A stretch of 64,000 nt of DNA. Origin: an uncultured Planctomycetaceae bacterium (GTDB taxonomy: Bacteria; Planctomycetota; Planctomycetia; Planctomycetales; Planctomycetaceae). The DNA lies in the NCBI GenBank assembly GCA_903858815.1, contig CAIOKE010000133.1, positions 372,001 to 436,000 of the forward strand. The letters are read 5' to 3'. Position numbers and translations under genes: made by a program. Shown here piece by piece: positions 1 through 64,000 of this stretch; the stretch's first letter is position 1; every line of letters begins with the position of its first letter. The notes under the pieces were generated by a model, which worked only from the letters and a program-made list of their open reading frames with translations, did no database searches and was not told the DNA's origin.

Positions 1-1488
1 CTGCGGCAGGAGATGGTTGAAACGCTGCAGACGGAAGCGGGTCGAATTACCGGCATTCGGGTCGCCGGAGGAGCCCTCTACCGTACTCGGACTATCGTTC
101 TCACCACCGGCACGTTTCTCAAAGCCATCATGCATACCGGCGAGCAGCAGGCGGAAGGCGGGCGAGCCGGAGATAAATCCGCACACGGCATGTCCACGTC
201 TCTGCAGAATCTTGGGATCGAACTGCGTCGTTTCAAAACAGGTACCCCTGCCCGCCTGAACGGACGAACCATCGATTTTTCACGCTGCGAAGTTCAGCCG
301 GGCGATGATCAGCCCGAACCATTTTCATTCCTCACTGAAACCCTCACTCAGCCGCAGGTGCACTGCTACCTCACATCCACAACTCCCGAAATCCATCAGA
401 TCATCCGCGCCAATCTGCACCGGGCACCCATGTATTCCGGGCAGATCCAGTCGACCGGCCCGCGCTACTGCCCTTCCATCGAAGATAAAGTCGTCAGATT
501 CTCTGAGCGTGATACTCATCAGGTGTTTCTGGAGCCTGAAGGACGCCGAACCTGCGAAATCTACTGCAACGGAATTTCCACCAGCCTGCCACGAGATGTC
601 CAGGATCAGATCATTCATCTGATCCCGGGATGTGAACAGGCAGAAATCATGCGGTATGGGTATGCCGTGGAGTACGACTTCGCTCCTCCAACTCAGCTCT
701 ATCCAACTCTGGAATCCCGCCTCGTCGAAGGACTGTTCTTTGCCGGACAGATCAATGGGACAACGGGCTATGAAGAGGCAGCCGGTCAGGGGCTGATCGC
801 CGGGATTAATGCGGCTCGCAAAGTTCAGGGGCGTGCCGCCTTTGTGCCCGATCGAAATCAGGCCTATCTTGGTGTTCTGCTTGACGATCTTGTCACCAAA
901 GGTGTGGATGAGCCCTATCGAATGTTCACGTCCCGCGCTGAATACCGTTTGCTGCTGCGTCAGGATAACGCTGATCGCCGATTGACTCCGGCCGGAATCG
1001 ATCTGGGAACCGTGTCGCCGGAGCGGGCCACAAAGTTCCGGCGGTACGAAGCGGAACTGGAGCAGGCCTTTACTGCGATGACAAAACTCCGGTCTCAGGG
1101 CGCTTCACTGGATGAATGGATTCGTCGCGACACGAACTGGGATCAGCTTGAGCAGGTCTTCCCCGAACTGACCTCCATGCAGCTGTCATGGCAGACCAGA
1201 CGGCAGATGCGAGTTGAATCGCAGTACGCCGGTTACGTACGGCGGCAGGAAGCTGAAATTGCAAAACTGCAGAAGGTTGATTCAATTCGAATTCCGGATA
1301 CGTTTGATTTTCGAGCCGTCCCGCAGCTGCGCATGGAGGCCCGTGATAAGCTGTCCAGACACCGCCCCGTCACGCTCGGTCAGGCTGGTCGTGTCAGTGG
1401 AATCACCCCTGCCGATCTTGCCGTTCTGATGTTTGCACTCAAACCACGACTGTCAGACGACGCTGCAGCTGCAGCACTGTCAGACTGA
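1..1488 (+). CDS. mnmG: tRNA uridine-5-carboxymethylaminomethyl modification enzyme MnmG (GidA), 5' end missing
   Basis: FAD-dependent partner of MnmE; the complex makes the carboxymethylaminomethyl group on U34 of several tRNAs. The frame is open from base 1 and 495 residues are visible, against roughly 620-630 for the family, so about 130 N-terminal residues with the FAD Rossmann motif lie left of the window. Visible family signatures are TTGTFL, the EGGRAGD loop, RRFKTGTPARL, the GPRYCPSIEDK segment, the EYDF/PTQL stretch, the GLFFAGQINGTTGYEEAAGQG motif near the FAD site and the C-terminal FTSRAEYRLLLRQDNAD helical region. The family assignment is secure. A small membrane-protein gene starts 26 bases after the stop. 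Confidence 0.97.
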   Translation: MRQEMVETLQTEAGRITGIRVAGGALYRTRTIVLTTGTFLKAIMHTGEQQAEGGRAGDKSAHGMSTSLQNLGIELRRFKTGTPARLNGRTIDFSRCEVQPGDDQPEPFSFLTETLTQPQVHCYLTSTTPEIHQIIRANLHRAPMYSGQIQSTGPRYCPSIEDKVVRFSERDTHQVFLEPEGRRTCEIYCNGISTSLPRDVQDQIIHLIPGCEQAEIMRYGYAVEYDFAPPTQLYPTLESRLVEGLFFAGQINGTTGYEEAAGQGLIAGINAARKVQGRAAFVPDRNQAYLGVLLDDLVTKGVDEPYRMFTSRAEYRLLLRQDNADRRLTPAGIDLGTVSPERATKFRRYEAELEQAFTAMTKLRSQGASLDEWIRRDTNWDQLEQVFPELTSMQLSWQTRRQMRVESQYAGYVRRQEAEIAKLQKVDSIRIPDTFDFRAVPQLRMEARDKLSRHRPVTLGQAGRVSGITPADLAVLMFALKPRLSDDAAAAALSD

Positions 1489-1513
1489 ACAGGCATCTGC
1501 GGAGACAGTCTGT

Positions 1514-2020
1514 ATGCCTGCAGGAGCGACACTGATTTCGGCCAGCGTCCGGATGGCACTGGTGTGTTATGCCATCACGGTTATCTTACAGCTTATTGGA
1601 TACCATTCGCGAAGCCTCCGAATTCTGTGGACCGCTGGCAGCCTGCTGTTTATCGTCCATGTGGCGGCAGCCTTCAATTTCGTGCATCGCTGGAGTCATC
1701 AGGCGGCCATTCAGTCAACCGCCATTGAAACACAGCAACTGCTGGGTATCGCTTTCGGCGAGGGGCTCTGGTTCAGCTATCTCTTTGTCCTGCTGTGGCT
1801 GCTGGACGCAATCTGGTGGTGGGTCCTGCCGGATGGCTACAGGCAGCGACCACGATGGCTGCACATTGCACTGCACGGTTATCTGCTGTTCATCGCCTTC
1901 AATGGAGCGGTGATCTTTGAAGCCGGTCCCACGCGACCTGTCGGCCTGCTGCTGACGCCCGTCCTGCTGCTGCTGATTGCAGTTCGTATCCGCAGATCCC
2001 GACAATCCCTGCACTCTTAA
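1514..2020 (+). CDS. Small integral membrane protein, function unknown
   Basis: 168 residues. The frame is open further upstream, inside mnmG, but ATG 1514 has GGAG nine bases before it and clears the mnmG stop, so it is preferred. About five hydrophobic segments are visible: one near residues 10-30 (the VILQLIGY stretch), one near 40-55, one around the LWFSYLFVLLWLLDAIWWWVL block, one around LLFIAFNGAVIFEA, and a last one rich in Leu before a basic RIRRSRQ tail. I do not recognise the family. It follows mnmG closely and ends convergently with the htrA-type gene, so it may be cotranscribed with mnmG. No catalytic motif is visible. Confidence 0.65.
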   Translation: MPAGATLISASVRMALVCYAITVILQLIGYHSRSLRILWTAGSLLFIVHVAAAFNFVHRWSHQAAIQSTAIETQQLLGIAFGEGLWFSYLFVLLWLLDAIWWWVLPDGYRQRPRWLHIALHGYLLFIAFNGAVIFEAGPTRPVGLLLTPVLLLLIAVRIRRSRQSLHS

Positions 2021-2038
2021 CGGCAGTCAGCACTGCCG
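2021..2038. repeat. Inverted repeat after the membrane-protein stop
   Basis: CGGCAGT, a 4-base loop and ACTGCCG form a perfect 7-bp hairpin directly after the stop codon at 2020, in the gap between two convergent genes. No T-run follows on either side, so it is not called as an intrinsic terminator. It could protect an mRNA 3' end. Confidence 0.4.
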
Positions 2039-2119
2039 CAGGCAATATCCTGACGCTGCCGATGCAGGTCGCACCACAGCATCAACGGATCCCAGCACAA
2101 CACTCTGGTCACAGCCCGT

Positions 2120-3301
2120 TTACAGCAACACCTTCAGTGCCTGCAGTTCCACACTCACCTCGCCTATGCGTCCGTTCCTGAGCACACGCACGCGGACAAT
2201 ATCACCGGGCTGATAACGATCCAGAACCGGACGCAATTCACGAGCCGAAGGCAACGGCTGGTCGTCAATCGCCACAAGAATATCCCCGAGGATGATGGCC
2301 CCCATCTGGACTCGACACCCCCTGAGACCCGCCTTCGCAGCCGGAGAATTCTCGTAAACCTGCAGCACAACAACTCCGGCAGGCAGATCCGATACGGAAA
2401 TGCCGTTGGCCTCAGCCGTAGCGTCATCCAGCACAGCAATACCCAGTGTCGGCGATGACGGAAGCTGAGACTCAGTAATCACAGCCTGTACCGACTGCAC
2501 AACGTCATTGATCGGGACTGCAAAGCCTATGCCCGCAGAATCGCCCGAACGACTGAGGATGGCCGTGTTGATCCCGATCAGACGACCGGAACTATCCAGC
2601 AATGGGCCACCCGAATTCCCTGGATTGATGGCCGCGTCCGTCTGAATCAGACGCTTCAGTACCACATCCGAATTCCCCTGCACTTCGCGGTCAAGTCCAC
2701 TGATGATGCCGGATGACAGTGTCTGATTCATTCCGAAAGGACTGCCAATCGCAAACACGCGCTGCCCAACCTTCAGATCATTTGAGGTTCCCAGCGTGAC
2801 AGGCTGCAGGTCTTTCGGGGCGGCTCGAATCTGCAGCACTGCAATATCACAGCTTGAGACTGCACCAATGAAATCCACTGGAAAAACCTGTTTGTTCGGC
2901 AGCTCAACCTCCAGCTCACCGACACCGCCGAACACTGACCCTTCAACCACATGCAGGTTGGTGATAATCCGACCATCCTCGTCCCAGATGACCCCAGTGC
3001 CTGAAGTCAGTTCGCGTTTTGCCACCGCGTCCGGACCAATCCGCTCGTAACCCTGAGTGTGGATCCAGACAACCGTTGGCGAAGCCGCTTCGAACAGCCG
3101 AATCGTGGTCAGCTCATCTTCCGCCAGATTGCCCCTTGGTGTCACCGTCCTTGGAGTGTAGTCGGGCTGATTCCGCACAGAATCCACAACGATGCGAAAT
3201 GTCAGTGCTGATGCCATCACGACCAGAATCAACACCAGCCAGCCATTGACGGCGGCTGTGGAATTTGCCGGCGGGCGGGAATCTGTGGGGGACAACGACA
3301 C
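2120..3301 (-). CDS. HtrA/DegP-type serine protease (trypsin-like plus PDZ)
   Basis: Periplasmic or membrane-anchored quality-control protease of family S1C. The start is placed at GTG 3301 because AGGAGA lies just upstream of it on the minus strand; the longer open frame has no family similarity before this point. This gives 393 residues. An N-terminal anchor (WLVLILVVMASALTF, about 21-35) is followed by the protease domain with the triad His117 (TNLHVVEG), Asp152 (SSCDIAVL) and Ser230 (NPGNSGGP). One PDZ domain covers about residues 290-390 (AGLRGCRVQMGAIILGDILVAID). The gene is divergent from the SUKH-like gene across about 215 bases. The specific paralog (DegP, DegQ or DegS) cannot be told; one PDZ and an anchor are DegS-like in layout. 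Confidence 0.93.
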   Translation of the reverse strand: MSLSPTDSRPPANSTAAVNGWLVLILVVMASALTFRIVVDSVRNQPDYTPRTVTPRGNLAEDELTTIRLFEAASPTVVWIHTQGYERIGPDAVAKRELTSGTGVIWDEDGRIITNLHVVEGSVFGGVGELEVELPNKQVFPVDFIGAVSSCDIAVLQIRAAPKDLQPVTLGTSNDLKVGQRVFAIGSPFGMNQTLSSGIISGLDREVQGNSDVVLKRLIQTDAAINPGNSGGPLLDSSGRLIGINTAILSRSGDSAGIGFAVPINDVVQSVQAVITESQLPSSPTLGIAVLDDATAEANGISVSDLPAGVVVLQVYENSPAAKAGLRGCRVQMGAIILGDILVAIDDQPLPSARELRPVLDRYQPGDIVRVRVLRNGRIGEVSVELQALKVLL

Positions 3302-3516
3302 GGTACTCTCCTGCTTTCTTCTGCTCAGCAATCTGCCCGGAATTGTAGCGTCTGCCCCACGGCAGAAGCCGCGAAATTCAGCGAAATTTTCACTCCCTGC
3401 GGGAATGCCGAAAATCTGAGCACCCTGTGGCTGTGCAGGCTCCGCCCGCCGTCTAAACTCTGCCGCAGACACGCAGAACAGCCGTAACACGCAGCCTCCA
3501 GGAACTGTTGCTGACC

Positions 3517-4002
3517 ATGCGAGACGACATACGCAGCCAGCTCGAACAACTCTGCGGTTGTTCGCTTCCGTCGGCATGGCAACTGCTCATGCGCCATTAC
3601 CCCCCGGAACTGCTCATTGCCGGACGTGGCTCCGACAATGATCAGGACGAAGGTACTGTCTCGCAGGTCGAACTGCTCTCCTGTGATTCAGCGATTCTGC
3701 AGATCAACCTTGAAGTCCGCCTCGGCACTTATCTGGACCCCGCAGGCTCAGAATTTCACTGGCCTGCTCACTACCTGGTTATTGGCGAGACCGGCGACGG
3801 TGATTACTACTGCCTTGATGCACTCAATCATTCCACGCCAGTGCTGCAATATCGCTGCCAGCTCGCCCGCTTTGAAACAGCAGCCGAATCACTCGACGAA
3901 TTTGTCGAACTGCTGTACATCGCCTTCACTGAAGATGATTCTGAAGACCCTGAAAACCCTTTAGACGACGAGGCAACAACTCCGGATGAACGCACCTATT
4001 AA
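3517..4002 (+). CDS. SMI1/KNR4 (SUKH)-like protein
   Basis: 161 residues from ATG 3517. An in-frame TTG at 3508 sits closer to the AGGA sequence at 3500-3503 and could be the real start, adding three residues. The layout resembles SUKH domains: an N-terminal helix ending in LPSAWQLLMRHYPPEL, a strand-rich middle with HYLVIGETGDGDYYCLD, and a C-terminal helix ESLDEFVELL followed by an acidic tail. SUKH proteins often act as immunity proteins to toxins, but no toxin is adjacent, and many lone copies have no known role. The last codons overlap the start of the DUF971 gene by 17 bases, which suggests translational coupling. Confidence 0.7.
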   Translation: MRDDIRSQLEQLCGCSLPSAWQLLMRHYPPELLIAGRGSDNDQDEGTVSQVELLSCDSAILQINLEVRLGTYLDPAGSEFHWPAHYLVIGETGDGDYYCLDALNHSTPVLQYRCQLARFETAAESLDEFVELLYIAFTEDDSEDPENPLDDEATTPDERTY

Positions 4003-4303
4003 TATCCGAGTTCATAAGGAACGGCGGATTCTTGAGCTGCAGTGGACCGATGCTCAGACTGCACATCTGCCGTTTCGGACAGTGCGGCAAAGTTGTCGCT
4101 GTGCCGTCTGTGTCGATGAATTCACCGGGCGCCAGATCCTTGATCCGGAAACCGTCCCCGCCGATCTGGGCCTGCTCGAAATCTCACTGGCAGGGAACTA
4201 CGCTCTGCGGATCCGCTGGTCGGATAACCATGACTCCGGACTGTTCACATGGCGACATCTTCAGGCAATCTCTGATGCTGTCAGTGGAAAGCCACAGACA
4301 TGA
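3986..4303 (+). CDS. DUF971 (gamma-butyrobetaine hydroxylase N-terminal-like) protein
   Basis: 105 residues. The family signature is clear: RQSCRCAVCVDE near the middle (a zinc- or metal-binding-type cluster of Cys residues) and the LRIRWSDNHDSGLFTW block near the C-terminus, which matches the WsDgH.sGiY pattern of DUF971. Free-standing DUF971 proteins are often found near Mrp/ApbC-type iron-sulfur carriers, and their biochemical role is not settled. The gene overlaps the SUKH-like gene upstream and shares ATGA with the CYTH gene downstream, so the three are read as one unit. Confidence 0.88.
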   Translation: MNAPINIRVHKERRILELQWTDAQTAHLPFRTVRQSCRCAVCVDEFTGRQILDPETVPADLGLLEISLAGNYALRIRWSDNHDSGLFTWRHLQAISDAVSGKPQT

Positions 4304-4875
4304 CCATTGAAGTTGAAGCCAAGTTCCCGATTCCGAATCCTGCCTTGCTGATTGCGAAAGCAGAGGAATTGGGCATACGGTTTTCCGAAACGCCGGTGCT
4401 GGAGCAGGACGAGTACTTTAACCATCCGGCTCGTGACTTTCGACAGACCGATGAGGCTCTCAGGATCCGTCGAATCGGGGACGAATTGATCCTGACGTGG
4501 AAGGGCCCTCGCATCGACACCGTTTCAAAATCTCGTCGCGAACTCGAGGCCCCCTTCACTGTACCCACGTCTGATATCGAATGCAGACTGCAGGACCTGA
4601 TCAGAATTCTGCTGGCACTGGGATTCACGCAGAGCGGCAGCGTTCGAAAACTGCGACGCTCTGCAACACTCGAATTCGAAGGGCGCCTGTTTCACTGCAG
4701 CCTCGATGACGTCGACGGACTGCCGCTGCACGCAGAACTGGAAACACTGTGCGAAGACAGCCAGCAGCCGGATGCCCTGCAGTCTCTGTTGCGACTGGCC
4801 CGGCAATTGAATCTGCAGCAGCAGGAACGACGCTCCTACCTTGAACTGGTGCTCACATCAGTCCACGACGGCTGA
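4300..4875 (+). CDS. CYTH-domain protein (class IV adenylate cyclase CyaB-like)
   Basis: 191 residues. It begins with the hallmark ExExK motif (EVEAKF, residues 4-9). The expected charged strands follow: [30 protein letters not shown] and a C-terminal [17 protein letters not shown] set, forming the triphosphate tunnel. CYTH enzymes include class IV adenylate cyclases, thiamine triphosphatases and polyphosphatases; the layout is closest to the CyaB-like branch, but the substrate is inferred only. Start ATG 4300 overlaps the DUF971 stop by four bases. The 3' end overlaps the convergent aldolase gene by 23 bases. Confidence 0.87.
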
Positions 4876-5881
4876 GTTCTGCCACGACCTGACGCACTAT
4901 TGCAGTCACATCAGCCGCATCCGGCTGATTCTCTGCACCCGCTGGAAGTGGACAGCCACCAACGGGCTGGTCCGTAAACCCGTGAGCCGACAGCATACAC
5001 TGCAGTTCGCGACTGAGCGTTCCAATGTCGGTCTTCTGCTTGTCGCTCAGAGGCTGCCGTCCGTGCCCCATCTGAAACCCGCGCAGGCCCACTGCAGCTC
5101 GAAAGCCCTCTGGGAATTCAGCCGAATAGATCATCGTGTCGAACAGTCTGATCAGGTCATACTGGACCCGTCGAGCCTCATCAATCTGATAAGAGACGGT
5201 CAGGTCATACAATCGACGAGTCAGTTCTGGTACCACACCCGAGCTGGCGTTTGTGCCACCATCGCAGCCGGCCAGCAGCATCGGCATCAACGCAGCATCC
5301 CAGCCAGTCAAAAAGGCAAAATCCGGACGGTTGGGCCGAACCGCCTGAATCATTCGAATCATGTGAGGAATGTCACCCGAAGAGTCCTTGATCGCCACAA
5401 TCCGCTCAAATTCTTCCGACAGCCTCTGAATTGTCGGAACATCAATCGGACTGGCAAACATCGGTATGTTGTACAACGTCACGTCAATCGGAGTATTACG
5501 ACCAATCTCCGCGAAATACGCATAAACCGAAGCCGGGCTCAGCTTGTAATAAAATGGGGCCACAATCGCCACGGCTCGTATTCCCAGCGAGTGGTAATAC
5601 TCGCAGGCACGGATCGTTTCCTTCACATTCGCCTCAGCAGCACCCGCCAGAATCGGAACACGCCCCCGCACCTGGTCAGCCAGAATCGCCACAATCCGAC
5701 GACGCTCTTCCGGTGTAAAACGAGTAAACTCGCCAGTGGATCCGTTCGGATAAAGTCCATGCACACCACGAGCAATCAGCCAGTCAGCATAACGACGCAG
5801 TTCTGCTTCATTGATTCCCCCATCCGCTGTGTAGGGAACAAGATTGGGAGTAAAAATACCCTGCAGCTTTGTACCAGCCAT
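4853..5881 (-). CDS. DapA-family aldolase (dihydrodipicolinate synthase/N-acetylneuraminate lyase superfamily)
   Basis: 342 residues from ATG 5881, where the conserved [14 protein letters not shown] opening begins; the frame is open for 18 further codons upstream. Class I aldolase barrel: the carboxylate-binding NGSTGE loop (about 46-51), the proton-relay Tyr137 (LYNIP) and the Schiff-base Lys165 (AIKDSSGD) are all present. The protein is longer than a classic DapA (about 290), with a C-terminal extension rich in Pro and Gly that is typical of planctomycete paralogs. No lysine-biosynthesis neighbours are present, so a sugar-acid or other keto-acid substrate is as likely as dihydrodipicolinate. 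It is convergent with the CYTH gene. Confidence 0.9.
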
Positions 5882-6027
5882 GATTCCGAACTTTCCGATC
5901 ACGTCAATTATTCCGCCCATTTTCAGGGCTATCAACTTCCCTGAATTTCCCTGCCCCTATTTAACCTCACAAAGTCGCTCTCGGCACAAACAATTTCCCA
6001 CGGAATCGTACAGTTCCCACGACGGCC

Positions 6028-7170
6028 TCAGACAACTGCCCGACACAGCGGAATCGACACACGACAGCACAGCCCCTGCCCCGCAGCATCTTCCAGGCAG
6101 ATTGCCCCACCATGCTGACGCACAATCTGCCACGCCAGACACAGACCAAATCCCAGTCCACGCCCTGCCGAACGGCCCGAAAAAAACGGATCAAAGGCAT
6201 GCATCAGCACTGCTGCGGAACCAAGACCCGGACCCTCATCCCGCACCTGCAACTCCAGACAGTCTGCCACTGTCCGACAACTCAATGACACATTCCCCGT
6301 TCGACCAGACCCCCGCATGGCCTCACACGAATTCCGCAGCAGATGGCAGATCAGCACCCCCACTTGAGCCCGGTCTGCAGTCAATTCAGGATCCACCGGA
6401 CAGTCACACCGCAACAAAACGCCCGCCGGAGCCGCCTGCCGAATCGTCCCAAGACATTCCTCCACAAGCCCTCGCAAACGAAACGCCTGTACACGCAATT
6501 CCGGCGGTCGAGCAAACAGCATCGCATTCCCGATCATGTCCCGGATCCGCCACGCCTGAGCACCAATGGTTTCCAGCGACTGCCTCAAATCGATCCCTGC
6601 CGCAGCCCGTAACTGCAGTTGCGACTGGCCGATGATTGTCGCCAGCGGATTATTGATTTCATGCCCCGCGCCAGCAGCAAACTCAGCCATCGCTTCCATC
6701 TGAGACGGATCTGGCAGCAGAACAGCCCGCCCAGAGACCCGCGCCAGCAGCTGACGAGTCAAAACCTGCAGATCTGCGACATCAGCCAAACTCTGCTGAA
6801 ACTGCTTGCCCGGATCCACGACCAGCCCACACAGCAGATCCGGCCAGAGGTAACATTGAATTGCCGGCGATGAAAAACCGGCTGTTTCCACCAGCTCCCG
6901 AAAAAGCCGCTGACTGACAAACCCACTGATCCCGGCCTGAGCCGAAACCTGCCCAGTCTGCAGCTCGCCACCTTCAACACCATGGCACAAAACACCGGCT
7001 ACTGCATCACCTCGCTGCAATCCCAATACGGCGACTGCCTCACAATCCGACTGTCGCAGCCATAGCCGAACGACCGCAGTCGCCAGACGATCCCACGGCC
7101 CACCACACTGCAGGCAATGCAGCAGCTCACGCTCATCCGCAATCAATGCTCCTGCCCGATCTGCCACCAC
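6028..7170 (-). CDS. Sensor histidine kinase
   Basis: 380 residues from GTG 7170, preceded by GAGGTG on the minus strand. Residues 1-150 are a Trp/Cys-containing input region with no membrane segment, so the kinase looks cytosolic. The dimerisation and phosphoacceptor H-box follows, with His170 in GHEINNPLATI. Then come the ATPase boxes: N-box LLRNSCEAM, G1 DEGPGLG, an F-box-like FDPFFSGR, and G2 GRGLGFGL. The response-regulator gene lies immediately upstream on the same strand, but a terminator-like hairpin separates the two. Partnership with that regulator is likely by position but not proven. Confidence 0.93.
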   Translation of the reverse strand: MVADRAGALIADERELLHCLQCGGPWDRLATAVVRLWLRQSDCEAVAVLGLQRGDAVAGVLCHGVEGGELQTGQVSAQAGISGFVSQRLFRELVETAGFSSPAIQCYLWPDLLCGLVVDPGKQFQQSLADVADLQVLTRQLLARVSGRAVLLPDPSQMEAMAEFAAGAGHEINNPLATIIGQSQLQLRAAAGIDLRQSLETIGAQAWRIRDMIGNAMLFARPPELRVQAFRLRGLVEECLGTIRQAAPAGVLLRCDCPVDPELTADRAQVGVLICHLLRNSCEAMRGSGRTGNVSLSCRTVADCLELQVRDEGPGLGSAAVLMHAFDPFFSGRSAGRGLGFGLCLAWQIVRQHGGAICLEDAAGQGLCCRVSIPLCRAVV

Positions 7171-7186
7171 ACCCGCACCTCAAAAA

Positions 7187-7212
7187 CAAAACGGCCGCCA
7201 AAGGGCGGCCGT
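7187..7212 (-). terminator. Intrinsic terminator after the response regulator
   Basis: A perfect 9-bp stem ACGGCCGCC/GGCGGCCGT (7191-7199 and 7204-7212) with a 4-base loop is followed on the minus strand by a T-rich run (the A-rich plus-strand bases from about 7181). It sits about 49 bases past the regulator stop and 20 bases before the kinase start, so kinase expression would need read-through or its own promoter. Confidence 0.8.
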
Positions 7213-7260
7213 CTGCCTGATCAATCCCGCCACACACGCAGCGGATCTACAACCATACTC

Positions 7261-7839
7261 TCAGGTCTGCAACTGCTCAATATCCAGCAGACGACAGATA
7301 TTGTCGATCAAAGTCTCAACTTCAAACGGCTTCTGCAGGAAGTGATTGGCACCCGCATTCCGCAGGTCCTGAATCTTATCCGCTTCAACCATCCCGCTGA
7401 TGCAGATAATCCGCACGTCATCCAGAGCCGAATCGCTGCGAACTCGCTGACACACTTCCTTGCCGTTAATGTCAGGCAGCATCACGTCCAGAACAATGAT
7501 GTCCGGATGATACTCTTTGACCATCATGCCAGCATCGAAGCCGTTATTCGCGACACGGACCTCGAAGCGACCATCGGCTTCCAGAGCATCCGTGATCAAC
7601 TCCACGAGTTCCAGATCGTCATCGACAATCAGGGCCTTCCGTTTGCCCGATTCCAGAGCATCCGTCGGGATCCCGTTCTCTTTCATGAATTTGTAAAGGA
7701 CGTCCCGCGGAATACGACGGAAACGTGAACCCGGGACACGAAAGCCCTTCAACTGCCCGGAGTCGAAGCAACGAATGATCGTCTGCTGACTGACCTTACA
7801 GATCTTTGCCGCTTCACCGGTTGTGAACACTGTTTTCAT
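7261..7839 (-). CDS. Response regulator with N-terminal excisionase-type HTH and C-terminal receiver
   Basis: 192 residues from ATG 7839, where the recognisable domain starts; the open frame extends 41 codons further without similarity. Residues 1-55 are a winged-helix DNA-binding domain of the excisionase/MerR-like class (TTGEAAKICKVSQQTI, then a VPGSRFRRIPRDVL wing). Residues 68-190 are a CheY-like receiver with the acidic pair Asp73/Asp74, phospho-acceptor Asp118 (IIVLDVMLPD), the switch Ser in ICISG and the conserved Lys in FLQKPFE. The order (DNA-binding first, receiver last) is the reverse of most response regulators. The kinase gene is downstream. The target is unknown. Confidence 0.92.
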   Translation of the reverse strand: MKTVFTTGEAAKICKVSQQTIIRCFDSGQLKGFRVPGSRFRRIPRDVLYKFMKENGIPTDALESGKRKALIVDDDLELVELITDALEADGRFEVRVANNGFDAGMMVKEYHPDIIVLDVMLPDINGKEVCQRVRSDSALDDVRIICISGMVEADKIQDLRNAGANHFLQKPFEVETLIDNICRLLDIEQLQT

Positions 7840-8485
7840 TTGCACAATCCGTTTTGAGGAAAAGCGATGAGCTGCCAGACGCAGCATCCCATCGTCCGGA
7901 TAGTTCCGGACGCCATCCCTGACGCTTCCACTCGTAAACCCACAGGACGACCGACCCTGCAACCACTGCCAACTTAAAAAATTCCCAACACTACCCGCAG
8001 GTAGACTCGGTGCAACAAAGCCGACAGAAACTGAGACCTCTCCTGAGAGCCTGAGTCAGAACTCGCCTAAATTCCCGAGAGACATCCGATCAGCCAAAAC
8101 ACCCCGAACTAACGCTCGGAATAACGACCAACCAGAAAACCCCAACCCCTGACGTTTGTGACCCATCCGAACAAAGCACGGAATTCCACGCCCTGTCCAA
8201 AATCACACCAGCCAGTGCGAACCACCCAAAAGTAGCCCGCCGAGTGTGGTAGGGAGGTAAAGCTGAGTCCTTTCAGTCCTCTGGATTCTGCTCGACCTTC
8301 GGGAGTTCCCCCGACTTTGCCAACCCTCGATCCCGCCGATTGTATCCATCCACAACAGACGGTCAACGGCAGTTTCCTTTTCGCATCTTGCCTGAATTTA
8401 CGGTAATCTCATCGTAAATTCTTAGATTTTCTGTGCAGAATTCCCAAATTCCACTACCAACGCTCCACCAGGCCGATCGCAAAAA
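7840..8485. other. Intergenic region of about 650 bases with no supported gene
   Basis: Short open frames occur on both strands, but none has a ribosome site, a protein-like composition or a recognisable motif. The region must hold the promoter of the regulator gene. It contains one perfect inverted repeat (8394-8421, listed separately). A structured segment around 8240-8330 rich in short complementary runs could be part of an unannotated RNA, but I cannot match it to a known family. Confidence 0.6.
8394..8421. repeat. Perfect inverted repeat, possible operator or hairpin
   Basis: GAATTTACG at 8394-8402 and CGTAAATTC at 8413-8421 form a 9-bp stem with a 10-base loop in an otherwise gene-free stretch. 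No T-run follows directly, so it is more like a protein-binding site or RNA element than an intrinsic terminator. About 550 bases separate it from the regulator start. Confidence 0.5.
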
Positions 8486-8514
8486 GAAAAAAAACGGCGG
8501 AGTTACCCGCCGTT
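8481..8514 (-). terminator. Intrinsic terminator of the 8543-9337 gene
   Basis: A perfect 8-bp stem AACGGCGG/CCGCCGTT (8493-8500 and 8507-8514) with a 6-base loop is followed on the minus strand by a nearly unbroken T-run (plus-strand A-run 8481-8494). It lies 28 bases past the stop of the upstream gene. Confidence 0.85.
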
Positions 8515-8542
8515 GTAAAGCAACCTGCACATTCTGACAGGC

Positions 8543-9337
8543 TCATTCCAACTCACGCTCCAACTTCTCGGTGATCTCCTGCAAAGCCTCCTGCAATCGC
8601 TCACGCACCTTATCCGACTGCTCGGACAAAGCCCGGAGGTACTGAGGTGTCAGTGCCCGGTTAAGTTTGTCCAGCATCCCGGATGCACGTTTCCAGAACT
8701 GCTCGGGCGACATCTCTGCTCGCTCTGCAGGATGCTCCGCCACACTCACAGGGGCACTACCCGCATCGGCTCGGAAAGGAGCATATCCCGGATCACCGGC
8801 ATCCCGAGCCACCGCGTCCATCGTCGCCACCGGCGAACCCGAACGCACACCAGCAGCCCCCGCACGATCACCCGAACCACTCGCAACATACTCCGACGGA
8901 TCCACTACTCGAGACAACGGCACGGCAGAAGTATCCAGCCCCACCGGTGCCGCCCACTCCGAATACCACTCCTCGCCCTCTGCAGACAAGTCCTCGCCAC
9001 GCTGAGCCTTACGCCACGCACGCATTTCGGCAACGGTGGCCGACTCATCACGAGCCCACGCCAGACACTCCTCAGCATCGTCCCAATTCAGCGCTACGTA
9101 GAAAAACGACCACTTCAGACTTCCATAAGTCTCGTGCACACTGCCGAATTTTTCCCAAACTCGCCGACGCTGAAAAATCTGATCCCCGCTCAGACCCACC
9201 ATTTGCCCAAAATCCACGTCTGTACGCCCCTTCGCATACCGCGAAGTCCACATCGCCGCACACTCACCCACGACCCAGTTGCACTGGCTGACTGCATCCC
9301 GAGCCGTCTGAATCAACTGATCTTCTGTCTCTGCCAT
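8543..9337 (-). CDS. Unrecognised protein with a possible DNA-binding N-terminus and coiled-coil C-terminus
   Basis: 264 residues from ATG 9337. I do not recognise the family. Residues about 1-110 are compact and Trp-rich (CNWVVGECAAMW, GLSGDQIFQRRRVWEKFG, SLKWSFFYVALNW), with a helix-turn-helix-like stretch around the GLSGDQIFQRRRVWE segment. Residues 110-200 are Ala/Gly/Ser-rich and look disordered. The C-terminal 50 residues are a strongly charged helix ending KVRERLQEALQEITEKLERELE-like, good for a coiled coil. A strong terminator follows it, so it is a single-gene unit. A role in DNA binding or chromosome handling is a guess only. Confidence 0.75.
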   Translation of the reverse strand: MAETEDQLIQTARDAVSQCNWVVGECAAMWTSRYAKGRTDVDFGQMVGLSGDQIFQRRRVWEKFGSVHETYGSLKWSFFYVALNWDDAEECLAWARDESATVAEMRAWRKAQRGEDLSAEGEEWYSEWAAPVGLDTSAVPLSRVVDPSEYVASGSGDRAGAAGVRSGSPVATMDAVARDAGDPGYAPFRADAGSAPVSVAEHPAERAEMSPEQFWKRASGMLDKLNRALTPQYLRALSEQSDKVRERLQEALQEITEKLERELE

Positions 9338-9679
9338 CGGTTTCTTCCCACTTTCGCTGTGCCTGTTCCACCCACGAACTCCATGCTACGCAGCGGAATA
9401 GACCGCTTCCATTCCCCATCCCCCGAACCTTCAAGGATTCCAGAATGTCCTGCCCCCAGCCAATCCAGCATCCCAAAACACAAAAAACACCCCAAAACCC
9501 CCAAATTAACCCATAAACCACAGTGGAAGTGCCATGTGCCGAAGAATGCCCAAATTGCCTCCTCTGAGATTTCGGCGGGAATTGGCTCCAGCAGCCTCGA
9601 CCTCCTGCCGATACACTCGTTATAAAAATCCCGGGCGGTGGGTTCGCGAAATCTTTCCCATTGCCCCCGGTTTTCGCTC
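9338..9679. other. Intergenic region between the unknown gene and tRNA-Cys
   Basis: About 340 bases without a supported gene. The stretch around 9470-9530 is rich in A and C runs. It should carry divergent promoters for the unknown gene (minus) and tRNA-Cys (plus); I see no clear sigma-70 boxes. Confidence 0.5.
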
Positions 9680-9752
9680 GGGGCGGTAGCCAAGTGGCTA
9701 AGGCAACGGATTGCAAATCCGTCACGCGAGGGTTCGACTCCCTCTCGCCCCT
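9680..9752 (+). tRNA. tRNA-Cys (anticodon GCA)
   Basis: 73 bases. The acceptor stem GGGGCGG pairs with TCGCCCC (one G-T pair), the D-arm contains AAGTGGCTAAGGC, the anticodon stem ACGGA/TCCGT encloses TTGCAAA with GCA at 9713-9715, and the T-arm is GAGGGTTCGACTCCCTC. The discriminator base is T at 9752, which is the identity base of tRNA-Cys. CCA is not encoded. Confidence 0.96.
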
Positions 9753-9758
9753 CTTCCC

Positions 9759-9802
9759 AAACCTTTCCAGTCTGTCCTCTGGGCACTGAGAAAGGTTTTT
9801 TT
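9759..9802 (+). terminator. Probable terminator after tRNA-Cys
   Basis: AAACCTTT (9759-9766) pairs with AAAGGTTT (9791-9798), with an inner CAG/CTG pairing (9768-9770, 9786-9788), and the stem runs into a T-run that ends at 9802. It lies just after the tRNA and before the hydrolase start. Confidence 0.6.
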
Positions 9803-9833
9803 GTTGGAAGCTTCTGCCCGAGGGAAGTCAATC

Positions 9834-11348
9834 ATGCACGTCCCCCTGCACAACCGCAGATCGCCCGCTCTCTGGCTCCTTGTTCTCGCGGCCCTGCTGA
9901 CGACATTCTTACCCTGCTGCTCAACATTCGCACTCGCCCAGACACAGCGCCTTGAACTGGGACGTCGCCTGAAACGCTTTGAACTCGCCTGGGAACAGGC
10001 TGCTCCTGAGCAACGCATCGAGGCCGTCAGCCCACTGAAAAAGGCCGTCAGCAGTTTCTTCAGCCTGCAACTGTCCGAGGCCGGAAAACAACTCGATAAT
10101 GCGTGGTTCATCGTCCGCGGCAGCGAAAACACCGCCACAATCGAACGCTCCGCCGCTGCCGTTGCACTTTCTGCCCTGCCCTTCTGTGCGTCCCCCGACT
10201 CCACCACCCTCGACCTCCAACTCACATCGTTTTACGCCGATGCCGGCGCACTCCCGGAAACCACAAAACTCCAGCTGTTGCTCCGCGACGCCAGTGGTAG
10301 GCAACTGGCCGAATTCACCTGCAGCGCCACCGAATGTCTCCGGAAACTCCAGTGGCAAACTGGTCCACTCCCAGCCGGTGACCACCGACTCGAAGCTGTT
10401 CTGATTGATAACGATCTCAACTTCCGACTCCCCGATATCACAATCAGCAGAATTCCGGACCTGCAGAGCCGTCTGGAAAAACTGCAGATGTCCGCCGATA
10501 AACTGCGAGAACAGGCACTGCAAAACTCCAGTACCGCCCCGGTCAGCCCGACCGCGCTGACGGCCGCTGCCACCGCACGCAGTGAACTCGCACTGCTCGA
10601 CGCATGCGTGGCCGGACGAGCTCCCGAAGCCGACTTTCCTCTGCTGGCACGACTTTCGTTCGCCGAGCAATTAATGGCTGCCAGCCAAGATCCGGCTTTG
10701 CCAGTCCCCACTCTCAGCCGCACAAACGATCAATGGCTAACACTCGCCAAAGGACGTAAGTCCGTTCCTACTCGCGTGAGACTACCGGAAAAATCCGAGA
10801 CCGCTCCGCCCGTTCTGTTTGTCTTCCACGGTGCCGGAGGCAGCGAAAATATGTTCTTCGAAACCTACGGAGCCGGCCGGGTGATCTCTGAAGCCACACG
10901 CCGTGGCTGGATCGTCATAGCACCCGGACAGGGACTCCTCGGACTTGCACTCCCGGTTCCCGACATGCTGGATGCTCTTGCTGCATTCACTGAAATTGAT
11001 CGCAACCGAGTCATGCTGCTTGGGCACTCCATGGGAGCAGCTCAGGTGGTGCGTCAGGTGCAGCAGGCGCCCGACTGCGCCATCGCTGCCGTTGCGCTCG
11101 GTGGTGGAGGACGCATGGCCGTCACCGGTGACAAAAGTCAGAAGAATGCCCAGTGGTATGTGGGGGCCGGTGCGGAAGACTTCGGACGATCAGGAGCACT
11201 GCAACTGCACCGCAGCCTGCAATCCGCAAAGATCAACAGTGAATATCATGACTTTCCCGGCGTCGAACATCTGGTGATTGTACAGGCTGCTGTCGACGAC
11301 GCTTTCCGATTCCTCGATCAGACACTCAGGCAGAATCCAGCACCATGA
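9834..11348 (+). CDS. Exported alpha/beta hydrolase (esterase/depolymerase-like)
   Basis: 504 residues from ATG 9834; the open frame begins earlier but overlaps the tRNA. Residues 1-38 are a signal peptide (basic MHVPLHNRRS, then LWLLVLAALLTTFLPCC). Residues 40-300 are an Ala/Leu-rich helical region of unknown role. The catalytic domain is C-terminal: an oxyanion-hole HGAGGSE motif (about residues 330-336), the nucleophile elbow GHSMGA with its Ser, an Asp candidate in the WYVGAGAEDFG segment, and the His in FPGVEHLVI. This resembles PHB-depolymerase/S9-like esterases; the substrate is unknown. The gene stands alone after tRNA-Cys. Confidence 0.85.
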   Translation: MHVPLHNRRSPALWLLVLAALLTTFLPCCSTFALAQTQRLELGRRLKRFELAWEQAAPEQRIEAVSPLKKAVSSFFSLQLSEAGKQLDNAWFIVRGSENTATIERSAAAVALSALPFCASPDSTTLDLQLTSFYADAGALPETTKLQLLLRDASGRQLAEFTCSATECLRKLQWQTGPLPAGDHRLEAVLIDNDLNFRLPDITISRIPDLQSRLEKLQMSADKLREQALQNSSTAPVSPTALTAAATARSELALLDACVAGRAPEADFPLLARLSFAEQLMAASQDPALPVPTLSRTNDQWLTLAKGRKSVPTRVRLPEKSETAPPVLFVFHGAGGSENMFFETYGAGRVISEATRRGWIVIAPGQGLLGLALPVPDMLDALAAFTEIDRNRVMLLGHSMGAAQVVRQVQQAPDCAIAAVALGGGGRMAVTGDKSQKNAQWYVGAGAEDFGRSGALQLHRSLQSAKINSEYHDFPGVEHLVIVQAAVDDAFRFLDQTLRQNPAP

Positions 11349-11410
11349 GAAACAGATCGAAAGTGACATTGCCCTGAGTTCAACCCGGCACACAAGCTGG
11401 CACCGACCGA

Positions 11411-12151
11411 TTAGTCCAATGCAGCGGCCGCTCGACTCTTCGATTCCAGCTCAGCTTCAGACAACTGCTTCAGCCGCTCTAACACGCTGCCACTGGCACA
11501 AAAACACCGGATCTCGTCCTCCAGTAAAGGCAGCACAGAACCATATAACAGTCGCGAGTTCCGATCATCGCCGGACTTCCAACCCTCGTCCGCCAGACGC
11601 AGGCGTTCTACCGTCTCCGCCCCCGGCGATGCAGCCCCCATTAACCACTCTCGAGACTGCAGCAGCCTTTGAGATCGAGCACGTGGGCCTGTTGTCACTC
11701 CAGCCCACTGCCGCAGATGATGGTTCACGGCATCCCGGACCTGCTGTTCGCCCCCAGCAGTCCAGTCCAGCGTCCCGGCCGGTACCAATTCATGCAACTG
11801 CCGAGCCGTTGCCGGAAAATACTTCTGATGACCGATCATCAGAAATTGGGAAGACACAGCACACAGCAAAACAGTATTCAGAGAGATCAGCAACCCGGCC
11901 GGGGCACTCCAGCACAACCAACTACAGAACAGAGCCCCCCAGCGACAACCCACGCGATATCCCGAAAACGCGGAAATCCCCCCGGCAGTCAGCAACAGCA
12001 GAATGGGATGACAAACCAGCACAACCACGATCGGCAGCAGCAGCACTTTGACAGGCAGCGGCATTCTCGCCGGCAGCAGACGGGCCAGTACATCCGGGAC
12101 CCGCCGAATCTCGCGGCCCTGCCCATTGACGATCAGGATCTCTGCCCCCAT
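11411..12151 (-). CDS. Membrane protein of unknown function (third gene of an orphan run)
   Basis: 246 residues from ATG 12151; the stop of the upstream gene and this ATG share TGATG, so translation is probably coupled. Two or three strong hydrophobic segments lie between residues 35 and 110 (VKVLLLPIVVVLVCHPILLLL; WGALFCSWLCWSAPAGLLISL). A soluble C-terminal half follows, with RARSQRLLQSREWLMG and an acidic-to-basic helix ending in KSRAAAALD. I do not recognise the family. The N-terminal VNGQGREIRRVPDVLARLLP looks cytosolic. Its place behind a tethered helical protein and a coiled-coil protein suggests an envelope complex, by inference. Confidence 0.7.
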   Translation of the reverse strand: MGAEILIVNGQGREIRRVPDVLARLLPARMPLPVKVLLLPIVVVLVCHPILLLLTAGGISAFSGYRVGCRWGALFCSWLCWSAPAGLLISLNTVLLCAVSSQFLMIGHQKYFPATARQLHELVPAGTLDWTAGGEQQVRDAVNHHLRQWAGVTTGPRARSQRLLQSREWLMGAASPGAETVERLRLADEGWKSGDDRNSRLLYGSVLPLLEDEIRCFCASGSVLERLKQLSEAELESKSRAAAALD

Positions 12152-12801
12152 CACTGCACCTCCAGTCCGCGTTGATTCAACAGTTGTTCCTCAGCCATCG
12201 GCCACAGTTCGGCAGCCAGCAACAACCACTCCGCGTCCGCCTGCAGGTGATCAGATCGCAGCAGCAACTCGCTGCCCTGCAGCAGCAGATCGATCGCTGG
12301 TAATTCGAAAGATGGCCTGAGCTCATCACTCAATCTTCCAGATGGCCACCGCTGCAAGAGTTCACTCGCCCGCCCTGCCAGATCCTCAGCCTCGGTTTTC
12401 TCAGCACCAGCAACCTGCCTCAGCGCCTCTGCAACCGCCCCCAGGCCGCGCCGCATCAGGTCCTCGTCCTCTGCCTTCGGGCGCAAAGCAGCCAGACTCC
12501 GCAACCAGTCTGCAGCCTCCGCATCAGCAGACTGCAAACTCTGATCCGGATCGACCATGCAGTCTGGAAAGCGAGTCAGTAACTCCAATACCACCCCCCG
12601 CATCTTGACATCATCCAAAACAGGAAGGATTCGCTGCAGCCCTTCCGCTGCAGCCAACAACCGACACTGAACAACCTGCCGCTCTGCGGCAGGTGAATGA
12701 ACCGCGCGAACCTTCTGTTTTGACACGTACTGATGCAGTAATCCAGACAGACTCAGCAACTGCCCAAATGTTAAGAATCCCCAGAAAATCCAGCGTGCCA
12801 T
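12151..12801 (-). CDS. Single-pass membrane protein with helical-repeat-like soluble domain, unknown
   Basis: 216 residues from ATG 12801, which has AGGTGA just upstream; the open frame runs 27 codons further. One N-terminal membrane segment (WIFWGFLTFGQLLSLSGLL, about 4-22) anchors a soluble domain made almost wholly of Ala/Leu/Glu-rich amphipathic helices (VVLELLTRFPDCM, LGAVAEALRQVAGAEK, LLLQGSELLLRSDHLQADAE). The pattern could be helical repeats of TPR-like length but no family consensus is clear. It sits 93 bases after the coiled-coil gene and is translationally coupled to the next membrane protein. Confidence 0.68.
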   Translation of the reverse strand: MARWIFWGFLTFGQLLSLSGLLHQYVSKQKVRAVHSPAAERQVVQCRLLAAAEGLQRILPVLDDVKMRGVVLELLTRFPDCMVDPDQSLQSADAEAADWLRSLAALRPKAEDEDLMRRGLGAVAEALRQVAGAEKTEAEDLAGRASELLQRWPSGRLSDELRPSFELPAIDLLLQGSELLLRSDHLQADAEWLLLAAELWPMAEEQLLNQRGLEVQ

Positions 12802-12894
12802 CCCATCACCTGTTCGATCAGCACTCGCAGGACGCATACGGCAGAGTTCCCTGAAATCTGAAGTAAAACGAGCATTTCCCAACGGGCAAGAGAC

Positions 12895-13809
12895 TCACAG
12901 ATTGTCAGTTGGCAACCCAGTGGCAACAGCCTCGAACTGCCCGGAAACCACCTCCGGCTCAGACTGCATCGTGGAGGTCAAGGCGTCTGTGTCAGCAGCT
13001 TTCAGTGAGCTCTGCAGACGACTTAAAACATCCTGCCGCCTGCCTGCACGTTCCAGTCCGTTTTCTACACCTGCCCCGATACTGCCCAGAGCAGTGTTCG
13101 CTGCTTCCGCTTCCGCGACCTCAGTTCGCAGACGGTCCAAACTGCGACCAATCTCAGCAGCCACCGAACTATTACTCCGCCCTGTCGTTTCCACCAGATC
13201 CAGCAGGTGCCGGCGACTCTCAGCTCGCTCGCGCCGCATCTGCAAAGACTTCCACTCCGATTCTGCCGCCCACAGCAGTTTCTCCAGTTCACCAGCCAAC
13301 AGACGCCCCTCAGCCAAACTGCCATGCAGCTGATTCAGTGATTCAAGCAGGACAGTCACCTGCCCCTGCTCATGCTCCTGCTCGCTCATCAACCGGTCCA
13401 GTTCAAGATCAAACTGATCCTGCTCCCAGTCACGTCCCGCGAAACTCACTGTAACAGCCGTTGCACCCGCGTTCTGTGATGCTGCAGCAGCATCCTGCAG
13501 CAGTAACCTCCGCCGGGCAATGGCAGACTGCAACTCAGTAATGGACTGCTGCAGACGAGTCTCTTCTGTTGCAGCCAGATTCAATTTCGCCTGCCGTTGA
13601 ATCAATTCATTCCGCAGAGTCGCCAGATCATTTTCAAGCTTCTGCTCGTGGACGCCTGTCGGCAACTCCTGTTCAATCTGCATCGCGGAATGCTGGACAG
13701 CAGCACGAGTGTAGCCGGAAAAATTCCGCCACATCTGCCCTGCCGTTCCCAGCCCCAGCAGTACCAGCACCCCAAGAAAACCCATCACACATCTGCCTGC
13801 AGTCCACAT
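12895..13809 (-). CDS. Membrane-anchored coiled-coil protein, unknown
   Basis: 304 residues from ATG 13809, chosen because the hydrophobic anchor follows directly (GFLGVLVLLGLGTAG, about residues 10-24) and AGGTG lies upstream. Residues 60-130 and 150-270 are long heptad-rich helices (EQKLENDLATLRNELIQRQAKL; LESLNQLHGSLAEGRLL; RSLDRLRTEVAEAEA), broken near residue 115 by a Gly/Ala/Ser patch. It ends in an unstructured tail. The form fits a rod-like periplasmic or surface spacer. No family recognised. First gene of a three-gene minus-strand run. Confidence 0.72.
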   Translation of the reverse strand: MWTAGRCVMGFLGVLVLLGLGTAGQMWRNFSGYTRAAVQHSAMQIEQELPTGVHEQKLENDLATLRNELIQRQAKLNLAATEETRLQQSITELQSAIARRRLLLQDAAAASQNAGATAVTVSFAGRDWEQDQFDLELDRLMSEQEHEQGQVTVLLESLNQLHGSLAEGRLLAGELEKLLWAAESEWKSLQMRRERAESRRHLLDLVETTGRSNSSVAAEIGRSLDRLRTEVAEAEAANTALGSIGAGVENGLERAGRRQDVLSRLQSSLKAADTDALTSTMQSEPEVVSGQFEAVATGLPTDNL

Positions 13810-13938
13810 TTTGCACCTGTCTTCTGATGTGTTCCATAACCCAACGCACACCTGCAAACCACTCTGGCTCACAGCCCACGTTCAGTCAGACACCACGACG
13901 CAGACATCAGACCGCAGATTCCTTCAGATTGATTCCTG

Positions 13939-14844
13939 CTACTTTCCAGCAATCGAAATGATGAACACTCCGCACATCAATCCGGCCGTGCAAACGGCCT
14001 TCATTCGCCAGTTCTGCTCGCCATACATGCGAATTCCCGCCACAAAAGCAATCACCACCGAGGTGCGCCGCAGAGGAGAAATCACCGAAATCAGTGCCCC
14101 AGGCTGCTCAATCGCATGAAAATACTGAAAATCTGAAACCAGCAGCAGCAGGGCAATCATCGGAATAGACCAGCGCCATTCGAAGCCACTGTCAGCACGC
14201 CCCCTGCGATACCACCACGCTGCAAGCGGCAGCATGACCGGAACCAGATACACTGAAAACCACGCCTGGACCGTCGCTGTTCGAAAACCACTGTCAGCCA
14301 GCAAAAACTTGTCATACAGCGAACTGCAGGCCCCCAGCACAGTCGCCAGTACCATACAGAACACCCAGCGATCCCGATGAAACACAATTCCCTCACGCCG
14401 ACCTGCCAGAGAAAAAGCGTAGAACGAAATCAGGACCACCAACACACCCAGCCACTGAATCAGTGATGGACGCTCCCCCAGCAATAACACGGCCGCAACA
14501 ATCGTAACCAGCGGACTGCTGGCACGAATCGGTACTGCAATCGACACCGGCAGGTGCTTCAGCGCAAACGATGCAAAAATCCATGAGCTGCCCGCCAACA
14601 GAGACTTTCCCGCCAGCATCAGATGCTCAGCCCATGACAACGCGTCCACACGCAGCAGATCTCCGGGCAATAGCCATGGCGTAAAACGAGACACCAGAAT
14701 GACAGGCAGATAAACAGCAGCGGACGTCAGGACGTTGAACAACAACACCGGCGGAACAGCATTCCCTCTCAGTGACTCCTTCTTGGCTATTTCATACAGC
14801 CCCAGAAACACAGCCGACAACAGACTCAGAACAATCCAGTTCAT
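13939..14844 (-). CDS. EamA/DMT-superfamily permease
   Basis: 301 residues from ATG 14844, with GGAA upstream. About ten hydrophobic segments in two repeated halves, with the EamA-like opening (LSLLSAVFLGLYEIAKKESL) and the internal HLPVSIAVPIRASSPLVTIVAAVLLLGERPS segment, whose E-R-P pattern is a family hallmark, repeated more weakly near the C-terminus (PGALISVISPLRRTSVVIAF). Members export or import small metabolites, but the substrate cannot be told. It lies downstream of rho on the same strand but beyond a terminator-like hairpin, so it is probably expressed separately. Confidence 0.9.
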   Translation of the reverse strand: MNWIVLSLLSAVFLGLYEIAKKESLRGNAVPPVLLFNVLTSAAVYLPVILVSRFTPWLLPGDLLRVDALSWAEHLMLAGKSLLAGSSWIFASFALKHLPVSIAVPIRASSPLVTIVAAVLLLGERPSLIQWLGVLVVLISFYAFSLAGRREGIVFHRDRWVFCMVLATVLGACSSLYDKFLLADSGFRTATVQAWFSVYLVPVMLPLAAWWYRRGRADSGFEWRWSIPMIALLLLVSDFQYFHAIEQPGALISVISPLRRTSVVIAFVAGIRMYGEQNWRMKAVCTAGLMCGVFIISIAGK

Positions 14845-14852
14845 AACAGTTC

Positions 14853-14891
14853 CAAACAAAAGAGCCTGTCCGCCACTCTCGACGCACAGGC
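14853..14891 (-). terminator. Probable terminator of rho
   Basis: On the minus strand GCCTGT and ACAGGC (plus-strand 14886-14891 and 14864-14869) form a 6-bp stem with a 16-base loop, followed by TCTTTTGTTT. It is 45 bases past the rho stop and just before the DMT permease start. Confidence 0.6.
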
Positions 14892-14935
14892 CCTCACAGA
14901 AAGTCTCGCCCGAATACGGACTTGATCCACAATGA

Positions 14936-17422
14936 TTACAGCACAGCACGAATCTTCGTCAGAAACTCACGATTGGTTGGAAATCGTTCCATCGTCTTGG
15001 TCAGTTGCTCCATGGCCTCAACTGGACTCAGACTGATCAGACTGCGCCGCAGCATCGTGATACCTTCAAGCAGATCCGCCTGCAGGATCTTTTCTTCACG
15101 GCGAGTCCCGGAACGAGTGATGTCAATCGATGGCCAGATGCGACGGTCAGCCAGCTCACGGCTGAGCATCATCTCCATGTTGCCCGTCCCCTTGAACTCC
15201 TGAAAAATAGCCTCATCCATCCGGCTGCCGGTGTCAATCAACGCCGTCCCGCAGACAGTCAAGGAACCACCTTCGTCAAATCGACGAGCCTGACCGAAGA
15301 GTTTCTTGGGGACATCGAGCGCACGAATGTCCAGACCACCAGTGGCAGTCCGACCCGTATTACTGTACTTGTTGAAGGCTCGTGCCAGACGAGTAATGCT
15401 GTCCAGCAGGATGAAGACATCCTTGCCCTCTTCCGCCAATCGCTTCGCTCGTTCGATGATCAACTGAGCAATCCGGATGTGACTTTCCACGTCATTATCC
15501 AGCGAAGACGAAATCACTTCGCCCTTCACCAGCCGACGCATCTCTGTTACTTCCTCAGGACGCTCGTCAATCAACAGCACCATCAGATGAATCTCGGGAT
15601 GGTTGACGCTGACAGAATGAGCAATATCCTGGAGCAGCATGGTCTTACCGGTGCGTGGCGGCGCCACAAGCAGGGCACGCTGACCCTTGCCGATCGGACA
15701 CAACAGATCCATCACTCGCATTGTCAGCGGACGAGGCCCCGTTTCCAGCCGAATCTGCTCAAACGGATTGATCGCCGTCAGCTGGTCAAAATGCCGTATC
15801 TTGTCGTACTCCTCAGGAGTCAGACCATCAATGGTCTCCACTTCCATCAGGCGTGGACCCTGATTATGAGTCCCCGCACCGACCTCGCCGCGAATAAGTA
15901 CCCCTTCACGCAGCCGGTACTTTTCAACCAGCGAACTTGACACGAACGGATTGGAATCTTCAGCCGCATAGTTGCGTTTCGGGTCCCGCAGGAATCCATA
16001 GCCACGGTTATGCAGTTCCACCACGCCCTCAAACGTACCCTCAATCACCTCTGTGGATGCAGAAATGCTGCGCGGCCGACGCGGCATCCCACGGTCCCGG
16101 TCACGGTCACGCCCCCCGCGGCCACCGCCCATCGGCTGCCCACCACGGTGCGGGAAATCACCCCGACGTTCGCGCGGACCACCTGGGCCCCCAGGACCAC
16201 CACGACGACCACCATGACGACGGTTGCCACCATCAGGACGCCCTGAGTCAAACCGCGGGCCATCACCTCGAGGCCCCTGATCGCGCCCAAATCCGTCGCG
16301 CACACCCTGATCGCGCCCAAATCCGTCGCGAACACCCTGATCGCCCGGACCACGGTCACCACCGCGACGACGGCGACGACGGCGACGACGTGACGGACGA
16401 CGATCGTCCCCATCGGCACCGTCATACCCACCACCGCCACCTGATCCCTCCAGGTCCCCGTCAGCGTCGCCACCCGCGATACCTCCGCGGTCCTCATCCC
16501 CATCACCACCGCCAAACAGTTGATCCGAATATCGCTCCAGATCGTCCCGACGGCGTGGAGGACGTCCAGATCCGCCACCACCAAATCCCTCATCTCCACG
16601 ACGGCCACGGCCCCAGTCCTCGCGACCACCTTCGCGATTGACTTCCGCACCATCTGTTTCAAATCGCGTGGGCGCTTCACCCAACTCACTATCCGGTGAC
16701 GGACCATCCGCATAGCGCGAAGTCTCTTCGCGACGACGCGAAAATCGATGGCCACCACCCTCACCATATCCGTCACCAACACGACCAACGCGACGACCAC
16801 GGTCACCACGGTCACCACGATCACCACGGTCACCACGGTCACCACGACTTCGCGAACCTCCGCCGTCGTCGTCGCCGAAATCCAGTTCCTCAGAACTGAA
16901 ATAACTCATGCCGGTCTGCGGCTCAACGTCGGCAAGATGACGCTCGAAACGGTTCGAGGTCCGATCGCCACCACGATCCGCTGAACCGGGATCCTCAGAG
17001 CCCTCTACGGCACCACCATCTGCATCCGCAGAACGACGAGCGTCCCGGCGCAAACCACGCTCAGGGCGTGCCCGACGACCACCACGCGACACGGGCTCTT
17101 CCGCATTGACATCACCAGTTGCCGGCGAACGCTGCTCAGCAGCCTCAGCGACCTCAGCAACTGGCTCACTGCGCACTACACGCTCGCTGCGTTCCGCCGA
17201 AGAACGGCGAGATCGACTGGGACGAGACTCTTCCGCTGGAGCACCACTATCAGATTCCACCCCGGAACCGAAATCATCCGGCTCACTGGAAACGATTGGG
17301 GCCTCAGATGGGGCGGGACGGCGAGACCGTCCGGTAGCACGTGGCTCATCACCAGATCGTGAAGTTGTTCGACGACGAGGACGAGGACTGGTTCCGTCAG
17401 AATCGGAACTGCGTGAAGGCAT
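14936..17422 (-). CDS. rho: Transcription termination factor Rho with a very long low-complexity N-terminus
   Basis: 828 residues from ATG 17422; the normal protein is about 420. RNA-dependent hexameric ATPase that ends transcription. Residues 1 to about 450 are low-complexity Arg/Gly/Asp/Ser/Pro sequence, including five RGD units and three near-copies of a GFGRDQG unit. No N-terminal three-helix Rho_N bundle is visible. The core then follows: an RNA-binding cold-shock-like domain (EGVVELHNRGYGFLRDP), Walker A (PPRTGKT, about residue 589), Walker B (VLLIDE), the Q-loop region (LDNDVESHIRIAQ), and the R-loop with the GTGNMEMMLSRELADRR block. The core looks intact and active. A promoter-like site about 750 bases upstream suggests a long leader. 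Confidence 0.96.
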   Translation of the reverse strand: MPSRSSDSDGTSPRPRRRTTSRSGDEPRATGRSRRPAPSEAPIVSSEPDDFGSGVESDSGAPAEESRPSRSRRSSAERSERVVRSEPVAEVAEAAEQRSPATGDVNAEEPVSRGGRRARPERGLRRDARRSADADGGAVEGSEDPGSADRGGDRTSNRFERHLADVEPQTGMSYFSSEELDFGDDDGGGSRSRGDRGDRGDRGDRGDRGRRVGRVGDGYGEGGGHRFSRRREETSRYADGPSPDSELGEAPTRFETDGAEVNREGGREDWGRGRRGDEGFGGGGSGRPPRRRDDLERYSDQLFGGGDGDEDRGGIAGGDADGDLEGSGGGGGYDGADGDDRRPSRRRRRRRRRGGDRGPGDQGVRDGFGRDQGVRDGFGRDQGPRGDGPRFDSGRPDGGNRRHGGRRGGPGGPGGPRERRGDFPHRGGQPMGGGRGGRDRDRDRGMPRRPRSISASTEVIEGTFEGVVELHNRGYGFLRDPKRNYAAEDSNPFVSSSLVEKYRLREGVLIRGEVGAGTHNQGPRLMEVETIDGLTPEEYDKIRHFDQLTAINPFEQIRLETGPRPLTMRVMDLLCPIGKGQRALLVAPPRTGKTMLLQDIAHSVSVNHPEIHLMVLLIDERPEEVTEMRRLVKGEVISSSLDNDVESHIRIAQLIIERAKRLAEEGKDVFILLDSITRLARAFNKYSNTGRTATGGLDIRALDVPKKLFGQARRFDEGGSLTVCGTALIDTGSRMDEAIFQEFKGTGNMEMMLSRELADRRIWPSIDITRSGTRREEKILQADLLEGITMLRRSLISLSPVEAMEQLTKTMERFPTNREFLTKIRAVL
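16242..16344 (-). repeat. Tandem repeat in the rho low-complexity region (GFGRDQG units)
   Basis: Three near-identical in-frame copies of a unit of about 30 bases encode GFGRDQGVRD-type decapeptides. The plus-strand copies share CTGATCGCGCCCAAATCCGT. Inside the coding region. Confidence 0.75.
16793..16850 (-). repeat. 9-bp repeat tract in rho encoding RGD units
   Basis: About five consecutive copies of the plus-strand unit GGTCACCAC (one with a single change, GATCACCAC) encode RGDRGDRGDRGD. In-frame, so copy-number change would alter tail length without breaking the gene. Confidence 0.8.
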
Positions 17423-18181
17423 AACAAAACTCGACTGGACAGTGTTAAGAAGATACAGCCTGCACACGTGGACTGCATCGGACATTTTGACCGGTATGGA
17501 TTCCACAGGGGCAAATGCCACCCGTTTACCGACGTTCAGCCGGCACCCAGACTGCGGACAGATTACGGTCAGCAAATCATGCCAAAAACCGCAACCATTT
17601 TAAGGTACATCAAGATTGCACAGGACGATCGCTCAGGGCGACCTGCATCAGAAATGACCGCATCACACGCAGTCACCGCAAACACAGAGCCGGGCTTTCG
17701 AAAGACAAACGAAAACCCTGACCAATCGCAGGATGACAGCAGCCCGGTCACCAAAACAGGAACCGAGTCACCACGACTTCTGACTGCCCCACGCCACCGG
17801 GCACCCGCCGCGACAATGCCACCGCAGTCACGGAAATCTGAGCACTCTTCGTTGACGACAATTCAGGACAGCAACAGGAACCGTACAGAAACGCAGCAGA
17901 AAACACCAGCGGACCAACCGCAGAAATACCAAAAATTCGTGACAGAAACCAGAACAACCACTCTCGCAGGCACTGTAGCAATCACCGAGGACACTGTGCC
18001 ATCACAACCCTCGAAAAACCGCCAGAAACACGGAGGTCCAGACGAAGGACACCCACTGCGGTCAACACTTGCAGTCACATAACCGCAGTTCGGGCGACAC
18101 GCAACACCACTCTCTTTCGACAGTCACTGGCTATCCAGCACTGCCATAGCCACACCCCGAGTTCTCAGGTGACTTCGATCT
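17423..18181 (-). promoter_or_regulatory. Long untranslated leader candidate of rho
   Basis: A 760-base stretch upstream of rho has no supported gene on either strand. The plus strand is rich in A and C, so the transcript toward rho would be rich in G and U. That is the opposite of a classical C-rich rut site, so I do not claim Rho-dependent attenuation. It could be a leader with another control, or hold a small RNA; one plus-strand open frame of about 200 codons is Thr/Ser/Gln-rich and looks spurious. Confidence 0.4.
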
Positions 18182-18210
18182 AGTATTAACGGATCGAATG
18201 TCCGTGTCAA
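18182..18210 (-). promoter_or_regulatory. Sigma-70-type promoter reading toward rho
   Basis: On the minus strand TTGACA (18205-18210) and AATACT (18182-18187) are separated by 17 bases. The -35 box is a perfect match and the -10 box matches 4 of 6. Transcription would start near 18175 and run left toward rho. Confidence 0.55.
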
Positions 18211-18494
18211 TTCAACTCTTCCCCCGCCACTCAGACATTTCCACACCAATCGACACCACACCACACTCAAATCTCGACGAATTTGACGATTCCTCCAGTT
18301 GTACCGCGCTCGCGAAACGACGCCTACCGTCAGAACACCCGATACCTCTGGCAAATCCGGCCGCGAAGTGCTCCCAACAACGCCAATTCATCGAGCACTT
18401 CACAAATCTGACCCGCACTCCTGCCGAAACCCTCCGCAACCTGAATCGCTCTCTAACTCAGGTCACAAAGAATCATTGCTTGAAAGGACTGCTG

Positions 18495-18731
18495 ATGCGT
18501 TCTCTGACCGGTCTCGCTCTGCTTGTTGCCCTCTCACTGTCTTCCGCAGCCGTTGGCAACGAGACTCCTGTACACGTTCTGCCCGCCACCGCCGCCGTCA
18601 AGTCAGTGCCGGTTCAGCCAGTTGCTGCACGACGGGTCACACGCAGCTCAAAACAGACATTCTTTGGGAAAGTAATGGAACTGGAGCGACGCAAGAATGC
18701 ATGGCTGCGCCGCACGTTCCTCGGTCGCTGA
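18495..18731 (+). CDS. Small exported protein with a basic C-terminal motif, unknown
   Basis: 78 residues from ATG 18495, with AAAGGA upstream; the open frame extends further left without sense. Residues 1-22 are a clean signal peptide (MRSLTGLALLVALSLSSAAVG). The mature part is a short Val/Pro/Ala spacer followed by a compact basic helix FFGKVMELERRKNAWLRRTFLGR, which ends the protein. I recall similar short planctomycete proteins with an ERRKNAWL-type ending, but no function is known. It sits between rho and a DEAD-box gene, on the opposite strand to both, and has its own terminator. Confidence 0.75.
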   Translation: MRSLTGLALLVALSLSSAAVGNETPVHVLPATAAVKSVPVQPVAARRVTRSSKQTFFGKVMELERRKNAWLRRTFLGR

Positions 18732-18777
18732 GTCGCTCCGACTGCCTCATCAGTCGCGTTACACTCACCGTTACACT

Positions 18778-18812
18778 GGGGCGTCTTGGACTCACACAGG
18801 TCGCCCCTTTTT
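18778..18812 (+). terminator. Terminator of the small exported protein gene
   Basis: GGGGCG (18778-18783) pairs with CGCCCC (18802-18807) and is followed by a five-T run (18808-18812). The loop is long (18 bases). It lies 47 bases past the stop and ends 24 bases short of the convergent DEAD-box gene. Confidence 0.6.
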
Positions 18813-18835
18813 CGTTTCAGCAATTCGCACTCGAC

Positions 18836-21241
18836 TCAGCCGTCACCCGGAGCACGCCGGTCGCGACGCTTGAATGCCCCCCCGCCCGGGCCAGCACGAC
18901 GACCGCCTCGGAACTCATCCCGACCGCGCCCGCGAAATCCACCGCCACCGCCGCCCTGCTGTCGATCCCCAAACTCACGACGCCGTTCCCCACGAGACTC
19001 AGTTTCACCCGCACTGCCAAAAGGTGCTCCGGTGGCACCACGAAATGGTCGCCCCCCCTCTCCATCCGGACGATCCCGACGGTCACCGGATCCTCCCTCA
19101 CGAGGACCACCAAAGCGAGGTCGACGCTCACGGACACCGCCGGAACGAGCACCTCGGTCGCGGCCCCCCCCCTCCCGACTGCCCCGCTCGCCCGTCTCAC
19201 GCCGCCTGCCCTCACCCTGCGGCACCGCCTCGTTCAGTTCCGATATCTGCAACTGACGCCCGGCAACCCACGCCCGACGCAGCTTTTGAAAAATGTCGGC
19301 CGGCATCCCGGCAGGTAACTGCACAGTACTGAAGTCATCAAAAATATCTATTCGACCAATCCGACTGCTGTCCAATCCGGACTCACCGGCAATCGCGCCG
19401 ACAATGCTACCGGCTCGCACATCATGTACTCGACCGACTTCCAGACGGAAATTCTGCATCGGTCCCTGTTCGCGAGAACCCCGAAAGTCATCGCCTCGCT
19501 CCTGCCGAAAACGTCGCTCGCCACCACGCTCGCGAATTCGCTCACCAAATCCAGAACGACGCTCACGACCACCCTCGAAAAATCCCGGAGCACCACGACG
19601 ACTGCCTCCCGGACCTCCACGGCGACTCCGCAAGTCCTCCAGTTCCTCCTGTGGTACCTCCTCGCGAATCAACAACTGCCGCCCGCCCACAGCCAGTACG
19701 GCCAGCGCCCCCAGAATCGCATCCGCCTCCAGCTCAGGACGCTCACGCTGAAACTGCTGCATAATTGACTGCAGAGTCTCCTTCTGGGAATCCTCAAGAG
19801 CACGCATGATGGATTCATGAAATGCCGCAACACGCTTCTTGTTCACTGCTCGATTGGAAGGCATCGGCATCGGCTCAAGAGCCTGACCGGCTGCATGTTC
19901 AATACTCGAAAGCAATCGCCCGCCACGCGGATGCACAAACAGAATAGCTTCGCCCTGACGCCCCGCTCGCCCGGTACGCCCAATCCGATGAACGTATGCC
20001 TCTCGGCCTCGCGGCAGATCGTAATTGATCACGTGGCTGACACGCGGCACATCCAGGCCTCGCGCTGCCACATCCGTGGCCACAACGACATCCAGATGCC
20101 CAGTTCGCAACTGCTCGATAATCCGCTCACGCTGAGTCTGCACAACATCACCGTGCAGCGCTGCAGCCTTGTGCCCCCGACGACACAGGTACTCAGCCAG
20201 AGGCTCCGTCGTGCTCTTCAGTTTCACAAACACAATCGCCGCGTCGATTGGCTCAGCCTCCAGAATTCGCGACAGCGCAGCTTCACGGTGCTGATTTGAA
20301 ACCACCACATACCGCTGCCGAATCGTATCGGCTGCCGCGGTGCGCTGCATTATCGTCACTTGTGCCGGATCACGCTGATGCTGCTGCGCAATTAAGCGAA
20401 TCGATGCCGGCATCGTCGCTGAAAACAACGCCGTCTGACGACCCTCTGGCGCCTGCGATAACACCCACTCCACACTCTCAGCAAACCCCATACGCAGCAT
20501 TTCGTCTGCTTCATCCAGCACAAGACATTTCAGGCTGGACAGATCGAGTGAACCGCGAGTCATGTGATCCATCACACGTCCCGGTGTCCCCACAATGACC
20601 TGCACTCCACGGTTCAGCTGTGAAAACTGAGGCCCATAAGCGGCCCCACCATAGATTGCCACACAACGCAGCTCGGGCATACCGGCCGAATAACGCTCAA
20701 ATGCCGCTGTCACCTGCATGGCCAGTTCACGAGTCGGCACAAGGACAAGCACCTGCGGCTTCCGCAGCGAAAGATCCATTCGCTGCAGCAACGGTAACGC
20801 AAAGGCCGCCGTCTTGCCGGAACCCGTCTGCGCCTGCCCCAGTACATCGCGCCCCGCCAGCAATAACGGGATCGTTTCTGCCTGAATCGGAGTCGGCTCG
20901 GCATAACCCAGATCCACAAGAGCCCGCAACAGAGGCTTGCTCAAACCCAGCCTCGCGAAAGCCGGAGGCATCAAAGCGGTCCCGTCCACAACACGCGGAA
21001 CAACTGACGCACCGACACTACCGACTGCACTCTCGGTCTCGACTGCACTCTCGGACTCAACCGACTCCACTGACTCCACTGACTCCACTGACTCAACCGA
21101 CTCAACCGACTCGGTTGCAACGATAGACTCAGGCTGCACAGCCCCAGACTCAACCAACGCCTCGGTCACCTTCGATGCAACCGCCTCAGCGTCGCCTGAA
21201 GTGATTTCCAACGGTTCCATCTGTTCTTCTTCCTGAGTCAT
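18836..21241 (-). CDS. DEAD-box RNA helicase, DeaD/CsdA-like, with a DbpA-type RNA-binding domain and RGG-rich tail
   Basis: 801 residues from ATG 21241 (ATG 21220 with AGGAAGAAG upstream is an alternative). ATP-dependent RNA unwinding, as in ribosome assembly and cold adaptation. Residues 1-85 are acidic with a repeated VES tract. The helicase core shows the Q-motif (FARLGL...PTPIQAETIP), motif I AQTGSGKT, Ia PTRELA, II DEAD, III SAT, IV VFVK, V ATDVAARGLD and VI HRIGRTGR. A DbpA-like RNA-recognition fold follows (FRLEVGRVHDVRAGSIVGAIAGESGLDSS...). A long Arg/Gly-rich tail ends the protein. The gene is in tandem with a second, broken helicase gene upstream. Confidence 0.95.
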   Translation of the reverse strand: MTQEEEQMEPLEITSGDAEAVASKVTEALVESGAVQPESIVATESVESVESVESVESVESVESESAVETESAVGSVGASVVPRVVDGTALMPPAFARLGLSKPLLRALVDLGYAEPTPIQAETIPLLLAGRDVLGQAQTGSGKTAAFALPLLQRMDLSLRKPQVLVLVPTRELAMQVTAAFERYSAGMPELRCVAIYGGAAYGPQFSQLNRGVQVIVGTPGRVMDHMTRGSLDLSSLKCLVLDEADEMLRMGFAESVEWVLSQAPEGRQTALFSATMPASIRLIAQQHQRDPAQVTIMQRTAAADTIRQRYVVVSNQHREAALSRILEAEPIDAAIVFVKLKSTTEPLAEYLCRRGHKAAALHGDVVQTQRERIIEQLRTGHLDVVVATDVAARGLDVPRVSHVINYDLPRGREAYVHRIGRTGRAGRQGEAILFVHPRGGRLLSSIEHAAGQALEPMPMPSNRAVNKKRVAAFHESIMRALEDSQKETLQSIMQQFQRERPELEADAILGALAVLAVGGRQLLIREEVPQEELEDLRSRRGGPGGSRRGAPGFFEGGRERRSGFGERIRERGGERRFRQERGDDFRGSREQGPMQNFRLEVGRVHDVRAGSIVGAIAGESGLDSSRIGRIDIFDDFSTVQLPAGMPADIFQKLRRAWVAGRQLQISELNEAVPQGEGRRRETGERGSREGGGRDRGARSGGVRERRPRFGGPREGGSGDRRDRPDGEGGRPFRGATGAPFGSAGETESRGERRREFGDRQQGGGGGGFRGRGRDEFRGGRRAGPGGGAFKRRDRRAPGDG
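21058..21116 (-). repeat. 9-bp tandem repeat encoding VES units in the DeaD-like helicase
   Basis: Six or so consecutive plus-strand units of the ACTGACTCC/ACCGACTCA type encode VESVESVES. All units are 9 bases, so length changes keep the frame. Confidence 0.8.
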
Positions 21242-21337
21242 CCGCTGCCGCCAATCTGTGTCTAAAACAACCGGACCGCGAGCCCGGAAAAGCTATGAAA
21301 TTTCGGGGAACCTCGGTATGTTTTCACCGCTGTGATA

Positions 21338-23177
21338 TCAGGCATTCCGCCGTGGTTCTCGACCACCCGCCTCGCGAGACCACCCACGATCTCTGCGCTC
21401 AGAACGACCGCCGACTTCCCCATGACCACCGAACACCCCGGTACCAAAGTCTTCAGCCGTCAGGCCGTCGTCCACTCGAGGCACACCACGCACCGACTCC
21501 TGACGCGAACCCGCCAGGCCTCGATCACGTCGCTCATCAACTCGCCGACTTTCCGCCTGACGTCCCGCCGGTCGACGCTCATCCAGCCGACCTGCGCTGG
21601 GTCGTCGTCCCTCTGACCGACGAGCTGCAGAACGGCCTCCGGTTCGACCATCCGACCGCCCCGCCGGACGGCCTTCAGATCGCCCTTCGGGCCGACTGTC
21701 GGGACGCTGCTCTGGCCGACGCTCTGATCGCCCCTCCGGCCGATGCCGTGAACGCTGCTGGTCCTGGTCCCGCTGACGCCGACGCTCTTCGTGCCCCCGA
21801 AAACGCCAACGATCCGCTGCTTCAGAATCGACACTGCGATCCGCTCCTCGCGAATCACCCTGTCGCTGATCGCCATGGGCCTCACTGCGTTCGCCGCGCG
21901 GTCCCCTCGTTTCACGCTCACTACCACCCGCTGCATCGCGTCGTCGATCACGGCCACCACGTTCACGCGGTTCTCCGCGCTCCTCTGGACCTGCCGTCGA
22001 ATCAGATGCTGACAGATCAAATTCGGCCAGCGGTAACTGGCGAATCGAAAAGCCAATCAGCTTTTCGATACTTCGCAGCATCCGTCGCTCTTCGGGATCA
22101 CACAGCGAAACCGCTGCCCCCACTGCACCCGCTCGACCCGATCGACCGATGCGGTGCACGTACGTCTCTTCTTCTGTTGGCATGTCATAGTTAAAGACAT
22201 GCGAAACCTGATCCACATCGATACCGCGAGCAGCAATATCGGTGGCCACCAGAATCGGAGGATTCTGGCTGCGAAAGTCTTCCAGAGTCCGCTGGCGACG
22301 ATTCTGACTTTTGTTGGCATGAATCGCCGCAGCCGTCAGGCCCGCCTTCGTCAACTGACGCACGATGCGATCAGCACCGTGCTTGGTACGACTGAAGACA
22401 ATCGCCCGCTGAGGCACAAGTCGATTCAGGAGCTGCACCAGCAAAGCAGTCTTCTGCTTCTGTGGCACAATGCAGACACTCTGCTCCACCAGTTCCGTGG
22501 TTTTCTGACGCGGTTCAATCGAGATATTGACGGGGTCCCGCAGAATTGTTTCCGCCAGCTCCCGAATCTCCGGACGCATCGTCGCGGAAAACAACAGCGT
22601 CTGACGTTGTTTTGGAATCCGCTGCAGGACTCGGCGAATCGCCGGCAGGAAACCCATATCCAGCATCCGGTCTGCTTCGTCAAGAACCAGCACCTGCAGA
22701 CCGTCCATACTGGCACAACCCTGCTGCATCAGATCAAGCAGGCGGCCTGGAGTTGCCACGACGATATCGGCACCGTCTCGCAGCGCTCGAATTTGTGGCT
22801 GCATCCCCACACCACCATAAACCACAGCCGATCGCACTGCCGCAAACGCGCCGATCACGGAAACTGTCATGAATCTGAAGTGCCAATTCGCGAGTACTTG
22901 CCAGAACCAGCACTCGCACCGGTCGAGGCAGTCGCGAACGATCGCCTCGACCGCGTTCCGCTCGGCCCGCAGATTCCGAACCGCGGTGCAGGTGGTGCAG
23001 CAACGGTAAGGCGAATGCGGCCGTTTTGCCGGTTCCCGTCTGAGCAATCCCGACGACGTCACGGCCCTGCAGCACTGCGGGAATAGCCTGCTGCTGAATT
23101 GGAGTTGGAATGCTGTAACCAGCCTCGGTCACAGCGCGCACAAGGGGCTCACAAAGCCCCAATTCACTGAACTTCAT
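21338..23177 (-). pseudogene. DEAD-box RNA helicase, RhlE-like, split by a frameshift
   Basis: The gene starts at ATG 23177 (GAAGGTGT upstream) and reads [12 protein letters not shown], the Q-motif, motif I AQTGTGKT and Ia STREL as far as QIHDSFR at 22857. From 22855 the family sequence continues in another frame ([21 protein letters not shown]), then motif II DEAD, III SAT, V ATDIAARGID and VI HRIGRSGR, and a 200-residue Arg/Gly/Glu-rich tail to 21338. Compared with RhlE family spacing, two bases appear to be missing after CGT at 22857-22859, for example loss of one TG unit of a GTGTG run. Both halves are otherwise intact, so a recent mutation, a sequencing error or recoding are all possible. 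Confidence 0.85.
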
Positions 23178-23749
23178 ACACCTTCATTCCGGGAAAAATT
23201 GAAACATTCCCAGGTCCGAAGGCAGAAAACCGTCGCCGATCGTTTGACTGACATCGTCAGACGACCTGCGAGTTCGGTTACCGGGCTGCAATCCGGACAC
23301 TCGAGCGACTCGAGCACCCCTGATGGCCACACCGGCACAAGCTGTGGCAGATACCGCAGCCGTTTCGATCATACGTGGAACTGGCAGTCGATCACCGGCA
23401 GGAAAACCACTGCAGGGAACGCACTGAATGCTTCGCGGATCCGGCCAGTAAAACAGAACAACACCCAACCCTACTGGCGGCAGACCGCAGGACTACGGCA
23501 ATTTCAGCACTTCGCGAAACGCCGAGCCTGTCCAGACAAATGGCCTGAGACCGAAGTATACCAGAGCCCGCTCGACGGGACAGAAGAATCGCTCGGTCGC
23601 CTGGGGAATTCGGGAATTCGATAGTTTTCCGCGTGAAAAACGAGTTCTGGCAGGCGAGACCCTGCTCAGATTTCGGAATCCGGCCCACAGAACCGCCCAC
23701 TTTCTTCGGAAAACGCGAGCCTGTCAGCCGCTTTTTTCTGTCCAGTTTG
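23178..23749. other. Gene-free region upstream of the RhlE-like helicase
   Basis: About 570 bases with no supported gene. A plus-strand open frame of 141 codons exists but has no ribosome site and an irregular composition. The region should hold divergent promoters for the helicase (minus) and the LEPR-XLL protein (plus). Confidence 0.5.
23555..23563 (-). promoter_or_regulatory. Extended -10 promoter candidate for the RhlE-like gene
   Basis: On the minus strand TGGTATACT matches the extended -10 pattern TGnTATAAT at all but one base of the hexamer. No good -35 box lies at 17 bases. The start would be near 23548, giving a leader of about 370 bases. Confidence 0.35.
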
Positions 23750-23779
23750 TTGGATCCCCGCGAGAATTGCGTCTATACC
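23750..23779 (+). promoter_or_regulatory. Promoter candidate of the LEPR-XLL protein at 23830
   Basis: TTGGAT (23750-23755), an 18-base spacer and TATACC (23774-23779). Transcription would start near 23786, about 44 bases before the ATG. Confidence 0.4.
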
Positions 23780-23829
23780 GCATCCCTGCGCCGTCCGTTT
23801 CACAACGCTGTGTTTCAGAAACGCCTGCC

Positions 23830-26298
23830 ATGTTCCTGACCCAACTGTTTCCATTGCGTCTCGCACGTCGCGCCAGGCGGTCGCACGGACGACTCTGCAC
23901 GGAAACCCTTGAACGTCGCAATCTGCTCAGCACCTTCACCGCCACACTCAGCGCCAGCCAGGACTCCACCATCTACAACATCCCCACCGGGGATTTGTCC
24001 AATGGCAGCGGCCAGTTTCTCGTGACTGGTGGCTCCACCGGACTGACGACCGCCCGCCGGGCACTGATTTCCTTCGACGTTGCGGCCGCCGGCATCCCGC
24101 CCGGTTCCACGATCCTTGACGCCGTTGTCACACTGCACCTTGTCAGTCCGGGGTCAGCCGGTGCGTCCAGCATCGGTCTGCACCCCATCAGCAGGCTGTG
24201 GGGTGAATCCACCTCCAATGCACCCGATGACGAAATCGAAGGTGCCCGCGCTGCCGGTCGCGATGCCACGTGGCAGTTCAGCCTGTTCGATTCCATCGGC
24301 TGGGTCAGCCCCGGTGGTGATTTTGGCGCCGCTTCAGCCACTCAGGCAGTGACTGGGGCAGGTGCATGGGAATGGTCCGGGGCCGGGCTTGTCGGCGATG
24401 TCCAGCAATGGCTGGATAACCCACTCACCAACAACGGCTGGATGATTGTCAGCGACGAACAGACGGGAAACATCAAATCCTTCGCCAGCCGCGAATCTGA
24501 TAACGTGGCCCTCAGGCCACAACTTGAGATTACCTGGGAAGAACCCTTCATACCCGCCGTCGTTGAAGGACGCAAATGGTTTGATCGCAATGCCGATGGC
24601 ATTCGCCAGGCACCCGCCGTGCAGTCCCTCAGCCTGTTCTATCCAAACGGACGCAACAGTTACAACGCCTACGGCGGTCGCGAATACTGGTACCGCTCCA
24701 CAGTTGCCAGCGCATGGTACTTCCTCACTCCTCAGGGTGATCTGTTTCGCTGGAATGGTCAAAGCGGAAAACTCACCGGAACACTTGTTGACTCCCCTGG
24801 AATCGCTGCCTGGAACAATCCCACCTCTCTGCTCGGCACCGGCTCCGGCAATTCAGCAAAGGTTGATGAACCGTGGCTCAACGGCTTCTCCTTTCAACTG
24901 GTCAATGAACAGGGTCAGGTGGTCGCTGTCACACAATCTCGGGATCTCGATCTGAACAACGATGGCAGTATCCAGGACGAGCAGGAAAAAGGGTGGTATC
25001 GATTCGAAAATGTGCGTCCAGGCAATTACACCGTCCAGGAAATCGTACCGGCTGGCTGGGCTCAAAGCCCCGGCAGATTTTCGCCGTCGGCTCCTCTCGC
25101 ATGGCAGCTGGACCAGACCCTCGGACTGTCAACCACTACCGATCTGTTCGAAAACTATGGCGGACAGGGTGAACGATGGCTGAAAAGTGCTGCCGGCTGG
25201 TGCTACATCACACCCGCCGGCGAACTGTTCCAGTGGAATGGCAAAGCCATCACTGCCACAGCACCTCTCACAGGCACCCTCGCCGCGACACTCAATAACT
25301 TCTACTTCCGCGATGTTTCACTGCTCGCCGCTGCACGCAACCCTGTCATCTCGGCCACACCCGGCAACACCGTCAGCCGACTTGACTTCGGAAACTATCG
25401 CCCGGCTGTGATTGAGGGGCGTACCTGGCAGGAAACCGACCCCAACGGTTCACGCAGTACCGCCAGCCTGCCTCAGGCTGTGCAGATTGCTGTCCCGGAA
25501 TCGGCTCCGCCTGCACTCCGCAATGCTGTCTGGTATGAAGTACCGGTTCTGGAAACCTCCGGACCGACAGCAGGAACGTCAGTGCGCCGCACGTTCTACG
25601 TGAATGGCAACAATGAAGTCTGGCAGTGGTCTGCCACCGCCGGATCCACACTCCTCTCGCGCGTGTCAAAGGTTGCTGTAACAGCACATGACGTCGCAAA
25701 GGCCGCTTTCACCTTCGAAAACTGGCAGAATGGCATCACGGTCGAACTGCTGAATGATGCCGGATTCGTCGTCGCTCGCACTGCGTCCGCTGACTTTGAT
25801 CGAAATTCTGATGGCTCCATCCAGCCCGAATCCGAAGCCGGCTGGTACCGTTTTCCGCACCTGCTGCCCGGAAACTACACGGTCCGACAGATTGCGGCAC
25901 CCACATCCCGCACCACATCTGAAGTCAAGCCCGCCGACCAAAGCAGCCTGAAGCAGTTGGCAGATTCCTTCGGTTTCACCGCTGATGCTTCAGACCACTT
26001 TAACTTCGGTGGCCGAAATGAACGCTGGTTCCGTTCCCGATCATCCGAATGGTTCTATATAGTGCCCGGCGGACAGATCTTCCAGTGGGACCGCCTCAGT
26101 GGAGGAACCCGCGGACTGGTAAAAGGGACACAGGTCGGCAAAGTCTCTGGCAGCGTTTACCTGAACCTCAATCTGCTGTTCCGGCCCGCCGGCACGCGGT
26201 TAACGCTCAATGCCGAACAGTCCAGTCTGCTCAACCTTGCACAAGCCCGGCTGCTGGACACCGTATTCGCCGGAATCGCCCAGCAGATCGCCGATTAA
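23830..26298 (+). CDS. Exported LEPR-XLL-type multidomain surface protein
   Basis: 822 residues from ATG 23830. The basic N-terminus and ETLERRNLLS (residues 25-34) match the planctomycete LEPR-XLL sorting-type motif found at the start of large exported proteins. Residues about 38-230 look like a DNRLRE-type beta domain (SASQDSTIYN..., ALISFDVAAAGIPPGSTILDAVVTLHL). Three divergent copies of a module follow, each with a growth-pattern VEGRxW, a DxNxDGSIQ calcium-binding-like loop, a YRFxxxxPGNYTV SdrD-B-like strand and a WxxxxFYxxxxGxxFQWN segment. No catalytic site is seen. Probably an adhesin or cell-surface structural protein. It stands alone on the strand. Confidence 0.85.
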   Translation: MFLTQLFPLRLARRARRSHGRLCTETLERRNLLSTFTATLSASQDSTIYNIPTGDLSNGSGQFLVTGGSTGLTTARRALISFDVAAAGIPPGSTILDAVVTLHLVSPGSAGASSIGLHPISRLWGESTSNAPDDEIEGARAAGRDATWQFSLFDSIGWVSPGGDFGAASATQAVTGAGAWEWSGAGLVGDVQQWLDNPLTNNGWMIVSDEQTGNIKSFASRESDNVALRPQLEITWEEPFIPAVVEGRKWFDRNADGIRQAPAVQSLSLFYPNGRNSYNAYGGREYWYRSTVASAWYFLTPQGDLFRWNGQSGKLTGTLVDSPGIAAWNNPTSLLGTGSGNSAKVDEPWLNGFSFQLVNEQGQVVAVTQSRDLDLNNDGSIQDEQEKGWYRFENVRPGNYTVQEIVPAGWAQSPGRFSPSAPLAWQLDQTLGLSTTTDLFENYGGQGERWLKSAAGWCYITPAGELFQWNGKAITATAPLTGTLAATLNNFYFRDVSLLAAARNPVISATPGNTVSRLDFGNYRPAVIEGRTWQETDPNGSRSTASLPQAVQIAVPESAPPALRNAVWYEVPVLETSGPTAGTSVRRTFYVNGNNEVWQWSATAGSTLLSRVSKVAVTAHDVAKAAFTFENWQNGITVELLNDAGFVVARTASADFDRNSDGSIQPESEAGWYRFPHLLPGNYTVRQIAAPTSRTTSEVKPADQSSLKQLADSFGFTADASDHFNFGGRNERWFRSRSSEWFYIVPGGQIFQWDRLSGGTRGLVKGTQVGKVSGSVYLNLNLLFRPAGTRLTLNAEQSSLLNLAQARLLDTVFAGIAQQIAD

Positions 26299-26689
26299 GA
26301 TCGATCGCAGGCACCGTTGCGTTAAGACCACGGATCCGTTGGTATCAACCCGTCCGCAAGGCTGAAAGGTCAGACTGCCGGCCATGCATTCGCGCCGCAA
26401 GTGGTGCGCCCGCGGGATCTGCCACCCAAAAGCACCGCCACTGACCGCTTCCTCAAAATTCAGAATTAATTCTTAATTTTGACTTGCAGAACTGTCCCCG
26501 CAAACCGAATATCTACACAAATGACCAGATAAAAACTGCTCAGTGATGTCTTATTCAGCATTTCTGCTGAATAATCGTTCGCCGGAAAAACAAAACGTTC
26601 CGCCTGCCCGGATCACCAATCCTGTATTTCACAGGTTGTTTTCTATCGTTTTTTTGTTTTTGTTCCCTGCAAGACACCCGGAGAACCTC
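26299..26689. other. Gap between the LEPR-XLL protein and the DUF1559 gene
   Basis: About 390 bases without a supported gene. Holds the AT-rich palindrome and T-runs near 26650. Otherwise I see nothing in it. Confidence 0.5.
26455..26480. repeat. AT-rich perfect inverted repeat upstream of the DUF1559 gene
   Basis: AAAATT C AGAATT is mirrored by AATTCT T AATTTT, giving a 13-position palindrome interrupted only by the C/T pair. It is unlike the GC-rich neighbourhood. It may be a protein-binding site or a weak terminator. The DUF1559 start is 210 bases downstream. Confidence 0.5.
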
Positions 26690-27679
26690 ATGATCGCTGA
26701 CCTGCCCACACGGCGTCAGGCTGCGCGTCGCCTGCGCGGCTTCACTCTGATCGAATTGCTTGTGGTGATCGCCATTATCGCGATCCTTGTGGCCCTGCTG
26801 CTGCCGGCTGTACAGCAGGCTCGTGAAGCAGCCCGTCGCACTCAATGTCGCAACAACCTGAAGCAGATCGGGATCGCTCTGCACAACTATCACGACGTCA
26901 ATAACTGCTTCCCACCCGGCAATGTCACTATGGGTGACTGCTGCTCAACACCCAGCCTGATCAATTGGTCCATTTCCATCCTGCCCTATCTCGAACAAAC
27001 CAACCTGCAGCAGCAATACAACTTCAACCTGCCAAATGAAACGCCGGCCAATGTCGCTGTCCTGAAATCCAAACTGCCGGTTTATAACTGTCCCTCAGAC
27101 ATTAATGCGGGCGCGCTGCTGGTACCAGATTCCGGCCCCCACAATAATCAGACGTGGGCCGCCAGCTCCTATCGTGGCATGGGGGGTGTTGCCTGGTCTG
27201 CCGGTGATGCGTATGCCTACCGTCGTCAGTGGGACAGTTCTGACATCCTGCACCCCAACGCCCTCGATCGACTTCGTGGCATGCTGTACTGGTGCGGTCG
27301 AGGTGGCAGTGGCGCGGGGCGCTTTGAACCAGTCAAATTCCGCGATATCACGGACGGTACATCCAACACTCTGACAGTCGGTGAATACACAACAAAGTCC
27401 CGCCCCCGCCGCACCAGTTTCTGGGGCTACACCTATACTTCGTTTGTACTGTCTTGTGCTACACCGGAAAGTCGCACACTGATTGCAGATTACGATCTCT
27501 GCTCTGCTCAGGGTGACTCAAACGCCTGCAAACGAGCCTGGGGCTCGTTCCACGCTGGTGGTACCCTGACATTCCTGCTCGCCGATGGATCCTGCCGCAG
27601 TATCTCGCCGAATATCGACATGCGAGTCTACACGGGGATTTCCACCATCGGCGGTTCAGAAGTCATCGGCGAATTCTGA
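26690..27679 (+). CDS. DUF1559 prepilin-like protein
   Basis: 329 residues from ATG 26690, with GGAGA upstream; the longer frame has no similarity. The N-terminus is a type IV prepilin/pseudopilin signal: basic [11 protein letters not shown], cleavage after G, then [32 protein letters not shown]. The H-x-x-G DUF1559 module follows, with [23 protein letters not shown] and a C-terminal [16 protein letters not shown]...ISPN block. These proteins are strongly expanded in planctomycetes and are thought to form surface or secretion pseudopili; the function is not settled. A lipoprotein gene follows 87 bases later, the usual pair. Confidence 0.95.
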
Positions 27680-27766
27680 TCGTCGCTGTCATCTCCCGGC
27701 TCAGCCCCTCCGCCGTCGCCGCATTGACGGCGGAGGTTACTATCGTGATCCACGAGGAACATTGCT

Positions 27767-28195
27767 ATGCGCTGCCTGCTGCCCCTGCCTGTCCTGCTTC
27801 TGCTGTTCACCGCTGGCTGCGGAGAATCCCGCAAATCCGCGGCAGTCTCCGGCACGGTCACCCTGAAGGGACAGCCGGTTGCTGACGTCATCGTCAGGTT
27901 CCAGCCTGTCGGGGCAGGAACCACGGATCAACTCGAAGCCGGCATGAGCTCGTTCGGTACAACCGACGCAGAAGGTCGCTTCACCCTGACGTTCAGTGAT
28001 AACAGTGTCGCCGGTGCTGCCATCGGCGATCACACCGTCACCATTGATGAAGTCACTCCCCCGGAAGAAGAAAACAACGATGCAGGTGGGATTGGAAAGC
28101 AAAAACCGTCCCGGATCCCTCGCAAATGGGGTGACGGCAGCCAGACATTCACCGTCGAAGACAAAGAGAATGTCGCCAATCTGACTCTGGATTGA
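27767..28195 (+). CDS. Small exported lipoprotein, carboxypeptidase-regulatory-like beta fold
   Basis: 142 residues. A lipobox LLFTAGCGES ends the signal peptide at Cys18. The rest is beta-rich: SGTVTLKGQPVADVIVRFQPV and a DAEGRFTLTFSDN...GDHTVTID strand pair, as in carboxypeptidase-regulatory-like domains, then an acidic EEENND loop. Such proteins are the habitual downstream partner of DUF1559 genes in planctomycetes. GAGGAA lies upstream of the ATG. Likely cotranscribed with the DUF1559 gene. Confidence 0.85.
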   Translation: MRCLLPLPVLLLLFTAGCGESRKSAAVSGTVTLKGQPVADVIVRFQPVGAGTTDQLEAGMSSFGTTDAEGRFTLTFSDNSVAGAAIGDHTVTIDEVTPPEEENNDAGGIGKQKPSRIPRKWGDGSQTFTVEDKENVANLTLD

Positions 28196-28226
28196 GATTG
28201 CAACTCCAGCCAGCACCCACAGCCGG

Positions 28227-29771
28227 TTACGGTGTCAATTGCACCAGCTCAAGTCCTCGCACCTCAATCATGTCCCGCTGATCCTTCTGAGACCAGCGCA
28301 TGCCCAGAATCCCCACCTGACGACCGGCAAACCGTTCCAACTGTACGCCAGGTGCCGGCTTCAGATTTGCCAGCACTTTACCCGCAGGTGTCGTCAACAC
28401 CCACGCACCACCAGCATCAGGTGAACGCTGCACAATCCCGGCCCCCACATATTTGTTCTGGGGGCTCCCTGGGCGGATCACACCTGCCCCCGAAGAAACT
28501 GCACTCGCCGGATCAACGGCGGCTTCCGTTGATACCGTTTGCTCAGCTACCGACCGCGACTGCGATACCAGCATACCACTGTTGCTGTTGCTGCCCGAAG
28601 GAGGCAAAGCAGAGTCCGGTGTGGGAGTCACGAATTCATCCACTTCAGCAGCCTCCGCAGCCGCATCCACGATCACGCCACCAGTCGCTGACTCAGCGGG
28701 CGCTGGGACAACCGGGGCCGACTCAACCGGTACCGCAGCGATCCGCGGTGGGGCAATTCTGGCGGTCGGTACAGCCGGTGGCATCATCGACGCAAAACCA
28801 TGACGAGCTGCCAGAGCCGCATCCCGCTGCTCAGTCTGACTCTGTAACTGCCGCACCTGCTGCAACTCTGCCAGCCGCTGCCGATATCGCTGAAGGGCCC
28901 CGTATCGCAGTTCCACGGCCCCGGAAATCTGCGGGTTTTTCAACCTCCCCTGCAACTCCCGATAGGCTGCCTCCAGACTGTCCAGATCCCACGTCGCGGC
29001 ATCCTGCAGTACCATCTCACGGAAACGTCGGTCAATCTCTGCCAGCTGCTGCTTTTCATCCCGATCCTGCTGCACTTTCTGCAGAGCTTCACTGGGTTCA
29101 ATCAGCGGCACCTCAACCATCCCCGTCGGCAACACGGCCGACGCCGGCGTCGACATCGCAGTGGCACGTCGACCATTCGCCGGCAGACGCCACGGATCAT
29201 TGTCAGCCTGCCGCTGCTGCTCAGGATCTGTCGCCACCAGAGCTGCCCCGGGCACCCAGCGACGCTCACGATTCGGCGGACGTATTTTCAGCATCGCCTG
29301 CGGACCAGCCGCCGTCTCAATCGTCTTCTGACCCAGAATAGTCACCTTCTCACCACTCTTCATTTTGCGCTGGTAAACAGATGTCTCGTCACCGAACTCG
29401 CTGCCAACACTCGCGACGACGTTCTCTTCCAGAACCTCCCCTTCCTGCTCACTCAATCGCTTCACAAATCGCTCGGGAATCCAGCTGAAACTACCCTCCG
29501 GAGGCTCAATCACATACCAGCCACCCGGATCGTGCCGATGCACACGCACAATCGTGCCACGCGATAATCGTTGTGTCGGATAATAAGCATCCCCACCACC
29601 CGATCGCGCAAAGGTCTCCTCGGCAGCTACCCGCGCTTCGTACGGAAACCGGCCCGACTGACCCTCTGCTGAGGCCACCAGGCAGACCAGCAGCAAACAG
29701 AACGTCGCCAGCAAACGATACGCCAGTCCGCCACCATCGGAAAATGCCAGCGTCCGCCAGCTGACAGTCAC
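28227..29771 (-). CDS. Exported SH3-domain protein, function unknown
   Basis: 514 residues from GTG 29771 (AGGA 11 bases upstream); the frame is open a further 46 codons, so the true start may differ. A signal peptide (LLATFCLLLVCLVASAEG) is followed by a first bacterial SH3-like domain (about 40-110: AAEETFARSGGGDAYYPTQRLSRGTIVRVHRHDPGGWYVIEPP), a second one (YQRKMKSGEKVTILGQKT...MLKIRPP), a helical stretch with LERAYRELQGRL-like heptads, a Pro/Ala/Val-rich linker and a C-terminal beta module (GAWVLTTPAGKVLANL...GRQVGILGMRW). Probably binds peptidoglycan or another wall polymer. Convergent with the lipoprotein gene. Confidence 0.78.
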   Translation of the reverse strand: MTVSWRTLAFSDGGGLAYRLLATFCLLLVCLVASAEGQSGRFPYEARVAAEETFARSGGGDAYYPTQRLSRGTIVRVHRHDPGGWYVIEPPEGSFSWIPERFVKRLSEQEGEVLEENVVASVGSEFGDETSVYQRKMKSGEKVTILGQKTIETAAGPQAMLKIRPPNRERRWVPGAALVATDPEQQRQADNDPWRLPANGRRATAMSTPASAVLPTGMVEVPLIEPSEALQKVQQDRDEKQQLAEIDRRFREMVLQDAATWDLDSLEAAYRELQGRLKNPQISGAVELRYGALQRYRQRLAELQQVRQLQSQTEQRDAALAARHGFASMMPPAVPTARIAPPRIAAVPVESAPVVPAPAESATGGVIVDAAAEAAEVDEFVTPTPDSALPPSGSNSNSGMLVSQSRSVAEQTVSTEAAVDPASAVSSGAGVIRPGSPQNKYVGAGIVQRSPDAGGAWVLTTPAGKVLANLKPAPGVQLERFAGRQVGILGMRWSQKDQRDMIEVRGLELVQLTP

Positions 29772-30140
29772 ACGGAGTGCCGTCCTGCGGCAGTACCTGC
29801 CGACACAGGACCTCGTCCGGCAGTTTTTGCCGATTGAACCCAGATCACACAGGACGCCGAATTCTGAAAATGCGTTCAGCATATCAAACTCCATCACTCC
29901 CGCCGCCATCGTTTGTCCGCCAGCCGCTATTGCTCGAAATCTCCGGAAAACTCTGGAAATTCCTTCGATTCAGCCACTTTCCTGATTCCGGTCCCTGCCC
30001 ACGGCAGTTTTGGCCGAAACAGCAGACCGTGCTTTCCGAAAACCGCCCTTCGAATTACAGTTTCCTCCGATTCGACTCAAGTCCGATTTCCAGCCATCTG
30101 CTGATTCCCCCTCCGGACGACCACCAGCCACGGTATTCTC
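29772..30140. other. Divergent promoter region of the SH3-domain and thioredoxin-like genes
   Basis: About 370 bases, of which the first 140 could be coding if the SH3-domain gene starts further upstream. No other gene or repeat is seen. Confidence 0.4.
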
Positions 30141-30752
30141 ATGCTGCCGCACCTTCTGCTGACACTGCTGACTGCACTGCCATTCCTCGCCGGAAACGCC
30201 ATCGCGCAGGACAATCAAAAACTCAGAATTGGTGACGTCGCACCGGACTGGAAAGATCTTGCCGGCACGGATGGTGCCAGACATTCACTGGCTGACCTCT
30301 CCTCCAACGCCGTTGTTGTGATCTGCTTTACCTGCAATTCCTGCCCCTACTCTGTTGACTACGAGGATCGCCTGATCGCTCTCGCTCGCCAGCATGCCAA
30401 AACGTCAGGTGGCGTTGTCGTCGTCGCCATGAATGCCAATCGCAGGCCCTCTGAAACACTGGAAAAAATGACCGAGCGAGCTCGTCAGAAAAACTTTCCG
30501 TTTCTGTATCTGATTGATGAAACCCAGCAGGTAGCCGATAGCTACGGAGCCGTCTACACTCCCGAGTTTTTCGTATTGAACAAGGAGCGCCGGGTGGTCT
30601 ATATGGGTGCCATGGATGATCGCACAGATGCCACACAGGTCACCGCTCGACACGTCGAAGACGCCATCTCCGCCGCTCTTGCCGGGAAGATTCCGACAGT
30701 GACATCAGTTCCTGCCCGGGGCTGCGCTATTCCATTTCGACAGCGACGCTGA
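30141..30752 (+). CDS. Exported thioredoxin/TlpA-like redoxin
   Basis: 203 residues. An N-terminal signal peptide (LLLTLLTALPFLAGNAIA) leads to a thioredoxin fold of the AhpC/TSA-redoxin type: GDVAPDWKDLAGTDG, SLADLSSNAVVVICFTCNSCPYS with the CxxC pair Cys65/Cys68, an insertion with VVAMNANRRPSETLEKM, and the cis-Pro segment YTPEFFVLN. Periplasmic thiol-disulfide or peroxide chemistry is likely. It precedes a metalloprotease lipoprotein by 70 bases on the same strand. Confidence 0.9.
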   Translation: MLPHLLLTLLTALPFLAGNAIAQDNQKLRIGDVAPDWKDLAGTDGARHSLADLSSNAVVVICFTCNSCPYSVDYEDRLIALARQHAKTSGGVVVVAMNANRRPSETLEKMTERARQKNFPFLYLIDETQQVADSYGAVYTPEFFVLNKERRVVYMGAMDDRTDATQVTARHVEDAISAALAGKIPTVTSVPARGCAIPFRQRR

Positions 30753-30822
30753 CTTCAAACCCGCCGGAAATCAGAAGCACAGCCCCGCACCAAATTACGG
30801 CTTTACCACGAAAGGAGTCGCC

Positions 30823-31734
30823 ATGGCCATGCACATACAGCATCCCTGTCAGTCGCCATACTGCCAGCCAGCCACGGCTCGCAGCCTGCCGCGGCTGCTC
30901 CTGCTCCTGCTGGCCTGCCTGCTGACAAACGGGTGTCGGACGACTCGTGGACACACGTTTTCCAGTGAACGTCCAGAGAAGCATACGTGGGCCACTGAAC
31001 ACTTCGTAGTCCACTCCGACCACCCACTGCACTCCGACGATCCACTGATCCGTGAACTTCAGGACGTTCGCAGCCAGGTCATCGGACTGCTTGAACTGCC
31101 TCCACAGAACGATCTCGTACACGTTTACATGTTCAGCGACGAAGCCTCGTACCGCTGGTACATGCAGGCAACGTGGCGTGATCTGCCACCTCGCCGCGCG
31201 TACTTTGTAGGCACAACGCGTGAACTGGCCGTCTATTCATTCGAGGGCCAGCACGCCGCCGAAGACCTCAGACACGAATTCTCACATGGCCTGCTGCATG
31301 CCTGCCTGCAGACCGTCCCACTGTGGCTCGATGAAGGACTTGCGGAATACTTCGAGGTCAGTTCAGCTGCCGACAACCGCATCAGTCCGCCGCACTCTCA
31401 GGAACTTGCCGCAGCTCGCGCCGAAGGCTGGAATCCCAGCCTCTTCCGGCTCGAACAGATCACGGATTTCCGCACATTGTCGCAGCGAGATTACGCTGAA
31501 TCCTGGGCGTGGATTCACTTTCTGATGCATACGACCCCGGCAAATCGACAGGTACTGCTGGATTACCTGCAGACACTGGCACAGACTCGCACCCCGGGGA
31601 AACTCCTGAATCGCCTTGAAGCAACTGTCCCCTCATGGGCCCTTGACTTCGACAACTACACCGAGCAGCTGATTGTGTCGGCCCCCGGGACCGCCTCCGA
31701 TCTGACCGCTGGACAAGCCCCTGAGATCAACTAG
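30823..31734 (+). CDS. Lipoprotein metallopeptidase-like protein (HExxH)
   Basis: 303 residues from ATG 30823, preceded by AAAGGAG. A lipobox LLTNGC ends the signal at Cys38. The zinc-site motif HEFSH (151-155) is followed 16 residues later by the third ligand in WLDEGLAEYFE (Glu171), the gluzincin pattern of peptidase MA-like/DUF1570 families. The N-terminal ATEHFVVHSDHP and VYMFSDEASYRWY strands match that layout. The substrate is unknown. Likely attached to the membrane, facing the periplasm. Confidence 0.85.
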   Translation: MAMHIQHPCQSPYCQPATARSLPRLLLLLLACLLTNGCRTTRGHTFSSERPEKHTWATEHFVVHSDHPLHSDDPLIRELQDVRSQVIGLLELPPQNDLVHVYMFSDEASYRWYMQATWRDLPPRRAYFVGTTRELAVYSFEGQHAAEDLRHEFSHGLLHACLQTVPLWLDEGLAEYFEVSSAADNRISPPHSQELAAARAEGWNPSLFRLEQITDFRTLSQRDYAESWAWIHFLMHTTPANRQVLLDYLQTLAQTRTPGKLLNRLEATVPSWALDFDNYTEQLIVSAPGTASDLTAGQAPEIN

Positions 31735-31760
31735 GTTCTGACGCCTCGTGGCCCCCCGGG

Positions 31761-32765
31761 TCAGGCAGATTTTCGGCGTTTGTTATGCCCACTGCCGGCT
31801 GTCGCAGTGTCGCGGTTCACACTCCCCGGCCCGCTCTGCGACGCCTCCCCCGCCAGTACCGGCAACACGGGAGGTTCCGTCACCACCTGCTCCTCCACAG
31901 TCTCCGTATCAGTGGCTGAAAGCATACCGGCCAGCGGAACACTGGCAGACAGTGATACAGCCATGGGCGGGTTCGGATTCACGTGAATCACACTGCGACT
32001 CTGCAGCAGCATTGCCGACAGCAGCAGGCCGGTGGCCAGCATTCCTGCAGCCGACAACATCCCCCCTGCCGACAGTCCCAGCCGAATCTGCAGCACGACA
32101 CACATCGCGCTGACCAGCACACCAGCTATCAGCAGCAGCTGCGCAGGACGACATCGTCCCATATCCGGAAGGACGGCTTTCAGTACCCATGCCAGAAAGG
32201 CAGCACTGGGGACAATCAGCAATGCAGGCCGCGCAGCCTGCAGAGGACCCAACCACAGCGAAATCAGCTCCGCCAGACCCCTGGATGTCAGGTCTGCGGA
32301 ATCACTCAGCACAAAAAAAGCCGCTCCAAAAAACCAGACGCTCAGCCAGCGCCAGCATCGATAGTGACCGTTGAAGTCAATATGACTGGCCGCACGCACG
32401 GATGCGATCAGAATACACAACTGCCCGGAGGCAAACAGTTCCAGTCCGGAAGCTGCCCCCAGCAGGCTGCGTCCCGCAGGACCGCTTTGCGCTCCACCCA
32501 AAAAACCGGCAAACGCCAGTACCAGCAGAATCAGCGGGACAAACAGCAGCACACCGACGATCAGCCAGTGCTTCCACAGACGTTCTGACAATAACCGACG
32601 TATCAATTGATCGCGCGTCAGCGGTTCAAAGGGATCCAGCGTCTGCTCCCCCGGAAAATACTGCAGGCCATTCACCGCCGGCAGACTCGGATCCGCACTG
32701 GCCGAATCCAGCGTCAGTCGACGACGGCGACGATCCAGGGAGCCCGCACTGCGTACCAGCGTCAT
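31761..32765 (-). CDS. Polytopic membrane protein, unknown
   Basis: 334 residues from ATG 32765, with GGAG nine bases upstream; a GTG at 32780 is in frame but has no ribosome site. A basic N-terminus (RRRRRLT) and a Pro-rich cytosolic stretch (about 60 residues) precede six to seven hydrophobic segments: HWLIVGVLLFVPLILLVLAFAGFL, LLGAASGLELFASGQLCILI, WLSVWFFGAAFFVLS, LLIVPSAAFLAWVL, LLLIAGVLVSAMCVVL and LSAAGMLATGLLLSAMLL. A disordered Val/Ser/Pro tail ends in KRRKSA. No family recognised. Convergent with the metallopeptidase gene. Confidence 0.7.
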   Translation of the reverse strand: MTLVRSAGSLDRRRRRLTLDSASADPSLPAVNGLQYFPGEQTLDPFEPLTRDQLIRRLLSERLWKHWLIVGVLLFVPLILLVLAFAGFLGGAQSGPAGRSLLGAASGLELFASGQLCILIASVRAASHIDFNGHYRCWRWLSVWFFGAAFFVLSDSADLTSRGLAELISLWLGPLQAARPALLIVPSAAFLAWVLKAVLPDMGRCRPAQLLLIAGVLVSAMCVVLQIRLGLSAGGMLSAAGMLATGLLLSAMLLQSRSVIHVNPNPPMAVSLSASVPLAGMLSATDTETVEEQVVTEPPVLPVLAGEASQSGPGSVNRDTATAGSGHNKRRKSA

Positions 32766-33071
32766 TGGACTTTTCTCCACACCACAAACGGACCTTGCCC
32801 TCGCAGGTCCTGAATGCCAACACCTGTGTTCGATCGACTCCTGACCGGCTCAGGACCAGAAAATCCGGAATTGCCGGCAAACTCCGTACAATCGCTACAT
32901 CCACCGAGACTCCTGAAACATCGCTAAAACCGCCCGAGACTGTCGATTTCCGTCGTGATCCGCGTTTGTTTTTCCCCATAAATCCGCGATACACTGCACA
33001 AATCAAGTGTCACTCCCTGCTGGCCCACCGAGGCCATTTCCCCTCCTCTGGTCCACTCAGAAAGCCGCGCC
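32766..33071. other. Divergent promoter region, 306 bases
   Basis: Lies between the membrane protein (minus) and the DUF1549/1553 gene (plus). No gene or repeat is supported. Confidence 0.4.
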
Positions 33072-36000
33072 ATGAGGCGTATCACCGCAGCGTTTCTGCT
33101 GGCGATCGGACCTGGACTGCTGCTGGCGACTTGTCCGCTCAAGGCCGCTCAGACAGAGAATTCGCCGGATTTCGAATCTCAGGTTCGCCCGCTACTGCAG
33201 CAACACTGCAGTCAGTGCCACGGTCCTGATACACAGCGTGGGGGACTTCGCCTCGAAGCTCGTTCGTTCTTCTTTCGTGGTGGAGACAGTGGACCGGTGG
33301 TGAATCCCGGTCAAAGCGAAAGCAGCCTGCTGGTACACCGCATCACCTCACTCGACACCGATCTGCAGATGCCTCCGGAAGGGCCACGGCTGACGCCGGT
33401 CGAAGTCCAGCTGTTGCGAAGCTGGATCGATGCGGGGGCCAACTGGCCGGAAACCGACTACGACCGACAGACGCTGATCGATCCACGAAAGCAGCACTGG
33501 TCCTTTCAGCCACTGCCCTCACGGGTTGTTCCCCCGGTCACAGACCACACTCCTCAGTCATCAGACATCGATCGATTTCTTATCGCACAGCTCAGCCCTC
33601 ACGGACTGACGATGAATCCCCCGGCGGACCGACGTACCCTGATTCGTCGCGCGTATCTCGTAATGACCGGACTGCTGCCTGCACCACAGCAGGTTGACAG
33701 TTTTGTCGGCGACTCTGCACCAACCGCGTGGAACAGCGTGGTTGAGCAGTTGCTTGCCAGCCCGCATTACGGAGAACGCTGGGCCCAGCACTGGCTGGAT
33801 GTCATTCGCTATGCCGATACTCATGGATTCGAAGTGAATACGTCCCGTGACAATGCCTGGCCTTACCGCGATTACGTGATTCAGGCCTTCAACTCGGACA
33901 AACCGTGGAACAGCTTTGTGCGGGAGCAGATTGCTGGTGACCTGCTTGGGGAAGATGCCGCCACCGGCTTCCTCGTGGCATCCGCTGTTCTGCTGCCAGG
34001 CCAGATCGGGGCCGATGACGTCTCGAAACGTCTGGCCCGGCAGGACGCACTGGATGAAATCATCTCCGGTACAAGCAGCTCAGTGCTGGGACTGACGCTG
34101 GCCTGTGCTCGCTGTCATGATCACAAGTTTGATCCACTGACGCAGCAGGATTACTACAGCATGCAGGCTTTCTTCGCCGGTGTCGAATACGGTGAGCGAC
34201 CGCTCCGCGACAGCGGTTACCTGCAGCGCCAGCAGCAGGCTGCCACACTCGAAAACACAATCACACAACTTGAAGCTCAGTTGACCGGCAACCTGCCCTT
34301 TGCTGCTCCGGAACAACTGCTGCTGATTGATGAAGAAGATCAAAGCCGTGTTGTATTCCTGAAATCACCCAACGGTCCCGGTAATAACCCCGCCGGCACA
34401 CAACGGGGCTATCGCGATGATCCGGGTTCTCCGCTGCAGCCGGGAAATGTCAGTAAGGGCCGCTATACATGGTGGAATAATGCTGCTGGAGTCGATGTCC
34501 TGAAATGGACACCCGGTCTGACTGGCCACTTCAGACTCTGGCTGTCATGGGGTGCTCATGGCAGTGGTGTCCACACGCGTGACGCCCGGTACGTCCTTGA
34601 TCAGGATGGACTTCCGGAAACCCGCGACGATCAGCGCGAAGTTTTTCGGGCTGACCAGTACTATCCTGCCGGTATTACCGCTGGAACTACCGAGCAGACT
34701 CCATTGTGGAGTGGCTTCCAGCTGGCCGGTGATATCGAACTCACGCCCTCCTCAGTCATCTTCCTCAGAGGTGGCGATACGGGCACCGGAATCACTGCCG
34801 ATGTGATCGCCCTGCAGCGACTACCTGAGCCTGCAGACAGCGCCGAAACAAAGCAGATTCCCGCCACTCCACCACTGCGTGACCCGGTCAGCCCACTGCT
34901 GAATATCGAACGATTCACTCCCATCCAGGTCCGTTTCGTCCGCTTCACAACATCTGAAACAATCAACTCCAGTCAGCACGAACCCTGCATCGATGAACTT
35001 GAGATTTTTGGCCCGGCACAACCACAGAACAATCTGGCCCTCAGCAGACTCGGAGTCCGACCATCCTCGTCCGGTAACTACTCGGATATCGGCATTCATC
35101 AGCTGCCACACATTAATGACGGGCGTTATGGGAATGACTTCAGCTGGATCTCAAACCAACGTGGTCAGGGCAGGGTCCAGCTCGAATTCCCGACTGCTGT
35201 TCTGATTGACACAATCAAATGGGCTCGCGATCGCAGCGGCCGCTTCAGTGATCGACTGCCGATCCGTTATTCCATCTCGGTCTCGGTTGATGGCCTCACG
35301 TGGACTACTGTTGCGGATCACACTGATCGGGCGTCTGTCGGTACCCCATGGGATCCGCAGGCTGCGCTGCTGCGCAGCGCCTCCGCCGACTCAGGCGATG
35401 CTGCTGATATCGTCCGGAAACTTCAGTTGCTCCGCAGTCAGCAGAATGAACTGCGGACAACTCGCATGGTTTTTTCCGGAACCTTTCGACCGCCCGATCG
35501 AACTCGAATTCTGCGACGCGGGGATCCGGAACAACCGGAAGCCGACACAGAGCCGCAGATCCCGCAGCTCTTTGCACACATCCCGACGAACACAACAGCT
35601 CACCCGCAGGCTTCCAAGCTCACAGAAGAACAGCAACGACGCTTGAAACTGGCTGACTGGCTGGCCGCAGATGCCAACCCACTTACCGCCCGTGTGATTG
35701 TCAATCGTGTCTGGCAGCACCACTTCGGCAGCGGACTTGTCGAAACTCCCAATGACTTCGGACTCAACGGAGCACGCCCCGCCAATCAGCCACTGCTTGA
35801 CTGGCTGGCACTGGAACTGATTCGCAGCGGCTGGTCGATCAAGCACCTGCATCGACTGATCCTGCACTCCGCCGCATGGCAGCAGGATTCCGCACTCCAC
35901 TCACAGGGACTCGAACTCGATCGAAACAATAGTCTGCTGTGGCATTACTCCGCACGACGGATGGAATCCGAGGCGATCCGCGACTGTATATTGCAGGTGA

Positions 36001-36467
36001 CGGCCGAGCTGAATCTGAAAACCGGTGGACCGGGGTTCAGCTTCTTCCAGACACGCGGAGGACTCAGCGGATTTCCCGAACAGGAAGAACTTACGGCAGA
36101 AGAACTTCGCCGCATGGTGTATTCGCACCGAGTACGCATGGAATCGGTACCCGTTTTCGGAGCATTCGACTGCCCGGACTTTGGACAGTCCATGCCTCGC
36201 CGCAGCCGTTCCACGACTGCTATTCAGGCCCTGAACCTGTTTAACAGTCGCTTTACTCAGAATCGGGCCACCACTCTGGCCGACAGACTGACTGCACAGG
36301 CCGGACCGTCAGTGACCGCACAACTGCAGCTGGCGTGGCAACTGACTCTGCAACGTGCCCCCACAAACTCTGAACTGGCCACAGCAGAAGCTGTAGCGAT
36401 TCAGCACGGTCTCTCCCAGGTCTGTCGAGCGCTGCTCAACAGCAGCGAATTCCTGTTCATTCCCTGA
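33072..36467 (+). CDS. Planctomycete cytochrome C/DUF1549/DUF1553 protein
   Basis: 1131 residues. A signal peptide (MRRITAAFLLAIGPGLLLAT) precedes the planctomycete cytochrome-C-like module with the haem motif CSQCH (46-50; CxxCH). DUF1549 follows (YGERWAQHWLDVIRYADTHGFE...NAWPYRDYVIQAFN, then LGLTLACARCHDHKFDPLTQQDYY). A long insertion around residues 400-760 contains two jelly-roll-like segments, one of discoidin (F5/8C) type (LIDTIKWARDRSGRFSDRLPIRYSISVSVDG). DUF1553 is C-terminal (ANPLTARVIVNRVWQHHFG...RRMESEAIRD). Function unproven; thought to be exported and linked to sugar or surface chemistry. Always paired with the next gene type. Confidence 0.96.
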   Translation: MRRITAAFLLAIGPGLLLATCPLKAAQTENSPDFESQVRPLLQQHCSQCHGPDTQRGGLRLEARSFFFRGGDSGPVVNPGQSESSLLVHRITSLDTDLQMPPEGPRLTPVEVQLLRSWIDAGANWPETDYDRQTLIDPRKQHWSFQPLPSRVVPPVTDHTPQSSDIDRFLIAQLSPHGLTMNPPADRRTLIRRAYLVMTGLLPAPQQVDSFVGDSAPTAWNSVVEQLLASPHYGERWAQHWLDVIRYADTHGFEVNTSRDNAWPYRDYVIQAFNSDKPWNSFVREQIAGDLLGEDAATGFLVASAVLLPGQIGADDVSKRLARQDALDEIISGTSSSVLGLTLACARCHDHKFDPLTQQDYYSMQAFFAGVEYGERPLRDSGYLQRQQQAATLENTITQLEAQLTGNLPFAAPEQLLLIDEEDQSRVVFLKSPNGPGNNPAGTQRGYRDDPGSPLQPGNVSKGRYTWWNNAAGVDVLKWTPGLTGHFRLWLSWGAHGSGVHTRDARYVLDQDGLPETRDDQREVFRADQYYPAGITAGTTEQTPLWSGFQLAGDIELTPSSVIFLRGGDTGTGITADVIALQRLPEPADSAETKQIPATPPLRDPVSPLLNIERFTPIQVRFVRFTTSETINSSQHEPCIDELEIFGPAQPQNNLALSRLGVRPSSSGNYSDIGIHQLPHINDGRYGNDFSWISNQRGQGRVQLEFPTAVLIDTIKWARDRSGRFSDRLPIRYSISVSVDGLTWTTVADHTDRASVGTPWDPQAALLRSASADSGDAADIVRKLQLLRSQQNELRTTRMVFSGTFRPPDRTRILRRGDPEQPEADTEPQIPQLFAHIPTNTTAHPQASKLTEEQQRRLKLADWLAADANPLTARVIVNRVWQHHFGSGLVETPNDFGLNGARPANQPLLDWLALELIRSGWSIKHLHRLILHSAAWQQDSALHSQGLELDRNNSLLWHYSARRMESEAIRDCILQVTAELNLKTGGPGFSFFQTRGGLSGFPEQEELTAEELRRMVYSHRVRMESVPVFGAFDCPDFGQSMPRRSRSTTAIQALNLFNSRFTQNRATTLADRLTAQAGPSVTAQLQLAWQLTLQRAPTNSELATAEAVAIQHGLSQVCRALLNSSEFLFIP

Positions 36468-36506
36468 ACCTCCACCCCTTGCTGCTTTGCGGGGAAGACC
36501 CGACTT

Positions 36507-37988
36507 ATGACGACCCCTGAAATTCGACTCACCGGAACCGGCCGCATGCTGCTGGACCGCCGGCGGTTCTTCGGTGAAACCGTTTCATCACTCAGCAGCA
36601 TTGCCCTGCTGCAACTGCTGGACTCACAGCGGCTGCTGGCTGAAGAGCAGTCGTGGATTCCGAAGATCCCGCCCGCAGCGCCCCATGCTCCGCGTCGCAG
36701 TCCTCTGACTGCCAGAGCACACAACGTGCTGGTGGTCTTCTGCGCCGGTGCCTGCAGTCAGCTGGAAACCTGGGACTACAAACCGGAATTGATTCGACTT
36801 GATGGCCAGCCCATGCCCGGTGGGCCGGCCGTGACGTTTCAGGGACCTGCTGGAAATCTTGCTCGCCCCCAATACCGTTTTCGACCACGCGGGCAGTCCG
36901 GCAAGATGGTCTCCGAGATGCTGCCCCACCTTGGGGAGCTGGTCGATGATTTCGCCTTTGTGCACACGCTGACCAGCAAAACAAACACTCATGGACCAGG
37001 TGAGAATTTCCTTTCCACAGGATTTGTTCAGGACGGCTTTCCCAGCATCGGAGCATGGGTGACGTGGGCCCTCGGCACTGAAAATCAGAATCTGCCCGCA
37101 TTTGTCGCTATCCCTGATCCTCGAGGTATTCCGCAGGCCAGTGTCAACAACTGGGGACCAGGCTTCCTGCCGGCCGTCTTTCAGGGCACGCCGTTCAGTT
37201 CCAGTCAACCGATCCGTAACCTGCAGGCACCGCGCGACACCCCTGCAGCTGCCGACAACTCAGCCCGCGATCTGCTGCGGATCCTCAACGAACAGCATCT
37301 CCGGCGAAACCCACTCGACACGGAACTGGCCGCCCGTATTGCCAGCTATGAACTGGCAGCGCGAATGCAGTCGTCCGTACCACAGATTACTGATCTCAGC
37401 TCAGAATCACCCCACACCCTCAGCATGTATGGTGCTGATGACACAACAGATCCCATTCGGGCCGGTTACGCACGCAACTGCATTCTTGCTCGCCGACTGA
37501 TTGAACAGGGCGTTCGCTTTGTTCAGCTGTTCAATGGAGCTTATGCCAGTGCCGGAAAACTGAACTGGGACGGACATCAGGCCCTCCGCGAACAGTACGA
37601 CGTTCACGGACGCATCATGGATCAGCCCACCGCTGCACTCATCCGCGATCTCCGTCAGCGCGGCCTGCTGGAAAACACACTCGTTGTCTGGTGCACCGAA
37701 TTCGGACGCATGCCGATGTTCCAGAAAGGTGCCTTCGGACGGGATCATAACCCCCAGGGCTTTACTGCTGTGCTGACCGGAGCCGGGATCAAAGGTGGAG
37801 TCAGTTACGGACAGACAGATGAAATCGGCTACCGCGCCGTCACAGACGTGTCTTCGGTACACGACCTTAATGCCACCATCCTGCACCTGCTGGGCTTCGA
37901 TCACACTCGGCTGACCTTTCGGCACAACGGAGTCGCACGCCGACTGACCGATGTACACGGACAGGTCCTGCAGCCAATTCTCAGCTGA
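36507..37988 (+). CDS. DUF1501 protein with Tat-type signal
   Basis: 493 residues. The N-terminus carries a twin-arginine-type signal (DRRRFFGE, residues 17-24), consistent with export of a folded protein. The body is the DUF1501 fold, related to the alkaline phosphatase/sulfatase superfamily: [33 protein letters not shown], an [36 protein letters not shown] block, and [11 protein letters not shown]...GRDHNP with the metal-binding-like His/Asp. It starts 39 bases after the DUF1549/1553 gene, the usual planctomycete pair, so the two are an operon. Biochemical activity has not been settled for this family. Confidence 0.95.
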
Positions 37989-38004
37989 CACAACACACAG
38001 CCCA

Positions 38005-38910
38005 TCAGGAACCGCGGTTCTTTCTCAGCTGGCGACTGGCCTGCGTCAGAATCTGACGCTCCTTCGCCGTCAGGCTGGCCTCGCCCTGCTCGCTGATCTT
38101 CTGCAGAATCCGGTCAACCTGCTCGTCCAGACTGCTCTCTGGAGCCGACGGAGCAAACAGTTTCAGATTGCGATTCCTGCGCGGCTTGCCGAAACGCTGC
38201 GGCAAACGCTCCAGCCAGCGACTGAGGTTCAGATTCTGCCGCACATACAGAAATCCAAACAAAACACCCCCCAGATGCGCCGTGTGCGCCTTCTGACTCA
38301 CGCGCCAACCACCAGACAACAATGGCAGCAGATCCAGCGCAACGTACATCAGCAGCAACCAGCGCATCTGCACCGGCACAATCCCCATCAGTAACACCTG
38401 CTGACGCGGATAATGCAGGGCCGCCACCGTCAACACCGCCAGAACTGCTCCGGAGGCCCCAAGGATTTTCGCTTCCGGCAGGAAAAAACGACAGAACACC
38501 AGCGAGACCGCCCCGGCAAATGCCGCAGAAGTCAGATAAAACCAGCCAAACTCACGCTCACTCATCACCGACAGCACCATCTGCCCGGCAAAGTACAATG
38601 TCATCAGATTCATCGCAATATGCCACAGATTCTCGCGATTGTGACACAATGCGTACGTCGCCAGACGCCACACCTGCAAACGGCTGAGCACCGAATCAGT
38701 ATCCAGCACCAGCCAACGCTCGACTGCCGATTCCCGCAACTGCTCCAGACCACTGCCCACGACACTGACGGTCAGTAACTGCAGCAGAAATGCCGCCACC
38801 GTCACCGCAATTATCTGCGCAACAATCGACAACCGTGGCCTCGGACGACTCCCGAAACCAGACCCATAGCTGAACTCATCCTGCATGTATTCGCGGTTTT
38901 CCAGCCCCAT
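38005..38910 (-). CDS. Rhomboid-family intramembrane protease
   Basis: 301 residues from ATG 38910; ATG 38886 and an upstream start at 38976 are alternatives. Six or so membrane helices are visible. The active-site pair is present: Ser153 in LGASGAV and His212 in HTAHLGG; the HxxxN-type WHIAMNLMTLYFAG helix is also conserved. The C-terminal tail is a cytosolic, charged helix (SSLDEQVDRILQKISEQGEASLTAKER). It should cut single-pass membrane proteins. Convergent with the DUF1501 gene. Confidence 0.92.
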   Translation of the reverse strand: MGLENREYMQDEFSYGSGFGSRPRPRLSIVAQIIAVTVAAFLLQLLTVSVVGSGLEQLRESAVERWLVLDTDSVLSRLQVWRLATYALCHNRENLWHIAMNLMTLYFAGQMVLSVMSEREFGWFYLTSAAFAGAVSLVFCRFFLPEAKILGASGAVLAVLTVAALHYPRQQVLLMGIVPVQMRWLLLMYVALDLLPLLSGGWRVSQKAHTAHLGGVLFGFLYVRQNLNLSRWLERLPQRFGKPRRNRNLKLFAPSAPESSLDEQVDRILQKISEQGEASLTAKERQILTQASRQLRKNRGS

Positions 38911-39363
38911 CGCACTCGCCACACTGCAACAGATTACCCACCTCTGACAGCCACAATCACCCACTTCAGCCTGCATATCCTAGGCGATCCACGGCCTGCA
39001 AGTCGACGGGATTTCTCGCAACACCCACCTCCACGCCCTGCATCCTTCCCCAGCGGTCAGTCCTCGGATTTTCCCTGTCAGGAATGCCACCGGTTTCCAC
39101 GAATTCGCAACGGTTCCCACTTCCGAAACCCGGATTTCGCCGATAAACTCTCGTCTCTTGAAAAACAATTGGTGTACATGCGTTTATAAATCGCATGACT
39201 GTCTGATGTTGCTGACTTGCTTTGCCGTATAGCGTTGCCGTATAGCGTTTCTGTATTGCAATTCAGTCGTCAGGCTGCCGAGTCCCCGGAAGATTTTCGG
39301 GCCCGTCATCGGCATCGCATTCGGTCAGTTTCTCGTCAGTTTTCTAAGGCTTGTTGGTTAATC
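38911..39363. other. Gap upstream of the EF-G gene
   Basis: About 450 bases without a supported gene, holding the promoters of the rhomboid gene (minus) and the EF-G gene (plus). It contains a tandem 13-bp repeat (listed separately). Confidence 0.5.
39222..39247. repeat. Perfect 13-bp tandem repeat before the EF-G gene
   Basis: TTGCCGTATAGCG occurs twice end to end (39222-39234, 39235-39247). It lies about 115 bases before the EF-G start. The GTATAG core resembles a -10 box, so it could duplicate a promoter element. Confidence 0.6.
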
Positions 39364-41496
39364 ATGGACATTACCAAACTTCGCAACATCGGCATCTCCG
39401 CCCACATCGACTCCGGCAAGACAACGCTCACCGAACGCATTCTCTACTACTGCGGACGTATTCACAAGATTCGCGAAGTGAAGGGTGGCGACGGTGGGGC
39501 CACCATGGACCACATGGATCTTGAGCGTGAGCGTGGTATCACCATCACTTCCGCGTCGACTCGCGTCGAATGGGAAGACCGGGAACTTGGCAACAGCCAT
39601 CCGATCAACATCATCGACACTCCGGGCCACGTGGACTTTACGGTGGAAGTGGAACGCAGTCTTCGCGTTCTTGACGGCGCGATTCTGGTTCTGTGTGCCG
39701 TGGGCGGTGTCCAGAGCCAGTCGCTCACCGTAGACCGCCAGATGCGTCGCTATGGCGTACCTCGTATCGCATTCATCAACAAGATGGACCGTATCGGGGC
39801 CAACCCGGAAAAGGTCATCGGCATGATGAAGGACAAGCTGAAGTGCAACGCTGTGCCGCTGCAGATGGCGATGGGTCGTGAATCGGCCTTCGAAGGTGTT
39901 GTTGACCTTGTGCGTATGGAAGCGGTCTACTTCGAAGGCGAGAAGGGCGAAGATGTCATTCGTCGTCCGATTCCTGAAGAACTCAAAGCAGCTGCGGACA
40001 AAGCTCATCGGGAAATGCTCGAAGAACTGTCGCTGCACGACGACGAACTGATGACGATTCTGCTGGAAGAGCAGCAGCCGACCATCGATCAGCTGCGTGC
40101 TGTGATTCGTCGACTCACTCTTGCTCAGGCCATCACCCCCGTCCTGATGGGCACAGCCTACAAGGACAAGGGTGTTCAGGAAGCTCTTGATGCCGTCGTA
40201 CGATACCTCCCGGCTCCACCACACCGCGAGAAGTACGCAATCGACAACAGCAAACCGGCTGGCGAAGATGGCCACCATCCTCGCGTTCTGCTCAGCGATT
40301 CGAACGATGCCCCGCTTGTTTGTATGGCATTCAAGACCGTCGTTGAAAGCTTTGGCCAGTTGACTTACACCCGCGTGTATCAGGGCCGAATCGTCAAAGG
40401 CCAGTCCTACATCAATGCTCGTACCGGCAAGTCTGTACGCTTTGGGCGACTGGTCCGCATGCACGCCAACGAGCGTGAAGACATCGACGGTGCAGAAGCC
40501 GGCGACATCGTGGCTCTCGTGGGCGTTGACTGTGCTTCCGGCGATACGTTCACATCCGAAGGCGTCAGCGTATCGCTCGAAAATATCTTCGTTGCGAATG
40601 CTGTGATTCGTCTGTCAATTGAACCGAAGAAACGTGACGATGCCGACAAGCTCAGCAAGGCTCTCGAACGTTTCCGGCGTGAAGACCCGACCTTCCGCGT
40701 CATGACCGACGAAGAAACCGGGCAGACGCTGATTGCCGGGATGGGACAGTTGCACCTTGAAATCTACGTCGAACGAATTCGCCGTGAATACAAGTGCGAG
40801 TGCGTCGTCGGTGAGCCTCGAGTTGCCTATCGCGAATGCCCGACAAAAGCTGTCGAATTCGATTACAAGCACAAGAAGCAGTCCGGCGGATCCGGTCAGT
40901 ATGCCCACGTCAAAGGCATCCTCGAACCTCTGCCGGAAACATCCGAAGTCCCCTACGAATTCTCTGACGAAATCACCGGTGGTCGTATTCCTCGCGAATA
41001 CATCCCCGCCTGTGACGACGGATTCGAAGAAGGCCTCAAAAAGGGTCCGCTGGGCGAATACGAAGTCGTGAACGTCAAGATGCGTCTGCAGGACGGCAGC
41101 TACCACGATGTCGACTCGTCTGAAATGGCCTTCAAGATCTGTGCACTCGGTTGTATGCGTGAAACACTCCGCAAGGCAGAAGTTGCCCTGCAGGAACCTT
41201 TCATGAAGCTCGAAATCGAGGTGCCCGAGGAGTTCCAGGGACAGATTACCGGACATCTCTCCAGCAAACGCGGACTGGTGACCGGCTCGGAGGTCAACGG
41301 AGGCATCTGCGTTATTAACGCTGAAGCACCGCTGTCCAGCATGTTCGACTACGCCAACGAACTGCGCTCCATGACTCAGGGTAAAGGCACCTTCACGATG
41401 GAATTCCTTGCCTACCGCCAGGTACCTCGCGGTCTGCAGCCGGAAATCCTCGAAAAACGTCGCAAGGAAAAGGAAGCCAAGGCTGCCATGAAATAG
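39364..41496 (+). CDS. fusA: Elongation factor G, mitochondrial/spd-like type
   Basis: 710 residues from ATG 39364, where the conserved [21 protein letters not shown] opening lies; the open frame runs 49 codons further. GTPase that moves tRNAs and mRNA on the ribosome or recycles ribosomes. G1 [10 protein letters not shown]2 [11 protein letters not shown]3 [10 protein letters not shown]4 NKMDRIG. Domain II begins near residue 290, with the EF-G fold through the C-terminal [18 protein letters not shown] tail. The AHIDSGKTT form (Ser, not Ala) and the [11 protein letters not shown] segment fit the mitochondrial EF-G1/spdEFG branch, not the canonical bacterial EF-G. Monocistronic, with a strong terminator. 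Confidence 0.96.
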
Positions 41497-41531
41497 GCCG
41501 CCCGAATCCTGCCCCGCTGTCACTTGTCAAG

Positions 41532-41565
41532 GGAGCTCAGTCGGTTCGGCTGAGCTCCTTTTTTT
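41532..41565 (+). terminator. Intrinsic terminator of the EF-G gene
   Basis: A perfect 9-bp stem GGAGCTCAG/CTGAGCTCC (41532-41540, 41550-41558) with a 9-base loop, followed by seven T. Confidence 0.93.
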
Positions 41566-41596
41566 GTGTCCTCCGCTACGCCCAGGATGACTCCCA

Positions 41597-42649
41597 ATGC
41601 CCGACGACTTTCTCAGACAACTCCTGCAAACCCCCGGGACATCCGGAGCAGAACAACAGATCCAGAACGTCGTCCGCAGCTTCGCTTCACAGTTTGCTGA
41701 CAGCGTCACTACAGATGTCCACGGCAGCCTGCATGCTGTCGTCAACCCTTCCGGTACTCGCACAATCCTCCTCGATGCTCACTGTGATCAGATCGGACTT
41801 ATTGTCCGCCACATTGACAGCCACGGCTTTCTGCGAGTGAATCCGATCGGCGGATGGGACCTGCAGATCCTGCTCGGACAACGAATGCTCGTCCACACCG
41901 CCTCAGGTCCTGTACCCGGGGTGATCGCCAGAAAACCCATCCACCTGCTCGATCCCGATGAACGCAAGTCTGTACCAAAGATGAAAGACCTGTGGATCGA
42001 CATCGGCTCGACGTCCGAAGCCGAAACTCGCTCCATCATTCGAATCGGCGACTTCGTAACTCCCGAACCCTGTCTCCGCGAACTCCGCAATGGCCGACTC
42101 TCCGGGGTTGCCATGGACGACCGCACTGGCATCTGGGTCATTATGCAGGCACTGCGACAGATCGCTGCAGCCCAACCCTCCTGTCGAGTCGTCGCTGTCT
42201 CGGCCGTGCAGGAAGAGATCGGCCTGCGAGGCGCCACAACAAGCTCGTTCGCTATTCAGCCGGATGTCGCTATCGCCGTCGATGTCACTCACGCCACCGA
42301 TTGTCCCGGTATTGATCAGAATGAATTCGGACGCATCGAAATCGGTCGTGGCCCGGTCATTGTTCGTGGCCCCAATGCCAGCCCCGTCGTCTTTGATCTG
42401 TTGACGGCTCAGGCCACCGCCCGCAGTATCCCGTTCCAGATCAATGCCCTTGGGTATCCAGCCAGTAATGACGCAGCAGCCATCCAGATTTCTCGCGCCG
42501 GCTGCGCCACAGGCCTGGTAACGATCCCCAACCGATACATGCACAGCCCCGTGGAACTGGTTGCGGAGTCCGATCTGCAGAACGCAGCCGATCTGATTGC
42601 TGCATTCTGCCTTGCCGTAACGCCGGAACTGTCTTTGATACCGTCATAA
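41597..42649 (+). CDS. M42-family aminopeptidase/glucanase-like metallopeptidase
   Basis: 350 residues. A di-metal peptidase with a tetrahedral-complex fold in family M42 (FrvX/PepA-like). Metal ligands and catalytic residues: His62 and Asp64 in LLDAHCDQIG, the bridging Asp in VAMDDRTG, catalytic and ligand Glu in VQEEIGLRG, Asp in IAVDVTHA, and His in RYMHSPVE. The characteristic inserted domain occupies about residues 75-165. It probably removes N-terminal residues from peptides in the cytosol. It precedes the cobalamin adenosyltransferase by 45 bases on the same strand. Confidence 0.93.
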   Translation: MPDDFLRQLLQTPGTSGAEQQIQNVVRSFASQFADSVTTDVHGSLHAVVNPSGTRTILLDAHCDQIGLIVRHIDSHGFLRVNPIGGWDLQILLGQRMLVHTASGPVPGVIARKPIHLLDPDERKSVPKMKDLWIDIGSTSEAETRSIIRIGDFVTPEPCLRELRNGRLSGVAMDDRTGIWVIMQALRQIAAAQPSCRVVAVSAVQEEIGLRGATTSSFAIQPDVAIAVDVTHATDCPGIDQNEFGRIEIGRGPVIVRGPNASPVVFDLLTAQATARSIPFQINALGYPASNDAAAIQISRAGCATGLVTIPNRYMHSPVELVAESDLQNAADLIAAFCLAVTPELSLIPS

Positions 42650-42694
42650 ACACTGCTGCCGAGTCCCGTATCTTCATTCAAAGGCGCTTCTGTT

Positions 42695-43291
42695 ATGGTA
42701 CGGCTTGATCGAATCTATACCGGCGGAGGTGATGCAGGTGAAACCAGCCTCGGAGACGGCACACGCGTCTCGAAACTGGATGCCCGCATCGCTGCCGGAG
42801 GAGCCGTAGACGAAACCAGCTGCGCTCTCGGACTGGCACTCACCTGCAATCCCCCAACGCCCATCGCAGAGATCATCAAACCCCTGCAACAGCTGCTGTT
42901 CGATCTGGGTGCCGACCTGTGCGTGCCCCTGCCGGCTGCCGACCAGAAAGATCTGCTGCCCGCACGTATCTCGGCCGAACACGTGCAGCGACTCGAACGA
43001 CTGATTGACCACTTCACTGATCAGCTTCAGCCACTTTCAAGCTTCGTACTGCCCGGAGGCACTCAGGCCGCAGCCTGCCTGCACATGGCACGTGCCGTCT
43101 GTCGTCGTGCAGAAGTCGATGCTCTCAGACTGCAACAACAACAGACTCTGAATCCGCACCTGCTGATCACACTCAATCGACTTTCCGACCTGCTGTTCGT
43201 TATGGCCCGAGCTGCCAACAACAACGGCCAGAGCGATGTGCTGTGGAAGCCCGGGGCCGGCCTGCCGCCGATACCCGCTGCCACCAACTGA
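42695..43291 (+). CDS. PduO-type cob(I)alamin adenosyltransferase
   Basis: 198 residues. Transfers the adenosyl group from ATP to cob(I)alamin to make coenzyme B12. The ATP-binding N-terminus YTGGGDAGETSLGDGTRVSKLD and the C-terminal NRLSDLLFVMARAANNN helix are diagnostic of the PduO/MMAB family. Other family residues visible are VDETSCALG and FVLPGG, with RAVCRRAE as the basic helix. Length is normal. It follows the M42 gene and is convergent with the oxidoreductase; no B12-dependent enzyme is nearby. Confidence 0.95.
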   Translation: MVRLDRIYTGGGDAGETSLGDGTRVSKLDARIAAGGAVDETSCALGLALTCNPPTPIAEIIKPLQQLLFDLGADLCVPLPAADQKDLLPARISAEHVQRLERLIDHFTDQLQPLSSFVLPGGTQAAACLHMARAVCRRAEVDALRLQQQQTLNPHLLITLNRLSDLLFVMARAANNNGQSDVLWKPGAGLPPIPAATN

Positions 43292-43329
43292 ACTACACAA
43301 CTCGCACTTCATACCCAAAGCGACGCTTT

Positions 43330-44391
43330 TTACGACCCCTGAACAGCACTCGCCAGACGCACACTGGCCCCTGTCCTCGCAGCCTGATACAGGGCCAGAA
43401 TCACTTCCACACTGCGCCGCCCCTCACGCCCATCCACACGCGGGGCCCTGCCCTCTGCAATCGCCTCCACAAAGTCCTGCAACTGCATCTGATGCCCCAC
43501 AAACGAAATTGCCTTCGGATCCGCCGCGCCACCCGTCGTCGCTGATCCACCGCCCAGCCGCGACAGCAATTCCGCGTCACTCGGTCGCGAATCAGCAAAT
43601 TCCCACTTCAGAATTGAATCCTGCTCAACTACCACTGAACCACGACTGCCATGGATCTCGGTCCGCTTCAGCATGCCCGGCCATGCGGCTGTCGTAGCCT
43701 CCATCACTCCCAGTGCACCACTCTGGAATTTCAGACACGCGACACCCACATCCTCGACCTCAATCCGATCATGCGCCAGGGTCCCGGTATATCCGGAAAT
43801 CTCCACAACATCGCCCATCAACCAGCATAACAGGTCCACATTATGAATCGCCTGATTCATAAACGCTCCGCCACCATCCAATGCCCACGTGCCACGCCAG
43901 CCACCACCGTCGTAATACTCCTGAGTCCTCCACCACTTGACATACGTGTCCCCCAGTGTCACTCGGCCAAACCGACCGGAATCAACGGCGTCCTTCAAAG
44001 CCTGATTTGCAGCACTGAAACGCGACGGAAATATCGTGCACAACTTCACTCCCGCCTCATCACAGGCACGAATGATGTCGTCACAACGCTCCAGAGTGAT
44101 CTCCAGTGGCTTTTCAACAACGACATGTCGCCCAGCCCGCGCTGCCGCCAGCGCCGGCTCACGGTGGGCACCACTCGGAGTACAAATCGTGACAATCTGC
44201 ACTTCTGAATCAGACAATAACTGGTCCAGAGAATCATACGAACGACAACCATACTCCGCGGCAAACGCTCGCCCCTTCTCCGGGTTCTGATTGAAACAAG
44301 CGACCACCCGACCACCACTCATGGCCTGGATCGCCTTCGCATGAAAATGCGCAATCATCCCGGTCCCGATAATCCCGAATCCCATTGTCAT
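43330..44391 (-). CDS. Gfo/Idh/MocA-family oxidoreductase
   Basis: 353 residues from ATG 44391, with AGGGG nine bases upstream; GTG 44397 is an alternative. NAD(P)-dependent dehydrogenase of sugars or sugar derivatives. The Rossmann GxGxxA-type motif is IIGTGMIAHFHAKAI, the cofactor-selecting region is ACFNQNPEKGRAFA, the conserved EKP is in HVVVEKPLEIT, and the catalytic-type Asp/His pair is in AFMNQAIHNVDLLCWLMG. The C-terminal beta-sheet domain is complete. The substrate is unknown; planctomycetes have many paralogs. Confidence 0.93.
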   Translation of the reverse strand: MTMGFGIIGTGMIAHFHAKAIQAMSGGRVVACFNQNPEKGRAFAAEYGCRSYDSLDQLLSDSEVQIVTICTPSGAHREPALAAARAGRHVVVEKPLEITLERCDDIIRACDEAGVKLCTIFPSRFSAANQALKDAVDSGRFGRVTLGDTYVKWWRTQEYYDGGGWRGTWALDGGGAFMNQAIHNVDLLCWLMGDVVEISGYTGTLAHDRIEVEDVGVACLKFQSGALGVMEATTAAWPGMLKRTEIHGSRGSVVVEQDSILKWEFADSRPSDAELLSRLGGGSATTGGAADPKAISFVGHQMQLQDFVEAIAEGRAPRVDGREGRRSVEVILALYQAARTGASVRLASAVQGS

Positions 44392-44456
44392 CGCCACATT
44401 CCCCTGTCACTCAATCCACTCAATTCACTCAATCCCCGACAACCCCGCACAAATCA

Positions 44457-45539
44457 CTAATGCAGATGCCCGGGCTCAAGAAACCGCAGACACCACGCCA
44501 GCAAAATCCCACCCAGCAGCACCGTCGTCAGCTGCAACCGGTTGTGTGCGTGAAACTCCATTTCCGGCAGCAAATCACTCAAAGCAATACAGATAAACAC
44601 GCCGGCAGAAAATGCCAGCATCCCCGATACCGCACCGGCAATCACCCCACCGCTGGCGGATAAACCCAGCACAAACACCAGAGCCCCCAGCGGACACATC
44701 GCACCAAATCCCAGATTGACCAGAAACCGCTGACTGGAACTCCAACCCCCGGTCCTCATCAACGCCGTGATCGACAGTGCATCCATCGGCTTGTGCAGCA
44801 GCACCGCCAGAAAGGTTCCAAAACCGTACAGCGACAGCGTCACCGGATGTCGACTCTCCGCCACAACACTGGCCGCCAGCGCCATCCCGTCCAGCAGCGT
44901 ATGCAGTGATAACCCCGCCAGAATCCCCACCCAGCTCAATTGATGTGCATGATGACAATGTGGCCCCCCCGATGCGCCCCGCTGATTCAACGAAGCCTGC
45001 TGGTGCTCATGCGCATGATCGTGCTCGCAGCCGCTCCCATCGCGATCCAACTGCACCAGCAGACTGTTCGACACAACAGTCTTATCCCGATGCCCTGCAC
45101 ACGGATCCTCACGCTCTGTTGAAATCTCCAGCGGACCATGATGATGAAAATGAAACCAGCGAATCAGCAGAAAAATGGCCACTATGCCGGCCATCATCCA
45201 GCCAGCTGCCTGACTGGCGGTCTGGCCACCATGCAAAGCATGCGGCAACAGATGAAATACTCCGATCCCCAGCATCAGCCCGCCTACAAAGCTGATGATC
45301 GTCTGACTGACCGTATGAGTCATATTGACCAGAGACGCCAGCCACCCACCCAGCAAAGACGCCAGCACAACCGCCGCACAGTATGCAGTCAGCAGCAGCA
45401 GCATCTGAACCGAATAACCGGTCGACACGCTCGCAACGTCCCGCGGTATTGCCTCAGGTACAGTCTGAGCACCTGCTGAAACCGAAAGCAACAGCACAAT
45501 GAGGCCTGACAGCACACTCGGTGCCCTCAGAATTCGCAT
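44457..45539 (-). CDS. ZIP-family metal transporter
   Basis: 360 residues from ATG 45539, where a signal-like hydrophobic helix begins. Zinc or iron uptake-type permease. Eight or so helices are visible. The His-rich intracellular loop (WFHFHHHGPLE... and CEHDHAHEHQQ...HCHHAHQ) is typical, as are the transport-site segments SLHTLLDGMALAAS (helix 4 HxxxDG) and LLHKPMDALS (helix 5). A C-terminal PGHLH tail may bind metal. Its promoter region is shared with the divergent Nramp-like gene, so the two may share metal control, by inference. Confidence 0.93.
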   Translation of the reverse strand: MRILRAPSVLSGLIVLLLSVSAGAQTVPEAIPRDVASVSTGYSVQMLLLLTAYCAAVVLASLLGGWLASLVNMTHTVSQTIISFVGGLMLGIGVFHLLPHALHGGQTASQAAGWMMAGIVAIFLLIRWFHFHHHGPLEISTEREDPCAGHRDKTVVSNSLLVQLDRDGSGCEHDHAHEHQQASLNQRGASGGPHCHHAHQLSWVGILAGLSLHTLLDGMALAASVVAESRHPVTLSLYGFGTFLAVLLHKPMDALSITALMRTGGWSSSQRFLVNLGFGAMCPLGALVFVLGLSASGGVIAGAVSGMLAFSAGVFICIALSDLLPEMEFHAHNRLQLTTVLLGGILLAWCLRFLEPGHLH

Positions 45540-45863
45540 GATCACTTGAAAAACAGCATCCAATGCAGTCGTCTTTGCACCGAAATCCCAGGTCTGCAAA
45601 ACACCGGTCCAGCAACCGGACACCCCGAAGTCTACGGATCAACCACCGCCGAAGTCAGCCCCCCATACCGATGCCTGCCGGATTTTCGGGAATTCTGACA
45701 CCCAAACCGGCACTTCCGCCGACTTCCCCCGACTTCTGACGCCTTACCACGCAACGAAAGTGGCACCATTCGCGGATCTTTGTATGCTGTTGCCGGGTAT
45801 ACCCCGGAATTCTGTCGTTTCGCCCCCCCCGCCACACGCCCCTCTATCCGAAGATTCCTCCGC
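45540..45863. other. Divergent promoter region of the ZIP and Nramp-like genes
   Basis: 324 bases without a gene. A perfect palindrome GGGTATACCC lies at 45795-45804, about 60 bases before the Nramp-like ATG. It could be a metal-regulator site, but no known box is matched. Confidence 0.45.
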
Positions 45864-47510
45864 ATGTCACAACCTTCTGACACGCAATACACCGATCGTC
45901 GTATCGCCTCCGAAGTCGCAGATCCCCCCCGCAGCCCCTTTCAGATCCTGCAGCATATCGGGCCCGGACTAATCATTGCCGCCAATATCGTCGGCTCCGG
46001 CGAACTGATTATGACCACAAAAACCGGGGCTCAGGCCGGCATCGCACTGCTCTGGCTGATACTGCTGGGCTGCATCGTCAAAGTCTTCGTGCAACTGGAA
46101 TTCGGACGATTCGCCATCAGTCACGGTGAAACCACGCTCGCGTCACTCAATCGTGTACCAGGCCCTCGAATACTCGGAATTAACTGGATCGTTGCTTTCT
46201 GGGTCCTGATGATTTCAACCTCTACCGCTCAGCTCGGCGGCATTGCCGGTGGGGTCGGACAGTCTCTGTCACTGACCGTCCCCATCACAGGAGACTACGC
46301 AAAAGCCGTCAGCTGCCCTTCCACCAAAGAAATTCAGCAATGGGCTGCGTGGAAAACAACAACCTCCGAATCGAATGCCCAGCCCACAACTCCCCTCACA
46401 CCTAAACAACTGAACGTCGTGCAGCGAATCGAATCTGAGCTGCAGGAATTGGGAGCTCGCGGTCAGCAGATTCAGACACTCGCACTCGCCCGAAAACCAC
46501 TTGTCGATGAAAATGGCGTCAGCCTTGTCGATCCTCCCACCCGAGACGAAAAAATCTGGGCCGTCCTCCTCAGTATCGGGACCTCCGTACTGCTCTGGTA
46601 TGGTCGCTACAAACTTGTCGAAGTATTCTCTGTGGCTCTCGTTGTTGCCTTTACCCTCATCACCATCGGCAATGTCTTTGCCCTGCAGCAAACCTCATAC
46701 GCCCTCTCCTCAGCCGAAATCCTGCAGGGACTCAGCTTTGGACTGCCTGGCGGCGACGCGGCTCTGATTACGGCTCTTGCTACCTTCGGCATCATCGGTG
46801 TCGGTGCGACCGAACTGATCAGCTACCCGTACTGGTGCATCGAAAAAGGCTATGCCCGCTCTACAGGCCCCCGTGAACCCTCTGCAGCATGGCTGCAACG
46901 CGCTCAGGGTTGGTTTAATGTCATGAAATGGGATGCCTTCGCTTCCATGTTCATCTACACGCTTGCCACCGCGGCCTTCTATCTGATGGGCGTCTGCGTC
47001 CTGTATTCTGAAGGCCGTGATCCGGAAGGTATGCGAATGGTGGGAACACTGTCACGCAGTTATGTGCCGATCTTCGGCGAATATGCCCGCTGGCTGTTCC
47101 TGATCGGCGCATTTGCCGTTCTCTACTCAACCTTCCTTGTCGCCAATGCCGGTAATGCCCGCATGATCGCAGACTTCTGCGGTGTAGTCGGACTGAGCTC
47201 TTCCGACCACGAAAGTCGCCAGCGAGTCAAACTTGTCCAGTGGATCTCAACACTGCTGCCACTGGTCTGCGCGATCGTCTTTCTGTTCTTCCCCGAACCC
47301 GTCAAACTCATCAAAATCGCCGGACTCACTCAGGCTGCTATGCTGCCAATGCTGGGCTACGCCGCCATCCACTTCCGCCGAAATGTCACAGATGAAAGAC
47401 TGCGCCCAGGCAGACTCTGGGACGCAGCACTCGGTATCTCGACTGTCGCACTGCTGCTGGCTGCAGGCTGGGGCGTCTGGAAAGCTGCCGTCGACCTGCT
47501 GCCCAGGTAA
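45864..47510 (+). CDS. Nramp-family-like divalent metal transporter
   Basis: 548 residues from ATG 45864. Eleven to twelve hydrophobic segments in the Nramp order. The first helix has GPGLIIAANIVGSGELIMTTKTG where canonical Nramp proteins have GP...DPGN, so the metal-binding Asp is not seen. The sixth helix reads VGATELISYPYWCIEKGY and lacks the usual Met-Pro-His triad. A soluble insertion of about 90 residues lies around residues 145-235. Both the sites and the insertion argue against ordinary manganese or iron transport, and the substrate is unknown. Divergent from the ZIP gene. Confidence 0.82.
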   Translation: MSQPSDTQYTDRRIASEVADPPRSPFQILQHIGPGLIIAANIVGSGELIMTTKTGAQAGIALLWLILLGCIVKVFVQLEFGRFAISHGETTLASLNRVPGPRILGINWIVAFWVLMISTSTAQLGGIAGGVGQSLSLTVPITGDYAKAVSCPSTKEIQQWAAWKTTTSESNAQPTTPLTPKQLNVVQRIESELQELGARGQQIQTLALARKPLVDENGVSLVDPPTRDEKIWAVLLSIGTSVLLWYGRYKLVEVFSVALVVAFTLITIGNVFALQQTSYALSSAEILQGLSFGLPGGDAALITALATFGIIGVGATELISYPYWCIEKGYARSTGPREPSAAWLQRAQGWFNVMKWDAFASMFIYTLATAAFYLMGVCVLYSEGRDPEGMRMVGTLSRSYVPIFGEYARWLFLIGAFAVLYSTFLVANAGNARMIADFCGVVGLSSSDHESRQRVKLVQWISTLLPLVCAIVFLFFPEPVKLIKIAGLTQAAMLPMLGYAAIHFRRNVTDERLRPGRLWDAALGISTVALLLAAGWGVWKAAVDLLPR

Positions 47511-47512
47511 TC

Positions 47513-49492
47513 TCAACGCCGCAGCACACCCAAGTCTCCAAGCCACTCCATCGATTGTTTCTGCCACGCGTCCCACATCGGACCCTGATAACCGTCCAGA
47601 CCATGGCCACCGGATGGTAACTCAAGGTACTTTGCTGAGACGCCAGCCTGCTGAAGTGCCGCATAAAGCGCCTGACTGTTCTCCGGAGGCACTGGCTTGT
47701 CATCCAGGGCGTGAGCCAGAAACATCGGTGGAGCTGCTTTCGTCACCTGCTTCTCACCGGAAAACAAATCCATCAGCTCCTGACTCGGATTCGATCCCAG
47801 CAGGTTCTGCTTTGAACCTCCATGAGTCGCTGCTCCCATAGTCACAACCGGATAGACAAGAATCGCAAAATCCGGGCGACTGGACGGCCGATCCAGTACA
47901 TCAACAGCATCGGCTCGCTCAGCTTCAAAATGAGTCGCGGCCGTGGAGGCCAGATGCCCACCAGCCGAAAAACCCATAATCCCGACCCGGGACACATCAA
48001 GCCCCCAGATTCCCGCTCGAGCTCGCACGATACGGATCGCCCGCTGAGCATCCAGCAGAGGTACAAAAGAACGACCTCGCGGCAAACGATACTCCAGCAC
48101 CACACCGGTCACACCATGACCATTCAACCACTTCGCGATCCCATGCCCCTCGGCTCCCGTCACCAGCCCGCCATAACCACCACCAGGGCAAATCACAACT
48201 GATGCACCATTCGGCTGTTCCGGAATGTGCACCGTCATCTTTGCATCCGATTCCTCAGATGTCTGATCACCATTCGGTGCCCGTTCTGGCCACAATCGCA
48301 CCTCAAAAGGCTTTTCGTTCACAACCGGCAGCAACAGAGACGCCAGCACCTGACCATACACTCGATGCCCAAAGTCATTCGGATGATTGACACCATTCCC
48401 CGTCAGATCAGCATCCTGCTTGCGTTTCAGAAACTCTGTCCAGATCGATGTCAGATCCGCCAGCGCAACGCCCGGCCCCGTCAGCTCCTGCAGCGCGTCC
48501 CGATACCCATCAAACAGCTCCTGCTTCAATGTCACCCAGTCAGCATTCCCACGCATCGTCGCTATCAGAATGAATTCTGTCTCTGGTGCTCCCTCACGGA
48601 TCAGACGCAGCATCTCTGCCATGTTGGACCGATACTCAGAAACCGGACGTCCGGCCGAGTCGTTCATTCCGAACGCCAGCAGCACAAGATCCGGCTTCGC
48701 TGCCACCACCTCAGACACCTTTGTAATACCCCACGGCGTCGATGTACCACCAACCGCCAGATTTGTCAGCGAGACCTTCCCGGCACGCCCTGCCTGCAGA
48801 TGCTGCAGCAGAAGATCCTGGTATGGGGGCTGGAATGGAGCAACACCAGCCCAGCCTGAGGCATTGCAGCCCGTCGAAATACTGTCTCCCAGCAGGACAA
48901 CCGAAAGTGACTGGCCACGCTGAAGTCGACCAGTCGTTCGCGGCAGAACTGCAGGATCAAACTTCGGCAAAGCTCCCGACCACACCTCTTCGGGATGCTC
49001 ATAAGTCACCGAAACCTGCATCTGGTGATACTCGGCGCCACCGGCAAACAGAATCTCACCATTGCCATCCCGATGCGTCAGACGATATTTCTGACTGCCT
49101 GCCGGACGACGCAGCTGTTCAGCAGTGAATGACGGCACGCGAGAACCGACGGGCAGCACAACCTCGCGACGACCTTTCTCAAAGGTAAAGTCACGCCCCT
49201 CCTCAAACACCACCGCCCCGCTGCGACGCCAGTCCCCTGCTGACGTCAAACGCACAATCTTCTCGATCGGAAATAACAGCTTACCCCGCGCGACACCCGT
49301 GGCAGCATCACGCACAAATAACACCGATTCGCCGTCGATCCGCTCACCATGCCAGAATGGCTGCAGCACATCTGCCGAATAACGCCACATCTCAACCGGT
49401 GCCTCCTGAGCCCATAAGCCCGGCATCCAGCCTGAAAAACTTTCAGCGCAGAACAACACCACACACAGCATTCGAACAGCCGAGAAACGCAT
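47513..49492 (-). CDS. Exported SGNH esterase fused to an alpha/beta hydrolase
   Basis: 659 residues from ATG 49492. Signal peptide (MRFSAVRMLCVVLFCAESFSGWMPG). A beta-rich N-terminal region (30-190) is followed by a GDSL/SGNH hydrolase: block I LLGDSISTG (Ser204), block II in NLAVGGTS, block III FGMND, block V NHPNDFGH. A second hydrolase starts near residue 415: oxyanion-hole ICPGGGYGG, nucleophile Ser in GFSAGG, an Asp in LAHALDDKPVP and the His in LPSGGHGL. Both triads look complete, so it carries two esterase activities, probably against acetylated glycans. Convergent with the Nramp-like gene, and in tandem with the SASA gene. Confidence 0.9.
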   Translation of the reverse strand: MRFSAVRMLCVVLFCAESFSGWMPGLWAQEAPVEMWRYSADVLQPFWHGERIDGESVLFVRDAATGVARGKLLFPIEKIVRLTSAGDWRRSGAVVFEEGRDFTFEKGRREVVLPVGSRVPSFTAEQLRRPAGSQKYRLTHRDGNGEILFAGGAEYHQMQVSVTYEHPEEVWSGALPKFDPAVLPRTTGRLQRGQSLSVVLLGDSISTGCNASGWAGVAPFQPPYQDLLLQHLQAGRAGKVSLTNLAVGGTSTPWGITKVSEVVAAKPDLVLLAFGMNDSAGRPVSEYRSNMAEMLRLIREGAPETEFILIATMRGNADWVTLKQELFDGYRDALQELTGPGVALADLTSIWTEFLKRKQDADLTGNGVNHPNDFGHRVYGQVLASLLLPVVNEKPFEVRLWPERAPNGDQTSEESDAKMTVHIPEQPNGASVVICPGGGYGGLVTGAEGHGIAKWLNGHGVTGVVLEYRLPRGRSFVPLLDAQRAIRIVRARAGIWGLDVSRVGIMGFSAGGHLASTAATHFEAERADAVDVLDRPSSRPDFAILVYPVVTMGAATHGGSKQNLLGSNPSQELMDLFSGEKQVTKAAPPMFLAHALDDKPVPPENSQALYAALQQAGVSAKYLELPSGGHGLDGYQGPMWDAWQKQSMEWLGDLGVLRR

Positions 49493-49559
49493 CGCAGAAC
49501 TTCCCCAATACAAATGTCCAACACACATCAGCCGTTACAGAATTTCCCGATATACCCGC

Positions 49560-51224
49560 TCACTTTGCAGACTTCGGTGTCACGGCTGCCACATACTGTT
49601 CAGCCAGACGCTCACCCAGCCACACCACACCGGCAGCATCCAGCACCAGCTGTTCCCTCTGCATCGGCAGATTCTCCAGACGAATATATCTACTGAAATC
49701 GTCCGCAGCCAAAGCGTCTGCCAGCATCTGCACTGCATCCACTCGGTTCACACTCTCATGATCCGTCGGTGGCTGCTGGCTGATAAACCAGAGTAGCTGT
49801 GGTTGTCCAAGGTCCTGTCGCACAGCCTTCACCAGCGCTGTCACCCGTTCAGCTGCCCCCTGCCGAAACGGCCCCCACGACATATCGTTCTCACCCACAT
49901 GGTAAAATACCCCCGCCAACTCAACCTCATGACCACGTGCCTCCAATTCACTGATCGACTGCTTCATAAACTGCAGAAACTCAGGATACAGATTGCGACT
50001 CTTCGCCTCGCTTCCAGCCGGCGTCCAGTCAATGATCTGAGAACCACTGTGCGTAAACTTCGCTATCGCCACGTTCTTCACACCGGCACGCTGCAATGCC
50101 GCATTGAAACTCAGTTCCGGACCAAACGTCTCGTACTCGCCAAATGGCCCTGCAGGCTCCCACCCGTCTGAAACCGTGTAACCTCCACCCTGCCAATACC
50201 GACAGGCAGTCTCTGAATCCGACTGCAGCAAACTCTTTCCGTCAGGCAGCTTCGCAAGATCCTGCACAAATGCTCGCTCACCCTCCATATTGCGATGACC
50301 GGCCAGCACAAACAATCGAATCTTTGAACCCTTCTCATACGGCCATACCTCCAGACGGCGCGGCGCAGGCTTCCACTGCCCCGTCGCCTGCAGCCACGAC
50401 CGCGCATAACAGACACCGTGCTCCAGTTGCCCAAGCGTCCCGTAATGATAGTGCAGACCCGTACCACCGCCGATCTCCACACCCACGTGAGACGTTGGCA
50501 CGTACTCCACCAGAGGATCCGCCTCGGCAACCTCGCGCTGCCCCAGACTGATCGCGTACATGCGAGGACGCAGATCCATCCCCCAGATCGTCTTCGTACA
50601 CAGTTCACCAATGAAAAACCGCAGCTCCGGCACCGCCAGATCACGCCGCCAACTGGCAATAAAGTTCCTCAGATTCTTACCGTAATTCGCCATGTAGTCC
50701 GGCTCAAACATGTCGTTTTCACCCTGATGCCACATGAAGCCCTCCAGCTGCCACCGCACACCCTGCGAATCCAGCTGACCAAGAGCCTCCCGGATCCGCC
50801 GCAATGCCAGCGGATACAACTGAAATCCCGTCGGCTGATCCGGATTCCAGTCACCACCCAGATGCGTGCCACCAGCCGCAATCTTGATGATCGCAATCGG
50901 TGCACTGATCTGACGACTCACCTCACGAGCAAAACTAAGCTCCGGGCCAACCACATTGGCAACCGGACGCAAAGGCTCCCAGCCCTTCGACTCCAGCTTG
51001 TCCTCACGACCCAGACAATACGAAAATCGCACTTTCGACTGCGGCTGATCAAGACCCGCAAATGGCGGATACAGACTGATATCCCCGATTTTTGAATCAG
51101 ATCCCACCATGTTGGACTGACCGGCAAAGATGAAAACTCGCACCACAGACTCATCCGCAGCCTGCAGTCTGCCCGGACCTTGCAGCCCATACAGCAGGAT
51201 CCCGACCAGTAACATTCGCAGCAT
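49560..51224 (-). CDS. Exported double-SASA carbohydrate esterase, second domain degenerate
   Basis: 554 residues. Signal peptide (MLRMLLVGILLYGLQGPGRLQA). Two sialate O-acetylesterase (SASA/DUF303, carbohydrate esterase) modules. The first (about 28-285) has the nucleophile Ser37 in FAGQSNMVG, a GGT segment, and WHQGENDM (165-171). The second (about 302-550) aligns but reads LAGHRNMEGE, so the nucleophile position is Arg311, and its YHVGENDM is kept. The second module is probably non-catalytic, perhaps binding. Near the C-terminus DAAGVVWLGERLA closes the fold. Likely removes acetyl groups from exported or environmental polysaccharides. Same strand as the SGNH gene, 67 bases before it. Confidence 0.9.
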   Translation of the reverse strand: MLRMLLVGILLYGLQGPGRLQAADESVVRVFIFAGQSNMVGSDSKIGDISLYPPFAGLDQPQSKVRFSYCLGREDKLESKGWEPLRPVANVVGPELSFAREVSRQISAPIAIIKIAAGGTHLGGDWNPDQPTGFQLYPLALRRIREALGQLDSQGVRWQLEGFMWHQGENDMFEPDYMANYGKNLRNFIASWRRDLAVPELRFFIGELCTKTIWGMDLRPRMYAISLGQREVAEADPLVEYVPTSHVGVEIGGGTGLHYHYGTLGQLEHGVCYARSWLQATGQWKPAPRRLEVWPYEKGSKIRLFVLAGHRNMEGERAFVQDLAKLPDGKSLLQSDSETACRYWQGGGYTVSDGWEPAGPFGEYETFGPELSFNAALQRAGVKNVAIAKFTHSGSQIIDWTPAGSEAKSRNLYPEFLQFMKQSISELEARGHEVELAGVFYHVGENDMSWGPFRQGAAERVTALVKAVRQDLGQPQLLWFISQQPPTDHESVNRVDAVQMLADALAADDFSRYIRLENLPMQREQLVLDAAGVVWLGERLAEQYVAAVTPKSAK

Positions 51225-51528
51225 GCTTCATTCCCTTATTGACCGGAAACCAACTTCACTTCTCGATCGAATCCGGAGTGTACAGAATCTTCCACTCGCA
51301 GTCTGCCCGCTTCCGCCATAATCATGACCGCACAGAATGCCATCACAGCCACTCACGACCACACCAACCCCCGCAATCCACCTGTACCGAATTCTTCCCG
51401 GATTCATGGCAGTCTGCATCGCCATTCTGGCCTTCTCCTGCTGTGTCGCAGCATGCAGACACTTTCTGCATGTCAGCATCATCACCCACGGACTCGGAAG
51501 TCCCACTGGGACTGCGGAAACTCAGTTC
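51225..51528. other. Gap between divergent esterase and glycosidase-like genes
   Basis: 304 bases, with an in-frame extension of the downstream gene to 51337 that contains a hydrophobic MAVCIAILAFSCCVAA stretch. If the downstream start is really 51406, half of this is coding. Otherwise I see nothing in it. Confidence 0.4.
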
Positions 51529-54500
51529 ATGAAAAGCCCTGCCCGCCGTCGTCGCTCCTTTGCGTCACCTGAAAGACTCGAATCTCGCCACCTGCTGGCG
51601 ACCCTGACGGCTCTCCCGACCGTCGCCGGACAGACTCCGGCTGTCCTTGGCTACAATCTTGGTCACTTTATGGAGGGAACAAACGCTGCGGACTGGTGGC
51701 GATATTCCGGTGTTCGGGCCGCACGAGCGTTCATCAGTGCCTCCGACATCGAACCCATAGATGACATTGCAGGTCTGGGTGACGGAGTGACCGACCAGGT
51801 GTCCTTCATGAACCGTCGGGCGACTCTGCGATCCAACGCAGCAAATCCCACCCAGCCCCTCGATAACACACTCGTCAACTGGCCCGCATTCCATGACCGT
51901 TGGCAGAATTCCACTGGTAACACCAATCAATTCTCACTCAACAGCGCTTTCAGCCAGCTGCGGACACTGCAAACCGACATCCTCGTCAACATTACCGCCA
52001 GTCCCGGTCGTTTTCCTGTCGCAGGAAACACCGATTGGGCTGGCAAATGGGAACTGTGGCAGCACTACTTCGCTCAAGCATACTACCTCAGCAGTACCTT
52101 CAATGTGCAGCGATTTTCGATGTTCAACGAGCCCAATAACTGGACCGGGCTGACGGTGGACAACTGGCTGATCCGACTGAATGTATGCTCAGATGCCATC
52201 CAGTCAGCTGTCACCGATGTCAATGCTCGCTTCGGCAAAAGCCTCTCCGCTGACATCTTTGCGCCTAATACGGCCAACGGAGCAACCAAGTATACGGAAT
52301 GGGGACAGCCCGCAGTTCAGCAGAGGAACCTGCGAGTCGATGGAACAATCGACCCAAACTGGCAGACCTTTGACGTGTACAACTATCAGAAATACAGCAT
52401 GAATCAGCACGAAACAGCCACTGCCAGCGGCTACATCGAGGACCTGCAGAATCTGCGTGCTGCGATCGCTGCTGACATGCCCGCCGGCCCGCTGCCAATC
52501 GCCCTCACCGAATTCAACGTTCGAACCGGCGACAACTATGACGCTCGCACTGAAACACTGGACAGCCCCACAGACTATGCGGCTCTTGGGGCCAACAGCA
52601 TCGCGCTCACGGAATCCGGTGCCAGCCAGCTTTACCTGTTCAAGTTCGCCCAGACCGAGCGCACCGGAATAACCAACTATCCAGTAGCCAAAAATGGCAC
52701 ACACTACGTCCAGAATGCAACCTCCGCAAATAACTACGGTGGAGCAACAAAAGCGGCCGAAGTGTATCGGCTGTTCAATAAGGCATCCGGAAATGCTCGA
52801 AATCGCTATGCTTACACCAGTGACGCTGGCAACAATGTCTGGAACCTGCTGACACTCGATACCGCAACAAACACCCGCTACGCCTTCATTGTGAACAACA
52901 ACTCCACGCCAGTGTCACTCAGCATCAACGTACAGGGCTGGGGCGTCGCAGATGGAACAGCCGCCGTTGTGGAAGAGGTCAGCCAGAGTTTCAGTGGAGG
53001 TGTCTCGCGACAGGTTAAAGTGACCGCCGGCAGTATCCCCGCTGCCAGTATGCCGGCATGGTCCGCGTGGCTCGTCTCAATTCCAGTGCAGGCTACAACG
53101 GAAATCTCAGTCAAAACGACGGGGGATACGGTCCTCAGGGATGGTCTGCAGAAAAACACCACAGGCGGAAATCTGAACTCCCTGCAGTCCCGTGCTGACG
53201 GCACTGTCGATGGCCGACAGGTCACCCTCATCCGCTTTCCTCTGACGTCTGTCGATCTGACAAAAATGCAACGCACCCTGCTGACACTGCAGGTCAGCAC
53301 GAATACGCAGTCTGTACCGATGCAAGCCCACGTTTACGGACTGACAGACGACACCTGGACAGAATCCGGGGCAACGTGGGCCAACACCACCAGCCTGCTC
53401 AGACAGAATGTCGCTGCCGGAAATACAATCGCACAAAATGTGGTTGCCGCTCAGGGAACCACCACACAAATGCTCGGACAACTGGTGGCTGAAACCACGG
53501 CTATGAAAGAACGCCAGATCGACGTCACGGACTTCATACGTGGACAAACAGACGGCTGGGCCTCGTTCATGATCGTACAGGATCACCGCTGGGACGTAAC
53601 ACTCCCTTCCGGTACACCAGGCGATACACAGCTCGACGGTTTGCGGATCAGCTCACGCGAAGCAGATACTGTTGCCATTCCCGGACCACAACTGAAGATC
53701 CTTGGCGCTCAGACAGCACTCGCCCCGCTGATCACTTCGCAGCCTGCCAGCCTCACCGTATCTGAAGGGACCCCGGCCCGCTTTCAGGTCTCAGCCACCG
53801 GAACCTCCGGCCTGTCTTACCAATGGTTTCGCAACGGAGTCGCAGTGACCGGAGCCACCAATCCCAGTTTCAGTACGGCAAATGTCACTGCAGCCGACCA
53901 CCTCGCACGTTACTCTGTCAGGATTTCCAGTACTGCAGGCACAATAACCAGCTCGGAAGCCGTCCTTTCTGTACAACTGATACCGGCAAAATTCTTCGTC
54001 GTCGATCAGACAGCTGATAAAACCTACCGCTATGACCCCAACGGAGCATCCATCGCAAATCATACTCTGAATCCTGCCAATCTGAACTCTCGCGGGATCG
54101 CGACAGATGCCACCGCCAGCCTGTTCTGGGTACTCGACTCCAATAAGACCGTTTACGTCTACAATTCGGCACTCCAATCCGTCGGTTCATGGGGCGCCAG
54201 CGGACTGACCACTCCTACCGGTATCTCGAAATCAGGTAATGACCTCTGGATCGTCGACAGTGGCGTCCGCAAGGTCTTTGTTTATGCCGGTGCAGCACTG
54301 ACACACACGGGCCCAAAAACAGCCACCAGATCCTTCAACCTGAGTGCCACCAATAATAATCCCCAGGACCTTGTGACCGATGGAACCACCGTCTGGGTCA
54401 CACAGTCCGGTGCCGCAGATAAGGTCTTTGTCTATCGGGCCAGCAACGGTACGGCCCTCGGTAACTGGGGCATCGACACCGGAAATACCTCGCCTGTCGG

Positions 54501-55083
54501 TATTACCATTGATCCAGCAGCCACCACCGGCAGCCTGTGGGTCGTTGATGATGTGACGAAACGCGTTTACGAATATGCAAATGCTCGCAGCCGAATATCC
54601 GGTTCCCAGACAGCCACTCGATTCTTCGCCCTGAATGCAGCAAACACCAAACCCCAGGGAATTGCTGATCCGCCAGTCTCACATGGCGCGACATATCACA
54701 CCATGAACAGCAGTACGGCATCAATCAGCACATCACCGCCCAGCGGCAACGAAAACGTCAGACCCGCAGTCCCGAACACCAGGAAAATTAAAGGCCTCAC
54801 TCAGCAAACTGCCATCGATCGGGTCTTCAGCGAGCCCATCGACTCACTGACCGACACCCCACCAGTTTCACAGACCGCTGATGCAGGCAGCAGCACCGCT
54901 ACTCGCTGGTGGTCACAAGTCGCTGCGAGGTTACTTCCGCCGGGTATCAAACGAAATCTCAAAAAGCCCGAAGTTGCCCAATTCCTGACAAGCCTGAACC
55001 TGAAATCAGACACTGCCAGTACTGCCGATCCAAAGCTGGACCCCAACCTGCTGCAAAGACTTACCAAAAGAATCCGCAGCTGA
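51529..55083 (+). CDS. Exported LEPR-XLL protein with a glycosidase-like domain, CBM96-type, Ig-like and propeller repeats
   Basis: 1184 residues from ATG 51529, 20 residues before the LEPR-XLL-type RLESRHLLA motif (16-24). Residues about 30-480 form an (alpha/beta)8-like glycosidase domain with the two expected glutamates: Glu201 in MFNEPNNW (acid/base) and Glu328 in ALTEFN (nucleophile), 127 residues apart, as in clan GH-A. A DNRLRE/CBM96-like domain follows (TTGDTVLRDGLQ...LIRFPLTSVDL, about 520-715), then an Ig-like domain (about 735-820, SYQWFRNGVAVTGA) and NHL-like propeller blades (KFFVVDQTADKTYRYD..., to about 1045). A Ser/Thr-rich tail ends the protein. Substrate unknown. Confidence 0.85.
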   Translation: MKSPARRRRSFASPERLESRHLLATLTALPTVAGQTPAVLGYNLGHFMEGTNAADWWRYSGVRAARAFISASDIEPIDDIAGLGDGVTDQVSFMNRRATLRSNAANPTQPLDNTLVNWPAFHDRWQNSTGNTNQFSLNSAFSQLRTLQTDILVNITASPGRFPVAGNTDWAGKWELWQHYFAQAYYLSSTFNVQRFSMFNEPNNWTGLTVDNWLIRLNVCSDAIQSAVTDVNARFGKSLSADIFAPNTANGATKYTEWGQPAVQQRNLRVDGTIDPNWQTFDVYNYQKYSMNQHETATASGYIEDLQNLRAAIAADMPAGPLPIALTEFNVRTGDNYDARTETLDSPTDYAALGANSIALTESGASQLYLFKFAQTERTGITNYPVAKNGTHYVQNATSANNYGGATKAAEVYRLFNKASGNARNRYAYTSDAGNNVWNLLTLDTATNTRYAFIVNNNSTPVSLSINVQGWGVADGTAAVVEEVSQSFSGGVSRQVKVTAGSIPAASMPAWSAWLVSIPVQATTEISVKTTGDTVLRDGLQKNTTGGNLNSLQSRADGTVDGRQVTLIRFPLTSVDLTKMQRTLLTLQVSTNTQSVPMQAHVYGLTDDTWTESGATWANTTSLLRQNVAAGNTIAQNVVAAQGTTTQMLGQLVAETTAMKERQIDVTDFIRGQTDGWASFMIVQDHRWDVTLPSGTPGDTQLDGLRISSREADTVAIPGPQLKILGAQTALAPLITSQPASLTVSEGTPARFQVSATGTSGLSYQWFRNGVAVTGATNPSFSTANVTAADHLARYSVRISSTAGTITSSEAVLSVQLIPAKFFVVDQTADKTYRYDPNGASIANHTLNPANLNSRGIATDATASLFWVLDSNKTVYVYNSALQSVGSWGASGLTTPTGISKSGNDLWIVDSGVRKVFVYAGAALTHTGPKTATRSFNLSATNNNPQDLVTDGTTVWVTQSGAADKVFVYRASNGTALGNWGIDTGNTSPVGITIDPAATTGSLWVVDDVTKRVYEYANARSRISGSQTATRFFALNAANTKPQGIADPPVSHGATYHTMNSSTASISTSPPSGNENVRPAVPNTRKIKGLTQQTAIDRVFSEPIDSLTDTPPVSQTADAGSSTATRWWSQVAARLLPPGIKRNLKKPEVAQFLTSLNLKSDTASTADPKLDPNLLQRLTKRIRS

Positions 55084-55103
55084 GAATCCGCAGCTGAGAA
55101 TCC
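55069..55103 (+). repeat. Direct repeat at the 3' end of the glycosidase-like gene
   Basis: AGAATCCGCAGCTG occurs twice in tandem (55069-55082, 55083-55096) and a third partial copy follows. The stop codon lies inside the repeat. It may come from replication slippage. Confidence 0.6.
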
Positions 55104-55124
55104 AGCGAAGCAGCACACCCGCAC

Positions 55125-56552
55125 TCAGTCCTGCTGACTGCCCGTGGCCTTCGCTTTTCGCTCCGTCCTGCCCCGCGCCGTGCCTTCAGCAGGAATGACG
55201 GCATCATTAGCCTGCGGTATTCCGGAAGTACTGCGTCCCGCATTGATGTAGCCCCGCAGCAGCGCTGTCAACTGCTCTACCATCGCCGGATTATCCCTCG
55301 CCAGATCCCGCGTTTCACTCAGATCCTGCTCAAGTTGATAAAGCTCACGAACTCCATTTTTCCTGAGAATCAGCTTCCACGGCCCCTGCCGAATCGCGAG
55401 ATCTGCAGCCATCGACTGATGAATGATCCCATCGCGCGTACCCACAGAACGTTTTTCCAGCAGTGCCGGCACCAGTGACACACTGTCCTCACCAGCATTT
55501 GCCGGCACGACAGCACCGCTCAGTTCGGCTGCTGTCGCCAGCAAATCGTTCAGGCAGATGGGATGGTCCCATGTGGCTCCGGCCCGCACTCGACCCGGCC
55601 AGCGCACAACGAATGGCACCCGATGACCGCCCTCGTAAATGCTGCGTTTCGATTCACGCAGCGGCGCGTACACACGATGCTCGGCACCATTGTCACTGGT
55701 CGCAATCAACAGCGTATTGTCCGCTAAGCCGCGACTTTCCAGCACGCGCATGATTTCACCCAGCATCGCGTCACCCTGATACAGCCAGTCCGGATAACGT
55801 CCCGGATCCGCCTGCCCCTGTAACCCTTGACCAGCTACGTCCAACCCACCACTGCGCCCCGCAAATTCAGCTGCCGGAACCACCGGGTAATGCGGAGGAC
55901 ACATCGGGAAATACAGAAAAAATGGTTTCTGTAAATCACGGCCCTCCAGCCATTCCACGGCTTTGCGCAGCATCAGTGGCTGATTCTCCTCCGGCTTCAC
56001 CGACGCAACTGCGCGATCCTGCTCCAGTACAGTTCCGATATTTGCCGCATGAGTAAATCCGCAGAAGTAGTCAAATCCAAGCTCATTCGGCCCACCAGAA
56101 AATCGCATACCAACCTGCGGAACACCCTCGCCACGCTGCTCCCAGGACAGACCCAGATGCCATTTGCCAACGCATGCAGTGTCATATCCCTGCTGCTTCA
56201 GAATCGAAGCCACCGTCGCACGCGAACGCGGGATAATCGGAGGCGACCACGTACCAAGCACACCATACTGGCCGATCCGGGATGGATATCGCCCCGTCAG
56301 GATCCCGTAACGCGTTGGAGTACAGACAGCGGAGGCTGAATGCGCATCCGTAAAACGCATGCCCTGCGATGCCAGACTGTCCAGATGCGGTGTACGTAGT
56401 GATGACTGCCGATCGTAACACTGGGGCTGGCCCCAGCCCAGATCGTCGAACAGCACGAAGACAATATTCGGCTTCGCAGCATCCTTCGCCACGACTGCCC
56501 CCATGCCAACCACGACCGCCAAAAATGTGAGTAGAAAAAGCAGTCGCATCAT
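55125..56552 (-). CDS. Exported sulfatase (type I, formylglycine)
   Basis: 475 residues. Signal peptide (MMRLLFLLTFLAVVVGMGAVVA). Alkaline phosphatase-superfamily sulfatase: metal-binding DD (36-37, VLFDDLGWG), the sulfatase signature with Cys77 in CTPTRYGILTG, where Cys is converted to formylglycine (CxPxR), then GKWHLG, and the C-terminal DNGAEH metal site. Removes sulfate from a glycan or small molecule in the periplasm or outside. No maturation enzyme is nearby. Convergent with the glycosidase-like gene and close to two esterases, which suggests use against a sulfated, acetylated polymer. Confidence 0.95.
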   Translation of the reverse strand: MMRLLFLLTFLAVVVGMGAVVAKDAAKPNIVFVLFDDLGWGQPQCYDRQSSLRTPHLDSLASQGMRFTDAHSASAVCTPTRYGILTGRYPSRIGQYGVLGTWSPPIIPRSRATVASILKQQGYDTACVGKWHLGLSWEQRGEGVPQVGMRFSGGPNELGFDYFCGFTHAANIGTVLEQDRAVASVKPEENQPLMLRKAVEWLEGRDLQKPFFLYFPMCPPHYPVVPAAEFAGRSGGLDVAGQGLQGQADPGRYPDWLYQGDAMLGEIMRVLESRGLADNTLLIATSDNGAEHRVYAPLRESKRSIYEGGHRVPFVVRWPGRVRAGATWDHPICLNDLLATAAELSGAVVPANAGEDSVSLVPALLEKRSVGTRDGIIHQSMAADLAIRQGPWKLILRKNGVRELYQLEQDLSETRDLARDNPAMVEQLTALLRGYINAGRSTSGIPQANDAVIPAEGTARGRTERKAKATGSQQD

Positions 56553-56950
56553 CGAGATCTCTCAGCAGGCAGGGGCAAAACGAAAGCCCGATCATAAAGC
56601 GACACCGCTGCGCAGCACAACTCAGAAACGAAGGCACACACACTCACAGAAGACAAACAACCAATGCAGAAAACAACCGAATGACGACTGATGCCCCTGC
56701 CAGGGCCTCCCCCTCCAGCGAGGTCCGGCACGCAGTCCAATACAACCTGTCCCCACAGTTGCCCTGTCGGGCAGGAACCGCATATGCTCCGGCAGGGTCA
56801 TCTTAACACACAAGCGGTTGTCTGTTTTCCAATCTTCAGGTCACTGGCCCTCGAGGGCTGCATTGATCTGGCAACTCGGCAGCAGTTCTCTGACAATTCC
56901 GCTGACTGATACCCTTCAAAGAGTCTTTGAAAGAAGAAGATAGCCTGATC
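56553..56950. other. Gap between sulfatase and DUF188 genes
   Basis: About 400 bases without a supported gene. It should hold divergent promoters. No repeat or box stands out. Confidence 0.5.
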
Positions 56951-57418
56951 ATGCATATCTGGGTTGATGCCGATGCGTGTCCTGGCGAAGTCAAAGACGT
57001 TCTCTACAGAACATCGAACCGACTGCAGATCCAGGTCACACTGGTTGCCAATCAGATGATGTTTGTCCCGCGATCAAACCTGATCCGATTCGAACTGGTT
57101 GGCGCCGGTGCAAATGTGGCTGATCAACGCATCGTGGAACTGCTGAATGCCGGGGACCTTGTGATCTCTGCCGACATTCCCCTGGCTGCGGCAGCGGTCG
57201 CAAAGGGTGCAACAGTCCTTGATCCTCGAGGCGTTGTCCTCGATGCAGAAACCGTCGGATCCCGACTGGCAGTTCGCAACCTGATGGACGAACTACGTGG
57301 TTCCGGGCTGGAAACCGGTGGCCCGGCCGCCTACAGCGCGAAAAACAGACAGGACTTTGCCAATCAACTGGACCGCCTGCTGACCCGACTGCTGCGCGAA
57401 GCAGCAAAACGGAAATGA
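56951..57418 (+). CDS. DUF188 (YaiI/YqxD) family protein
   Basis: 155 residues from ATG 56951; a TTG 24 bases upstream is also in frame. The family hallmark IWVDADACPGEVKDVLYRTSNR starts the protein, followed by VTLVANQMM, VGAGANVADQRIVEL, GDLVISADIPLAA and VLDPRGVVLDA. DUF188 proteins have a PIN-like nuclease fold with conserved Asp residues; the true activity and substrate are not established. Length is normal for the family. The next gene begins 90 bases after it on the same strand. Confidence 0.93.
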   Translation: MHIWVDADACPGEVKDVLYRTSNRLQIQVTLVANQMMFVPRSNLIRFELVGAGANVADQRIVELLNAGDLVISADIPLAAAAVAKGATVLDPRGVVLDAETVGSRLAVRNLMDELRGSGLETGGPAAYSAKNRQDFANQLDRLLTRLLREAAKRK

Positions 57419-57507
57419 TCCAAAACCTGTTGAAAACTGCAGATTTGCTGCCCTGCCCTGAAACCGCTATCAACTGTACCTGCTCCTGATGCCTTCATTC
57501 GGTTGAC

Positions 57508-58191
57508 ATGCCCCCACCATCACGGGAAAACTACACAATCGTCCTGCTGGTCCCCGGCCGTAACAAGACAAACGCTTCGGCTACTATGATAAAGCTACTC
57601 GATCGTCTGCTGTTTATGCAGGGTAACCGCTGTTTTTTCTGCGGCGACTCGATTCCTGACGGTGAAGCCAGTGTAGAGCACCTCGTAGCGTCTTCAAAAG
57701 GTGGCGCTCGTGATGACGAAAACTGCGTAGCATGTTGCAGGACGATAAATGCCGTATTCGGAAGCCTGTCCATCAAGGCCAAATTGCAAATTGTGCTCAA
57801 TCATCGCGGCCAGTTCAAATGCCCGCGATCACAGCCACAACTCAAGCCCGCTGCAAAGCCCGTCTCCGAAAACACCACAGGAGATGCAGGCCCTGCAACA
57901 CCCAATAAACCGTCTACCACAACCAATAAACCGGCTGCAGCAACCAATAAACCAGCGACTACCACCGAGGCACGAGCCACAACAGCAATTGCGAATCTGC
58001 AGAAACGCCCCAACAACAGACCACGCACACTGGCGGCACTGAAAAACAGCCTGAATTCATTGTTCGGAAAGGCGCTGTCCGAACAGGATATGACTTCCTT
58101 ATTGAAATGTCTGCAGACCGCTCGTGTCCTGGAAATCACCGATACAAAGGTTTCATACCCCGCTGCTGTAAACGCGAGTCTCAACACGTAA
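57508..58191 (+). CDS. HNH-endonuclease-like protein with NKP repeats
   Basis: 227 residues from ATG 57508; ATG 57586 (201 residues, MIKLLDRLL) starts at the likely domain and is as good. The HNH-type zinc-finger nuclease domain is at the front: RCFFCGDSIPDG, then VEHLVASSKGGARDDENCVACC, with the Cys pairs as the zinc site and His as the catalytic residue. A Pro/Thr-rich linker has three near-copies of NKPxxxT (57900-57970). A C-terminal helical domain (SLNSLFGKALSEQDMTSLLKCLQTARVLEITDTKVSY) looks like a winged helix. Role unknown; might be a DNA- or RNA-related nuclease. Confidence 0.78.
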   Translation: MPPPSRENYTIVLLVPGRNKTNASATMIKLLDRLLFMQGNRCFFCGDSIPDGEASVEHLVASSKGGARDDENCVACCRTINAVFGSLSIKAKLQIVLNHRGQFKCPRSQPQLKPAAKPVSENTTGDAGPATPNKPSTTTNKPAAATNKPATTTEARATTAIANLQKRPNNRPRTLAALKNSLNSLFGKALSEQDMTSLLKCLQTARVLEITDTKVSYPAAVNASLNT

Positions 58192-58438
58192 TCGCTGCCT
58201 GACACACCTGCATTACTCGTCAGCCTGCTTCGTCGCGGGGGAAGCATGTTCCGGAGCGGCGATTCTGCGACTGCTATCGTTGCTGCTTGATAAAAACTGC
58301 TACCCACAGACCCTTGCCGGGGCTATGATCGAACCGGGCGTCGGGTTAAGGCTCCTGTCGGGTGCTGCCTGATTCGTTGTGCCACCAGTCTGCCCAGGAT
58401 GAGGGGAATGGTTCGAACAAGCAGGTGCGGAGAAAGCG

Positions 58439-58855
58439 ATGGCTGGGTTCCGAATTGTGACGAAGATTGCTGCCCCAATCGAATTGTGCTTCAACCTTGC
58501 TCGTGATATCGACTTTCATACCCGCTCTCTTGCCCACACCGAAGAGCGAGCAGTCGCAGGGCGAACCACGGGATTGATCGGATTGAACGAGTCTGTGACA
58601 TGGGAGGCCCGCCACTTTGGCATCCGCCAGAGATTGACGACTCTGATCACTGAACTCAACTACCCGCACCACTTTCGAGATGTCATGACAAGCGGCGCAT
58701 TTCACGCATTTGCCCATTACCATCGATTCAGAATTCAGCAGGGCGTCACGTTGATGATCGATGAGGTCGTTTTTCAATCACTGCCGTCGCTACCGGGCAG
58801 ATTGGTCGACGCTTTGTTCATGACCAGACACCTGCCCCACCCCCGCAACCCGTAG
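58439..58855 (+). CDS. SRPBCC-superfamily protein, shortened at the C-terminus
   Basis: 138 residues from ATG 58439, with GGAG nine bases upstream. The order of blocks fits the START/Bet v1-like ligand-binding fold: a first strand TKIAAPIELCFNLARDIDFH, then RAVAGRTTGLIGLNESVTWEARHFG, FRDVMTSGAFHAFAHYH, and VFQSLPSLPGRLVDALFMTR. Relatives usually run 10-15 residues further in a last helix (of the form RYL...RN.VIK); here the protein ends HLPHPRNP. It may be a genuine short form or a recent truncation. Hydrophobic ligand unknown. Confidence 0.75.
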   Translation: MAGFRIVTKIAAPIELCFNLARDIDFHTRSLAHTEERAVAGRTTGLIGLNESVTWEARHFGIRQRLTTLITELNYPHHFRDVMTSGAFHAFAHYHRFRIQQGVTLMIDEVVFQSLPSLPGRLVDALFMTRHLPHPRNP

Positions 58856-59022
58856 ACTTATGCAGGCAACGCAGATCAGACAACCGTGACAATCGCAACG
58901 ACAGCCCACGCTGAATCACCAGCATGCTGCCAACTGCACCGTCATGCCATAGTTTGCAGTATCCGTCCGCAGCATCGCTTTCTCCGCGCCCGTTCTGAAC
59001 TGGATCAAACGACGGGTCACTG

Positions 59023-59031
59023 ATAGAATCC
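59023..59031 (+). promoter_or_regulatory. Extended -10 promoter of the metal efflux operon
   Basis: TGATAGAAT matches TGnTATAAT with one change. Transcription would start near 59038, about 21 bases before the ATG of the first gene, whose GGAG lies at 59045-59048. No good -35 is seen. Confidence 0.45.
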
Positions 59032-59058
59032 TCCCAACGGATTCGGAGACCGAGCGAC

Positions 59059-59460
59059 ATGTTTCGATTGCTTATCACACTGCTCATCGTCGTGACCCTG
59101 CCCGGGGCTTCGATCTGCTGTTGCGCTGTCTCTTCACCGGATCTCAGCCAGTCATCAGCCTCGTGCTGTCGTGGGGTTGTACACTCAGCAGCAGATCGAC
59201 CCGGTGATCCGGAAAAGGCTCCGGATGATCGCTGCCCCTGCACCACGCAACATGACGCGCGAACCTTTTCAGCCGAAATTCGGCTCTCCCAGGGATCGGT
59301 GGCATTACGATCTTTTATTGTTGCAGCCGATATTTTCCCAGACAGTCCTGCGGTTGCTTCTGTCTGCAGAAGTCGACAGGCCTCCCGTGCATCTGGCTGT
59401 TCAGCATCGTCCGCAGGTGGCGGTGCGTTATTGATTCTGCTTTGTATCAATCGCTGTTAG
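59059..59460 (+). CDS. Small exported Cys-rich protein at the head of an efflux operon
   Basis: 133 residues. A signal peptide (MFRLLITLLIVVTLPGASIC) precedes a Cys-rich mature part: CCCAVSS, SCCRG, CPCTTQHDA and a C-terminal RC. The His/Cys motif may bind metal. No family match. It stands 166 bases before the metal-binding lipoprotein on the same strand and probably belongs to the same operon, which suggests a role in metal handling. Open frame and ribosome site support a real gene. Confidence 0.6.
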   Translation: MFRLLITLLIVVTLPGASICCCAVSSPDLSQSSASCCRGVVHSAADRPGDPEKAPDDRCPCTTQHDARTFSAEIRLSQGSVALRSFIVAADIFPDSPAVASVCRSRQASRASGCSASSAGGGALLILLCINRC

Positions 59461-59626
59461 CAGCCAACCGAAGACTTCATTGTGCGGCACCCGCGTGTCC
59501 GCCAATTCCACTGCAGGCTTCACTGTCCGCCGGATCGCAGATCCGGTACCTGCCGCGCGGCAGGCTCTCCGTGAATTGCGTCGCTCTGCTTCTGCAAAGC
59601 AGACAGCCTCAAGCAAGGATCATATC

Positions 59627-60523
59627 ATGCACCTGTTCACTCAATGTGGCATTTCACCACTGCTGGCCGTCGCGGCGGTTTTCCTCGCTTTAATTGGTTG
59701 CGGCACTGATTCTGCACCGCAGTCAGGCCAGTCTGAAAAATCGACCGACACAGCTGTCACGCCCGCTTCTGCCACCGTTGTCACCTCCACAATTGGCTCT
59801 CCGGGCCGGGACGAGGAACACGCCCATAAACCAGGCGCTCATGGAGGCATCATCATTCCAATCGGGTCAGACAGCTACCATGCGGAGGCTGTCATTGAAT
59901 CCACCGGAGACCTTCGGTTGCTGATGTTGCAGAGGGATGAGACTCGCCTGCTTGAAGTCGAAAAGCAGGCCATCAAAGCTTTTGTAAAGGCGGAGGGAGA
60001 TACCGGCGCGACTGCGATTGAACTGGCTGCTGTCCCTCAGGATGGTGATGCTGCTGACAAAACCTCACAATTCCTGGGCCGGCTTCCGGAAAGTACCCGC
60101 GGACGGCAGCTTGACATCACAATTCCCAATTTGCGCATCGGGGGCGAGCGGTTCCGTATTGGCTTCACAACCAGTACCAGCATAGACGACCAGACGATGC
60201 CCGCCAGACTGCCCGCTGACAAAGAGCAACAGCTGTACCTGACACCCGCAGGAAAGTACACGGACGCCGATATCAGGGCCAACGGCAACACAACGGCTTC
60301 ACAGAAGTATAAAGGACTGATTTCGAAGCATGATGCCAAACCCAAAGCCGGCGATCGCATCTGCCCTGTCAGCATGACCAAAGCAAATCCACAGTTCACA
60401 TGGATTATCGATGGCAAACCATATCAGTTCTGTTGCCCACCCTGTGTCGATGAATTCGTCAGGATGGCGAAAGAGCAGCCAGCTGAGTTACTGCCACCGG
60501 AATCCTTTATCAAATCAGAATAG
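59627..60523 (+). CDS. Lipoprotein with a YHS/TRASH-like metal-binding tail
   Basis: 298 residues from ATG 59627, with AAGGAT upstream; the frame is open 49 codons further. The lipobox LALIGCG ends the signal at Cys25. A His-rich spot (EEHAHKPGAHGG) precedes a beta-rich body. The C-terminal 55 residues form a metal-binding module: ICPVSMTKANPQFTWIIDGKPYQFCCPPCVDEF, with a Cys-Cys-Cys-Cys set as in YHS/TRASH domains. It probably delivers or senses copper or a related metal at the membrane. Next in the operon is the efflux adaptor. Confidence 0.85.
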   Translation: MHLFTQCGISPLLAVAAVFLALIGCGTDSAPQSGQSEKSTDTAVTPASATVVTSTIGSPGRDEEHAHKPGAHGGIIIPIGSDSYHAEAVIESTGDLRLLMLQRDETRLLEVEKQAIKAFVKAEGDTGATAIELAAVPQDGDAADKTSQFLGRLPESTRGRQLDITIPNLRIGGERFRIGFTTSTSIDDQTMPARLPADKEQQLYLTPAGKYTDADIRANGNTTASQKYKGLISKHDAKPKAGDRICPVSMTKANPQFTWIIDGKPYQFCCPPCVDEFVRMAKEQPAELLPPESFIKSE

Positions 60524-60539
60524 AAACTTCGCAGGCTTA

Positions 60540-60583
60540 GAGCCGTGATTTGCGCAGGCGACTAATGCGCAAATTACGGTCTC
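60540..60583 (+). terminator. Long hairpin between the lipoprotein and the efflux adaptor
   Basis: CCGTGATTTGCGCA (60543-60556) pairs with TGCGCAAATTACGG (60566-60579), with one G-T pair, a 9-base loop, and CTCTTT after the stem. It is a strong hairpin with a weak T-run, so it may lower downstream expression or protect the upstream mRNA. Confidence 0.6.
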
Positions 60584-60789
60584 TTTGACAGACACTGACA
60601 ATTATTCGGCAGGCCTGCCCGAGCCGTCGACCTGCTCGGCAACCTCCCCGGAACAGCATGAAATCCGGTCTTCAAAACGCGACTCAGCAGACATCACCAC
60701 ATGCTGCCGTCGCTGTAAGCCCCCGTAAGCACACGCAATTTTTGGCTTTTGCTGATCGCTTCGATACAGCACCACAGTCGGAGGGAATC

Positions 60790-63006
60790 ATGAGCATGAA
60801 ATATCGCACGCTGCTGGTCGGCCTGCTTCTGACTACGGCAATCGTAGTGGCTCACGAAGGCCACAAACCACTTCCAACCCGCGGAATGGAGGTCAACCCC
60901 GAGACAGGCCGGATGACCCTGACCGATGTCGCAAGGTCGATTCTTGACGTGCAGACCACAGAGATCGGACCGCAGAATGTTTCTCCTGCCCTCCTCGCCT
61001 ACGGGACTCTGGTCTCGCCGTGGGATCACCATGCTCTGGTCAGTACACCTTTGTCGGGACGCATCGTCGATCTGCTTGTCACACCCGGAGAGACGGTTCG
61101 TGCGGGCCAGGAACTGGCAGCCCTCGAAAGCCCTGATCTCCAGGCCCTGCAACTGGAAGTCCGCAGTGCTCAGACTTCACTGGACCTCGCCGTCAGATTA
61201 TTCGCATCCACTGAAGTCGCTGCAAAGTCCGGCGCGATACCGGAAGTCCGCCTGATTGAAGCGAGGAATCAGGTACAGCTGCACCGAGCTGCGGTGGAAA
61301 TTGCTCGAGCCAAATGGCGCAGCCTGCAGCTGCCCGAGGAGGATCTGGAACAGATGCTGAGGTCGCCGGCAGATCCACGCCCTCAGAAGCTTTCGCTGCT
61401 CAGCCCGATCTCCGGAACTGTGACGCACTCTGATCTTTCCGTTGGCAAAGTCGTCAATGCACGCGAACATCTGTTCGAAGTGCTGGATCTGTCCAGGGTC
61501 TGGCTGAAAGTTGGCGTACTTGAGAAGGACCTTTCCCGCGTTTCCGTTGGCCAGTCACTGCAACTGCGACTGACCGCCTGGCCGGATCTGACACTGGATG
61601 CCACTGTTGACGTGCTGGGACAACGGCTGGATCCCGTAACGCATCTGGGTACGGTCTGGGCAACGTTGTCCAACAACCCCTCTGCCGGCCCTTTACTGAT
61701 ACCAGGGATGTCAGGTCAGGTTGCCCTGAGGATCGGTGACGTGACGGCAGGCATTGCTGTTCCGGCCGACGCAGTGATTCGCGATGGAGCCGAGCGATTT
61801 GTGCTGGTAGAACAGGAACGGACTCAGGCGATCTCCACGTTCCAGAAACAAACCGTCGCCCTTGGACAACGAGTCGGCCCGTATATCGAACTGCGAGCGG
61901 GAAGCCTGTTTCCCGGCGATCGGGTCGTAACGCAGGGCAGTCATCAGTTGGGAAGCTATTTTACCCAGGGGGTCCTGCGAGTCAGTGATGAAACAGCGCG
62001 AGACATTGGTCTTGATGTACAACCAGCAGCAGAAACGGCTCTGTCCGAAACAATGACCGTTGATGGTATCGTGGATGTCCCCCCAGCTCGCAGAACCATC
62101 GCATCGGCACAGCTTGGTGGCACGATCGCTCGGATCCTTACAGATCGCGCCCAACACGTTCAGGCAGGGCAGGTGCTTGCCGAGATCATCAGCCAGGAAT
62201 TCCAGAATCTGCAACTGGAACTACTCAGGGCTCACCTGGATACAGAACTGCAGCAGGAGGTGATCAGGAATCTGGGTGAAGCAGGAGACGCCATCTCTCA
62301 GCGACGATTATGGGAAGCTGAAGCTAAGTTCCAACAGGCAAGCGACGTTCGTGCAAGCCTTCGGCAGCGACTGCTGATAGCCGGCGTCACTGCTTCCCAG
62401 GTTGCTCAGCTCGAAAACACCCGACAATTGATGCCAACACTGCCCGTCATCGCGCCAATCAGTGGGGTCGTGTTGGATTTCGATAAGTTTCTCGGCCATA
62501 TCGTACAACCCGACGAACCTGTCTTCGAAATCCATGATCTTTCCACAATCTGGATACAGGGATTCGTATCTGAACGAGATCTCCCCCGGGTTGAAATCGG
62601 ACAGACCGTCCGAGTGCGACTCGTCTCTGACGCATCCGAGCCCGTCACCGGCACGGTCGTTCGAAGCAGTCGCAAAATCGGAACAGAAGATCGCACCACG
62701 TCAATCTGGGTTGAGCTGAAGTCAAAGCCACGCGTTGCCATGCTGCACAATATGATGGCTCGCCTGTCAATTGAGACGACTGCTGCACGCAAACGACTTG
62801 CAGTACCACGTTCGGCAGTTGTCCGCGAGGGGGTACGTTCGTACGTGTTTGTCCAGACCGACGATGGCACCTTTGAACGTCGCCTCGTGGAATTGGGTAT
62901 CTCTAATGACCTTTTTGTTGAAGTGACTCGCGGATTGTCAGTGGGTGACCTGACAGCCACTGCTGGTGCCTCTGCACTGCAGACCGGCTATGCGGCTCTG
63001 AAATAA
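60790..63006 (+). CDS. RND efflux periplasmic adaptor with two adaptor modules in one chain
   Basis: 738 residues from ATG 60790, with GGAGGG just upstream; the frame is open 44 codons further. Signal peptide (LLVGLLLTTAIVVA). CusB/CzcB-like adaptor. Two sets of family blocks occur. First (about 60-340): ALVSTPLSGRIVDLLVTPGETVRAGQELAALESPDLQ, an alpha-hairpin, then SPISGTVTHSDLSVGKVV...VWLKVGVLEKDLSRVSVGQ. Second (about 430-730): ASAQLGGTIARILTDRAQHVQAGQVLAEIISQEFQ, a hairpin, then APISGVVLDFDKFLGHIVQ...IWIQGFVSERDLPRVEIGQ. Normal adaptors have one set and about 400 residues. It should link the inner-membrane pump that follows to an outer-membrane channel. Confidence 0.93.
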   Translation: MSMKYRTLLVGLLLTTAIVVAHEGHKPLPTRGMEVNPETGRMTLTDVARSILDVQTTEIGPQNVSPALLAYGTLVSPWDHHALVSTPLSGRIVDLLVTPGETVRAGQELAALESPDLQALQLEVRSAQTSLDLAVRLFASTEVAAKSGAIPEVRLIEARNQVQLHRAAVEIARAKWRSLQLPEEDLEQMLRSPADPRPQKLSLLSPISGTVTHSDLSVGKVVNAREHLFEVLDLSRVWLKVGVLEKDLSRVSVGQSLQLRLTAWPDLTLDATVDVLGQRLDPVTHLGTVWATLSNNPSAGPLLIPGMSGQVALRIGDVTAGIAVPADAVIRDGAERFVLVEQERTQAISTFQKQTVALGQRVGPYIELRAGSLFPGDRVVTQGSHQLGSYFTQGVLRVSDETARDIGLDVQPAAETALSETMTVDGIVDVPPARRTIASAQLGGTIARILTDRAQHVQAGQVLAEIISQEFQNLQLELLRAHLDTELQQEVIRNLGEAGDAISQRRLWEAEAKFQQASDVRASLRQRLLIAGVTASQVAQLENTRQLMPTLPVIAPISGVVLDFDKFLGHIVQPDEPVFEIHDLSTIWIQGFVSERDLPRVEIGQTVRVRLVSDASEPVTGTVVRSSRKIGTEDRTTSIWVELKSKPRVAMLHNMMARLSIETTAARKRLAVPRSAVVREGVRSYVFVQTDDGTFERRLVELGISNDLFVEVTRGLSVGDLTATAGASALQTGYAALK

Positions 63007-63042
63007 AACCATCGAACGCTGTAGAGACCGGGTGAGTGACAC

Positions 63043-64000
63043 ATGCTGAACTCGATTATTGCTTTCTCGCTGAAGAACCGCAGTCTTGTACTGCTGGCAG
63101 CAGTCGGCATTCTGATCTTCGGAACCCGGACACTGATCCGCATGCCGGTTGACGTGTTCCCGGATCTGAATCGGCCTACGGTCACTGTCATGACCGAATC
63201 ACCCGGGCTTGCCCCCGAGGAAGTTGAAGTGCTGGTGACGCGTCCGATTGAATATCTGCTGAATGGTGCGACTGGTGTGCAACGAGTGCGATCGGCTTCA
63301 GGAGTTGGCCTGTCTGTGGTCTGGGTGGAATTCGACTGGGGCACGGACATCTATCGTGATCGCCAGATCGTCGCGGAAAAGATTCAGATTGCTCGCGAAC
63401 GCCTGCCACGAGATGTCAATCCGGTGATGGCCCCGATCTCCTCCATCATGGGAGAGATCATGCTTCTGGGCCTGAGATCCAGCAGAAACGAGACGAACAT
63501 TGCTGCCAAAGAAGCAACCGCGATGGAACTTCGCACCCTGAGCGAATTCACTCTGCGGAATCGACTGCTGGCGATTGAAGGTATTTCCCAGGTCACTGTG
63601 ATGGGTGGCACTCTGAAGCAGTATCAGATTGTGACATCTCCGGCTCGACTGGCCGCGCAGAAGATTACACTGGATCAGCTTACCGCGGCAGCAGAAAAAG
63701 CCAATGTTCTGGTGGGTGGCGGAATCCTTGTCCGATCGCCTCGCGAATCTCTCATCCGAGTCAGTGGACAGAGCCTGACACTTGAGGAAATCGAAAACAC
63801 CCCGATTGTCTGGAGAAATCAGAGGTCTGTTCTGATTAAAGAGGTAGCCGATGTCCAGTTCGGCGGCCCCGTGAAGCGCGGCGACGGCTCAGTATTGGTA
63901 AAGACTGATCAGGGGATTGAAGGCGGAGCGGCAGTCATTCTGGCTGTGCAGAAACAGCCCAACGCAGACACCCTCAAACTGACTCGACAAATTGAGTCCG
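63043..64000 (+). CDS. CusA/CzcA-type heavy-metal RND pump, 3' end missing
   Basis: The frame is open from ATG 63043 to the right edge, 319 residues, against about 1040 for the family. The N-terminus is a typical RND first helix and porter start: MLNSIIAFSLKNRSLVLLAAVGILIFGTRTLIRMPVDVFPDLNRPTVTVMTESPGLAPEEVE, then RPIEYLLNGATGVQRVRS, and porter-domain EIMLLGLRSS. It belongs to the HME (heavy metal efflux) class. GGTGAG lies upstream of the ATG. It starts 36 bases after the adaptor and completes the operon. The metal cannot be told. Confidence 0.94.
   Translation, partial: MLNSIIAFSLKNRSLVLLAAVGILIFGTRTLIRMPVDVFPDLNRPTVTVMTESPGLAPEEVEVLVTRPIEYLLNGATGVQRVRSASGVGLSVVWVEFDWGTDIYRDRQIVAEKIQIARERLPRDVNPVMAPISSIMGEIMLLGLRSSRNETNIAAKEATAMELRTLSEFTLRNRLLAIEGISQVTVMGGTLKQYQIVTSPARLAAQKITLDQLTAAAEKANVLVGGGILVRSPRESLIRVSGQSLTLEEIENTPIVWRNQRSVLIKEVADVQFGGPVKRGDGSVLVKTDQGIEGGAAVILAVQKQPNADTLKLTRQIES

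Follow-up and report, generated by a model that had tools for sequence, protein, structure and literature searches.

Three adjacent genes in the stretch of planctomycete DNA analyzed here (64,000 nucleotides, referred to as the window), designated A, B, and C, form a lineage-specific cassette of putative envelope proteins. The reading that we favor, at a probability of roughly 40%, derives A from an envelope hairpin protein that is often a companion of kinases; a copy would have come to lie at a kinase-free site together with the newer genes B and C.

Organization and coding potential of the cassette

All three genes are encoded on the minus strand. Gene A (positions 12895 to 13809, ATG at 13809) encodes a predicted anchored alpha-hairpin of 304 amino acids with a beta-hairpin tip, gene B (12151 to 12801, ATG at 12801) encodes a helical protein of 216 amino acids with a weak N-terminal anchor, and gene C (11411 to 12151, ATG at 12151) encodes a protein of 246 amino acids in which two hydrophobic regions are followed by a helical C-terminal part. 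The order of the genes on one strand and the coupling of B to C by a TGATG motif (12149 to 12153, minus strand), in which the stop codon (TGA) of B and the start codon (ATG) of C have one base in common, had been proposed in an initial annotation of the window and were confirmed from the ORF coordinates. The frame of gene B is open as far upstream as a TTG at 12882. The upstream border of the cassette site is a gene for an EamA-type permease (13939 to 14949, minus strand), and the other border is a convergent alpha/beta hydrolase ORF (9711 to 11348, plus strand). A tRNA gene (Rfam RF00005; 9680 to 9752, plus strand) lies directly 5' of the hydrolase, and because the listed hydrolase ORF overlaps this gene, the true hydrolase start is probably further in than 9711.

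No Pfam or NCBIfam model matched A, B, or C above cut-off, and the first description of the three proteins as unrecognized still holds. Pfam searches of the neighboring ORFs in the window identified alpha/beta hydrolase, EamA, Rho, DEAD helicase, response regulator, and histidine kinase domains, with one scanned ORF lacking a match; no Ser/Thr kinase, sigma factor, or FGE domain was found among these scanned neighbors. Promoter and terminator scans gave numbers at chance level. A, B, and C look like real genes, since ORFs are present at all three positions in two other genomes (G257 and G248) and since synonymous change exceeds non-synonymous change between those two. Spurious or wrong-strand ORFs were ruled out by the kept frames together with dN/dS.

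Distribution of the cassette among relatives

The order EamA, A, B, and C, convergent with the hydrolase, is present in 3 of 18 genus genomes (that of the window, 6.39 Mb in 373 contigs, and G257 and G248) and is thus not unique to the window genome. A-family matches were obtained in 5 of the 18 genomes, C was found in 3, and B was found by search in 1, the window genome being included in each count; the B counterparts in the relatives were identified by position. In the genus-wide searches and locus comparisons, B and C turned up in no genomes other than these close relatives.

Fourteen of the 18 genomes have an EamA match at E ≤ 1e-40, and its surroundings were compared at the three cassette loci and at 10 others, leaving out G260 (contig edge). 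In three genomes (G252, G258, and G256), the EamA and hydrolase genes are direct convergent neighbors, 55, 55, and 316 bases apart, without the cassette, and searches for A and C gave no match anywhere else in these three. At the other 7 of the 10 loci, EamA was seen with neither a hydrolase nor the cassette next to it; at one of these, that of G262, the contig ends 264 bases downstream. EamA identity to the window protein is 86 to 87% in the cassette carriers and 71% in the empty-site genomes. These sequences fit a gain of the cassette in an ancestor of the three carriers, because the carriers are nearest to the window by EamA identity and the empty-site genomes come next; loss is the less likely alternative.

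Beyond the genus, a single-sequence search with A gave matches at E ≤ 0.01 in 4 of 246 genomes of the phylum, a count that includes the window genome and two genomes that reached no better than E 0.005. With an A profile, 2 of 392 genomes sampled from the phylum gave a match, again counting the window genome and considering the best five candidates per genome. The large genome scans considered the best 5 to 9 candidates per genome, so absences in them are soft. Co-occurrence of the set across planctomycetes, which had been raised with its first description, was not borne out, and a trio conserved throughout the phylum is not supported by these searches for A.

Selection on A, B, and C

Between G257 and G248, where dS is 0.3 to 0.6 for these genes, the dN/dS ratios of A, B, and C were 0.19, 0.40, and 0.61, respectively, compared with 0.11 for the flanking EamA gene and 0.21 for the hydrolase. 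Between the window and its relatives, dN/dS was 0.31 to 0.34 for A and 0.25 to 0.26 for the hydrolase, with dS above 1 between the window and the other two carriers. For C, comparison of the window with G248 gave a dN/dS of about 1.0 from a poor alignment (24% identity), which is no evidence of positive selection. By these estimates, constraint on A is about equal to that on the neighboring hydrolase.

These rates bear on whether the cassette could be an accretion of recent origin under weak selection, in which A would be a stray duplicate and B and C would be drifting with little function. The fast evolution of B and C would be expected of such drift, as would the difference in B length (216 amino acids in the window and 341 in both G257 and G248), the lack in G248 C of a stretch of more than 50 residues that G257 C has, and the absence of the cassette from three genomes with the same flanks. 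However, the frames are open in three genomes despite the high dS of the window, gene order has been kept, and the ratio for A between the relatives is close to that for the hydrolase. We regard accretion as rather unlikely.

Properties of the B and C proteins

B had been described as a tethered helical protein and C as a polytopic one. B is predicted to be helical, as described, but its tether is weak in the window copy, in which no 19-residue stretch has a mean Kyte-Doolittle hydropathy of ≥1.5; the two counterparts each have such a stretch. Two hydrophobic regions of C were located by hydropathy (residues 25 to 64 and 73 to 107), and the description of C can be narrowed to that of a probable two-pass membrane protein.

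Window B aligned with B of the relatives with an hhalign E value of 0.013, and its score was reached by 0 of 500 shuffled sequences against G248 and by 12 of 500 against G257; window B is a probable shortened counterpart of the 341-residue protein. Window C is clearly related to C of the relatives, as judged by profile alignment (hhalign E 3.4e-16). B and C of the relatives have a coiled-coil tail in common (27 columns, E 0.00092). In a shuffle test of A against G257 B, 0 of 500 sequences reached the score, a result put down to coiled-coil composition. The C model (mean pLDDT 63) gave no Foldseek match at E ≤ 0.001, and its best match with a second aligner, DUF4398 (Z 8.9, rmsd 9.6 Å over 90 residues), was taken as uninformative. 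Derivation of C or B from a piece of a kinase stalk was rejected (only 33 columns, E 0.022, and only 41 columns, E 0.039, respectively), as was the origin of B as a duplicate of A (only 21 columns, E 0.18).

Gene A and its family

A has an N-terminal hydrophobic segment (residues 1 to 27 by hydropathy), as do five near relatives. In its AlphaFold model (mean pLDDT 73.9, pTM 0.47), helices 51 to 114 and 130 to 211 form a hairpin with a beta tip at residues 120 to 129 (strands 120 to 123 and 126 to 129), and two further helices are predicted at 216 to 245 and 251 to 280.

A paralog on contig C168 of the same genome is 34% identical to A (E 4.4e-36), and relatives were found in G257, G248 (two), G253, G259 (partial), and G155, a genome of another family. 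A Pfam PspA search of the window genome yielded a further gene, P0014, at C323 (E 0.068). A search with P0014 reached six places in the genome, including itself and the A paralog (E 4.2e-5), and did not reach A itself at E ≤ 0.001; overall, it matched 5 of 294 genomes, four of them distant planctomycetes. Because this search scored 9 of 30 candidates, the count of seven family genes in the window genome is a lower bound (at least seven) and no census. A seven-member near profile aligned with an eight-member distant profile at an hhalign E value of 2.8e-7 over 156 columns including the tip, and at 9.9e-7 over 75 columns when the linking sequence P0014 was left out; each value refers to a single comparison, and scores of this kind are inflated by coiled coils. 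The family link is supported because the common tip motif is not a coiled coil. Profile-level similarity is present across the hairpin, including the tip, and places A in an unnamed family of predicted anchored alpha-hairpins with a beta tip. The label of orphan given in the initial annotation fails for A, which has a paralog in its own genome and belongs to a wider family; Ser/Thr kinase genes adjoin several members of this family.

The C168 paralog (L020, G000:C168) lies at the end of its short contig, next to a short repeat whose translation in one frame is RHPTPDT. A similar repeat is present on G248 contig C84 (L018), also a short contig with an A paralog, and a repeat of the RHPTPDT type may explain the assembly break at the A paralog.

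Comparison with PspA and Vipp1

A different explanation, which we consider improbable, would relate A, as a membrane-anchored protein, to PspA/Vipp1 (ESCRT-III superfamily) and would make the cassette an envelope-stress membrane-remodeling module. B and C would then be membrane partners like PspB/PspC or LiaI/LiaF. The helix layout of PspA resembles the four predicted helices of A, in that a long alpha-hairpin is followed by further helices. Vipp1 chains take the first seven places in the Foldseek search with the A model (E 1.5e-3 to 2.6e-2, probability 1.00), PspA chains rank lower, and Pfam PspA_IM30 was matched below cut-off by two of the seven family members (best E 5.2e-5). However, no Foldseek match of the A model reached E ≤ 0.001, and a second aligner (VIA) ranked PI3K regulatory-subunit hairpins at the top with Z about 12, a range common for long helices, along with other unrelated coiled coils. 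Sequence comparisons argue against this relationship. Among solved-structure sequences, the A profile found no PspA or Vipp1 at E ≤ 1, and neither A nor C had any match at E < 0.1; A itself did not match PspA_IM30 even at E ≤ 1, and SMC models outscored the NCBIfam PspA model for the A relatives. The beta tip and the N-terminal hydrophobic segment further set A apart from PspA/Vipp1.

The window genome has a PspA_IM30 gene above cut-off elsewhere, on contig C77, which aligned with the A profile over 14 columns (E 0.24). This gene (L058, G000:C77, 773 to 2013) lies directly after an ECF sigma factor gene and is outside the A family. Psp/Lia-type loci resemble the cassette in that a coiled-coil protein is encoded with membrane proteins, but the window locus encodes no PspA above cut-off, and no Psp or Lia membrane domain was found in B or C with Pfam. 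A PspA/Vipp1-like role of A, as suggested by the structural model, is only a lead.

Neighbors of A-family genes

In G253, the A gene is followed by genes for an ECF sigma factor, a Ser/Thr kinase, and a membrane stalk protein that is ended by the contig end; in G155, it is followed by genes for an ECF sigma factor and a kinase-stalk-FGE fusion. Pfam confirmed the sigma factor and kinase domains in both genomes and the FGE domain in G155. Within the window genome, A relatives adjoin genes for membrane Ser/Thr kinases with an FGE-sulfatase (PF03781) domain. Kinase-FGE fusions adjoin family genes directly at C323, C347, and C44, and another starts 1.5 kb from the family gene C280:14564, with an ORF between. 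The copy at the contig end of C280 has a kinase 0.8 kb away that carries a GTPase-like domain and no FGE. A caspase-domain ORF (PF00656, E 1.6e-7; L074, G000:C280, 4279 to 5325, minus strand) comes right after C280:14564, and a gene for a Ser/Thr kinase fused to a double-GTPase domain (PF19993; L081, G000:C280, 1259 to 3808, minus strand) lies near an A-family gene.

The window genome contains 27 FGE matches, none of them on the window contig. Four of the seven family genes are within 5 kb of an FGE match (binomial P = 5e-5; coverage at most 3.5%) and three are within 3 kb (P = 4e-4). The distance limits were set once the loci had been seen, and two of the seven genes, at C323 and at the contig end of C280, share 96% identity over 166 residues. 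At all four genes within 5 kb, the FGE gene concerned encodes a kinase-FGE fusion; the window gene, the C168 paralog, and the C280 contig-end copy lie beyond this distance.

No kinase was seen among the ORFs scanned on the short contigs of the C168 and G248:C84 paralogs, and the 6 kb around the partial paralog of G259 gave no kinase or FGE match. A genus search with the G253 sigma factor gave no match (E ≤ 1e-8) in the window genome or G248. Of the four distant genomes, one (G165) has a kinase-FGE gene within the stretch covered, at 3 kb from its family gene, G119 and G124 have OmpA-domain ORFs near theirs (L078, 92 to 1705, and L079, 3477 to 5696, both minus strand), and G301 has neither kinase-FGE nor OmpA among the ORFs scanned. 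The kinase link of the A family is frequent and not general, since OmpA neighbors occur in two distant genomes and no kinase was seen in the stretches covered in three of the four. OmpA-domain partners would still fit an envelope role for the family. Planctomycete Ser/Thr kinases with FGE domains are many, and one survey placed these domains mostly on the periplasmic side (PMC11032199). No title on a coiled-coil companion of FGE kinases was found among the top-ranked literature, which does not imply its absence from print.

A putative diversity-generating retroelement beside a kinase-linked FGE gene in G257

A related type of operon was observed in G257 (L056, G257:C260, 379 to 6364), encoding an ECF sigma factor, a Ser/Thr kinase, and a membrane stalk-FGE protein in this order. 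A template-like 156-nucleotide repeat of the end of the FGE gene is located downstream (4946 to 5101 versus 4345 to 4500, 88% identical); 17 of the 19 differences are at adenines of the downstream copy, and the repeat is followed by a reverse transcriptase gene (PF00078, E 8.3e-23). Such a repeat with a reverse transcriptase gene after it is the layout of a diversity-generating retroelement, and the locus looks like one aimed at a kinase-linked FGE protein. The contig starts a few hundred bases ahead of the sigma factor gene, and no A gene was seen in that upstream part; the cassette copy is the sole A-family match in G257. The first 6 kb of the G155 locus, which include the kinase-FGE gene, contained no direct repeats of ≥50 bases.

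DISCUSSION

Gene order and hydrophobic anchors lead us to infer that A, B, and C form one envelope assembly. In the three sampled species that carry it, A lies with B and C between the EamA permease and hydrolase genes, neither of which encodes a kinase. A relatives precede an ECF sigma-kinase pair in G253 and G155, whereas the window cassette is without a kinase, sigma factor, or FGE domain, so that A would correspond only to the companion in those loci. A copy of A would have moved to the EamA-hydrolase site. The N-terminal helix would serve as the anchor of the protein and leave the hairpin on the outer side of the inner membrane (a topology judged by eye), and the kinase-linked relatives of A would make contact with the sensor at its stalk or FGE domain. 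At the EamA-hydrolase site, B and C, which are probably cotranslated and fast-evolving, would replace the kinase as partners, and A, B, and C would form an envelope scaffold or sensor without a phosphorylation output of its own.

That the cassette is instead an anti-phage or other conflict system is very unlikely: its presence or absence between the same flanks, the rapid evolution of B and C, the caspase-domain ORF adjoining C280:14564, and the discussion of FGE-domain proteins in putative conflict systems in two papers (PMC8195603, PMC10907252) would suit such a system, but PADLOC gave no match for B or C and only coiled-coil-type matches to large ATPase models for A and its relatives (best, A to LmuB, E 0.0013, and the relative P0010 to JetC, E 1.6e-4), a single-sequence search found no A relatives in viral contigs or plasmids, and no enzyme domain was found in A.

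The favored reading, a hairpin copy at a kinase-free site with newer partners, could be part of a wider and more speculative picture, which we consider doubtful. The A family would act as dedicated co-receptor hairpins of envelope sensors, chiefly of FGE (lectin-fold) Ser/Thr kinases, some of them hypermutable by diversity-generating retroelements, and A-B-C would be an offshoot without a kinase, its sensor replaced by two fast-evolving membrane proteins. An anchored hairpin family that recurs beside some FGE kinases is a concrete candidate partner for them, and the window cassette would provide a natural separation of the hairpin from the kinase.
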